Part shown: one piece after another, positions 1-37,984 of the stretch
How the letters are laid out: every line of letters begins with the position of its first letter
Position numbering within the stretch: the stretch's first letter is position 1
The notes under the pieces: generated by a model
Database searches by the model: none
Told to the model about the DNA's origin: nothing
What the model saw: only the letters and a program-made list of their open reading frames with translations
Position numbers and translations under genes: made by a program
NCBI GenBank assembly: GCA_031253795.1
Contig: JAIRVR010000062.1
Coordinates: 1-37,984, forward strand
Direction: 5' to 3'
DNA from: Burkholderiaceae bacterium
Lineage (GTDB): Bacteria > Pseudomonadota > Gammaproteobacteria > Burkholderiales > Burkholderiaceae_C
Length of the DNA: 37,984 nucleotides

Positions 1-906
<906 letters not shown>

Positions 907-926
907 GCAGGCCCGGAGAACACACC

Positions 927-1820
927 ATGTCTATCTACATCAACAAAGACACCAAGGTCATCACCCAAGGCATCACGGGCAAGACGGGCCAGTTCCACAC
1001 TGAAAAGTGCATCGAGTACGCGAACGGCAAGAACTGCTTCGTGGCTGGCGTGAACCCCAAGAAGGCCGGCGAGAAGATCTTCGACGTGCCAATCTATGCC
1101 TCCGTCAAGGAAGCAGCCCAGGGCACGGGCGCCACGGTCTCCGTGATCTACGTTCCCCCGGCAGGCGCAGCCGCCGCCATCTGGGAAGCCGTGGAAGCCG
1201 ACCTGGACCTGGCCATCTGCATCACCGAAGGCATCCCCGTGCGTGACATGCTGGAAGTTCGCAACAAGATGCGCGCCAAGGAAGCCGCCGGCGGCAAGCG
1301 CACCCTGCTGCTGGGCCCCAACTGCCCCGGCCTGATCACGCCTGACGAGATCAAGATCGGCATCATGCCCGGCCACATCCACAAGAAGGGCCGCATCGGC
1401 GTGGTCAGCCGCTCCGGCACGCTGACCTACGAAGCCGTGGCGCAGCTGACCGAACTGGGCATCGGCCAGTCGTCGGCCGTGGGCATCGGTGGTGACCCGA
1501 TCAACGGTCTCAAGCACATCGACGTGATGAAGGCCTTCAACGACGATCCCGACACCGACGCCGTGATCATGATCGGCGAAATCGGCGGCCCCGACGAGGC
1601 AGAAGCTGCCCGCTGGTGCAAGGACAACATGAAGAAGCCGATCGTCGGCTTCATCGCAGGTGTCACCGCCCCTCCCGGCAAGCGCATGGGCCATGCCGGC
1701 GCGCTGATCTCGGGCGGTGCCGACACGGCCGACGCCAAGCTGGCCATCATGGAAGAGTGCGGTTTCACCATCACCCGCAATCCTTCCGAAATGGGCCGCC
1801 TGCTCAAGGGCCTGCTGTAA
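927..1820 (+). CDS. sucD: Succinyl-CoA synthetase alpha subunit
   Basis: This 297-residue protein has the usual SucD length. The ATG at 927 is preceded by GGAGA at about 916-920 and fits the conserved N-terminus ([18 protein letters not shown]). The N-terminal Rossmann-type CoA-binding domain holds [10 protein letters not shown]. The C-terminal ligase domain has [17 protein letters not shown], where His256 matches the phosphohistidine that carries phosphate to the nucleotide site of SucC. It is co-transcribed with sucC. Longer in-frame extensions upstream run back into sucC and are not real. Nothing unusual is seen. Confidence 0.98.
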
Positions 1821-1845
1821 TCCGGAACGCGGTTGTGCGTACCAT

Positions 1846-1865
1846 CCCCCGGGCAAGCCCGGGGG
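1846..1865 (+). other. GC-rich hairpin after sucD
   Basis: Nine bases (CCCCCGGGC, 1846-1854) are exactly complementary to 1857-1865 (GCCCGGGGG) around a two-base spacer, which gives a tight hairpin 26 bases after the sucD stop. There is no T-run after it, so it is not a classical intrinsic terminator. It may protect the 3' end of the sucCD mRNA, or form a pause ahead of the better terminator at 1935-1967. Confidence 0.5.
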
Positions 1866-1934
1866 GCAAATTACGCAGAATTACGAATCGGTAAGGCGGT
1901 CCGCCCGCCCTACACTGTCAGCTCCAAAAAAAGA

Positions 1935-1967
1935 AAAAGCGCCAGAGGCCACCGCCCTGGCGCTTTT
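1935..1967 (+). terminator. Intrinsic terminator of sucCD
   Basis: AAAAGCGCCAG (1935-1945) pairs perfectly with CTGGCGCTTTT (1957-1967) around an 11-base loop. The A-rich left flank and T-run on the right make it bidirectional in form. It ends 23 bases before the terC-family start, so that gene needs its own promoter within or near this region, or partial read-through. Confidence 0.85.
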
Positions 1968-1990
1968 CGATTCATAACAGCGGAGAAACC

Positions 1991-2683
1991 ATGGAATACC
2001 TGCAAAGTGCCGATTTCTGGATCGGCCTGGTGAAGATCATCTGGATCAACATCATTCTCTCGGGCGACAACGCCGTCGTCATCGCACTGGCGGCGCGCTC
2101 GCTGCCTCCTGACCAGCAAAAGAAGGCCGTCATGTTCGGTTCGGGCGCGGCCGTGGTGCTGCGCATCATCCTGACCGTGGTGGCGGCCAAGCTGCTGGAG
2201 CTGTCCTTCCTGCAAATCATCGGCGGCTGCCTGCTGCTGTGGATCGGCCTGCAACTGCTGACCGGCGAGGAAGAGGGCGAAGGCGACTCCAAGGGCCAGG
2301 GCAGCATGCTGGTGGCCATTCGCACCATCCTGATCGCCGACCTGGTGATGAGCCTGGACAACGTGATCGCCGTGGCCGCCACGGCCCAGGGCAACATGGT
2401 CCTGCTGATTCTGGGCCTGGCCATCAGCATCCCGCTGGTGATCTTCGGCTCCACGCTGATGATCAAGCTCATGGAACGCTTTCCCATCATCGTCACGCTG
2501 GGCGCTGCCCTGATTGGCTGGGTGGGCGGCGAAACCATCGTCAACGACCGCCTGCTGCATGACTACGCCGTTGGCCACCCCTGGCTGCACTATGTGGCCG
2601 CCGCCGCCGGCGCCGTGCTCGTGGTGGGACTGGGCAAGCTGCTGCAGGCCCGCAGCAGTGCCAGGCACGCCGCGCAGGCCTGA
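1991..2683 (+). CDS. TerC family integral membrane protein (YjbE type)
   Basis: A 230-residue polytopic protein of about seven hydrophobic segments. Two family signatures with membrane acidic residues are visible: ILSGDNAVVIALA near residues 18-30 and VMSLDNVIAVA in the middle. The charged EEEGEGDSKGQ stretch between them is the typical cytoplasmic loop. TerC/YjbE proteins are implicated in Mn2+ export or in metallation of secreted enzymes; the exact substrate cannot be read from sequence. The start at 1991 gives the expected N-terminus (MEYLQSADFWIGLVKIIWINI), with GGAG-like bases at 1981-1985. A second TerC protein (12525-13268) lies in the window; only that one has a recognisable riboswitch. 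Function is by family only. Confidence 0.9.
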   Translation: MEYLQSADFWIGLVKIIWINIILSGDNAVVIALAARSLPPDQQKKAVMFGSGAAVVLRIILTVVAAKLLELSFLQIIGGCLLLWIGLQLLTGEEEGEGDSKGQGSMLVAIRTILIADLVMSLDNVIAVAATAQGNMVLLILGLAISIPLVIFGSTLMIKLMERFPIIVTLGAALIGWVGGETIVNDRLLHDYAVGHPWLHYVAAAAGAVLVVGLGKLLQARSSARHAAQA

Positions 2684-2702
2684 GACACGTCACCCGCACC
2701 TG

Positions 2703-2731
2703 AAAACGCACTGCCCCGGCAGTGCGTTTTT
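2703..2731 (+). terminator. Intrinsic terminator after terC-family gene
   Basis: AAAACGCACTGCC (2703-2715) and GGCAGTGCGTTTT (2718-2730) form a perfect 13-bp stem ending in a T-run. It begins 20 bases after the TGA at 2681-2683 and separates the terC gene from the phosphatase gene. Confidence 0.92.
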
Positions 2732-2881
2732 GCTTTGGGGCGCGCGACAAAGCCTCCGACGATGTGGCGCCCAGCCGACGGCACTGCCCCCATCGCCGCT
2801 TTTGCTTTACGCTCTATCACCCATCGGCTCTTTCCCAGGCAGGCCCGCACGGTCACCAGCGCCTTCCCAACCTCGCCACCC

Positions 2882-3700
2882 ATGCACCGCGCCTCACCGC
2901 CCCCGGTACCCGCCGATCTGGCCGGCCGCCCCCTGCAATGCGCCATGGTGGCGCGCACCGACAAAGGCTTGCGCCGCGCCAATAACGAGGATGCCGTCAG
3001 CATCCACCCCGGCTCCCAGCCCTGGCCCATGGCCGTGCTGGCCGATGGCATGGGCGGCTACAACGCCGGAGAAGTGGCCAGCGCCATGGCCACCAGCCTG
3101 GTGACGGCCGCCCTGCAAAGCGTGTCCACTTCCAGCACACTGGACAGCCTGCCCCAGGCGCGCCGCCAGCTGCGCCAGGCCCTGGGCGAGGCCCTGGGCC
3201 TGGCCAATGCCGCCATCCTCAACGCGGCCCAGGAAACACCGGGCTGCCAGGGCATGGGCACCACGGTCATCGCGGCCGCCCTGCTGCCGGACCTGCTCAT
3301 GCTGGCCCATCTGGGCGACTCGCGCGCCTACGGCTGGCGCCAGGGCCGGCTGTTGCGCCTGACACGCGACCATACCTGGCTGCAGGAAGAGATCGATGCA
3401 GGCCGCCTGCACAGCGAGGACGCCCGCCAGTCGGGCCTCGGGCATCTGCTGACGCAGGCCCTGGGCGTTGCCCAGGAGATCACGCCGGATTTCAACGAAT
3501 GGCCCCTGCAGTCTGGCGACCGCATCCTGCTGTGCTCCGATGGCCTGACCGACATGCTCGAGGATGAGGAGCTGGCAGCACTGTTCGCGGACACGCCCCC
3601 GCTGCCCGTGCTGCTGACCTCGCTGCTCGCGGCCGCCAACGCGGCAGGCGGCCACGACAATATCAGTGCCGTGCTCATCGAGGTGCAGGCACAGGCCTGA
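2882..3700 (+). CDS. PP2C-family Ser/Thr protein phosphatase
   Basis: From the ATG at 2882 the protein has 272 residues. It carries the PP2C metal-site motifs in order: RRANNEDAV (Glu36/Asp37), LADGMGGYN (Asp55), GTTVIAAAL, HLGDSRAY, LCSDGLTDML and GGHDNISAVLIE. All core metal-ligand positions appear intact, so an active Mn/Mg-dependent phosphatase of the bacterial Stp/PstP type is expected. The start is uncertain: the frame stays open to 2735, ATGs exist at 2882 and 2945, and none has a clear ribosome site. Homology begins just after 2945. The next gene encodes an FHA protein, a phosphothreonine reader, which supports a role in Ser/Thr phosphorylation signalling. No partner kinase lies in this window. 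Confidence 0.92.
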   Translation: MHRASPPPVPADLAGRPLQCAMVARTDKGLRRANNEDAVSIHPGSQPWPMAVLADGMGGYNAGEVASAMATSLVTAALQSVSTSSTLDSLPQARRQLRQALGEALGLANAAILNAAQETPGCQGMGTTVIAAALLPDLLMLAHLGDSRAYGWRQGRLLRLTRDHTWLQEEIDAGRLHSEDARQSGLGHLLTQALGVAQEITPDFNEWPLQSGDRILLCSDGLTDMLEDEELAALFADTPPLPVLLTSLLAAANAAGGHDNISAVLIEVQAQA

Positions 3701-3720
3701 CATCCCCTGACCAGGGGATG
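3701..3720 (+). other. Hairpin directly after the phosphatase stop
   Basis: CATCCCCT (3701-3708) and AGGGGATG (3713-3720) pair perfectly around a GACC loop, starting at the base after the TGA at 3698-3700. No T-run follows, so it is either a weak terminator or an mRNA 3'-end stabiliser between the phosphatase and FHA genes. Confidence 0.5.
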
Positions 3721-3938
3721 GGGCTGCGGTCACAATTGTCAAAATTTGTCTCCAAAAACAACAATCGATGGGATTTCAGCGATAGTCATTGCCCCATCGG
3801 GCCCGGACACGCCGCCAGCTGCGCGCCAGCCCCATAATGTTTGGTAACACCCGCTCCGACCGCTGCCCGACAGCCCCAGGAGCCAGGATGCAGGCCGCCA
3901 CAAGAACGCGGCAAGGGCATAACACAGGAGCTTTGAGC

Positions 3939-4667
3939 ATGCCGACCCTGGTCATCTCCATCGATGGCGCCGTCATCAAGGAAGTGCAGTTGAGCAAGGA
4001 GCGCACGACGCTGGGGCGCCGCCCCTACAACGACATCGTCATCGACAATCTCGCCGTCAGCGGCGAGCATGCCGTGCTCACCATCGCCGAAGACGGCAGC
4101 GTGCTCATCGAAGACCTGCGCAGCACCAACGGCACCTATGTCAACGGCCAGCCCGTGCTGCGCCATGCCCTGTCGCATGGCGATCTGCTGGACATAGGCC
4201 GCTACAAGATCCGCTTCGTGCAGCAGGAAAGAAGCGCCACGCGCACGGCGCTGGCGGCCATCGCCGCGGCCTCGGCCGCCCTGGCTTCCGCGCCGTCCAC
4301 CCGGCCCGCTCGCCTGGACGAGGCCGTGGCCTCCTCGCAGTTCGGCATCACCTCCACGGGCTTCGACCACACCCTGCCACCGTCCATGGCGGGCCTGGCC
4401 ACACGCCATGCCGCCATCCGCATGCTCAACGGCCATGCCGCAGGCCGCGAAGTCCCGCTGGTCAAAATCGTCACCACCCTGGGCAAGCCCGGCGTCGCCG
4501 TGGCCGCCATCACGCAAAAGCCCCATGGTTTCGTGCTGGCCCAGCTCGAAGGCGAGGCTCCCAGCCTTACGCTCAATGGCCAGCAAGTAGGCCCTCACCC
4601 CACGCCGCTGCAACATGGCGACACTGTGGAGCTGGCGGGCACCCAGATGCAATTTTTGCTGGCCTGA
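3939..4667 (+). CDS. FHA domain protein with a second, degenerate FHA module
   Basis: A 242-residue soluble protein. The ATG at 3939 is preceded by AGGAG at 3926-3930; the longer open frame upstream lacks support. Residues 1-90 form a canonical FHA domain: TTLGRRPYND, AVSGEHAVL and DLRSTNGTYVNGQ carry the Arg, Ser-x-x-His and Asn-Gly contacts that bind phosphothreonine. A linker rich in Ala, Ser and Thr follows (about 95-150). The C-terminal 90 residues repeat the fold (IVTTLGKPG, LTLNGQQV, LQHGDTVELAG), but the binding Arg and the S-x-x-H motif are missing, so this half probably does not bind phosphopeptides. It lies 238 bases after the PP2C gene on the same strand, a functional pairing seen in bacterial Ser/Thr phosphosignalling. 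The target is unknown. Confidence 0.85.
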   Translation: MPTLVISIDGAVIKEVQLSKERTTLGRRPYNDIVIDNLAVSGEHAVLTIAEDGSVLIEDLRSTNGTYVNGQPVLRHALSHGDLLDIGRYKIRFVQQERSATRTALAAIAAASAALASAPSTRPARLDEAVASSQFGITSTGFDHTLPPSMAGLATRHAAIRMLNGHAAGREVPLVKIVTTLGKPGVAVAAITQKPHGFVLAQLEGEAPSLTLNGQQVGPHPTPLQHGDTVELAGTQMQFLLA

Positions 4668-4698
4668 GGGATTCCGGCCTGCGCACGACGCCAGGTCT

Positions 4699-4735
4699 TG
4701 ACAAAAATGTCAGCCCAACTGGATCAATTTGTCAG
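4699..4735 (+). promoter_or_regulatory. Possible PilR-type activator sites upstream of pilA
   Basis: Three TGTCA/TGACA elements occur: TGACAAAAATGTCA (4699-4712), itself an inverted pair, and TTTGTCAG (4728-4735). They lie about 75-110 bases upstream of the sigma-54 motif, where enhancer-binding proteins act. Known PilR sites in Pseudomonas contain repeated TGTC cores. The match is by motif and position only. The inverted repeat TGCAAC/GTTGCA at 4742-4763 lies between them and the promoter. Confidence 0.45.
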
Positions 4736-4806
4736 AAAGCATGCAACATTCGTGTAAGTTGCAACAAAAATATACGAATATAGGAGTATTCCGACTTTTT
4801 GCCCGC

Positions 4807-4823
4807 TTGGCATGGCTCTTGCT
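4807..4823 (+). promoter_or_regulatory. Sigma-54 (RpoN) promoter of pilA
   Basis: TTGGCATGGCTCTTGCT has the -24 GG (4809-4810) and -12 GC (4821-4822) separated by exactly ten bases. It matches the TGGCAyr-N4-TTGCw consensus closely. It lies 39 bases before the pilA start. RpoN with PilS/PilR is the established control of type IV major pilin genes, so this is the likely pilA promoter. Confidence 0.85.
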
Positions 4824-4861
4824 GAACTACTTACGCAATTAACCCCTATGAGGAGAAGTTC

Positions 4862-5365
4862 ATGAAGCGTTCCATCCAAAAAGGTTTCACCTTGATCGAA
4901 CTGATGATCGTCGTGGCGATCATCGGTATCCTGGCCGCCGTGGCCCTGCCTGCCTACCAGGACTACACCGTCCGCGCACAGGTCGCCGAAGGCCCGACGC
5001 TGGCTGCCGGCCTGAAGGCTGCCGTGTCCGACTACTACTCTGCCAAGGGTGACTTCCCCACCACCAATGCCCTGGCCATCAACGGCACCACCACTGGCAC
5101 CGCCCTCGCTACCGACAACCAAGGCAGCTATGTGGCCGAAATCGCCGTGGGCAACGGCGGCGCGCTGTCCATCAAGTATGGCAACAAGGTCAACAAGGAC
5201 ATCAAAGACAAGATCCTGACCCTGACCCCCGCCCTGGACCTGGCCAAGAACATCACCTGGATCTGCGGCACGGCATCCGTCCCCTCCGGCGTGACCAAGG
5301 CCTCCGGCGCTTCGGCCACCACCGACATCCCCACCAAGTACCTGCCCACCAGCTGCAAGCTGTAA
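4862..5365 (+). CDS. pilA: Type IV major pilin (prepilin)
   Basis: A 167-residue type IVa prepilin. The eight-residue basic leader ends MKRSIQKG, with cleavage expected before Phe9. The mature N-terminus [20 protein letters not shown] is the canonical hydrophobic helix, with Glu5 for assembly and N-methylation of Phe1. The C-terminal disulfide-bonded loop is bounded by the Cys in TWICGTA and the Cys in PTSCKL; its interior is rich in Ser, Thr, Ala and Gly, a plausible surface for modification. An AGGAGAAG ribosome site lies at 4851-4858. Control is probably by the RpoN promoter at 4807-4823. A strong terminator follows, then a phosphoethanolamine-transferase-like gene in the place of pilin accessory genes. 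It forms twitching/adhesion pili. Confidence 0.95.
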
Positions 5366-5380
5366 TAGCCTAGGACTGCC

Positions 5381-5416
5381 AAAAACACAGATGCTTTGCA
5401 TCTGTGTTTTTTTTTT
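5381..5416 (+). terminator. Strong intrinsic terminator after pilA
   Basis: CACAGATG (5386-5393) pairs with CATCTGTG (5399-5406) around a five-base loop; it is flanked by five A on the left and ten T on the right (5407-5416). It fits a highly expressed pilin gene. The T-run ends only three bases before the ATG of the next gene at 5420, so that gene's ribosome-binding region falls within the terminator. Confidence 0.93.
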
Positions 5417-5419
5417 GCC

Positions 5420-7120
5420 ATGAAGAAGCTTTCTTTCGCGCTGCCTCTGCTGTTTGTCGTCCTGGGTGCCTTTCCCAATGTTTTCAGAATTCACCTGCCG
5501 GGAGATTTGGGGGACCTGCAATACATCGAAAGCATGGCCTACGGCGTCGCCTTCATGCTGCTATGGCTTGCCGTCTGGAAGCGGGTCTGGCTGGCCTATG
5601 CGACGGGAATGGTTTTCTTTTCCTGGTGGCTGCTCGAAATCTACTTGCGCGTCGAATTTCGCAGCGGCCTGAGCAGCGGATTTTTCGGGATGGTCCGTGA
5701 AACCAATCCCCAGGAAATCCTCTCCTTCCTGACCACCTATGCCTTCACGCTAGTGCTGCCATGGCTGGCTTCCATGGCGGTCTTCATCGGTCTGACCTAT
5801 GCCAGCTACAGGAGCGGCATGGCATGGAGGCACCGTTCACGGTACTGGGTCATTACCAGCTTTGTGCTGCTGGGAGCCATGATGCATTTCGCATTTGAAA
5901 TGCAGGAACCCGAAGGTCTCGAGCCATTGCCCGATGCCTTCCAGGTCCGCCAGCCCGGCTTTTGGGTTTCCAAATGGGGCGATACCTACCCCACCAATGC
6001 GATTTTTGCCATACGCCGCAACTACCAGGACCAGGCACTGATCCGGGAATTGAAGTCCAGCATGGCCGGCTACGCCTTCAAGGTCCGACAGACCCAAGCC
6101 GAGGCACCTGACACCGTAGTACTCATCATCGGAGAATCGTCACGGCGGGACCGCTGGTCGCTCTTCGGCTACGAGCGCAATACCACGCCACAGCTGCAAA
6201 AACGCTCCGACCTGGTTCCCATAGGCAATATGGTGACCGTTTCCACGGCCACGCGCAGCTCGGTGCCGGAGATGATCTCCAGGCACCCCATACAGCGCGC
6301 TGACGGCACGCGCCCGCAAAATCCTGAGCCATCCCTGGTCGCTCTATTCAAGCAACTGGGCTACAAGACCTACTGGATTTCCAATCAATCAACTTCGGGC
6401 TTCTTCGACACACCGATTTCGTTTTACGCGTCAGAAGCAAATCAGCAGGCATTCCCCAACCCGGCGAATTTCGCAAGCCGCGGCAATATGGACGAAGCCT
6501 TGCTCAAGCCATTGAACGCCAGTCTGAAAAGCCATGAGAAGAAATTCATCGTTCTTCATACGATGGGCAGCCATTTCAATTATTCCTACCGCTACCCTCA
6601 GAGTTTCGAGTCGTTCCAGCCGGCACTCAAGCCCAACGAGGTCTTCCTGCCATCCGACCCCAGCAAAAAGCAGGAGGCCAATAATGCCTACGACAACAGT
6701 ATTCTCTACACCGACCATGTGCTCAACGCCATCCTCGATAGCCTGGAGCAGCAAGGCAGCAAGGCTGTGGCCATGTATTTATCGGACCATGGCGAGGACA
6801 TTTTCGAGCCCGACTGCGTGAGCATGGGCATCACACGGGTTTCGGAGAAATCCTTTGAAATCCCGGCCTTTCTTTGGAGCAGCAGTGCCTACCGCCAACA
6901 ATGGCCTGCTGAAATCGAGGAGATGCGGCGACTGGCAGCAAGACCCTTGCTTTCCCAGGACACCTTTCCTTTGCTGCTGAATTTTTCCGGCATTACGCTT
7001 GAAGATGCGAACTTCCCGCTGTTCTCGGGCCGCGAGCAGCGCAAGGTCTATGCCCAAGGGGCATGGGTTGATTTTGACAAAGAAAAAGAACGCGATGCCT
7101 GCGTGATCGGCAGACGCTGA
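5420..7120 (+). CDS. Phosphoethanolamine-transferase-like inner-membrane enzyme (sulfatase fold), candidate pilin or surface phosphoform transferase
   Basis: A 566-residue protein with the EptA/CptA architecture. There are five hydrophobic segments between residues 1 and about 160 and a periplasmic alkaline-phosphatase-like domain from about 228. Metal and active-site motifs are VVLIIGESSRRDRW (Glu239), the nucleophile region VSTATRSSVP (Thr278 aligns with Thr285 of MCR-1) and YLSDHGED (Asp456-His457). The two cysteines that bracket the nucleophile in EptA/MCR-1 are replaced by Val274 and Glu284, so it is not a typical lipid A enzyme of that subgroup. The start at 5420 follows the pilA terminator and has no visible ribosome site; a TTG at 5396 in the same frame is the alternative. 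Base composition is visibly less GC-rich than in the flanking genes. Neisseria PptA, of the same fold, modifies pilin; a similar role here is an inference from gene position. Confidence 0.82.
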   Translation: MKKLSFALPLLFVVLGAFPNVFRIHLPGDLGDLQYIESMAYGVAFMLLWLAVWKRVWLAYATGMVFFSWWLLEIYLRVEFRSGLSSGFFGMVRETNPQEILSFLTTYAFTLVLPWLASMAVFIGLTYASYRSGMAWRHRSRYWVITSFVLLGAMMHFAFEMQEPEGLEPLPDAFQVRQPGFWVSKWGDTYPTNAIFAIRRNYQDQALIRELKSSMAGYAFKVRQTQAEAPDTVVLIIGESSRRDRWSLFGYERNTTPQLQKRSDLVPIGNMVTVSTATRSSVPEMISRHPIQRADGTRPQNPEPSLVALFKQLGYKTYWISNQSTSGFFDTPISFYASEANQQAFPNPANFASRGNMDEALLKPLNASLKSHEKKFIVLHTMGSHFNYSYRYPQSFESFQPALKPNEVFLPSDPSKKQEANNAYDNSILYTDHVLNAILDSLEQQGSKAVAMYLSDHGEDIFEPDCVSMGITRVSEKSFEIPAFLWSSSAYRQQWPAEIEEMRRLAARPLLSQDTFPLLLNFSGITLEDANFPLFSGREQRKVYAQGAWVDFDKEKERDACVIGRR

Positions 7121-7127
7121 AAACTCG

Positions 7128-7730
7128 ATGACAAAATCCTTCTACCTGCTTCCGGCCACTTTCTTCTTTTCGGGATTCTGTGCCCTGGTCTATCAGATCT
7201 GCTGGCAGCGTTATCTGGCCGCAGCACTGGGCGTGGATATCGACTCCACCACCATCGTCGTATCGGTATTCATGGTGGGCATAGGCATCGGGGGGGCACT
7301 GGGCGGTTGGCTGGGAGACCGGCTGCCAAGGCATCGCAGCCTGCTGTATGCAGTGTCGGAATTGGCCATCGGTGCCTATGCCTTGTCGAGCCTGGCATTT
7401 TTCGACTGGGCAGTGGCCCCCGGAGGCTGGATGGGCTCTTCCGAGCAATGGCATAACGCCGCAGGGGGCTTCGTCATTTTGTTGATACCCACAGTGATGA
7501 TGGGCATGACCCTGCCCCTGCTGACCCTGATTTTCAACCAGAAGGTGGCCAACATCGGCTATTCCGTGGGCACCCTGTATTTCATCAATACATTCGGCGC
7601 CGCCGCAGGAACCTTGGTCACCACCTTTTTCCTCTTTGACCATCTGCCGCTTTCCCGCATTGTCACGATCATGGCTGCCGTCAATTTCCTGATCGCTGCC
7701 ATCGCCATCTATGTTTTCCGTAAAAAATAG
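7128..7730 (+). CDS. Polytopic membrane protein, N-terminal half of a spermidine-synthase-like membrane protein
   Basis: A 200-residue protein with about five to six hydrophobic segments and no soluble domain. FSGFCALVYQICWQRYL near residues 14-30 is the opening signature of the membrane part of fused transporter/spermidine-synthase-like proteins. It starts seven bases after the previous gene's stop, which suggests an operon. It ends at TAG (7728-7730), and the next start at 7743 is in the same frame with no other stop between, so the two frames would join as one protein of about 700 residues if the TAG were a sense codon. It could be a real separate subunit or the first half of a nonsense-split gene. 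Function is unknown beyond family resemblance. Confidence 0.7.
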   Translation: MTKSFYLLPATFFFSGFCALVYQICWQRYLAAALGVDIDSTTIVVSVFMVGIGIGGALGGWLGDRLPRHRSLLYAVSELAIGAYALSSLAFFDWAVAPGGWMGSSEQWHNAAGGFVILLIPTVMMGMTLPLLTLIFNQKVANIGYSVGTLYFINTFGAAAGTLVTTFFLFDHLPLSRIVTIMAAVNFLIAAIAIYVFRKK

Positions 7731-7742
7731 AGAGTCGCAGCC

Positions 7743-9230
7743 ATGATCCCCCTGATCTCTTTTGTCTGTGGACTGCTGAGTCTCGGAGGAGAAATTCTCT
7801 GGGTCCGTCTCTTTGGCTTTGCCAATGAATCCACACCGCGGGCCTTTGGTTTTGTGCTTTTTTGCTACCTCATAGGCATTGCCCTGGGTGCAGAATATGG
7901 TAAACGCATCTGCAAAACAGCCTCCCACGACCGGCTGCTCAAGCATGTGGCCATGGCCTTTTTCATCTCCTCTTTATCCTGGCTGGCATTTCCGATGGTG
8001 TACGGCATGGTGGCACTGACGCCCTGGCATCTTCCCGTGGCCGTGGTACTGATCATTCTCAGCGCAGCCATCATTGCCTATGTGTTTCCCATCGCCCATC
8101 ACCTGGGCGCCGACTCCGGTGAAAAGCAGGGCAGAAAATTCTCCAAGGTCTATGTATCCAACGTGATGGGGGCAGGACTGGGGCCCCTGATCGTGGGTTG
8201 GTACCTGCTCGACCGATTTTCGCTGCACCAGTGCTTTCTCATCATCTGCATTGCGGCGGCGTGCTTTGCTGGCCTGCTGCTGATGCGCAGCAGGCCTATA
8301 TGGCTGGTACCGATAGCAAGTATCCTGATTGCCACCGTCTGGACTTGGTATGGTGCGGGCCATTGGCTTGTCAAAAATGTGAGCAATCAGTATGCCCACC
8401 TGAAGTACGTCAACGAAAACAAGCACGGCATCATCACCATATTCGAGGGCGGGAAGGAAGGCGACATTGTTTATGGCGGCAATGTCTATGATGGGCGAAC
8501 CAACCTGGACGGGGACCTGAATTCCAATGGCCTGCACCGCGTGCTTGCTGCCCATTTGCTGCAGCCTCATCCCAAAAAGGTATTGATGATCGGCCTGTCC
8601 ATCGGCAGCTGGCTGGCCCTGGCGCGGGAATTCGAGGGCGTCGAGACCCTGGATATCGTCGAGATCAATCCCGGCTACTCGGCCTTGACCCAGCACTATC
8701 CCGCACAGGCCGATGCGCTGAAGGATCCGCGCGTCCATTTGGTGGTGGATGATGCTCGCCGCTGGCTCAGACACCACCCCGAGAAGAAATACGACCTCAT
8801 CATCATGAATAACACTTGGCATTGGCGCGCCTACGGATCATTGCTGCTGTCCCAGGAGTTCTTTACCCAAATAAAGCAGCATATGGAGCCCGATGCCGTC
8901 ATGGCCTTCAACTCCACATATTCCCAAGATGCCTTTTTCACAGCCCAAGCCGTGTTTGACCATGCCTATCGGCTGAGCAACTTCATCTATGCCGCTCACC
9001 AGCCCCTGGAAGAAAAATTCCGGCAACCAGGCAATGTGCAGGTGCTGGATGACTTCCGAATACAAGGCCGCAGAATATTTGCCGAAGGATCGGAGATGCC
9101 CGCCAAAATACTGGACCTGCCGTTCCTGGACTATGTCTCCACCAAGCGGGGGTTCGAGCGCGAGTCCGAGATCATCTCGGACGAGAACATGCTGACCGAG
9201 TTCAAGTACGGCAAGCCCTTGTTCCACTGA
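7743..9230 (+). CDS. Membrane-anchored spermidine-synthase-like methyltransferase-fold protein
   Basis: A 495-residue protein. About six to seven hydrophobic segments occupy residues 1-210, opening with SLGGEILWVRLFG, a second copy of the signature at the start of the upstream frame. A soluble Rossmann domain follows from about 220. The nucleotide-binding stretch VLMIGLSIGSWLALAR is followed by LDIVEINP (the acidic ligand for the adenosine ribose) and VVDDARRWL. The catalytic region, FDVIISDCTDP in spermidine synthase, reads YDLIIMNNTWHWR here, with Asn in place of the catalytic Asp, so true aminopropyl transfer is doubtful. No convincing ribosome site precedes ATG 7743. It probably shares a transcript with the phosphoethanolamine-transferase-like gene. 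The substrate is not deducible. Confidence 0.75.
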   Translation: MIPLISFVCGLLSLGGEILWVRLFGFANESTPRAFGFVLFCYLIGIALGAEYGKRICKTASHDRLLKHVAMAFFISSLSWLAFPMVYGMVALTPWHLPVAVVLIILSAAIIAYVFPIAHHLGADSGEKQGRKFSKVYVSNVMGAGLGPLIVGWYLLDRFSLHQCFLIICIAAACFAGLLLMRSRPIWLVPIASILIATVWTWYGAGHWLVKNVSNQYAHLKYVNENKHGIITIFEGGKEGDIVYGGNVYDGRTNLDGDLNSNGLHRVLAAHLLQPHPKKVLMIGLSIGSWLALAREFEGVETLDIVEINPGYSALTQHYPAQADALKDPRVHLVVDDARRWLRHHPEKKYDLIIMNNTWHWRAYGSLLLSQEFFTQIKQHMEPDAVMAFNSTYSQDAFFTAQAVFDHAYRLSNFIYAAHQPLEEKFRQPGNVQVLDDFRIQGRRIFAEGSEMPAKILDLPFLDYVSTKRGFERESEIISDENMLTEFKYGKPLFH

Positions 9231-9276
9231 CTCCCACGCCAGCCAGTGGCTCAGTCAGAGGCAACATGCCGTCCTG

Positions 9277-9750
9277 TCAGGCCACAAAGCTCCCCGACTT
9301 GCCCCCGTGCTTTTCCAGCACGCGCACACCTTCCATGACCATGTGCTTGTCCACGGCCTTGCACATGTCATAGATGGTGAGCAGGGCCACCTGCACGGCG
9401 GTGAGGGCCTCCATTTCCACGCCCGTGGGGCCCATGGTTTCGACGGTGGCCTGGCAGCGCACGGCGCTGGTGTCGGGCAGCAATTCGAAATCCACGGCCA
9501 CGCGCGTCAGGGCCAGCGGATGGCACAGGGGGATGAGGTCGCTGGTTTTCTTGGCAGCCATGATGCCGGCAATGCGCGCAATGCCCAGCACATCGCCCTT
9601 TTTGGCTGTGCCGCCCTGCACGATGGCCAGGGTTGCGGCCTGCATGGCGATGCGCCCTTCGGCGACGGCGATGCGATGGGTGGCCGGCTTGGCGGCCACA
9701 TCCACCATATGGGCCTGGCCCTGGGTGTCGAAATGGGTGAGGGAAGACAT
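9277..9750 (-). CDS. moaC: Cyclic pyranopterin monophosphate synthase
   Basis: A 157-residue protein of standard MoaC length. It catalyses the second step of molybdenum cofactor synthesis, turning the MoaA product into cyclic pyranopterin monophosphate. Motifs are [15 protein letters not shown] at the N-terminus, [15 protein letters not shown] with the conserved lysines and CHP loop, [26 protein letters not shown] and the C-terminal KHGGKSGSF. The start at 9750 is chosen because AGGAG sits just upstream on this strand (about 9754-9758) and matches the family N-terminus; a longer frame to 9792 adds no homologous residues. It is convergent with the membrane-protein gene ending at 9230 and divergent from the M48 protease gene. 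No other moa genes are in the window. Confidence 0.97.
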
Positions 9751-9886
9751 GGAAACTCCTGCAATGGCACGGGGGCACCGGACATCGGTCACGGACAGGC
9801 CATGAACGTTCGGCGAACCGAGGCATCATAGTGGGGTGTTCCACCGCCCTGCACCAGCCCCGCGGGGCCCGGCCCCCTGCCTGCCC

Positions 9887-11512
9887 ATGCGCCCATCACG
9901 CCTGAAAACACGTACCGCACTCGGCCTGCAGTTGCTCGCGGCCTGCACCGCCATCGCCCTCCACGCCCCGGTCCAGGCCCAGTTGCGCCTGCCCACCCTG
10001 GGGGATGGCGCGGCCACCACGACCAGCGACGAGCGCCGCCTCGGCGACCGCATCATCCGCGAGCTGTACCGGGACCCGGATTACATCGACGACCCCGTGC
10101 TGCAGGAATACGTGGAAGGCATATGGCAGCACCTGGTCGATGCCGCGCGCACGCGCGGCGAGCTGTCGCCCGAGCTGGAAGAGCGCTTCGCCTGGGAAAT
10201 CCTGCTGGGGCGCGACCGCTCGGTCAACGCCTTTGCCCTGCCCGGTGGCTATCTGGGCGTTCACCTGGGGCTGATCGGCGTGGTCAGTTCGCGCGACGAA
10301 CTGGCCTCGGTCCTGGCCCATGAGCTCAGCCACGTCACGCAGCGCCACATCGCCCGCCTCATCGCCCAGCAGAGCAAGCAAACGCCGCTGATGATCGGCT
10401 CCATGATCCTGGGCGCGCTGGCGGCCAGCCGCAGCCCCGATGCGGCCATGGCCATGATGATGGGCGGCCAGGCCCTGGCCGTGCAGAACCAGCTCAATTT
10501 CTCGCGCGACATGGAGCGCGAGGCCGACCGCATGGGCTATGGCCTGATGGCGCCGGCCGGGTTCGCGCCCCAGGGCTTCGTCACCATGTTCGACAAGCTG
10601 CAGCAGGCCAACCGGCTCAACGACAACGGCAGCTGGCCCTATCTGCGCAGCCACCCGCTGACCACGGAGCGCATGGCCGACATGCATTCGCGCATCCCCT
10701 CGGGCACGGCACCCGCGCCGGCCGCCTCGCTGGAGCATGTGATGATGGCGGCGCGCGCGCGCGTGCTGTCGCGCCCCGGCGTGGATGTGCTGCGCCAGTG
10801 GGCCGAGCAGCCACGCTCCACCAGCTTCGGCAGCCAGACCCAGAGCCAGCAGGTGGCCCAGTTGTATGCCGCCACGCTGAGCGCCGTACAGCTGCGCGAT
10901 TGGAAGCCGGCCCGCGAGATGGTCCAGCGCCTGCTGGACGCCACGCCCCAGAATCCCGATGCCCAGCGGCAGGCGCGCCTGCTGCAGGCCGAGCTGGAAA
11001 TGGCGGCCGGCCAGCCTGCTGCCGCCCTGCAGGTGCTTCCCGCCCTGGGCTCGGCACCCCTGCCCCGGCCCACACCGACCAGCGAACAGCGGGCCGCGGA
11101 GAGCGGCAATGCCGCAGGACCCAGCCTGGCCACCGTCAACGTGGTCGAAAGCCGCGCCGTGCGCCGCCCCGAGCTGCTGATGCGCACCCAGGCCCTGTTG
11201 CGCGAACGCGATGCCGCCAGCATGTCGGGTCCGCTGCAGACCTGGGTGACGGATCACGCGCGCGACGCCACGGCCTGGCAGCTGCTGGCCCAGGTCTGGC
11301 ATGCCCAGGGCCAGGAGCTGCGGGCGCTGCGCGCCGAGGCCGAGGCCCAGGTGGCGCACTACGACTACCCTGCGGCCGTGGACCGCTTCAAGGCCGCCCA
11401 GGAGATGGCACGCAAGGGCGGCCCCAAGGTGGACTACATCGAGGCGTCCATCGTGGACACGCGGCTGCGCTCCGTGGAAGAGCTGCTAAGGGAACAGGCG
11501 CGCGAGAAGTGA
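9887..11512 (+). CDS. Periplasmic M48-family metalloprotease with C-terminal repeats, BepA (YfgC)-like
   Basis: From the ATG at 9887 the protein has 541 residues. It begins with a signal peptide (basic MRPSRLKTR, hydrophobic core, and VQAQ as probable cleavage region). The zinc site is HELSH (His145, Glu146, His149), with the third ligand Glu in SRDMEREADRMGYG. The C-terminal half (about 300-541) is Ala/Leu-rich and helical with TPR-like character. BepA proteins work in the periplasm on assembly or degradation of beta-barrel outer-membrane proteins such as LptD; E. coli BepA has 487 residues. The start at 9887 is preferred over 9836 because the signal peptide begins there. Its last 27 bases overlap the end of the convergent gene at 11486-11833. 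Confidence 0.9.
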   Translation: MRPSRLKTRTALGLQLLAACTAIALHAPVQAQLRLPTLGDGAATTTSDERRLGDRIIRELYRDPDYIDDPVLQEYVEGIWQHLVDAARTRGELSPELEERFAWEILLGRDRSVNAFALPGGYLGVHLGLIGVVSSRDELASVLAHELSHVTQRHIARLIAQQSKQTPLMIGSMILGALAASRSPDAAMAMMMGGQALAVQNQLNFSRDMEREADRMGYGLMAPAGFAPQGFVTMFDKLQQANRLNDNGSWPYLRSHPLTTERMADMHSRIPSGTAPAPAASLEHVMMAARARVLSRPGVDVLRQWAEQPRSTSFGSQTQSQQVAQLYAATLSAVQLRDWKPAREMVQRLLDATPQNPDAQRQARLLQAELEMAAGQPAAALQVLPALGSAPLPRPTPTSEQRAAESGNAAGPSLATVNVVESRAVRRPELLMRTQALLRERDAASMSGPLQTWVTDHARDATAWQLLAQVWHAQGQELRALRAEAEAQVAHYDYPAAVDRFKAAQEMARKGGPKVDYIEASIVDTRLRSVEELLREQAREK

Positions 11513-11833
11513 GTCGATGGCCAGACCCAGCAGCGAGTAGATGAGGGCCCCCAGCATGGCGGCCCAGAAACCCGCCACGTGAAAGCCGCTGAGGATGCCC
11601 GAGGCCGCCCAGAACATCAGCCCATTGACGACGAAGAGGAAGAGGCCGACGGTCAGGATGGTCACCGGCAGCGTCAGCACCACAAGGATGGGGCGCAGCA
11701 CCGCATTGAGCAGGCCGATGACCAGCGCCGCGATCATGGCCGAGCCAAAGCTGTTGACCTGGACGCCACCATAGAGATAGGCCACGATCAGCAGGGCACC
11801 GGCGCTGAGCAGCCATTTGATCAGGAGTTTCAT
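11486..11833 (-). CDS. Small four-helix membrane protein, phage holin family 4_2 (PF04020 type)
   Basis: A 115-residue protein, almost all hydrophobic, with four predicted membrane helices: about residues 5-22, 28-50, 55-78 and 85-110. The motif VIGLLNAVLRPILVVLTLPVTILTVGLFLFVVNGLMF is typical of the chromosomal family named phage holin 4 superfamily (only part of this is diagnostic: NAVLRPIL and LTLPVTILT). Despite the name these are widespread chromosomal proteins of unknown role, and no phage genes lie nearby. It ends 27 bases inside the convergent M48 protease gene. Start ATG at 11831-11833. Confidence 0.85.
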   Translation of the reverse strand: MKLLIKWLLSAGALLIVAYLYGGVQVNSFGSAMIAALVIGLLNAVLRPILVVLTLPVTILTVGLFLFVVNGLMFWAASGILSGFHVAGFWAAMLGALIYSLLGLAIDSLLARLFP

Positions 11834-11931
11834 GCGGCCAGCATAGCAGCAGCCGCAGGCAGGGTGTTGCGCTGGCGCACGGCCGGCACGCAGATGCCAC
11901 GGGACGCCGCCGCAGTGCGGCGGCGCGGGCT

Positions 11932-12390
11932 TCAGATCATGGCTTCTTCGAACACCAGGCCCATCAGCGCACCGATGGCGGCCAGCGTGCCCGGCAGGTT
12001 CCAGCGGCGGCCCAGCGGGGCGGCAGGCGCCGCAGCGGGAGCGGCAGCTTCCTGCTTGGGGCGGCGTGCATCGATGATCTGGGCCGGGCCGTGGCTTTGC
12101 TGCAGCTGGGCCACCAGCTCGGCCAGCGGCCCCTTGGCCAGCATGGGAGTGACCTGGCCGCCGCTGGCGCCCAGCAGGGGCACCAGCTGGGCGAACAGTT
12201 TGTCAGCCCATTTGCCGCGCCAGCTCTCGCGGGCGCTGTGGCTGACCCATTTGCTCACGCGGTGGGTGATGCGCGGAGCGCAGGCCACCAGCAGCCAGTG
12301 GGAAGACTGGGCCTGGGCCGATGCCGAAAGGGCCTGGACCACGGGCAGTGCGTAGGAGGCGTCATCCACGTAGATGATGATGGGATTCAA
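11932..12390 (-). CDS. Hypothetical protein with C-terminal membrane segment, TTG start
   Basis: A 152-residue protein of unknown function. The chosen start is TTG (codon at 12388-12390). It is preceded on this strand by AAGGA with six bases of spacing, and the following residues NPIIIYVDDASYALPVVQAL form a clear beta-strand/helix start. The open frame continues upstream to 12495 but translates to low-quality sequence. The first 110 residues look like a small alpha/beta fold reminiscent of universal-stress proteins, without a diagnostic motif. An Ala/Pro linker (about 118-130) and a hydrophobic C-terminal helix (GTLAAIGALMGLVFEEAMI) follow, so it is probably tail-anchored. It lies 134 bases downstream of the second TerC gene on the same strand. 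Confidence 0.65.
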   Translation of the reverse strand: MNPIIIYVDDASYALPVVQALSASAQAQSSHWLLVACAPRITHRVSKWVSHSARESWRGKWADKLFAQLVPLLGASGGQVTPMLAKGPLAELVAQLQQSHGPAQIIDARRPKQEAAAPAAAPAAPLGRRWNLPGTLAAIGALMGLVFEEAMI

Positions 12391-12524
12391 AGCAAGTCCT
12401 TGTCGAACTGGGTTTGCAAAAAGGGGGAAACGGGCGGCCAGGCCACCCGTGTCACGGTATTGTCGCGAAGCCGGTGGGGTGCCCCTCGGGGCCAACCCGC
12501 CACCGGCCTCGGGTTTTCAGGCCA

Positions 12525-13268
12525 TCAGGCGCCGTGGGCGCTGCCAGCCTTGGCGGCTTCGCGGCGCGAGGCAATGAACTTGCCCAGGGCCAGGACCAGC
12601 AGGGCACCGGCCACGCTGGCGCCGTACTTCAGCAGATCGGACTGGGGCAGCTTGACCATCCACAGCCACTTTTCGGTATTGGCGAAGACCGGGTCGGTGA
12701 CCAGCATGCCGCCGGCAATCCAGCCCAGCAGCATGCCGCCGGCCACGATGATGATGGGGAAGCGTTCCATCAGCTTGATGACCAGCTGCGAGCCCCAGAC
12801 GATGATGGGAATGGAGATCAGCAGGCCCAGCACCACGAGCAGCATCTGGTGTTCACCCGAGCTCTGCGCGGCACCGGCGATGGCGATCACGTTGTCCACG
12901 CTCATCACCAGGTCGGCGACGATGATGGTCTTGATGGCGGCCAGCAGCTTGTCGCTGCCTTCGATGTTGTCGTGGCCATCCTCATCCGGAGCAATCAGCT
13001 TGATGCCGATCCACACCAGCAGCAGGGCGCCGACGAATTTCAGGAAAGGCAGGGCCAGGAGGGTCATCGCGAAGGCGATCAGGATGACGCGCAGGATGAT
13101 GGCGCCCGCCGTGCCCCAGATGATGCCCTTCTTGCGCTGGGCAGGTGGCAGCTTGCGGCAGGCCAGCGCGATCACGACCGCGTTGTCCCCGCCCAGCAGG
13201 ATGTCGATGATGATGATTTGGCCCAGGGCCACCCAGAACGGGGCATGAGTCAGAAAGTCCAAGTCCAT
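12525..13268 (-). CDS. TerC family integral membrane protein under a Mn2+ riboswitch
   Basis: A 247-residue polytopic protein. Signatures are ILLGGDNAVVIALACRKLP near residues 22-41 and VMSVDNVIAIAGAAQSS in the middle, with an acidic loop (APDEDGHDNIEGSD) between. The start ATG (13266-13268) has GAGG on this strand eight bases upstream. About 130 bases further upstream begins a yybP-ykoY element (13422-13552), the established Mn2+ sensor. That makes manganese export or Mn-dependent metallation of exported proteins the likely role. The paralogue at 1991-2683 is of the same family but differs in sequence and regulation. The next gene on this strand is the hypothetical protein at 11932-12390. 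Confidence 0.92.
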   Translation of the reverse strand: MDLDFLTHAPFWVALGQIIIIDILLGGDNAVVIALACRKLPPAQRKKGIIWGTAGAIILRVILIAFAMTLLALPFLKFVGALLLVWIGIKLIAPDEDGHDNIEGSDKLLAAIKTIIVADLVMSVDNVIAIAGAAQSSGEHQMLLVVLGLLISIPIIVWGSQLVIKLMERFPIIIVAGGMLLGWIAGGMLVTDPVFANTEKWLWMVKLPQSDLLKYGASVAGALLVLALGKFIASRREAAKAGSAHGA

Positions 13269-13397
13269 AAGGTCCTCGCTGTTGATCACAGCCGCAGGAG
13301 GGCTTCCCATCCGAGCCCGCCTCGCGGCGCAGAAAGACCGATGCAACGACGCAGCGCCCACCCGGGCAAGGACATGCCTGGCTCAGGGGAGAACACC

Positions 13398-13423
13398 TTG
13401 ATCGACCGTCATCGGTCCATCAA
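13398..13423 (-). promoter_or_regulatory. Probable expression-platform hairpin of the Mn2+ riboswitch
   Basis: On the minus strand, TTGATGGACCG and CGGTCGATCAA pair over eleven positions with a single mismatch around a four-base loop (ATGA). The first bases of this hairpin overlap the 3' strand of the riboswitch closing helix (AAAGGTC on the plus strand, 13422-13428), so the two structures are mutually exclusive at their border. That is the layout expected of a switch. There is no T-run, so the readout may be by pausing, Rho or mRNA folding rather than simple intrinsic termination. Confidence 0.5.
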
Positions 13424-13552
13424 AGGTCTTGCTCGGCCGCAGCGTGGCTGCGACCCGGACGGCCGGAAGCTTGCGCTTCGTATTGACGACCATTCCGATG
13501 CCGGTGCACGGGCCTCACGGGGCCACGACCGGCAGAGAGCTACTCCCCTTCG
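13422..13552 (-). ncRNA. yybP-ykoY manganese riboswitch
   Basis: Read on the minus strand, the element opens with AAGGGGAGTAGC (complement of 13539-13550), the hallmark 5' segment of the yybP-ykoY family. It contains the CCGTGAGGCCCGTGCACCGG-type core (around 13498-13522), and closes with GCAAGACCTTT (complement of 13422-13432). Its bases AAGG and CCTT form the closing helix. This class binds Mn2+ and usually raises expression of downstream Mn export or TerC-type genes. It lies about 150 bases before the start of the TerC gene at 13268. The identification is by conserved segments and gene context; a covariance-model search was not run. Confidence 0.9.
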
Positions 13553-13650
13553 AACCTGCGGATTGCAACACAAAGCCCATGGGCAACGCAAGCGAAAAAA
13601 CCCTCAAATTTCCCAGGCACTTCAAAAGCAATGATCGCAAAACCTTTTGT

Positions 13651-13662
13651 GAATCTAGATTC
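13651..13662. promoter_or_regulatory. 12-bp perfect palindrome between divergent genes
   Basis: GAATCTAGATTC is self-complementary. It sits in an AT-rich stretch (about 13600-13690) between the riboswitch-controlled terC gene and the DUF3717 gene, where promoters for both must lie. It could be an operator for a dimeric regulator; which one is not clear. Confidence 0.3.
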
Positions 13663-13770
13663 TTCGCTTCATTTTTGATAGCAACCCTGATGGCTGCAAC
13701 GTGTTGAAAGGCGACGCCACGGCAAGGCCCACCGGGTCTTATCATCGCAATCCCTTCCCACCGAACATCC

Positions 13771-14202
13771 ATGACCGCGCTGCACATCACCGATATCGAG
13801 GCCTCCATCAACTACTGGCGCGCCCGCGCGCCCTCGCCCGATGGTGTGTTGCTGAGCCCCGAGGTGCGGGCCCTGGCCGAGGTCTATGCGCTGATGATCT
13901 TCTGGCATGAGAGCGAGGTGCAGGTTGAGGGCTTTCCCTCGCACGCCATGGCCGCTTGGCTGGCCTGGTACGACACCACGCCGGACACGCCCTGCATCGC
14001 CATCTGTTCGACCAGCCAGGGGGACGAGAAATGCAAGGGCTGTGGACGCAGCTTCGATGAGGTCCAGCTGTGGACTGCGCTGGAACCGGCGGAAAAGCGC
14101 GCCGTTTGGCGCAGGATCACGACAGAAGGCGACTCCTGGCGCTTTACACGCTATGCCGAGCGGGCCGCCGAACAGCGGCTCAAGCCGAAACCGTCCCACT
14201 GA
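13771..14202 (+). CDS. DUF3717-DUF1289 fusion protein
   Basis: A 143-residue protein. The N-terminal part (ITDIEASINYWRARAPSPDG, residues 6-25, followed by a helical stretch to 65) resembles DUF3717, which is common in Burkholderiales. The C-terminal part is a DUF1289 module: PCIAICSTSQGDEKCKGCGR with cysteines spaced Cx9CxxC, then SFDEVQLWTALEPAEKRAVW. DUF1289 proteins are small Cys-rich proteins, possibly metal-binding, of unknown role. ATG at 13771 fits the conserved start; no strong ribosome site is visible. It diverges from the riboswitch-controlled TerC gene. The function cannot be given. Confidence 0.8.
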   Translation: MTALHITDIEASINYWRARAPSPDGVLLSPEVRALAEVYALMIFWHESEVQVEGFPSHAMAAWLAWYDTTPDTPCIAICSTSQGDEKCKGCGRSFDEVQLWTALEPAEKRAVWRRITTEGDSWRFTRYAERAAEQRLKPKPSH

Positions 14203-14592
14203 AGGGCGGATACCGCACCGCGCCCGTGCGATTTGCCGGCCCCCTAAGATCGGGCGCCATGTCGCAGACAGGCTTTTCCGGCGTCCAGGGCGCCCCGGTT
14301 GTGCCAGGCCTGCCCGCCCTTCGCGGCCGGGTGCCGGCTCGGCGGCGCGTGCGCGTCCCCGGCGCCAGGGCCTGGCCCGCCACGGCGGCGCGCCTGCGCG
14401 AGCGCGATGCCGCCCGCCTGAACATCGGCCCCCGACAGGCCGCACGGCCTGCCTGCGCTGCCCTGCGCGGAACCGGGCAGCGCGCTTGCATCGCATCCGC
14501 AGCCTTCGCGTGCCGCACTGCGCCCTGAGCGCAGGTGGCAGTGTCTCTCCCTGCCGGACGCCCCTGGGTCCGGCGGTCCCGCGAGCCTTGCC
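14203..14592 (+). other. Very GC-rich stretch without a convincing gene
   Basis: All frames contain long open stretches, but their translations are Arg/Ala/Pro-rich and of low quality, as expected from GC-rich noncoding or shadow sequence. A seven-base inverted repeat, GCGCCCG (14220-14226) with CGGGCGC (14251-14257), may mark the 3' end of the preceding transcript. From 14422 the frame of the downstream GNAT gene is open without a stop, so that gene could begin earlier than annotated. Confidence 0.4.
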
Positions 14593-15288
14593 GTGTTCTG
14601 CCCTGCCCTGCCCCTTGCCGGATGGCCTCTTGCCCTGCCCCGGCTGCACCTGATCGGTGCCCTGCCCTGGCGCCTGCCCGAACGGCCGCGCGCCATACCC
14701 CCCACCGCCGAACTGCGGATCGATGTCATGCTCCCCCTGGTCGCGGGCGAGCTCGAGGCCATTTACGAACGCCTGTACCAACCTGGCAGCCGACTCCACG
14801 GCCTGGAGCGCCGGCCGCTGCACGATCCGCAGTTCGAACTGCACTGGCGCGAAGCCGACGGCGAATGGTTTGCCTATGTCGAGGACTGCGCCAACCACTG
14901 CCTGGCCGGCTACACCGTGTTCAACCGCCTGGTCGAGGTGGACAGACGCACGGACCGCCGCGTGCGCTCGCCGCATTCGCGTTTCGCGCCCCGCTACCAG
15001 CGCCGCGGCCTGGCGAGCGCGGTCTACCGCAGCGTGCTCGATGCCGGAACCAGCCTGGTCAGCGGCGCGCGCCAGTCGCCGGGCGCGCACGGCCTGTGGA
15101 ACCACCTGGCACGGCGCTATGACAGCCACTACGTGGGCATAGGCCCGAACAAATCCCTGGTCCACCTGGGACGCGAGGTGGACGGCGATGTCATGGACCG
15201 CCTGTCCACACGCCGCATGCTGCTGGCCGCGGGCATGGACCTGGAGGACTTCGCACGGGCCGTGCGCATGGACCTGGCGGGCGCCTGA
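14593..15288 (+). CDS. GNAT-family N-acetyltransferase-like protein
   Basis: From a GTG at 14593 the protein has 231 residues. The acetyl-CoA-binding region is visible around residues 115-150 as HSRFAPRYQRRGLASAVYRS, where RYQRRGLAS matches the Q/RxxGxG/A pyrophosphate loop. It is followed by SGARQSPGAHGLWNHLAR, as in N-acetyltransferases. The start is not secure: GTG 14593 has no ribosome site, the frame is open back to 14422, and the first clear ATG is at residue 46 (MLPLVAGELEAIYERLY), close to where the fold seems to start. It is convergent with yaeQ, 16 bases apart. The substrate is unknown. Confidence 0.65.
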   Translation: MFCPALPLAGWPLALPRLHLIGALPWRLPERPRAIPPTAELRIDVMLPLVAGELEAIYERLYQPGSRLHGLERRPLHDPQFELHWREADGEWFAYVEDCANHCLAGYTVFNRLVEVDRRTDRRVRSPHSRFAPRYQRRGLASAVYRSVLDAGTSLVSGARQSPGAHGLWNHLARRYDSHYVGIGPNKSLVHLGREVDGDVMDRLSTRRMLLAAGMDLEDFARAVRMDLAGA

Positions 15289-15304
15289 AGCTGCGCCGCC
15301 GCGC

Positions 15305-15865
15305 CTACTTCCAGCGCAGCGGTTCCACGAACACCGTCCCCAGATTGCTGCTCAGGGTGAGCACGCCTTCCTGGATGGTGGCCTGCAGCTGCATGCTGCG
15401 CTCGGCGAGGCCGGCGAGGGACTGGGAGGTTTCGGAAGGCAGGCGCCAGACCTCGAGCTTGTCCAGGCGGGCCAGCTTGCCTTCGAGTCCCTTCCACCAG
15501 ACTTCGGCAGCGTGGTGGAAGGCGTAGAGCACCACGGCATCGGACTTGTTGCAGGCCTTGGCGATGGGCTTTTCCTCGGGCTGGCCCACTTCGATCCACA
15601 GGCGCTTGGCCCCCGTGAAATCGGTCAGAGAGACATCGGGATCCTCGGGATCGGACAGGCCTGCGCCGAAGGCCAGGGTGCCGTCGCCGTTGCACATGTC
15701 GTTGAGCTGGTGGGCATTGAGCGCCAGCGCGACCAGGCGCACCATCATGCGCTCGTCGGTTTCGCTGGGGTGGCGCGCCAGGGTCAGGGCATGGTCGGCA
15801 TAGTAGCCATGGTCGATGTCGGCGATGGACAGGTTCGCCTTGAAGATGGTGGATTTGAGGGCCAT
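15305..15865 (-). CDS. yaeQ: YaeQ family protein
   Basis: A 186-residue protein that matches YaeQ over its full length (E. coli YaeQ is 181). Diagnostic stretches are MALKSTIFKANLSIADIDHG, LARHPSETDERMMVRLVALA, LSDPEDPDVSLTDFTG and the C-terminal FVEPLRWK. YaeQ has a PD-(D/E)xK nuclease-like fold in known structures; its physiological role is unsettled. The start ATG (15863-15865) has AGG-rich bases upstream on this strand. It lies 28 bases after the acyltransferase pseudogene, in the order purB, acyltransferase, yaeQ. Confidence 0.93.
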   Translation of the reverse strand: MALKSTIFKANLSIADIDHGYYADHALTLARHPSETDERMMVRLVALALNAHQLNDMCNGDGTLAFGAGLSDPEDPDVSLTDFTGAKRLWIEVGQPEEKPIAKACNKSDAVVLYAFHHAAEVWWKGLEGKLARLDKLEVWRLPSETSQSLAGLAERSMQLQATIQEGVLTLSSNLGTVFVEPLRWK

Positions 15866-15893
15866 GAAAGGAAATGCGGGCGGCGCGCGGCCA

Positions 15894-16965
15894 TCAGCCG
15901 GCCAGGGGCGTCGCAGAAAGGTTGGGAGCCGTGGAAGCCGGCCTGCCGGGCTTGAAGGCCAGCGCCCTCTTTTCCAGAAGATGCCAGGACAGCACGGCCA
16001 GCAGCCCCGTCACGGCCAGGGTCAGCGAAGCGCCATAGCCGAGCCGGTCGGCAAAGCGCCATGCGATCAGCTGCTGCACGGGAAAGGCGTAAATGTACAG
16101 GCCATAGGAGAAATCGCCAAAGCGGCCCGCGTGGCGCAGCACCGGCGTGCAGGCCGCGCCACCCACGACAGCCACCACGGCCAGGGCCATCAGGCTGGCC
16201 TGGCCGGCCACGATGGACGGGCCTTTGGCATGCAGGACGCCCAGGACCAGCGCCAGCACCGCGAAGGCCGCAAGCTTTCTGGGCATCCACAGGTGGCGCC
16301 AGCAGGCCAGCGAAGCGCCCAGCGCGAACACCATTGCATATTGCAGCCCGAAGGACCACGCGGGCATGGACTCGCCAGGCGGTGGGCTGTAGCGCCACTG
16401 CATGGCAGCCAGCAAGGCGACCAGGGCCAGGGGCGCTCCAGCACCAGCGCGCCAGACCCAGCAGGCCGGCCAGGGCCAGCACGGCGTAGCAGCCCACTTC
16501 CAGGGGAATGGTCCACAACGGGCCATTGACCGACGAGGCCAGCGGATTGGCATCGAACACGCCGGGCAGTGCGAACCGCGTGTCCAGCCATAGATTGCGC
16601 AGGTAGTCCCAGGTCAGGGGATGGGCCAGATAGGCCTTGACGGGCGCCGTGGTCGCCACCGGGCCGACAACGAAGGCGCACAGCAGGACGGCGGCCGTCA
16701 GTCCTGGCCAGATGCGCAGCGCCCGGCGCCCGGCAAAGCGCCCCAGGTGCGGGTCGGCCAGCCATGACAGCATGACCAGATAGCCGCTGATCGCAAAAAA
16801 GATGACGACGCCCAGGGCTCCGGGCTCGTTGCCCATCAGCAGCGGCACGGGCCGCCCCATGGTGGCGAACTGGTGGCTTCAGATGACGAGCAGGGCGGCA
16901 AACAGCCGCAACGCATCAAAATTATTGGAACGCGCCAGCTGCCCGGCGCCAGGGGCCGACCCCAT
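15894..16965 (-). pseudogene. Acyltransferase-3 (OafA-like) family pseudogene: premature TGA plus frameshift
   Basis: The family sequence is spread over two frames. It begins at ATG 16965, five bases after the purB stop, with NNFDALRLFAALLVI. It meets an in-frame TGA at 16879-16881 and resumes with SHQFATMGRPVPLL and VIFFAISGYLVMLSWL. It continues to GLLGLARW near 16440, where the correct frame changes by one base; the rest (APLALVALLAAMQW to the end, including FGDFSYGLYIYAFPVQQ) is in the second frame to 15894. Together they give an almost complete ten-helix membrane acyltransferase of about 355 residues, of the type that acylates surface sugars. One extra base between about 16430 and 16455 would explain the shift. 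Two separate lesions make a true pseudogene more likely than one sequencing error. Confidence 0.85.
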
Positions 16966-16969
16966 GGAC

Positions 16970-18355
<1,386 letters not shown>

Positions 18356-18459
18356 TCATTGTAGGTCTGCGGCGCAAAATGCCTTGCATGGTGGGTATCG
18401 GCGGCCAGCGCATAGAATCGGCTGCCTTTGTCCGCCTGCCCCGTCCACGGAAAAAATCC

Positions 18460-19080
18460 ATGAAATTGATAGGTTCCACCACCAGTGCCTATGTGCGCAA
18501 GGTGCGCGTCGTCCTTGCCGAAAAAAGGCTCGACTATCAGTTCGTCGAGGAAAACCCCTGGGACAGCGAACTTGCGCCCGGCACCGGCAACCCGCTGGGC
18601 AAGGTGCCGCGCCTGGTCATGGACGGCAGCGACGCCATGTTCGACTCGCGCGTCATCGTCGAGTACCTGGACACCTTGTCGCCCGTGGGCAAGCTGATTC
18701 CCGGCACGGGCCGCGAACGCGCCGAGATCAAGACCTGGGAAGCCCTGGCCGACGGCCTGCTCGACGCGGGCATGCTGGCACGCCTGGAAGCCACCTGGCC
18801 AGGCCGGGACGAGTCCCAACGCAGCCAGGCCTGGGTGGATCGACAGCTGGCCAAGGTGAACGCTGCCCTGCAGGTGATGTCCCAGGGGCTGGGCGACAAG
18901 CCCTATTGCTGCGGCATCCATTTCACGCTGGCGGACGTGTGCGTGGGCTGTGCCCTGGAATGGCTGGCCTTCCGCATTCCCGACATCGCCTGGCGTGCCG
19001 ACCACCCCAACCTCGCGGCGCTGCAGGCCAAGCTCGCCGAGCGGCCGAGCTTTGCGGCCACGCGCCCCCATCAGGCCTGA
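18460..19080 (+). CDS. Glutathione S-transferase family protein
   Basis: A 206-residue protein with the two-domain GST layout. Residues 1-80 form the thioredoxin-like domain: KLIGSTTSAYVRKVRVVLAE with the active-site Ser/Tyr region, GKVPRLVMDG with the cis-Pro, and DSRVIVEYLD with the glutathione-binding Asp-Ser. The rest is the helical domain (FTLADVCVGCALEWLAF with the N-capping motif). The start at 18460 is chosen because homology begins there; the frame extends to 18379 without support. It is divergent from purB. The substrate is not predictable. A strong terminator follows at 19106-19134. Confidence 0.92.
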   Translation: MKLIGSTTSAYVRKVRVVLAEKRLDYQFVEENPWDSELAPGTGNPLGKVPRLVMDGSDAMFDSRVIVEYLDTLSPVGKLIPGTGRERAEIKTWEALADGLLDAGMLARLEATWPGRDESQRSQAWVDRQLAKVNAALQVMSQGLGDKPYCCGIHFTLADVCVGCALEWLAFRIPDIAWRADHPNLAALQAKLAERPSFAATRPHQA

Positions 19081-19105
19081 ACGCCGCTGCGGCCAGGCGC
19101 CCAAG

Positions 19106-19134
19106 AAAAAGGCCACCCTGGGGGTGGCCTTTTT
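19106..19134 (+). terminator. Intrinsic terminator after GST gene
   Basis: AAAAAGGCCACCC (19106-19118) and GGGTGGCCTTTTT (19122-19134) form a perfect 13-bp stem with a three-base loop and a T-run. It could act in both directions, but the glnE end on the other strand is about 300 bases away. Confidence 0.93.
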
Positions 19135-19443
19135 GCTGGCATAAAAAAGTTGCGAAGCATCCCGAAACGAATAAAGAGAGGGAGGGAGGAGAAGCGCTTC
19201 GGGCGGAACAGTGAAACTGTGGCCCCAGAGGCTTCGCAACGTGAATCCGGTTTCTGCAGTCCTCTCGACGACTGGCTTTCAGTAGATGAGCTACTTTTGC
19301 AGAAGTTCCAGAGCTGCGGGCCCTCAAATATGTAACATTTTGAGGACCTCCGCTCACTCGCTGTAGGCCGGTTTCCATCGTTGTTGACGGTGGGCGCTGG
19401 CCCGTGCTCCCAAGCACTGTTTCCGGAAGGCTGGCGACCCGCT
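19135..19443. other. Intergenic region with nested inverted repeats, no gene recognised
   Basis: This stretch between the convergent GST and glnE genes is less GC-rich than its neighbours. It holds a ten-base inverted repeat, GTTGCGAAGC (19149-19158) and GCTTCGCAAC (19231-19240). Inside it lie a perfect palindrome GAAGCGCTTC (19191-19200) and ACAGT-GAA-ACTGT (19208-19220). A separate hairpin, CCTCAAA with TTTGAGG, lies at 19322-19345. A purine-rich run occupies 19174-19194. No coding frame with family-like content and no tRNA is visible. It may be a remnant of a mobile element or encode a structured RNA. Confidence 0.45.
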
Positions 19444-22170
19444 TCAAGCTGCCCGGTGGCCGTCGAAGACGGCCTGCCACAGGCGATGGACGGCACCGCT
19501 CAGCGGCTCGGCCTGGGCCGGGTCGAGCTGGGCCGAGCGCTCGTCCAGCCGGGCCACGTGCTGCAGGCGCCGCAGTTCCCGGTAGGCGCCGGCTGCCTGG
19601 CGGCCCACGCCGGACGGCAGCAGGCCGGCCTGCTCGGCGCGCTGCAGCAGAGCGATATTGCCGACGTTGGCGATCAGCTCGGGATGGGACGCTGATTGCG
19701 ACAGCACGAGGTATTGCACGGCGAATTCCACATCCACCATGCCGCCCACGCTGTACTTGACGTCGAACAGGCCGCCACGCACCGGGTGGGCGGCGCGCAC
19801 GCGTTCGCGCATGGCCACGATTTCATCGCTCAGGGCGGCGGCGTCGCGCGGCGCCGTGATCACGGCCTCGCGCACGGCGTCGAAGCGCGCCTGCAGGTCA
19901 TCGCTGCCCAGCACGAAACGCGCACGCGTCATGGCCTGGTGTTCCCAGGTCCAGGCCGTGTTGCTGCCGCGCTGCTGCTGGTAGTTCGCATAAGAGGCGA
20001 AGCTGGTCACCAGCAGACCCGAATTGCCGTTGGGCCGCAGGGCGGTATCGATCTCGAACAGATCGCCCTCGCCGGTTTTCACCACCAGCCAGTTGATGAG
20101 CTTGCGCACAAAGGCCGCATAGACCTCGGAGGCGCGCTCGTCCTCGTCATCGAATACGAAGACGATGTCCAGATCGCTGCCGTAGCCCAGTTCCTTGCCG
20201 CCCAGCTTGCCGTAGCCGATGATGGCGAACTGCGGCGACTCGCGGTGGCGGTTCTTCAGCCGGCTCCAGCACCAGCGCGCCGTCACGCTCAGCACGCTGT
20301 CCGCCAGGGCACTCAGATCATCGGCCACCTGCTCGACGGTGATGCGTCCTTCCAGATCGCGCGCCAGCGTGCGGAAGACCTCGGCATGGTGGGCCCGGCG
20401 CAGCAGGTTCAGCAGCGTCTCGTCATCGTCCTCGCCCGTGGTCTGCAGCGCGGCCAGCCGCAAGGCAAGCTCGTGCTCGAAATCCATGGGCGAGAAACGT
20501 TCGTCCAGCATGGCCTCGTTGGCCAGCTCGTCGATCACGCCCGGGTGCTGCTGCAGATAGCGGGCCGGCCAGCGGGCCGCGCCCAGCAGATGCAGCAGGC
20601 GCTCATGCACGGCCGGCCGCTCCAGCAGCAGGGCCAGATAGCTTTCACGGCGCAGCAGCGGCTCCAGCCAGTTCAGAAAGCGCAGAGCTGCCTCTTCCGG
20701 CACATTGCGCTCGGACACCCACTGGGAAGTGCGCTGCACCAGCCGGAACAGGCGGCCGCGCGCCTCGTCGCGCAGGCCGGTGATGCGCGCATTGCTGCGC
20801 CAGTCGGCCACATGGGAAGCCAGGGCGGGCGGCAGCTGCTCCATCAGGCCGTCGAGTTCGCGGGGCGTGCCCTGGCCCGCTGCACCCGTGCCGCCGCAGC
20901 GGCCCGCACCGCACTGCGGCGCGGTGGGACCGCCCAGCAAGGTGTCGAATTCCTCGGCCACCTTCTCGCGGTGGGCGTCCAGCTGGTGCAGGAAGGCGCA
21001 GGCATCGGCAAAGCCCATGGTGCGCGCAATCCATTCCAGGTCATCGTCGCGCGTGGGCAGCACATGGGTCTGCTGGTCATCCAGGTACTGGATGCGGTGC
21101 TCGACGCGGCGCAGAAAGACATAGGCCTGGGCCAGGGCGTCGGCCACCTCCTGGCTCATGAGGCCGGCGCGCGCCAGGCGGCCCAGGGCCTCCAGCGTGG
21201 GCCGGCAGCGCAGCTCGGGGAACTGGCCGCCGCGCACCACCTGCAGCAGCTGCACGGTGAACTCGATCTCGCGTATGCCGCCGCGCGACAGCTTGACATC
21301 GTTGGCGCGGCCCGGATGGCCTGCGCTGCGCCGGGCCGCATGCTCGCGGATCTGGCGGTGCAGGGACCGCAGGGCATCGAAGACCGCGTAGTCGAGGTAG
21401 CGGCGGAACACAAAGGGCAGGACCACGGCACGCAGGGCCTGGACCTGGGGCGAGCGCACGCAGTCCAGCGGCGCCACGACACGGCTCTTGAGCCAGGCAA
21501 AGCGCTCCCACTCGCGGCCATGGGTCTGCAGGTATTCCTCCAGCGAGGCCAGGGACACGGCCGCCGGGCCGGAGTTGCCGTTGGGCCGCAATGCCAGGTC
21601 GACGCGGAACACGAAGCCATGTTCGGTGGTATCGCCGACCAGGCTGTAAATGCCCTTGACCACGCGTCCGAAGTATTCGTGGTGCGACAGCACACCGCGG
21701 CCGTCGGGCTGTCCCGCCGTGTCGCCGTCATGCTCGTAGACATAGATGAGGTCGATGTCGCTGGAGACATTGAGCTCGCGCGCGCCCAGCTTGCCCATGC
21801 CGATGATCCACAGCTGCACGGGCTGGCCCTCGGGGCCCTGGGGCGCACCGTGGCGCGCATCGAGTTCGGCGCGCACCTGCAGACAGGCGCGCTCCAGCGC
21901 CAGTTCGGCCAGCTCGGTGACGGCCCGGGTGACCACGTCCAGCGGTGCATGCTGCTCGCAGTCCAGCACCATGACGCGCTCCATCACCAGCTGGCGCAGC
22001 ACGCGCAGGCAGGCCGACAGGTCCAGGCCCTTGTCCAGCAGGGCGGCCAGCGCCTGCTCCATGCCCGCGCGCTGCGGCGGGCCCGGCGGCAGCAAGGCCA
22101 GGTCGTCGGCATAGCGGCGGTGCAGCCGCTGATGGAAGCGGGAATAACCTGCAGAAGCGGGGACATTCAT
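19444..22170 (-). CDS. glnE: Bifunctional glutamine synthetase adenylyltransferase/adenylyl-removing enzyme
   Basis: From ATG 22170 the protein has 908 residues, usual for betaproteobacterial GlnE (E. coli 946). It adenylylates and deadenylylates glutamine synthetase in response to PII and glutamine. The two nucleotidyltransferase domains are visible: the N-terminal adenylyl-removing domain with IGMGKLGARELNVSSDIDL (residues about 123-141), and the C-terminal adenylyltransferase domain with GYGKLGGKELGYGSDLDIV (about 651-669). Each has the G-S-D-x-D metal motif (SSDID, GSDLD). The open frame runs upstream to 22635, but that part overlaps the divergent yhdP gene. ATG 22185 is an alternative start. 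The gene is divergent from yhdP, with 148 bases between the starts. Confidence 0.95.
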   Translation of the reverse strand: MNVPASAGYSRFHQRLHRRYADDLALLPPGPPQRAGMEQALAALLDKGLDLSACLRVLRQLVMERVMVLDCEQHAPLDVVTRAVTELAELALERACLQVRAELDARHGAPQGPEGQPVQLWIIGMGKLGARELNVSSDIDLIYVYEHDGDTAGQPDGRGVLSHHEYFGRVVKGIYSLVGDTTEHGFVFRVDLALRPNGNSGPAAVSLASLEEYLQTHGREWERFAWLKSRVVAPLDCVRSPQVQALRAVVLPFVFRRYLDYAVFDALRSLHRQIREHAARRSAGHPGRANDVKLSRGGIREIEFTVQLLQVVRGGQFPELRCRPTLEALGRLARAGLMSQEVADALAQAYVFLRRVEHRIQYLDDQQTHVLPTRDDDLEWIARTMGFADACAFLHQLDAHREKVAEEFDTLLGGPTAPQCGAGRCGGTGAAGQGTPRELDGLMEQLPPALASHVADWRSNARITGLRDEARGRLFRLVQRTSQWVSERNVPEEAALRFLNWLEPLLRRESYLALLLERPAVHERLLHLLGAARWPARYLQQHPGVIDELANEAMLDERFSPMDFEHELALRLAALQTTGEDDDETLLNLLRRAHHAEVFRTLARDLEGRITVEQVADDLSALADSVLSVTARWCWSRLKNRHRESPQFAIIGYGKLGGKELGYGSDLDIVFVFDDEDERASEVYAAFVRKLINWLVVKTGEGDLFEIDTALRPNGNSGLLVTSFASYANYQQQRGSNTAWTWEHQAMTRARFVLGSDDLQARFDAVREAVITAPRDAAALSDEIVAMRERVRAAHPVRGGLFDVKYSVGGMVDVEFAVQYLVLSQSASHPELIANVGNIALLQRAEQAGLLPSGVGRQAAGAYRELRRLQHVARLDERSAQLDPAQAEPLSGAVHRLWQAVFDGHRAA

Positions 22171-22318
22171 GGCGTTGCCTGCCATTGCGAACACTGAGGA
22201 TTGCATACGGACCGCGAAGGAAGCGGCCACTGTCGCGGAACTGGACCGCTGCAACCCCTGGTTACTGCACTGCCCCTGAGGGCGCCGGTCATAATTCCCG
22301 TCATAGCTGAAGCCGCCG

Positions 22319-25300
22319 ATGATCGAACCGAAACCGCACCCCACACGCCCGACCCATTGGATGGCCGGCCTTGCGCGGTGGACGCTGGGACTGGTCCTCG
22401 CCTTCTGGCTGGCCGTCGCCACCGTGTGGGGGGTGCTCCATGGGTGGATTGTGCCGCGAATCGGAGAATGGCGTCCCCAGCTGGAATCCCTGGCCTCACG
22501 CACCCTGGGACTTCCCGTTCGCATAGGCAGCATCGAGGCGCACAGCGAAGGGCTGATCCCCCGTTTCGAACTTGGCGACGTGGTCCTGCAAGACCCTGAC
22601 AGCGGCACGGACGCCCTGCGCCTGCCCCATGTCACCGTGGCGGTTTCGGCACGCTCGCTGATGCGCCTGGGCGTGGAGCAGATCTACATCGACCGGCCCG
22701 AGCTGGTGGTCCGGCGTGCGGCCGATGGCCGCATCTTCGTCGCGGGCATTGCCATCAGCCCTTCGGCGGGCCAGGACAACGAGGCCGCCGACTGGCTTTT
22801 TTCCCAGACCGAACTGGCGCTGCGCGGCGGCAGCCTGCTGTGGATCGACGAGATGCGCCAGGCGCCGCCCCTGGCCCTCAGCGACGTGGACGTGGTGCTG
22901 CGCAACCGGGGCTGGAGCCATGGCATGCGCCTGGACGCCACGCCGCCCCAGGGCTGGGGCGGGCGCTTCACGCTGGCCGGCCAGTTCCGCGAACCGCTGC
23001 TTTCCACCCATGAGGGCGACTGGCAGCGCTGGAGCGGCAAGGCCTACGCACTGTTCGGCGACATCGATCTGTCCCAGCTGGGCCGCTATGTCGATACCGG
23101 AGCGCTGCGGCTGCAGCAAGGCCATGGCGCCCTGCGTGCCTGGATGGACCTGCGCCAGGGCCAGCCACTGGGTGCCACGGCCGATCTGGCCGTGAAGGCG
23201 TTGCAGCTGCAGTGGCGCGACGACCTGCAACCGCTGCAGCTGCAGGCCGTTCAGGGGCGGCTGAGCCTGCAGCGCCAGGAAGACTATCGCTTCACTGCCC
23301 AGGGGCTGGAGTTTTCCACGGGCGACGGTCTGCACTGGCCGGCCGGCAATCTGCGCCTGCGCTATGCGCCCACGGGGGCCAGCCCGCAGGGCGCACTCGG
23401 CGAACAGGGCGAGCTGCAGGCCGATGCCGTGGACCTGGCCATCCTGGCCCAGTTGCTGCAGCGCCTGCCCCTGCCCGAATCCCTGCAGCAACACATCGCC
23501 CAGCTCCAGCCCTCGGGCCGGCTGCGCGACCTGCAGTGGAGCTGGCGCGGCCCTCTCGAAAACCTGCGCCAGTACAAGGCCAGCGGCCAGCTGCAGCAGC
23601 TGTCGCTGGCCGGCATCCCCTCGGAACAAGGCCCCACCCACCCAGGCATGCCCGGTGTGCAGGGCCTGAACGCGCAGTTCTCGCTGGACCAGGACGGCGG
23701 CCAGGCCCAGCTGGAAATGGACGGCACGCACCAGGGCGCCTTCCTGTCCTTCCCTGGCGTCTTCGAAGAACCCGATATCGCGCTGCAGCGCCTGCAGGCC
23801 AGCCTGCGCTGGCAATTGCGTGGCCAGGCCATCAGCGTGCAGGTTCCCAGCCTGCGCTTTGCCAACGGCGACACCGAGGGCGAGGCACGTGCGCAATGGC
23901 ATACGGGCGATGGCAGCGCGAAGCAGCCGCGCTTTCCGGGCGTGCTCGACCTGCAGGGCCAGTTGCGCGACGCCGACGGCACCAGCGTGCACCGCTATCT
24001 GCCGCTGGAGATTCCGGCCGACGCGCGCCATTACGTGCGCGACGCCATCAAGGCAGGGCGCGCCAGCACCGTGGCCTTCAAGGTGCGCGGCGAGCTGGAC
24101 CATGTGCCCTTCGACAAACCTGGCCAGGGCGAATTCCATATCGCGGCCAAGCTCCACGATGTGCACTACGACTACGTTCCCGCCTCCCTGCTCACGCATG
24201 GCGAGGCCCCCTGGCCCGCACTGACCCAGCTGTCGGGCGAGCTGGTCTTCGACAGATCCTCCATGGCCGTGCGCAATGCGCGCGGGCAGTTCGCCGGCTA
24301 TGGCCAGCTGCAGATGCGCGACATCCAGGCCAGCATCGCCGACCTGTCCCACACCGAGGTGGCCGTCAGCGCCAAGGGCCAGGGCCCGCTGGCCGACATG
24401 CTGGGCGTGGTCCAGACCTCGGCACTGTCGGCTCTGACCGAGCATGTGCTGGACACCAGCCAGGCCACGGGACCAGCCCAGCTGGCCCTGCAACTGCAAT
24501 TGCCCATCAACCACCTGGACCGCAGCAAGGTCGGCGGCCAGGTCACGCTGTCGGGCAATTCCCTGCAGCTCGACGCCGACACGCCCCACCTGAGCCAGCT
24601 GCGCGGCGCGGTCAAGTTCTCCGAAACCGGCTTCAGCCTGGTCGGCCTGCAGGGCCGGGCCCTGGGCGGCGAACTCAAGGCCGAGGGAGGCATGCAGGCG
24701 CCCCCGCACGGGACGGCCACGCCGGCCTCCGAATCGCCGGTGCGGATCCGCATCCAGGGCACGGCCAGCGCCCAGGGTCTGCGCGACGCCAGGGAGCTGG
24801 GCTGGGTTGCCGATCTGGCCCGCCATGCCGAAGGCCAGTCGCCCTACAGCCTGCAGCTCAAGGTCCGGCGCGGCAAGCCCGAAATCCAGGTGCAGACCAG
24901 CCTGCAAGGCATGCGCATCCAGCTGCCCGCGCCCCTGGGCAAGCCGGCCGACACCAGCCTGGCGCTGAACGTCAGCCATCAGCTGGCTGCGGCCTCCTTT
25001 GCCGCGGCCGATGCCCCGCTCCAGGACCAGATCAGCGTGCGGCTCGGCGACATGGCGTCCGTGGTCTACGAACGCGACATCAGCGACCCCCGGCAGGCGC
25101 GCGTCCTGCGCGGAAGCATTGCCCTGGGCCAGGAGGCGGCGGCCACGACCCATTTGCCGGACCGCGGCGTGCACGCGCGCATGCAGCTGCAGGAATTCAG
25201 CATCGACGACTGGCTGGCCCTGCTGCCGCGCAGCCCCGCTGCGACCTCCACGGCAACGGCCGACGGTGCCCAGGCCATTGACGAGGTCACGCGCACCTAC

Positions 25301-26461
25301 CTGCCGGACCAGATGGCACTGCGCGTGGGCGTGCTGCAGGCCAAGGGGCGGCAACTGCACGACCTGGTGGCCGGCATTTCGCGCGAGGGCAGCGCCTGGC
25401 AGAGCAATCTTTCCTCGCGGGAACTCAACGGCTACGTGGAATACCGCGAAGGCAGCCCCGCCGAGCCGGCAGGCCATCTGATCGCCAAGCTCTCGCGCCT
25501 GACCGTGCCCGAGGCCCGCAGCGAGCGCGTCGACGCCCTGCTCAACGACGGTCCCCGCGCCCTGCCCGCGCTGCAGATCAGCGTCGAAGACATGCAACTG
25601 GCCGGCCATGCCCTGGGCCGTCTCGAAGTCGAAGCTCGCAACCGCCCCGTGCCCGGCGTGCCCACGGCACGCGAATGGCAACTGTCGCGCTTCAATATCT
25701 ACACGCCCGAAGCCACGCTCACCGCCAGCGGCCACTGGCGGCTGCAGCAGGACCAGACCGTCCACCCGGGGCGCAGCCAGCTGCAGTTCCAGCTGGATCT
25801 GCGTGACGTCGGCAAGCTGCTCACGCGCTTTGACATGCCAGGCGTGGTGGGCAACGGCAAGGGGACGCTCCAGGGCGCGGCCGGCTGGACGGGTTCGCCG
25901 ATCACGCCGGATTTCCGCAGCCTCTCGGGCAGCATGCGGCTGGATGTGCAAAATGGGCAATTCCTGAAGGCCGAACCCGGGCTGGCCAAACTGCTGAGCG
26001 TGCTCAGCCTGCAGGCGCTGCCGCGCCGGCTGACCCTGGACTTCCGCGACGTGTTCAGCAACGGCTTCGCCTTCGACTTCATGCGTGGCGACGTGCAGAT
26101 CAGCGAAGGCGTGGCGCGCACCAACAACATGCAGATGAAGGGCGTGAACGCCGCCGTGCTGATGGAAGGCTCGGCCGACCTGGACCGCGAAACCCAGAAC
26201 CTGCATGTGGTGGTCGTGCCCGAAATCAATGCCATGACGGCCTCCCTGGTCGCCACGGCCATCAACCCGGTCGTGGGCCTGGGCAGCTTTTTGGCCCAGG
26301 TGCTGCTGCGCGGCCCGCTGATCGCGGCGGCCACCAAGGAATTTCGCATCGACGGCAGCTGGGACGATCCCCAGGTCACGGCCCTGCCGCGCCGCCAGCC
26401 GGCAGCCAGCCCCGATGCCTCCGCGGCCACGCCGCCCTCTGTTTCAGGAGACAAGCCATGA
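22319..26461 (+). CDS. yhdP: YhdP family AsmA-like envelope protein
   Basis: A 1380-residue protein. A single N-terminal membrane helix (WTLGLVLAFWLAVATVWGVL, about residues 24-43) anchors it in the inner membrane; the rest is a very long periplasmic beta-rich region with DUF3971 in the middle and an AsmA-like C-terminal part (LRLDVQNGQFLKAEPGLAKLL type; core GQFLKAEPG, then TNNMQMKG and LHVVVVPEINA). The length is close to E. coli YhdP (about 1266). YhdP belongs to the bridge-like lipid-transfer group that carries phospholipid to the outer membrane with TamB and YdbH. Its TGA overlaps the next start in ATGA (26458-26461), so translation is coupled to the nitrilase gene. Confidence 0.93.
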   Translation: MIEPKPHPTRPTHWMAGLARWTLGLVLAFWLAVATVWGVLHGWIVPRIGEWRPQLESLASRTLGLPVRIGSIEAHSEGLIPRFELGDVVLQDPDSGTDALRLPHVTVAVSARSLMRLGVEQIYIDRPELVVRRAADGRIFVAGIAISPSAGQDNEAADWLFSQTELALRGGSLLWIDEMRQAPPLALSDVDVVLRNRGWSHGMRLDATPPQGWGGRFTLAGQFREPLLSTHEGDWQRWSGKAYALFGDIDLSQLGRYVDTGALRLQQGHGALRAWMDLRQGQPLGATADLAVKALQLQWRDDLQPLQLQAVQGRLSLQRQEDYRFTAQGLEFSTGDGLHWPAGNLRLRYAPTGASPQGALGEQGELQADAVDLAILAQLLQRLPLPESLQQHIAQLQPSGRLRDLQWSWRGPLENLRQYKASGQLQQLSLAGIPSEQGPTHPGMPGVQGLNAQFSLDQDGGQAQLEMDGTHQGAFLSFPGVFEEPDIALQRLQASLRWQLRGQAISVQVPSLRFANGDTEGEARAQWHTGDGSAKQPRFPGVLDLQGQLRDADGTSVHRYLPLEIPADARHYVRDAIKAGRASTVAFKVRGELDHVPFDKPGQGEFHIAAKLHDVHYDYVPASLLTHGEAPWPALTQLSGELVFDRSSMAVRNARGQFAGYGQLQMRDIQASIADLSHTEVAVSAKGQGPLADMLGVVQTSALSALTEHVLDTSQATGPAQLALQLQLPINHLDRSKVGGQVTLSGNSLQLDADTPHLSQLRGAVKFSETGFSLVGLQGRALGGELKAEGGMQAPPHGTATPASESPVRIRIQGTASAQGLRDARELGWVADLARHAEGQSPYSLQLKVRRGKPEIQVQTSLQGMRIQLPAPLGKPADTSLALNVSHQLAAASFAAADAPLQDQISVRLGDMASVVYERDISDPRQARVLRGSIALGQEAAATTHLPDRGVHARMQLQEFSIDDWLALLPRSPAATSTATADGAQAIDEVTRTYLPDQMALRVGVLQAKGRQLHDLVAGISREGSAWQSNLSSRELNGYVEYREGSPAEPAGHLIAKLSRLTVPEARSERVDALLNDGPRALPALQISVEDMQLAGHALGRLEVEARNRPVPGVPTAREWQLSRFNIYTPEATLTASGHWRLQQDQTVHPGRSQLQFQLDLRDVGKLLTRFDMPGVVGNGKGTLQGAAGWTGSPITPDFRSLSGSMRLDVQNGQFLKAEPGLAKLLSVLSLQALPRRLTLDFRDVFSNGFAFDFMRGDVQISEGVARTNNMQMKGVNAAVLMEGSADLDRETQNLHVVVVPEINAMTASLVATAINPVVGLGSFLAQVLLRGPLIAAATKEFRIDGSWDDPQVTALPRRQPAASPDASAATPPSVSGDKP

Positions 26462-27273
26462 AAGTCGCAGCCATCCAGATGGTGTCGGGCACCGATGTGC
26501 AGACCAACCTCGACCAGGCCCTGGCCCTGCTGCGCCAGGCGCGCGACCAGGGGGCCGAGCTGGCAGCCGTGCCGGAGTACTTCTGCGGCATGGGCATGAG
26601 CGACACCGACAAGCTGGCCTACCGCGAGCGCTTCGGACAGGGTCCCATCCAGGATTTCCTGGCACGCACGGCCCGCGAGCTGCAGCTGTGGCTGGTAGGC
26701 GGCACCCTGCCCCTGCAGGCCGACGACGACCAGCATGTGCTCAACAGCTCGCTGCTGTTTTCGCCGGCCGGCGAATGCGTGGCGCGCTACGACAAGATTC
26801 ACCTGTTCCACTATGACAACGGCCGCGAGCGCTACACGGAGGCGGCCGTGGTCCAGCCCGGCACCGAGCCCGTGGTCTGCGATATCCAGGCACGCGACGG
26901 CCAGTCCTGGCGCCTGGGCCTGAGCGTGTGCTACGACCTGCGCTTTCCCGAGCTCTACCGCAAGCTGTCGCGCCTGGGCGCCGATCTGCTGCTCATGCCC
27001 GCCGCCTTCACCCACACCACGGGCCGCGCCCACTGGGAAGTGCTGCTGCGTGCGCGCGCCATCGAAAACCAGGCCTACCTGCTGGCACCGGCTCAGGGTG
27101 GCGAGCATGAGAACGGCCGCCGCACCTGGGGCCACAGCCTGCTGGCCGACCCCTGGGGCATGCTGCTGGCACAGCAGGCAGAAGGGCCGGGCGTGGTCCT
27201 GGGCGAGGTCTCGCGCGAGCGCCTGGCCCAGGTACGGCGCCAGCTGCCGGCCCTGGAGCACCGCGTCCTGTGA
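26458..27273 (+). CDS. Carbon-nitrogen hydrolase (nitrilase superfamily, Nit/deaminated-glutathione amidase-like)
   Basis: A 271-residue cytosolic hydrolase with the nitrilase-superfamily triad complete: Glu40 (AVPEYF), Lys113 (YDKIHLF) and Cys158 (LSVCYDLRFPELYR). The FHYDNGRERYTEA segment and HTTGRAHWEVLLRARAIENQ fit the Nit1/Nit2 branch, whose best-known bacterial members hydrolyse deaminated glutathione or omega-amides. Substrate choice is by family only. The start overlaps the yhdP stop (ATGA), and its own stop overlaps the GTG of the sensor kinase gene (GTGA, 27270-27273), so the three genes form a tightly coupled unit. Confidence 0.92.
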   Translation: MKVAAIQMVSGTDVQTNLDQALALLRQARDQGAELAAVPEYFCGMGMSDTDKLAYRERFGQGPIQDFLARTARELQLWLVGGTLPLQADDDQHVLNSSLLFSPAGECVARYDKIHLFHYDNGRERYTEAAVVQPGTEPVVCDIQARDGQSWRLGLSVCYDLRFPELYRKLSRLGADLLLMPAAFTHTTGRAHWEVLLRARAIENQAYLLAPAQGGEHENGRRTWGHSLLADPWGMLLAQQAEGPGVVLGEVSRERLAQVRRQLPALEHRVL

Positions 27274-29357
27274 ATCCGCTGAACCTGTCCCCCACGGCCG
27301 CCCTGCCCGCGCGATGGCCCTGGCGCCGCTGGCGCACGGCCTGGCGCCGGTGGTCGCTGTGGAGCCTGCTGGTGGCCCTGGTGGCCAGCATGCTCATCAC
27401 CATGGTCTGGCTGGCCGGGCGCTACGAGGCTTCCCAGGTACAGGACAAGCTAGAGCGCGACACGGCCAATGCCGTGGCCGACATACGCGCCGCACTCAAC
27501 CGCAACCTGCAGGACCTGCAGGCGCTCAATGCCTCCGACAACGATCCCGCCGAATGGAAGGCACGCGCGGCCGAGCTGCTGCAGGTGCGGCGCGAGCTGA
27601 TGCGCGTGGAATCGCGCGATGCCGACCTGCACATACGCGCCCATGCCGAGACGCCTTACCGCAACGTGCAGTGGGAGGACCAGCTGCGCACGCAAAACAC
27701 CCACCCCGAGGCGGTGCTGACCTGCACCCATGCGCGCCGCCTCAACGGTCCAGCCTATTCGCCCAGCTACTTCCAGCTGCTGGCCGAGGGCATGGGCACG
27801 GAAATGATGGAGGTGTGCCTGCCGCTGACCCAAAGCGGCCACATCGTGGGCTTCGTCATCGGCACCTACAGCCTGCAAAGCCTGTTGATCACCCAGGTCA
27901 GCAAGAACCTGCCGCGCACCCAGGAAGTTTCGTTCACCGAGCCCGACGGCACGCGCCTGGCCTTGCTGGGCGCCTCCTGGCGCGGCACGCGCATGTTCAC
28001 GGCCCAGCAGCTGCTGGACCTGCCGGGCAGCACCCTGGTGCTGCGCATGGACAGCTGGCACCGCGCGCCCAGCGTCTTCCCCAATGTGCTCACGGCCCTG
28101 GTGACCCTGATGTCCATCGCCCTGGTCTCGGTGGTGGCGGTGCTGGTGCGCGACAACCGCCGCCGGCTGCGCGCCGAGCGCGACCTGGGTGACGCCCTGG
28201 CCTTTCGCAAGGCCATGGAGGACTCCCTGGTCACGGGCCTGCGCGCCCGCGATCTGCAAGGCCACATCAGTTATGTGAACCCGGCCTTTTGCACCATGGT
28301 GGGCTTCACGGCCGAGGAATTGCTGGGCCAGAGCATCGCGCCCTACTGGCCGCCGGAGCGCGCCGATGTCTATACGCGGCGGCGTGACAGCCGGCTCTCC
28401 GGCCATGCACCGCCACCGCGCGAAGGCCATGAAAGCATCTTCATGCGCAAGGACGGCACGCGCTTTCCGGTGCTGATCTTCGAAGCCCCGCTGATCAATG
28501 CCCAGGGACAGCACACGGGCTGGATGAGTGCCTTCATCGACATCAGCGAGCAAAAGCGCATGGAGGAAATCTCGCGCGCCTCGCAGGAGCGCCTGCAGGC
28601 CACGGCGCGCCTGGCCACCGTGGGCGAAATGGCCTCCCTGCTCAGCCATGAGCTGACCCAGCCCCTGGCCGCCATTTCCAGCTATGCCACGGGCTCGCTG
28701 AACATGCTGGCCGATGGCGACACCCCGCCCGCCGCGGGCAGCGAGGCCCGGCTGCACCAGCAACTGCAGGACCTGCGCATGGCCATGGAACGCATCAGCT
28801 TCCAGGCCGACCGCGCGGGCCGCGTCATCAAGAGCGTGCGTGACTTCGTGCGCCGGCGCGACCAGTCGCGCGAAGTCGTGCAGGCATCCGAGCTCATCGA
28901 CGCCGTCCTTCCCCTGGTCAGCCTGCAGGCGCGCAAGCTGGGCGTGCGCGTGGCGACCGAGATCGAGCCCGGCCTGCCGCCCGTTCTCTGTGACCCGACC
29001 ATGATCGAGCAGGTGCTGCTCAACCTGGCGCGCAACGGCATGCAGGCCATGGATTCGCCCGAGATCGTCGAGCGCGAGCTTCTGCTGCGCGTGCGCCGTG
29101 CCGCCGCCAGCACGCGCCGCAGCTGGGTGGAGTTCGCTGTGGTCGATGGCGGCAGCGGTATTCCCCAGCATGTGGCCGAGCAGCTGTTCACGCCCTTTTT
29201 CACCACGCGGGACGAGGGCATGGGCCTGGGCCTGAGCCTGTGCCGCACCGTGGTCGAGCAGCATGGCGGTCATCTGCAGCACAGCCCCCACAATCCCAGG
29301 GGAACCGTGTTCGCCTTTACCCTGCCGGCCCATGCTCCGGCACAGATGGGACAATAG
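27270..29357 (+). CDS. PAS-domain sensor histidine kinase, DctS-like
   Basis: A 695-residue membrane kinase starting at GTG 27270, which overlaps the previous stop. Layout: basic N-terminus, first membrane helix (SLWSLLVALVASMLITMVWL, about residues 29-48), a periplasmic sensor region of about 220 residues, a second helix near 275-290 (LTALVTLMSIALVSVVAVLV), a PAS domain (about 320-430), a HisKA domain with the phosphorylated His460 in LLSHELTQPLAAISSY, and an ATPase domain with NLARNGMQAM, VDGGSGIP and GMGLGLSLCRTVVEQHGG. The layout and the FixJ-type partner downstream resemble C4-dicarboxylate sensors DctS/DctR of Rhodobacter. The ligand is an inference only; no dicarboxylate transporter gene is in the window. 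Confidence 0.88.
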   Translation: MNPLNLSPTAALPARWPWRRWRTAWRRWSLWSLLVALVASMLITMVWLAGRYEASQVQDKLERDTANAVADIRAALNRNLQDLQALNASDNDPAEWKARAAELLQVRRELMRVESRDADLHIRAHAETPYRNVQWEDQLRTQNTHPEAVLTCTHARRLNGPAYSPSYFQLLAEGMGTEMMEVCLPLTQSGHIVGFVIGTYSLQSLLITQVSKNLPRTQEVSFTEPDGTRLALLGASWRGTRMFTAQQLLDLPGSTLVLRMDSWHRAPSVFPNVLTALVTLMSIALVSVVAVLVRDNRRRLRAERDLGDALAFRKAMEDSLVTGLRARDLQGHISYVNPAFCTMVGFTAEELLGQSIAPYWPPERADVYTRRRDSRLSGHAPPPREGHESIFMRKDGTRFPVLIFEAPLINAQGQHTGWMSAFIDISEQKRMEEISRASQERLQATARLATVGEMASLLSHELTQPLAAISSYATGSLNMLADGDTPPAAGSEARLHQQLQDLRMAMERISFQADRAGRVIKSVRDFVRRRDQSREVVQASELIDAVLPLVSLQARKLGVRVATEIEPGLPPVLCDPTMIEQVLLNLARNGMQAMDSPEIVERELLLRVRRAAASTRRSWVEFAVVDGGSGIPQHVAEQLFTPFFTTRDEGMGLGLSLCRTVVEQHGGHLQHSPHNPRGTVFAFTLPAHAPAQMGQ

Positions 29358-29361
29358 GCCC

Positions 29362-29991
29362 ATGGAACCCGTACCCGACGCCACCGTCTACATCGTCGAC
29401 GACGATGCCGATGTCCGCGACGCGCTGGCCTGGCTGCTGCGCTCGCGCCGCCTGCTCAGCGAGTGCTATGACAGCGCCGAAGCCTTCGACGCCATGCTGC
29501 AGTCGCACCCGCCCGCGCGCAATCCCTGCTGCCTGCTGCTGGACATGCGCATGGGTGGAATGAGCGGCTTGGCCCTGTTCAACCTCATGCTCGAACGCGG
29601 CCAGACCGCAGGCATGCCCGTGATCTTCCTGACCGGCCATGCCGACGTGCCCACGGCCGTGGACACGGTCAAGCGCGGAGCCTTCGACTTCTGCGAAAAG
29701 CCTTTCTCGGACAACGCACTGGTGGACCGCATCGAACAGGCGCTGGCACTGTCGGCCCAGCACCAGGGCGAGATGCGCGCCCGCGAAGCCGTGCGCGCAC
29801 GGCTGGACGAGCTCACCGATCGCGAACGCGATGTCATGCGCCTTGTGGTCGAGGGCATTCCCAACAAGCTCATCGCCGACCAGCTGGACATCAGCGTGCG
29901 CACGGTGGAAGTCCACCGCGCGCGCGTCTTCGACAAGATGCAGGTCAAGTCGGCCGTCGAGCTGGCCAACCTGCTGCGCGCGCCCGGCTGA
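29362..29991 (+). CDS. FixJ/DctR-type response regulator
   Basis: A 209-residue two-domain regulator starting four bases after the kinase stop. The receiver domain has the acidic pocket VDDDAD (residues 12-17), the phosphorylation site Asp61 (LLLDMRMGGMSG), the conserved Thr in FLTGHAD and Lys in FCEKPF. The C-terminal LuxR/FixJ helix-turn-helix is LTDRERDVMRLVVEGIPNKLIA, then ISVRTVEVHRARVFDKM. It is the obvious partner of the kinase at 27270-29357. It is convergent with the deaminase gene, with ten bases between their ends. Its regulon is not visible here. Confidence 0.93.
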   Translation: MEPVPDATVYIVDDDADVRDALAWLLRSRRLLSECYDSAEAFDAMLQSHPPARNPCCLLLDMRMGGMSGLALFNLMLERGQTAGMPVIFLTGHADVPTAVDTVKRGAFDFCEKPFSDNALVDRIEQALALSAQHQGEMRAREAVRARLDELTDRERDVMRLVVEGIPNKLIADQLDISVRTVEVHRARVFDKMQVKSAVELANLLRAPG

Positions 29992-30001
29992 GGCCAGGGT
30001 C

Positions 30002-31282
30002 TCAGAAATAGGTGGGGATGACCTCGACCACGTCGTAGCCGTCATCCACCACGGCAATCTGGCGCCACTTGTCGAAGGTCAGGCAGGGGTGGGAAATGTC
30101 GAAGGCCAGCATATCGCCTATGCGCAGGTCCTCGTCGCCAGCGATCTTCACGAAGGCATGCTGATCCATCATGGCCGTCACCTCCCAGTGAACCGGGGCG
30201 GCCACGGGCCTGGCGTCGCCGGGGCGGTAGCGCAGCACCGGCCTGGGTGGCACGGCCTCGAAGGCCGTGTCGCGCTTGCCCATGGCCACGATGGCGCGTC
30301 CGGGTTCGGGCAGGGACTGCACATAGGCCCAGACCTGCAGCGCAGGCAGCAGGCTGGCCTGCATGCGCTGCGCCACGGGATTCGTGCGGTCGATGCGGGC
30401 CTGAGCGGCCTGGTAAATGCCCGCGTCATGGGTCAGATAACAGCCGGGCCGCAGCACCAGATCCAGCGGGCCGCCGATGTCGGCACGCCCGAATTCCTCG
30501 GCCACCACGTCGTACCAGGCCGATCCGGCACCCGTGAGCACGGCCGGGCTGCGCCGCAGCCGGCCTTCGCGGGCCAGCCGCTGCAGCCAGTGCACGGCAC
30601 GTCCCAGCAGGGTACGTATCTCGTCCTCCTGCTTGAGGACTCCCTCGTAGACCTCGATGCCAGCCAGTTGCACCGCGCTGCCGGTCCGTGCCAACGCGTC
30701 CAGCAGGGGCTGCATTTGCGCGTCCTCGCGCACGCCCGTGCGCCCGCCGGGTGGTCCCAGCTCGATCAGCACCTGCACGGGCCGCCCCGCCGCTCCGAAG
30801 TGGTCCGCAAGCCGCGCCACCTGGTCGGCAGCGTCGACCAGGCAGAAGAATTCGAAGCCCGGATCCTCCAGCAGATCCGCCACCATGGCCATGTTGGCGC
30901 GCCCCACCAGCTGGTTGGCCATGAGCACACGGCGCACCCCATGGGCATGGGCCACGCGCGTCTGCTGGGCCGTGGCCAGCGTAATGCCCCAGGCGCCCGC
31001 ATCGAGCTGGCGGCGGAACAGGCGCGGCGCCATGGTGGTCTTGCCATGGGGTGCCAACTGGGCACCGTAGGCGCGCACGAAATCCTGCATCCAGGCCAGG
31101 TTGTGCGCCAGGCGCGATTGCGAAAGCACGGCGGCAGGCAGGGCCAGGTCCTCACGCAGCAGGTTCCAGCCCAGCGACGCAATGTCCTGTGGCGCACAGG
31201 GCGCCTGCAGCAGTCCCAATCCCTTGTCCAGCGGACTGACCGTCTCCGTCGCCGCCGCCGCCGCTTCGCCTGCCTGCACCAT
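30002..31282 (-). CDS. PLP-dependent D-amino-acid deaminase/D-serine dehydratase-like enzyme
   Basis: From ATG 31282 the protein has 426 residues. It has the alanine-racemase-type barrel with a C-terminal D-serine-dehydratase-like domain. The pyridoxal phosphate Schiff-base lysine is most likely Lys81 in LAPHGKTTMAP. Further family features are RPGCYLTHDAGIYQ and the C-terminal metal-binding region HPCLTFDKW, where His and Cys would hold a metal ion as in vertebrate-type D-serine dehydratase. Such enzymes deaminate D-Ser, D-Thr or related hydroxy amino acids. A longer frame to 31363 exists, but it runs into the terminator at 31327-31354. The exact substrate is uncertain. Confidence 0.85.
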   Translation of the reverse strand: MVQAGEAAAAATETVSPLDKGLGLLQAPCAPQDIASLGWNLLREDLALPAAVLSQSRLAHNLAWMQDFVRAYGAQLAPHGKTTMAPRLFRRQLDAGAWGITLATAQQTRVAHAHGVRRVLMANQLVGRANMAMVADLLEDPGFEFFCLVDAADQVARLADHFGAAGRPVQVLIELGPPGGRTGVREDAQMQPLLDALARTGSAVQLAGIEVYEGVLKQEDEIRTLLGRAVHWLQRLAREGRLRRSPAVLTGAGSAWYDVVAEEFGRADIGGPLDLVLRPGCYLTHDAGIYQAAQARIDRTNPVAQRMQASLLPALQVWAYVQSLPEPGRAIVAMGKRDTAFEAVPPRPVLRYRPGDARPVAAPVHWEVTAMMDQHAFVKIAGDEDLRIGDMLAFDISHPCLTFDKWRQIAVVDDGYDVVEVIPTYF

Positions 31283-31326
31283 ACATGCCCCCGTGGTTGA
31301 AGCTGCCAGCATAGGGCAATCCACGC

Positions 31327-31354
31327 AAAAACGCCCCGCGGGGCGGGGCGTTTT
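31327..31354 (-). terminator. Intrinsic terminator of the OmpA-family gene
   Basis: AAAAACGCCCCG (31327-31338) pairs with CGGGGCGTTTT (31344-31354). On the minus strand the hairpin ends with a run of five T and starts 18 bases after the OmpA-family stop. It separates that gene from the deaminase gene on the same strand. Confidence 0.9.
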
Positions 31355-31372
31355 GCGGACCAACCCGGTCGG

Positions 31373-32092
31373 TCAGCGGGGCTGCTGGTACTGAGGTTGC
31401 TGGTACTGAGGTTGCTGGTACTGAGGCTGCTGGTACTGGGGTTGCTGCTGCTGCACCTCGCCCACGAAGATTTCCACGCGGCGGTTCAGCGCGCGGCCGC
31501 TGGCCGAGTCGTTGGAGGCCACCGGCTGGTGGGACCCACGGCCTTCGGTGGCAATGCGTGCACCCGAGACACCGCGCATGGTCAGGTAATTGCGCGTGCT
31601 GTTGGCGCGGTCCAGGGACAGCGGGTTGTTGATGGCGTCCGATCCCGTGCTGTCGGTGTGGCCGATGATGCGCACCTCGGCATTCGGGTTGTTGCGCAGG
31701 CCTTCGGCGAAGCGGTCCAGGATGGGCGCGAAGTTGCCCTTGATGTCGGAACGGTTGGTGTCGAAGGAAATGTCGCTGGGAATGTCGAGCTTGAGCTGGT
31801 TGTCTGGCGTCTGGGTCACGCCCACGCCCGTGCCCTGGGTGGCCTGCTCCATCTCGCGCTTTTGCTTTTCCATGTTCTGCGACCAGATGTAGGTGCCCAG
31901 GGCGCCCACGCCGGCACCGATCACGGCGCCCGTGCCGGCCCTGCCCCCGGTGACCGCCCCCAGAACGGCGCCTGCCGCTGCGCCCACGCCGGCGCCCGTG
32001 GCCGTGCGGCGCTGGGTGTCGGTCATGTTCGCGCAGCCCGAGATGAACAGTGCGGCCGCGGTGGCGGCGGCCAGGACGATGTGCTTGCGCAT
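31373..32092 (-). CDS. OmpA-family lipoprotein with glycine zipper and C-terminal QYQQP repeats
   Basis: A 239-residue outer-membrane lipoprotein. The signal peptide ends in a lipobox (LFISGC, Cys20). Residues about 33-68 form a glycine-zipper segment (GAGVGAAAGAVLGAVTGG), as in the YiaD/Pal-like branch. The OmpA peptidoglycan-binding domain (about 105-222) has ISFDTNRSDIKG, IIGHTDSTGSD and the Asp and Arg contacts in SLDRANSTRNYL and GRALNRRVEI. The last 20 or so residues are a five-residue repeat of Gln, Pro and Tyr, encoded by a 15-bp tandem repeat. The start has AAGGAG upstream on this strand. It links the outer membrane to peptidoglycan. Confidence 0.93.
   Translation of the reverse strand: MRKHIVLAAATAAALFISGCANMTDTQRRTATGAGVGAAAGAVLGAVTGGRAGTGAVIGAGVGALGTYIWSQNMEKQKREMEQATQGTGVGVTQTPDNQLKLDIPSDISFDTNRSDIKGNFAPILDRFAEGLRNNPNAEVRIIGHTDSTGSDAINNPLSLDRANSTRNYLTMRGVSGARIATEGRGSHQPVASNDSASGRALNRRVEIFVGEVQQQQPQYQQPQYQQPQYQQPQYQQPR
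31382..31441 (-). repeat. Four-copy 15-bp tandem repeat inside the OmpA-family gene
   Basis: Consecutive units at 31382-31396, 31397-31411, 31412-31426 and 31427-31441 are near-identical (core TGCTGGTACTGAGG on the plus strand). They differ at the first base, plus one G for A change in the last unit. Each encodes five residues (Gln-Tyr-Gln-Gln-Pro register), so gain or loss of units keeps the frame and would vary the length of the protein tail. Confidence 0.95.
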
Positions 32093-32234
32093 AGGAAACT
32101 CCTTGTGAATCTGGGGGAATGCCCCGGCGGGGCCACTGGCCCGCGACGGGTCCCATTGTGGAAACCATGGCCTGTTCAGGCTATCAGCCCGGACAGGGCT
32201 TACCCGTAGGACTGCGCCCGCTCACAAAGGTTCT

Positions 32235-32405
32235 TCAGTGCTGTGCACCATCCTTGTCCCGAGGCGCATCCGCTTCGCGGGGTGGACAATGGCCGGGCGT
32301 GTCCGTGGGCAACTCGCCCTTGCGGCGCCCCGAGAACATGGTCCACCACACAATAGCGACCAGAATCACCAAGGCCAGCAGTGCTTCGAGCAAAATCAAT
32401 CCCAT
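32235..32405 (-). CDS. Small single-helix membrane protein (56 residues)
   Basis: The start at ATG 32405 is supported by AGGAGG eight bases upstream on this strand (32413-32419 region); a longer frame to 32477 has no such site. The protein starts with a hydrophobic helix (GLILLEALLALVILVAIVWW), followed by FSGRRKGELPTD and a short charged, Pro-rich cytoplasmic-type tail. The function is unknown. Its start codon overlaps the mltA start on the other strand (both use CATG at 32403-32406). Confidence 0.65.
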   Translation of the reverse strand: MGLILLEALLALVILVAIVWWTMFSGRRKGELPTDTPGHCPPREADAPRDKDGAQH

Positions 32406-33594
32406 GAATTTCCACCTCCTGCGCCATGCCGCGATGGCGCTGATTGTAGGGACGCTGGTCGCCTGCACGACCACCACCCGGCCGGTCTATGATCCCTCCC
32501 CCGTGCCCGACCTGCAGCCCCATGGCGGCACGGCTCCGCCCAGCACGCCCAAGCCGCCCCTGGCCACCAATATGCCGACCAAGAGCCGCTGGATTCCCGC
32601 CGAGTGGAACGATCTGCCGGGTCTGCAGGGCGATGCGCTGCACGAGGCCTGGAATGCCTGGCTCAAGAACTGCGAGCGGCCCAGCACGGTTTTCGCAGGA
32701 CTGTGCCGCGACGTGCGCCAGCTCAGCATCGCCAGCGCCGACGAACAGCGCGCCTGGCTGATGGCCACCCTGCAGCCCTACCGCATCGAAGCCCTGGGCG
32801 GAGGCCCCGACGGCATGCTCACGGCCTACTACGAGCCGCTGTTCGATGCACGCCGCCTGCCCGGCGACGGTTTCAACGTACCGCTGTACAAGCTGCCGGC
32901 AGGCGCCGGCTTCGGCAGCCGCAAGCCCTGGTTCTCGCGCCAGCAGATCGAAACCCAGCCCGAAGCCCAGGCCGCGCTCGCGGGCCGCGCCATCGCCTGG
33001 ATGCGCGACCCCGTCGACGCCCTGGTGCTGCACATCCAGGGCTCGGGCCGCCTCAACATCACCGAGCCCAACGGCACGCAGCGCATGATCCGCGTGGCCT
33101 TTGCCGGCACCAACGACCATCCCTACAAAAGCGTAGGCCGCTGGCTGCTGGACCAGGGGCTGATCCGCGATGCCACCTGGCCCGGCATCAGTGCCTGGGT
33201 CTCGGCCAATCCGGGCCGCGTCAACGAAATGCTGTGGAGCAATCCGCGCTATGTCTTCTTCCGCGAAGAGACGCTGGAAGGCCTGGACCTGCAATTCGGC
33301 CCCAAGGGCGCCCAGGGCGTGGCCCTGACGCCCGGCCGCTCCATCGCCGTGGACCGGCAAAGCATTCCCTATGGCACGCCGGTCTGGCTGTCCACGCCCG
33401 GCCCCACCGTGGCCCTGAACCGCCTGGTCTTTGCCCAGGACACGGGCAGCGCCATCGTCGGCGCCGTGCGAGCCGACTACTTCATGGGCTGGGGCCCCGA
33501 AGCCGGCGACCTGGCCGGCCGCGTCAAGCAAAACCTGCGCCTGTGGGCCTTCTGGCCGCGCAGCCTGGCCAGTCAGGCACCGAATATACGGTAA
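32404..33594 (+). CDS. mltA: Membrane-bound lytic murein transglycosylase A
   Basis: A 396-residue lipoprotein. The signal peptide runs from ATG 32404 to a lipobox LVAC (about residues 18-21). The MltA domain follows (LTAYYEPLF, LHIQGSGRLN and VAFAGTNDHPYKSVGRWL are diagnostic), and the C-terminal 3D domain carries the catalytic Asp in FAQDTGSAIVGAVRADYFMG. It cleaves glycan strands in the outer-membrane-facing periplasm and forms 1,6-anhydromuropeptides. The frame upstream to 32119 is not supported. There is no clear ribosome site before 32404. Its TAA at 33592-33594 abuts an intergenic repeat. Confidence 0.94.
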   Translation: MNFHLLRHAAMALIVGTLVACTTTTRPVYDPSPVPDLQPHGGTAPPSTPKPPLATNMPTKSRWIPAEWNDLPGLQGDALHEAWNAWLKNCERPSTVFAGLCRDVRQLSIASADEQRAWLMATLQPYRIEALGGGPDGMLTAYYEPLFDARRLPGDGFNVPLYKLPAGAGFGSRKPWFSRQQIETQPEAQAALAGRAIAWMRDPVDALVLHIQGSGRLNITEPNGTQRMIRVAFAGTNDHPYKSVGRWLLDQGLIRDATWPGISAWVSANPGRVNEMLWSNPRYVFFREETLEGLDLQFGPKGAQGVALTPGRSIAVDRQSIPYGTPVWLSTPGPTVALNRLVFAQDTGSAIVGAVRADYFMGWGPEAGDLAGRVKQNLRLWAFWPRSLASQAPNIR

Positions 33595-33894
33595 CCCCCT
33601 GCGCGGCTGACGCCGCTTCCCCCTGGAGGGGGACGGCGCCCCTGGCTTTTAGGCTGCGCCAGAGCAAGTGATGGCGTACAGCGCTTGACGCTGGCGTGGC
33701 CTCCCACGGAACATCAAGCAAAGGCCTGCGCCGGGAATGGCTTTGAGAAGCACCCAGCAAGTCCTTGGCGTGGCGTATAAAACCGGCGCGCCCAAAAACG
33801 AGGGACACCGAGGAAGGGCCTGGGCCGGCCGCGCCGCCCCGCACCGAGGGTGTCGTCCCCCCCGCGAAGCGAGAGGGGGAAGGCGCGCAGCGCC
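33595..33894. repeat. Inverted pair of GC-rich intergenic repeats between convergent genes
   Basis: The left unit (about 33595-33645) begins CCCCCTGCGCGG and contains GCTTCCCCCTGGAGGGGGAC. The right unit (about 33835-33902), read on the minus strand, begins CCCCCTGAGGCGCTGCGCGC and contains CTTCCCCCTCTCGCTTCGCG and GGGGGGACGAC. They are imperfect inverted copies of one pattern. Each begins at the 3' end of a gene: the left one at the mltA stop, and the right one overlapping the stop of the MFS gene (33895-33897). Similar repeats are typical of Comamonadaceae intergenic regions, known here from memory only. The middle part (about 33650-33830) has no recognised gene. Confidence 0.65.
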
Positions 33895-35679
33895 TCAGGG
33901 GGTATCAAAATACCTCGTGACGCGCGGCGGCTCCTTGCCCTGGTGGTAGGCCAGCTTGCGGTCGCGCAGGGCCACGTCGGCGGCGGTGACGCGGTCGAAG
34001 CGGCGCAGGTGCTCGGTCCAGGACTCGTCCACGATCTGTTCCACATAGCGCTCGGGGTGGCTCATGCTGTGCAGCAGGCTCCAGGCCAGGGCGCCCTGGC
34101 GCATGCGGCTGCGCCGGCTTTCCTGCATGAGCGCACGGAAGGACTCGGCCTGGGTGGGGTCGATCTGGTATTCGATGGTGACGACCACGCGGCCTGCCTC
34201 GGGGATGTTGACCTCGGGACGCTGGAAGGCCTTGGAGGGACTGAGATCCTCCTCGATCTGGCGGTCCCGCACCAGGCGCTGCACCAGCAGCATGCAGACC
34301 ACGCCCGTGGCGGCAGCCACCATCAGGCTGCCGCGCACGCCCACCATGCTGGCCACCTGGCCCCAGAGCGCGGCCCCCGCGGCCGTGCCACCCATGATGG
34401 ACATCTGGTAGATGGACATGCCCCGCGCGCGCACCCAGTTGGGCAGGGCCATCTGGGCCGACACGCCCAGCACGTTGGCCGTGGAGATCAGCGCCATGCC
34501 GGCCAGCATCATGGCGGGCACGGCCACGTAGACATTGGGCGACACGGCCACGGTGAGCGTGGCCAGGGCGTGCACGATCGAGCCCGCACGCACCAGCTTT
34601 TCCTTGGACAGGGCCTGGCGCAACCGGGGCAGGAACATGGCCCCCACGATGGCGCCGGCGCCCATGGAAGCCAGCAGCAGGGTGAAGGTTTCGGCGCCGC
34701 CACCGTCCTCGGCGGGACCGTGCAGGCGCTGTGCCACCAGGGGCAGCAAGGCCATCACGGCCGTGCACTGCAGGAAAAAGCTCACCGTGCGCGCCAGCAC
34801 CGCATGCATGCGCGGCGACTCGCGCACGAACTGCAGGCCCACGCGCATGGCCGATGGCAGGCGCTCGCGGCCCAGGGGATTAGCGATGTGGCGCCGCTTC
34901 CAGCGGATCAGCACCACGCCGGAGGTGATGGACAGCACGGCGTTGAGCACAAAGACCCAGGCACTGCCCAGGCTGGCGATGATGGCACCGGCCACCAGCG
35001 GGCCGATGATGCGCGAGGCGTTCATGGCCACGGCGTTGAGAGCCATGGCCGATGGCAGGTGGTGCTTGGGCACCAGCTCCGGGATCAGGGCCGAGAAAAC
35101 GGGCCAGCGCATGGCCAGGCCTATGCCGTTGGCAAAGGTGAGCACCAGCAGCCAGTGTGCCGTCATGCGGCCCGACAGCACGAACAGGCACAGCACCAGG
35201 GCCACGGCAGCCACCCAGAACTGGGTGACGATGAAGTAGCGGCGCCGGTCGAGGATGTCGGCCAGCGCGCCGCTGGGCAGGCCCAGCAGAAACACGGGCA
35301 GGGTGGAGGCCGATTGCACCAGAGCCACGAGCACGGGTGAGGTGGTCAGCGAAGTCATCAGCCAGGCCGCCGCCACGTCGTTCATCCACATGCAGGTGTT
35401 GGCCGCCATCCAGATCAGCCACAGCATGCGGAAGGTCGGCCCCGACAGGGGCGCCCACACGCCCTGGGAGACCTGGGCCGCCTTGTGGCTTTCGGCCTCC
35501 GCGCCGGCCCGTTCACCGGCCGTCATGCCCGAAGGGTCCTCGATCAGGGTGCCGGGCGCGCCCATGCCGGACGGCTCGGGTGCCGGGCCGTCCGCCGCCC
35601 CGGAGTCGGGCGGTGGCGGTGCATCGGGCGGGGAAGAAGGCGGATGGGCGGGGGCTTGGTGGGATTGTTCTTCGGCCAT
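33895..35679 (-). CDS. MFS transporter (EntS/DHA3-like) with C-terminal soluble domain
   Basis: From ATG 35679 the protein has 594 residues. A Pro/Ser/Glu-rich disordered N-terminus (about 1-75) precedes twelve membrane helices (about 85-485). MFS motifs are visible (GALADILDRRRYF for the A motif). It belongs with the DHA3/enterobactin-exporter-like group. The last 100 residues form a soluble ferredoxin-like domain (VVVTIEYQIDPTQAESFRALMQ, then WSLLHSMSHPERYVEQIVDESW, about 490-590) resembling antibiotic-biosynthesis monooxygenase-type (ABM) dimerisation domains, a combination known in this transporter group. The substrate is unknown. Its stop codon lies in an intergenic repeat unit. Confidence 0.88.
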   Translation of the reverse strand: MAEEQSHQAPAHPPSSPPDAPPPPDSGAADGPAPEPSGMGAPGTLIEDPSGMTAGERAGAEAESHKAAQVSQGVWAPLSGPTFRMLWLIWMAANTCMWMNDVAAAWLMTSLTTSPVLVALVQSASTLPVFLLGLPSGALADILDRRRYFIVTQFWVAAVALVLCLFVLSGRMTAHWLLVLTFANGIGLAMRWPVFSALIPELVPKHHLPSAMALNAVAMNASRIIGPLVAGAIIASLGSAWVFVLNAVLSITSGVVLIRWKRRHIANPLGRERLPSAMRVGLQFVRESPRMHAVLARTVSFFLQCTAVMALLPLVAQRLHGPAEDGGGAETFTLLLASMGAGAIVGAMFLPRLRQALSKEKLVRAGSIVHALATLTVAVSPNVYVAVPAMMLAGMALISTANVLGVSAQMALPNWVRARGMSIYQMSIMGGTAAGAALWGQVASMVGVRGSLMVAAATGVVCMLLVQRLVRDRQIEEDLSPSKAFQRPEVNIPEAGRVVVTIEYQIDPTQAESFRALMQESRRSRMRQGALAWSLLHSMSHPERYVEQIVDESWTEHLRRFDRVTAADVALRDRKLAYHQGKEPPRVTRYFDTP

Positions 35680-35821
35680 GTGCCCCGATTCTCCTGCCAA
35701 ACGCGGCAGGGTGCCAGAAGCCGCCGCGCGCCCATAAAACACGATGGTCGCCCCTGATTCTCAGCCTCATGCGCTCCTGTTCAAGGAGCACACTGTCGCG
35801 CCGGCGCGACCGCAATGCCTG

Positions 35822-36331
35822 TCAGCGCCGCGTCCCGGCCTGGCCCTGGCCCGCCATGGCTCCCAGGTGGGACAGGGGCAGGGCATGGCTGGACTTGATC
35901 TCGCCCAGCGAGAAGCTGGTCTGCATGTCCTTCACATTGGGCAGGTTGAGCAAGGTGTTGCGGGCGAACTGGGCAAAGCTGTCCAGATCGCGCGCCACCA
36001 CCTGCAGCTCGAAGGTGCCCGTGCCGCTGATGTAGTGGCAGGTCACGACCTCGGGCAGCTTGCGGATGGCGTCTTCCATCTCCAGGGTCAGCGAGCCCGC
36101 GGTGCGCACGGCGTCCAGTCGCACGAAGGCCAGCACGCCCAGGCCGATCCTGTGGCGGTCGATGTCGGCGTGGTAGCCGCGGATGAAGCCTGCCTCTTCC
36201 AGCGCGCGCACGCGCCGCCAGCAGGGCGCGGCCGACAGGCCCACGCGCTGGGCCAGTTCGGCATTGGTCAGGCGGGCATCGGCCTGGAGCTGCGCCAGGA
36301 TGGCGATGTCGAATTTATCCAAACTATCCAT
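35822..36331 (-). CDS. Lrp/AsnC family transcriptional regulator
   Basis: A 169-residue regulator. Residues 1-60 form the winged helix-turn-helix (LDKFDIAILAQLQADARLTN, then LAQRVGLSAAPCWRRVRALEE with the recognition helix). The C-terminal RAM domain (about 70-150) has EVVTCHYISGTGTFELQVVA, whose GTGTFEL-like turn matches the ligand-binding GxGDY-type motif. It is divergently placed, with 188 bases between its start and the ferredoxin oxidoreductase gene at 36520, and is likely to control it in response to an amino acid. A dyad lies in the shared region at 36352-36368. Confidence 0.93.
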   Translation of the reverse strand: MDSLDKFDIAILAQLQADARLTNAELAQRVGLSAAPCWRRVRALEEAGFIRGYHADIDRHRIGLGVLAFVRLDAVRTAGSLTLEMEDAIRKLPEVVTCHYISGTGTFELQVVARDLDSFAQFARNTLLNLPNVKDMQTSFSLGEIKSSHALPLSHLGAMAGQGQAGTRR

Positions 36332-36351
36332 AAATCACCATCCAAAAGAAA

Positions 36352-36368
36352 TATCCTTTCCCAGGATA
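36352..36368. promoter_or_regulatory. Candidate Lrp operator dyad
   Basis: TATCCT (36352-36357) and AGGATA (36363-36368) are perfect inverted repeats around TTCCC, 20 bases upstream of the Lrp-type gene and in the AT-rich region it shares with the divergent oxidoreductase gene. Lrp/AsnC proteins often bind such dyads for autoregulation. The assignment is by position and symmetry only. Confidence 0.4.
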
Positions 36369-36519
36369 GCCGAAACAGCGCAAAGAAAGCAAAGACCTAT
36401 CGAGCGAGCACGAATACACTGGAAACAGGCGATTTGGTTCAGACAACGAGTGCCGCGCATGCCTCCTTTCCGCTCCGGAAACGACATGACGCAGCGCCGA
36501 CCTTCGATGGAGACAAGCC

Positions 36520-37984
36520 ATGAATGCCCCACTGCCCGAAGACGTGCGCCGTGCACTCGAAACGGTCACGCTAGACGACAAATACGCGTTGCAGCACGGC
36601 CGCGCGTTCATGAGCGGGGTCCAGGCCCTGGTGCGCCTGCCCATGCTGCAGCGCCAGCGCGACGCTGCGGCCGGCCTGAATACGGCCGGCTTCATCAGCG
36701 GCTACCGCGGCTCCCCGCTGGGGGGCTACGACCAGGCGCTGTGGGCCGCCAAGAAGCACCTCGAATCCAACCACATCGTCTTTCAGCCCGGCGTCAACGA
36801 GGAGTTGGGCGCCACGGCCGTCTGGGGCACGCAGCAGCTGGACCTGTATCCCCAGTCCAGGAAGTTCGACGGCGTCTTCGGCCTCTGGTACGGCAAGGGC
36901 CCCGGCGTGGACCGTTGCTCGGACGTGTTCAAGCACGCCAACATGGCCGGCACCTCGCGCCACGGCGGCGTCATCGCCCTGGCCGGTGACGACCACATCA
37001 GCAAGAGCAGCACGGCCGCCCACCAGAGCGATCACATCTTCAAGGCCTGCGGCACGCCGGTGTTCTTCCCCAGCAGCGTGCAGGACATCCTGGACATGGG
37101 CCTGCACGCCTTCGCCATGAGCCGCTTCTCGGGCCTGTGGTCGGGCATGAAGACCATCCAGGAAGTGGTCGAGTCCTCGGCCAGCGTGCAGGTGGATCCC
37201 GACCGCGTCAACATCATCCTGCCCGAGGACTTCCAGATGCCGCCCGGCGGCCTGCACATCCGCTGGCCCGACCCGCCGCTGGAGCAGGAACAGCGGCTGA
37301 TGAACCACAAGTGGTATGCGGCCCTGGCCTATGTGCGCGCCAACCGCCTCAACCACAATGTCATCGCCGGACCCAACGACCGCTTCGGCCTGATCGCCAG
37401 CGGCAAGGCCTACAACGACATGCGCCAGGCCCTGGCCGACCTGGGCCTGGACGACGAAACCTGTCGCCAGCTGGGCATACGCGTGCACAAGGTCAATGTG
37501 GTCTGGCCGCTGGAGGCCACGATCACGCGCGACTTCGCCCGCGGCCTGCAGGAAATCCTGGTGGTCGAGGAAAAGCGCCAGGTCATCGAGTACCAGATCA
37601 AGGAAGAGCTGTACAACTGGCGCGACGATGTGCGCCCCAACGTGGTCGGCAAGTTCAGCGACGAGCACGGCGGCGAATGGTCGGTGCCCAACCCCAGCCA
37701 GGACTGGCTGCTGCGCCCCAACGCCGACCTGACACCGGCCATCATCGCGCGCGCCATCGCCCAGCGCCTGACCAAGCTGGGCGTGCCCGAGCACATCGCA
37801 CGGCGCATGCACGAGCGCATTGCCGTGCTCGACGCCCGCGAGGCCGCGCTCAAGGCCGCGCAAAGCCAGCCCACGGGCGACCGCGTGCCATGGTTTTGCA
37901 GCGGCTGCCCGCACAACACCAGCACCCGCGTGCCCGAGGGCAGCCGCGCCGTGGCCGGCATCGGCTGCCACTACATGACGGTGT
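36520..37984 (+). CDS. Indolepyruvate:ferredoxin oxidoreductase family protein, 3' truncated by window edge
   Basis: The first 488 residues are present and the frame runs off the window. ATG 36520 has GGAGA six bases upstream. It is a TPP-dependent 2-oxoacid:ferredoxin oxidoreductase of the large fused type (about 1150-1200 residues), related to IorA and IorB. Visible parts are the N-terminal pyruvate-binding-like domain (AGFISGYRGSPLGGYDQAL, GVNEELGATAVWG, FGLWYGKGPGVDRCSD) and, at the end, the start of the cysteine-bearing TPP domain (WFCSGCPHNTST). It oxidatively decarboxylates aryl-pyruvates from aromatic amino acid breakdown. A divergent Lrp-type regulator next to it fits amino-acid control. 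Confidence 0.92.
   Translation, partial: MNAPLPEDVRRALETVTLDDKYALQHGRAFMSGVQALVRLPMLQRQRDAAAGLNTAGFISGYRGSPLGGYDQALWAAKKHLESNHIVFQPGVNEELGATAVWGTQQLDLYPQSRKFDGVFGLWYGKGPGVDRCSDVFKHANMAGTSRHGGVIALAGDDHISKSSTAAHQSDHIFKACGTPVFFPSSVQDILDMGLHAFAMSRFSGLWSGMKTIQEVVESSASVQVDPDRVNIILPEDFQMPPGGLHIRWPDPPLEQEQRLMNHKWYAALAYVRANRLNHNVIAGPNDRFGLIASGKAYNDMRQALADLGLDDETCRQLGIRVHKVNVVWPLEATITRDFARGLQEILVVEEKRQVIEYQIKEELYNWRDDVRPNVVGKFSDEHGGEWSVPNPSQDWLLRPNADLTPAIIARAIAQRLTKLGVPEHIARRMHERIAVLDAREAALKAAQSQPTGDRVPWFCSGCPHNTSTRVPEGSRAVAGIGCHYMTV

Follow-up and report, generated by a model that had tools for sequence, protein, structure and literature searches.

What is the role of three genes that lie directly behind the type IV pilin gene of a Burkholderiaceae bacterium, and that encode a putative phosphoethanolamine transferase and a membrane protein pair with a spermidine-synthase-like domain? 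The window, i.e. the whole stretch of 37,984 nucleotides that was analysed (contig JAIRVR010000062.1), has the following features at this locus:

3789..4667, + strand: gene for an FHA-domain protein, bounds the pilA slot on the left (Pfam FHA, 87.7 bits)
4808..4823, + strand: sigma-54-type promoter-like site of pilA (perfect match to TGGCAYRNNNNTTGCW)
4862..5365, + strand: pilA, type IV pilin (Pfam Pilin, 79.1 bits; N_methyl, 38.8 bits)
5381..5411, + strand: terminator-like hairpin in the pilA-Ept interval (14 pairs and a T run)
5420..7120, + strand: Ept, phosphoethanolamine-transferase-like membrane enzyme (about 5 TM and a sulfatase-fold domain)
7128..7730, + strand: MFS, 6-TM half, first member of the MFS/SpdS pair, 200 aa (MFS_SpdSyn, 49.4 bits)
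7743..9230, + strand: SpdS, 7-TM part and C-terminal spermidine-synthase/methyltransferase-fold domain (Pfam Spermine_synth, 36.9 bits)
9277..9792, - strand: moaC, bounds the pilA slot on the right (Pfam MoaC, 196.4 bits)

The order pilA, Ept, MFS, SpdS and the gaps of 7 and 12 bases given in the initial annotation are confirmed by the open reading frames, all on the + strand. The listed start of the Ept frame is a TTG at 5396, with the first ATG following at 5420; the true start of the FHA-domain gene is probably downstream of 3789. The hairpin behind pilA is the longest of seven terminator-like sites in the region (4.9 expected) and has a fold z of -3.8. The site upstream of pilA matches the sigma-54 consensus; one site was found against 0.11 expected, and a site also appears in 10 of 100 shuffles. 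The block is poorer in GC than its flanks, as had been noted: the counts of 30 of 60 bases at 7141-7200 and 48 of 60 at 22921-22980 are exact, and positions 5366-9276 have 55.4% GC compared with 65.0% (2735-5365), 69.5% (9277-11512) and 67.8% (11513-37984) in the flanks.

In the genus, pilin accessory genes are swapped at the pilA-moaC interval. The FHA-domain protein is matched in 36 of 53 genus genomes, own included. A pilin gene lies behind the FHA-domain gene in all 34 genus regions read and a moaC homologue is at the same place in 32, both borders being present in 32. All 32 of these slots are lower in GC than the 3-kb flank on their right, and the contents vary: TfpZ-like genes are found in 15 of the 32 slots, and ten proteins tested include six Wzy_C-type ligases and one UbiA. 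The pilA-Ept-MFS-SpdS set is absent from all 34 other genus regions read. SpdS is matched in 36 of 53 genus genomes, all but the own one at only 23-28% identity and E 3.3e-9 or weaker, and a first contig scan for SpdS found no relative. The three genes lie directly behind the pilin gene, in the same direction and in an exchangeable slot at pilA, and very probably constitute an exchanged, pilin-linked type IV pilin modification cassette.

Accessory sets of the Pseudomonas type (TfpO, TfpW and TfpX/Y/Z) likewise lie directly behind pilA, are low in GC and are exchanged at one slot. The window differs from these sets, of which TfpZ was compared by sequence (NCBIfam model), in that it has no glycosyl ligase and no TfpZ, but a phospho-form transferase and MFS/SpdS instead. 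Two genomes (G198 and G070) have a TfpZ-like gene between pilA and the Ept-MFS-SpdS cassette. This cassette adds a pilin accessory type.

The linkage extends well beyond the genus. A search with a 9-row alignment gave 138 SpdS relatives, and the sample is biased towards the query and includes several near-duplicates because the best 80 of the 138 were used. Pilin, Ept, MFS and SpdS are together in 21 of these 80, with the same order and direction in 17 of the 21 (L088, L091, L121 and L127 are arranged otherwise). Pilin motifs number 26 in the 620,992 bases within 4.5 kb of SpdS versus 1 in the 606,795 bases further out. The initial annotation would have been contradicted by frames found mostly away from pilA in relatives. 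This is not so where Ept is present, as Ept adjoins MFS/SpdS at 36 loci and a pilin is within 4.5 kb at 21 of the 36; it is so for SpdS loci taken together, since a pilin is nearby at 22 of the best 80 of 138 and none at 58, and Ept is not nearby at 44, some of these loci being cut by contig ends. MFS/SpdS pairs without Ept are thus mostly away from pilins.

On an SpdS tree of 79 of 86 sequences, with loci cut by contig ends left out of the linkage count, the pilin-linked state requires at least 11 changes; therefore, pilin linkage recurs in many lineages. Both the SpdS and the Ept trees were made by a quick method with SH-aLRT support only. Pilin cassettes are found in Comamonadaceae, Azonexaceae, Rhodocyclaceae, Hydrogenophilaceae, Lysobacteraceae and Acinetobacter. 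The original proposal of a pilin-linked modification set distinct from the Tfp accessory sets already known has good support in the gene order of many lineages and in the genus slot survey. A common Ser/Thr richness of the cassette pilins was also considered, and was dropped as not significant (0.232 vs 0.208, p = 0.07).

Ept matches Pfam Sulfatase with 164.3 bits, in agreement with its first description as a sulfatase-fold phosphoform transferase. Its best NCBIfam model is the CptA-type phosphoethanolamine transferase PRK10649 and its nearest solved structure is EptC (5zzu, E 7.5e-39), yet the model score of 218.9 bits is below the 404 cut-off, and E. coli EptC is on another, long branch of the Ept tree. 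All 39 aligned rows keep residues E239, H380, H385, D456 and H457, and 38 of them keep T278; these residues have catalytic and metal-binding roles in EptA/MCR structures. Ept thus keeps the catalytic and metal-binding residues of the EptA/EptC/PptA superfamily, and it is likely that the cassette carries out phospho-form transfer. By a mechanism taken over from the EptA/PptA superfamily, Ept would transfer phosphoethanolamine from phosphatidylethanolamine to pilin in the periplasm.

The second component was described as a two-part membrane protein with a spermidine-synthase-like domain, and it indeed consists of a 6-TM MFS protein and an SpdS with 7 TM and a Spermine_synth domain (cut-off 22.9 bits). 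The MFS protein has 22.5 bits with Pfam MFS_1, under the 33.4 cut-off. NF037959, a fused MFS/spermidine synthase model with a cut-off of 40, is matched in its respective parts by MFS (49.4 bits) and SpdS (40.2 bits), but these are two separate genes in the window. MFS is directly 5′ of SpdS in 77 of 80 relatives (best 80 of 138), and the two are fused in one frame in 5 of 74. Their membrane parts form a full 12-TM MFS-like unit plus one extra TM, and hydropathy and charge predict a periplasmic SpdS domain. E307, D337, N356 and R362 of SpdS are invariant in 81 aligned homologues, and T358 and W361 are nearly so. This is unusual for a dead domain.

A close counterpart is PptA of pathogenic Neisseria, the pilin phospho-form transferase, which has its superfamily and catalytic residues in common with the window's Ept and which acts on type IV pilin (PMC4010543). 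Gonococcal PilE bears PE, mono- and dimethyl-PE and PC, and a methyltransferase pathway has been implicated, none being readily identifiable according to the accessible part of that paper (PMC4010543). PptA adds the pilin phosphocholine of pathogenic Neisseria, whose methyl groups have no established source (PMC4010543, PMC10434233). PptA and PilE expressed in P. aeruginosa, a phosphatidylcholine maker, gave PE and no PC (PMC4010543), and thus a dedicated factor may be missing there. In A. actinomycetemcomitans, where the Ept, MFS and SpdS genes follow one another, ChoP on Flp1 is supported by antibody and mutant evidence, with 27 of 94 strains positive (PMC6182317); the accessible part of another study states that no PmtA homologue was detected in this species (PMC10434233).

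The PptA clade of the Ept tree (10 rows, SH-aLRT 100) includes Epts directly upstream of MFS/SpdS in Aggregatibacter and Pasteurella, and also two Epts unlinked to SpdS, from A. actinomycetemcomitans and from a Neisseria without SpdS. Within it, the sister of N. gonorrhoeae PptA (SH-aLRT 99) is an Ept 5′ of an MFS-SpdS fusion in a Cardiobacteriaceae MAG. The gonococcal gene, which is named pptA here because it lies between two Mur ligase genes, has no adjoining pilin gene, unlike the window's Ept. N. gonorrhoeae SpdS falls in one group (SH-aLRT 100, 12 rows) with the SpdS of Acinetobacter towneri, and the latter belongs to a full pilin cassette. SpdS is present in 2 of 46 Neisseria genomes, and PptA at >90% identity in the same two; a PptA-like protein (E 2.8e-75 or better) is found in 10 of 10 SpdS-bearing Neisseria/Pasteurellaceae genomes examined.

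Several observations count against the explanation proposed below. Legionella massiliensis and L. maceachernii have MFS/SpdS and no PptA-like match at E 1e-10, most SpdS loci are away from pilins, and the window's Ept is in a 9-row clade (SH-aLRT 99) other than the PptA clade. The two unlinked Epts of the PptA clade, and cassette pilins that are not clearly Ser/Thr-richer, are further points against it. NMB0239/NMB0240 are presumably the MFS/SpdS pair. Neisseria lactamica reportedly hybridised to NMB0239/NMB0240 probes and lacked dca/pptA (PMC1538595).

It is proposed that MFS/SpdS, with its 12-TM MFS-like membrane part, extra TM and methyltransferase-fold domain, N-methylates phosphoethanolamine from S-adenosylmethionine (SAM). 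The chances of this are judged to be about even from sequence, and we would bet neither for nor against the whole explanation, in which Ept transfers phosphoethanolamine to pilin and the pair methylates it. Methylation would yield the mono- or dimethyl form or phosphocholine, and its substrate might be either the lipid that has yet to donate the group or pilin that already carries it. The SpdS fold alone does not separate SAM from other ligands. It should be pointed out that the predicted periplasmic location of the SpdS domain counts against N-methylation, as SAM is unexpected there; SAM reaching the periplasm is an objection raised in PMC4010543. A self-contained periplasmic machine, whose 12-TM part would bring SAM, or the methyl group of SAM, through the inner membrane and whose SpdS domain would N-methylate pilin-borne phosphoethanolamine, is doubtful.

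Polyamine chemistry is another way to account for the SpdS domain, and transfer of an amine-bearing group had been suggested initially. A pair that synthesises a polyamine or an aminopropyl group, or exports one, for the pilin or cell surface would agree with the Spermine_synth match, the fold relation to E. coli SpeE (hhalign probability 98.3) and the presence of SpeD (PF02675) in 11 of 13 full-cassette genomes tested, the last of which counts against methylation. However, both Asp residues that are diagnostic of spermidine synthases are replaced, with Asp at the GGGDG and DxxDP positions in 0 of 86 and 0 of 85 SpdS sequences (a few of which are duplicates); in addition, the YHE stretch of SpeE is opposite a gap in SpdS. 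Of 30 SpdS genomes, 15 have SpeD, as do 8 of 14 control genomes; SpeD was not found in the other 15 SpdS hosts, which include two with the full cassette, A. towneri and Polaromonas sp. OV174, the latter having the nearest SpdS relative found (50% identity, best 80 of 138). Because both Asp residues are lost family-wide and SpeD is missing in half of the hosts tested, SpdS is probably not a spermidine synthase. Polyamine synthesis as the leading idea was rejected on the lost residues, the SpeE alignment and the missing SpeD; the amine-bearing group is unsupported by way of this chemistry, and the explanation is improbable. There is also little chance that the genes form a phosphoethanolamine system for lipid A or another surface target and are beside pilA by accident. 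Ept is homologous to lipid A transferases and the host genome has a second, EptA-like gene, but pilin linkage recurs across lineages, the slot is otherwise occupied by pilin accessory genes, and the clade of EptA rows excludes the window's Ept.

A pilin phosphoethanolamine cassette might also function with an SpdS domain that is no enzyme, MFS/SpdS delivering or flipping phosphatidylethanolamine or acting as a scaffold. This is on the unlikely side, as is the accompanying suggestion that any methylation would come from PmtA-like proteins elsewhere. The aminopropyltransferase residues are gone, the membrane part is a full MFS-like unit, and the EptA/MCR families are not known to need an MFS/SpdS-like partner, all of which would fit; the invariant and nearly invariant SpdS residues listed above speak against it. 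Neisseria has low-identity PmtA-like (30-32%) and Pcs-like proteins, which are rival methyl sources and count against methylation by MFS/SpdS, but loss of the PmtA-like NMB1270 left ChoP unaltered, and novel ChoP pathways may await identification (PMC10434233).

MFS/SpdS is a concrete candidate for the methylation step of pilin phosphocholine, and the periplasmic version, if true, would supply the gonococcal and meningococcal pilin methyltransferase and explain periplasmic SAM. The whole set is in one row beside the pilin gene in environmental bacteria, which makes the question testable in harmless strains. The cassette could alter pilus surface charge, and with it adhesion, phage binding and recognition. 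The accessible part of PMC4010543 does not name an MFS/SpdS partner in the PptA system, and the main texts of PMC4010543 and PMC10434233 contain no instance of ‘spermidine’. Among the matches listed from the open-licence literature, no paper connects a protein resembling spermidine synthase with pilin or phosphocholine.

Silent pilin copies and lpxC presumably adjoin the gonococcal MFS/SpdS pair at one locus (L048). Anchoring of this pair at pilE was dropped because the neighbourhood is not conserved in genome G447, where uvrD is the neighbour. Counting the own genome, SpdS is present in 14 of the 399 family genomes (E 1e-20) and in 3 of the 369 class genomes (E 1e-60).

The pilA block of the window comprises a pilin gene, with a perfect match to a sigma-54-type site upstream of it, and three further reading frames:

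4862–5365, + strand: pilA
5381–5411, between pilA and Ept: terminator-like hairpin of 14 pairs with a T run
5420–7120, + strand: open frame of the phosphoethanolamine-transferase-like protein (Ept)
7128–7730, + strand: open frame of the six-transmembrane half (MFS)
7743–9230, + strand: open frame of the protein with the spermidine-synthase-like domain (SpdS)

A recount gave the same spacing between frames (7 and 12 bases) and the same GC counts as the initial annotation; the block is 55.4% GC compared with 65.0% to its left and 69.5% to its right. By sequence, the first ATG of Ept lies almost directly after the hairpin's T run (window 5411–5422) and no ribosome binding site is evident, which makes it likely that Ept is expressed by read-through from pilA or is weakly expressed.

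Pfam recognises a sulfatase-fold domain in Ept (164.3 bits). The protein's best family match is the CptA-type phosphoethanolamine transferase, whose cut-off of 404 bits it does not reach (218.9 bits), and among solved structures it matches EptC (E 7.5e-39). Each of the 39 Epts aligned keeps E239, H380, H385, D456 and H457, and 38 of them also keep T278. The Ept of Azonexus hydrophilus (locus L064, 7615–9332) appears in two pieces, through a stop or frame change, or a sequencing error.

The MFS protein (200 aa) matches MFS_SpdSyn, and SpdS (495 aa) combines seven transmembrane stretches with a C-terminal domain that has the spermidine synthase/methyltransferase fold; transmembrane stretches were counted as peaks of mean hydropathy of at least 1.5, and weaker peaks in both proteins were judged not to span the membrane. 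MFS and SpdS most likely work as one unit, because they are fused in a single frame in 5 of the 74 relatives that have one clear copy of each. The SpdS of Comamonas granuli (L115, 9986–11524) also appears in two pieces, and here too a stop, a frame change or a sequencing error would account for it.

By its sequence, SpdS does not belong with the ordinary spermidine synthases. It aligns with Escherichia coli SpeE at an hhalign probability of 98.3, but the GGGDG of SpeE is GLSIG in the window's SpdS, and DCTDP is NNTWH. None of 86 family sequences has Asp at the first of these diagnostic places, and all 85 that reach the second have Asn there (a few duplicates are included in both counts). All 81 sequences in an alignment share E307 and D337. 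Decarboxylated S-adenosylmethionine (SAM) is supplied by SpeD, for which 15 of 30 SpdS-carrying genomes gave no match, a count in which draft assemblies may hide a gene: N. gonorrhoeae, nine Pasteurellaceae, two Legionella, Acinetobacter towneri, Polaromonas sp. OV174 and Castellaniella. SpeD is present in 11 of the 13 genomes of this test that have the full cassette of pilin, Ept, MFS and SpdS.

A profile search of genome contigs shows how often these genes recur together. Among the best 80 of 138 SpdS loci, MFS adjoins SpdS in 77, Ept is adjacent in 36 and a pilin lies within 4.5 kb in 22; pilin and Ept are both found at 21, 17 of them with the window's order and direction. Where these best 80 have at least 4.5 kb upstream (62 loci), a pilin is present at 18, Ept at 30 and both at 17. 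Pilin motifs at the best 80 loci number 26 in 620,992 near bases compared with 1 in 606,795 far bases. The link to a pilin put forward in the initial annotation holds at the 21 loci with full cassettes, and at most of the best 80 of 138 SpdS lies away from pilins. In Polaromonas sp. OV174, Hydrogenophilus thiooxidans and Tepidimonas sediminis, each gene of the complete row is an unbroken frame. The 21 loci come from hosts such as Polaromonas, Azonexus, Hydrogenophilus, Tepidimonas, Luteimonas, Pseudoxanthomonas, Xanthomonas, A. towneri, C. granuli and Undibacterium. It should be pointed out that the 80 loci are not 80 independent cases, since several are close kin (three Xanthomonas and three Aggregatibacter actinomycetemcomitans, for example). 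On the SpdS tree, built with 79 of the 86 sequences, the pilin-linked state must have changed no fewer than 11 times.

Two genomes of the window's family (G198 and G070) have the cassette at the window's own chromosomal place, in the order PP2C, FHA, pilA, TfpZ-like, Ept, MFS, SpdS, moaC and an M48 gene; in G070 only, a second sulfatase lies between the TfpZ-like gene and Ept.

Gonococcal PilE is reported to carry phosphoethanolamine (PE), its mono- and dimethyl forms and phosphocholine (PC), and none of the methylated forms was detected in the absence of pptA, the gene of the pilin phospho-form transferase; the same report states that no methyltransferase for them is readily identifiable, that the periplasm is not expected to contain SAM, and that P. 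aeruginosa with PptA and PilE gave PE and not PC (PMC4010543). As to rival sources of choline forms, PmtA-like proteins of 30–32% identity and Pcs-like proteins of low identity are described for Neisseria, and it is also reported that loss of NMB1270 left phosphocholine (ChoP) unaffected and that A. actinomycetemcomitans has no PmtA homologue (PMC10434233). ChoP is reported on Flp1 of that species, by antibody and mutant (PMC6182317).

By analogy with its family, Ept probably transfers phosphoethanolamine from lipid to the pilin in the periplasm, and MFS/SpdS would methylate the amine, after or before this transfer. Charge and hydropathy place the SpdS domain on the outside, in a predicted topology of seven transmembrane stretches after an inside N-terminus. 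With the domain there, its substrate would be the pilin after modification, and SAM would have to be carried across by the MFS part. Should the topology call be wrong, the simpler path would be one in which the lipid is methylated in the inner leaflet and then flipped.

The MFS/SpdS pair is present in N. gonorrhoeae, where it adjoins presumptive nuo genes; the gonococcal PptA sequence was taken from between two Mur ligase genes. In A. actinomycetemcomitans, Ept, MFS and SpdS stand in a single row. In a Cardiobacteriaceae MAG, an Ept gene lies upstream of a fused MFS-SpdS; in the Ept tree this Ept and gonococcal PptA are sisters, inside a 10-row PptA clade that also includes the Epts linked to MFS/SpdS in Aggregatibacter and in Pasteurella, plus two unlinked Epts. 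Gonococcal SpdS, in turn, groups in the SpdS tree with Pasteurellaceae, the Cardiobacteriaceae MAG and A. towneri, whose SpdS sits in a full pilin cassette.

Two of 46 Neisseria genomes carry SpdS, and it is these two that have PptA at >90% identity, while a third has a 36% PptA-like protein without SpdS; as the two are close kin, this co-occurrence amounts to one evolutionary event and yields no statistic. Phase variation of pptA has been reported and, as expected from this, pptA of one of the two is in two pieces in different frames (G495:C1:115158-116800). All 10 SpdS-bearing Neisseria and Pasteurellaceae genomes searched have a PptA-like protein (E 2.8e-75 or better); in H. ducreyi, Mesocricetibacter and Bisgaardia, which have no adjacent Ept, the gene is elsewhere in the genome. 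Five other SpdS genomes gave PptA-like matches of 3.6e-21 or weaker only. The tags NMB0239 and NMB0240 are, we assume, those of the MFS/SpdS pair. N. lactamica reportedly hybridises to probes for both, yet in the same account is without dca/pptA (PMC1538595).

Two Legionella species (L072 and L073) carry MFS/SpdS with neither an adjacent Ept nor a pilin nearby, and their genomes gave no PptA-like match, which points to another context for the pair there.

The place between pilA and moaC, with an FHA gene on its left, is a swap site. The FHA gene was matched in 36 of 53 genomes of the genus, the window's own included, and 34 regions were examined, leaving aside the window and one short contig. 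A pilin gene lies behind FHA in all 34 and moaC is seen in 32. The pilA–moaC gap ranges from 0.1 to 11.6 kb with varying gene content, and in all 32 regions that show moaC the slot is lower in GC than its right flank. TfpZ-like genes occur in 15 of the 32 slots (two with only 23–25% identity), and 10 slot proteins scanned include six Wzy_C-type ligases and one UbiA. Ept, MFS and SpdS have zero matches in the 34 regions at E 1e-4, which, with the varying accessory genes, argues that the window acquired or retained its set at a place that in relatives is taken by other pilin accessory genes.

Slots L168 (2527–8534) and L198 (3898–11302), from two relatives in the genus, have UbiA-like, dehydrogenase/oxidase-like and GtrA-like genes (UbiA was tested, in L168 only), which we take to resemble the TfpW arabinose system of Pseudomonas group IV pilins. 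In L179, L188 and L189, also from the genus, a 388-aa protein and a small sulfatase-fold membrane protein lie behind pilA, possibly a further pilin accessory type; the 388-aa protein of L179, the one tested, has a beta-lactamase fold by Pfam, and the small protein is similar to the second sulfatase of G070 (L052, 5214–6614). Slots L190, L191 and L192, of three genus members, have a second pilin gene after the TfpZ-like gene.
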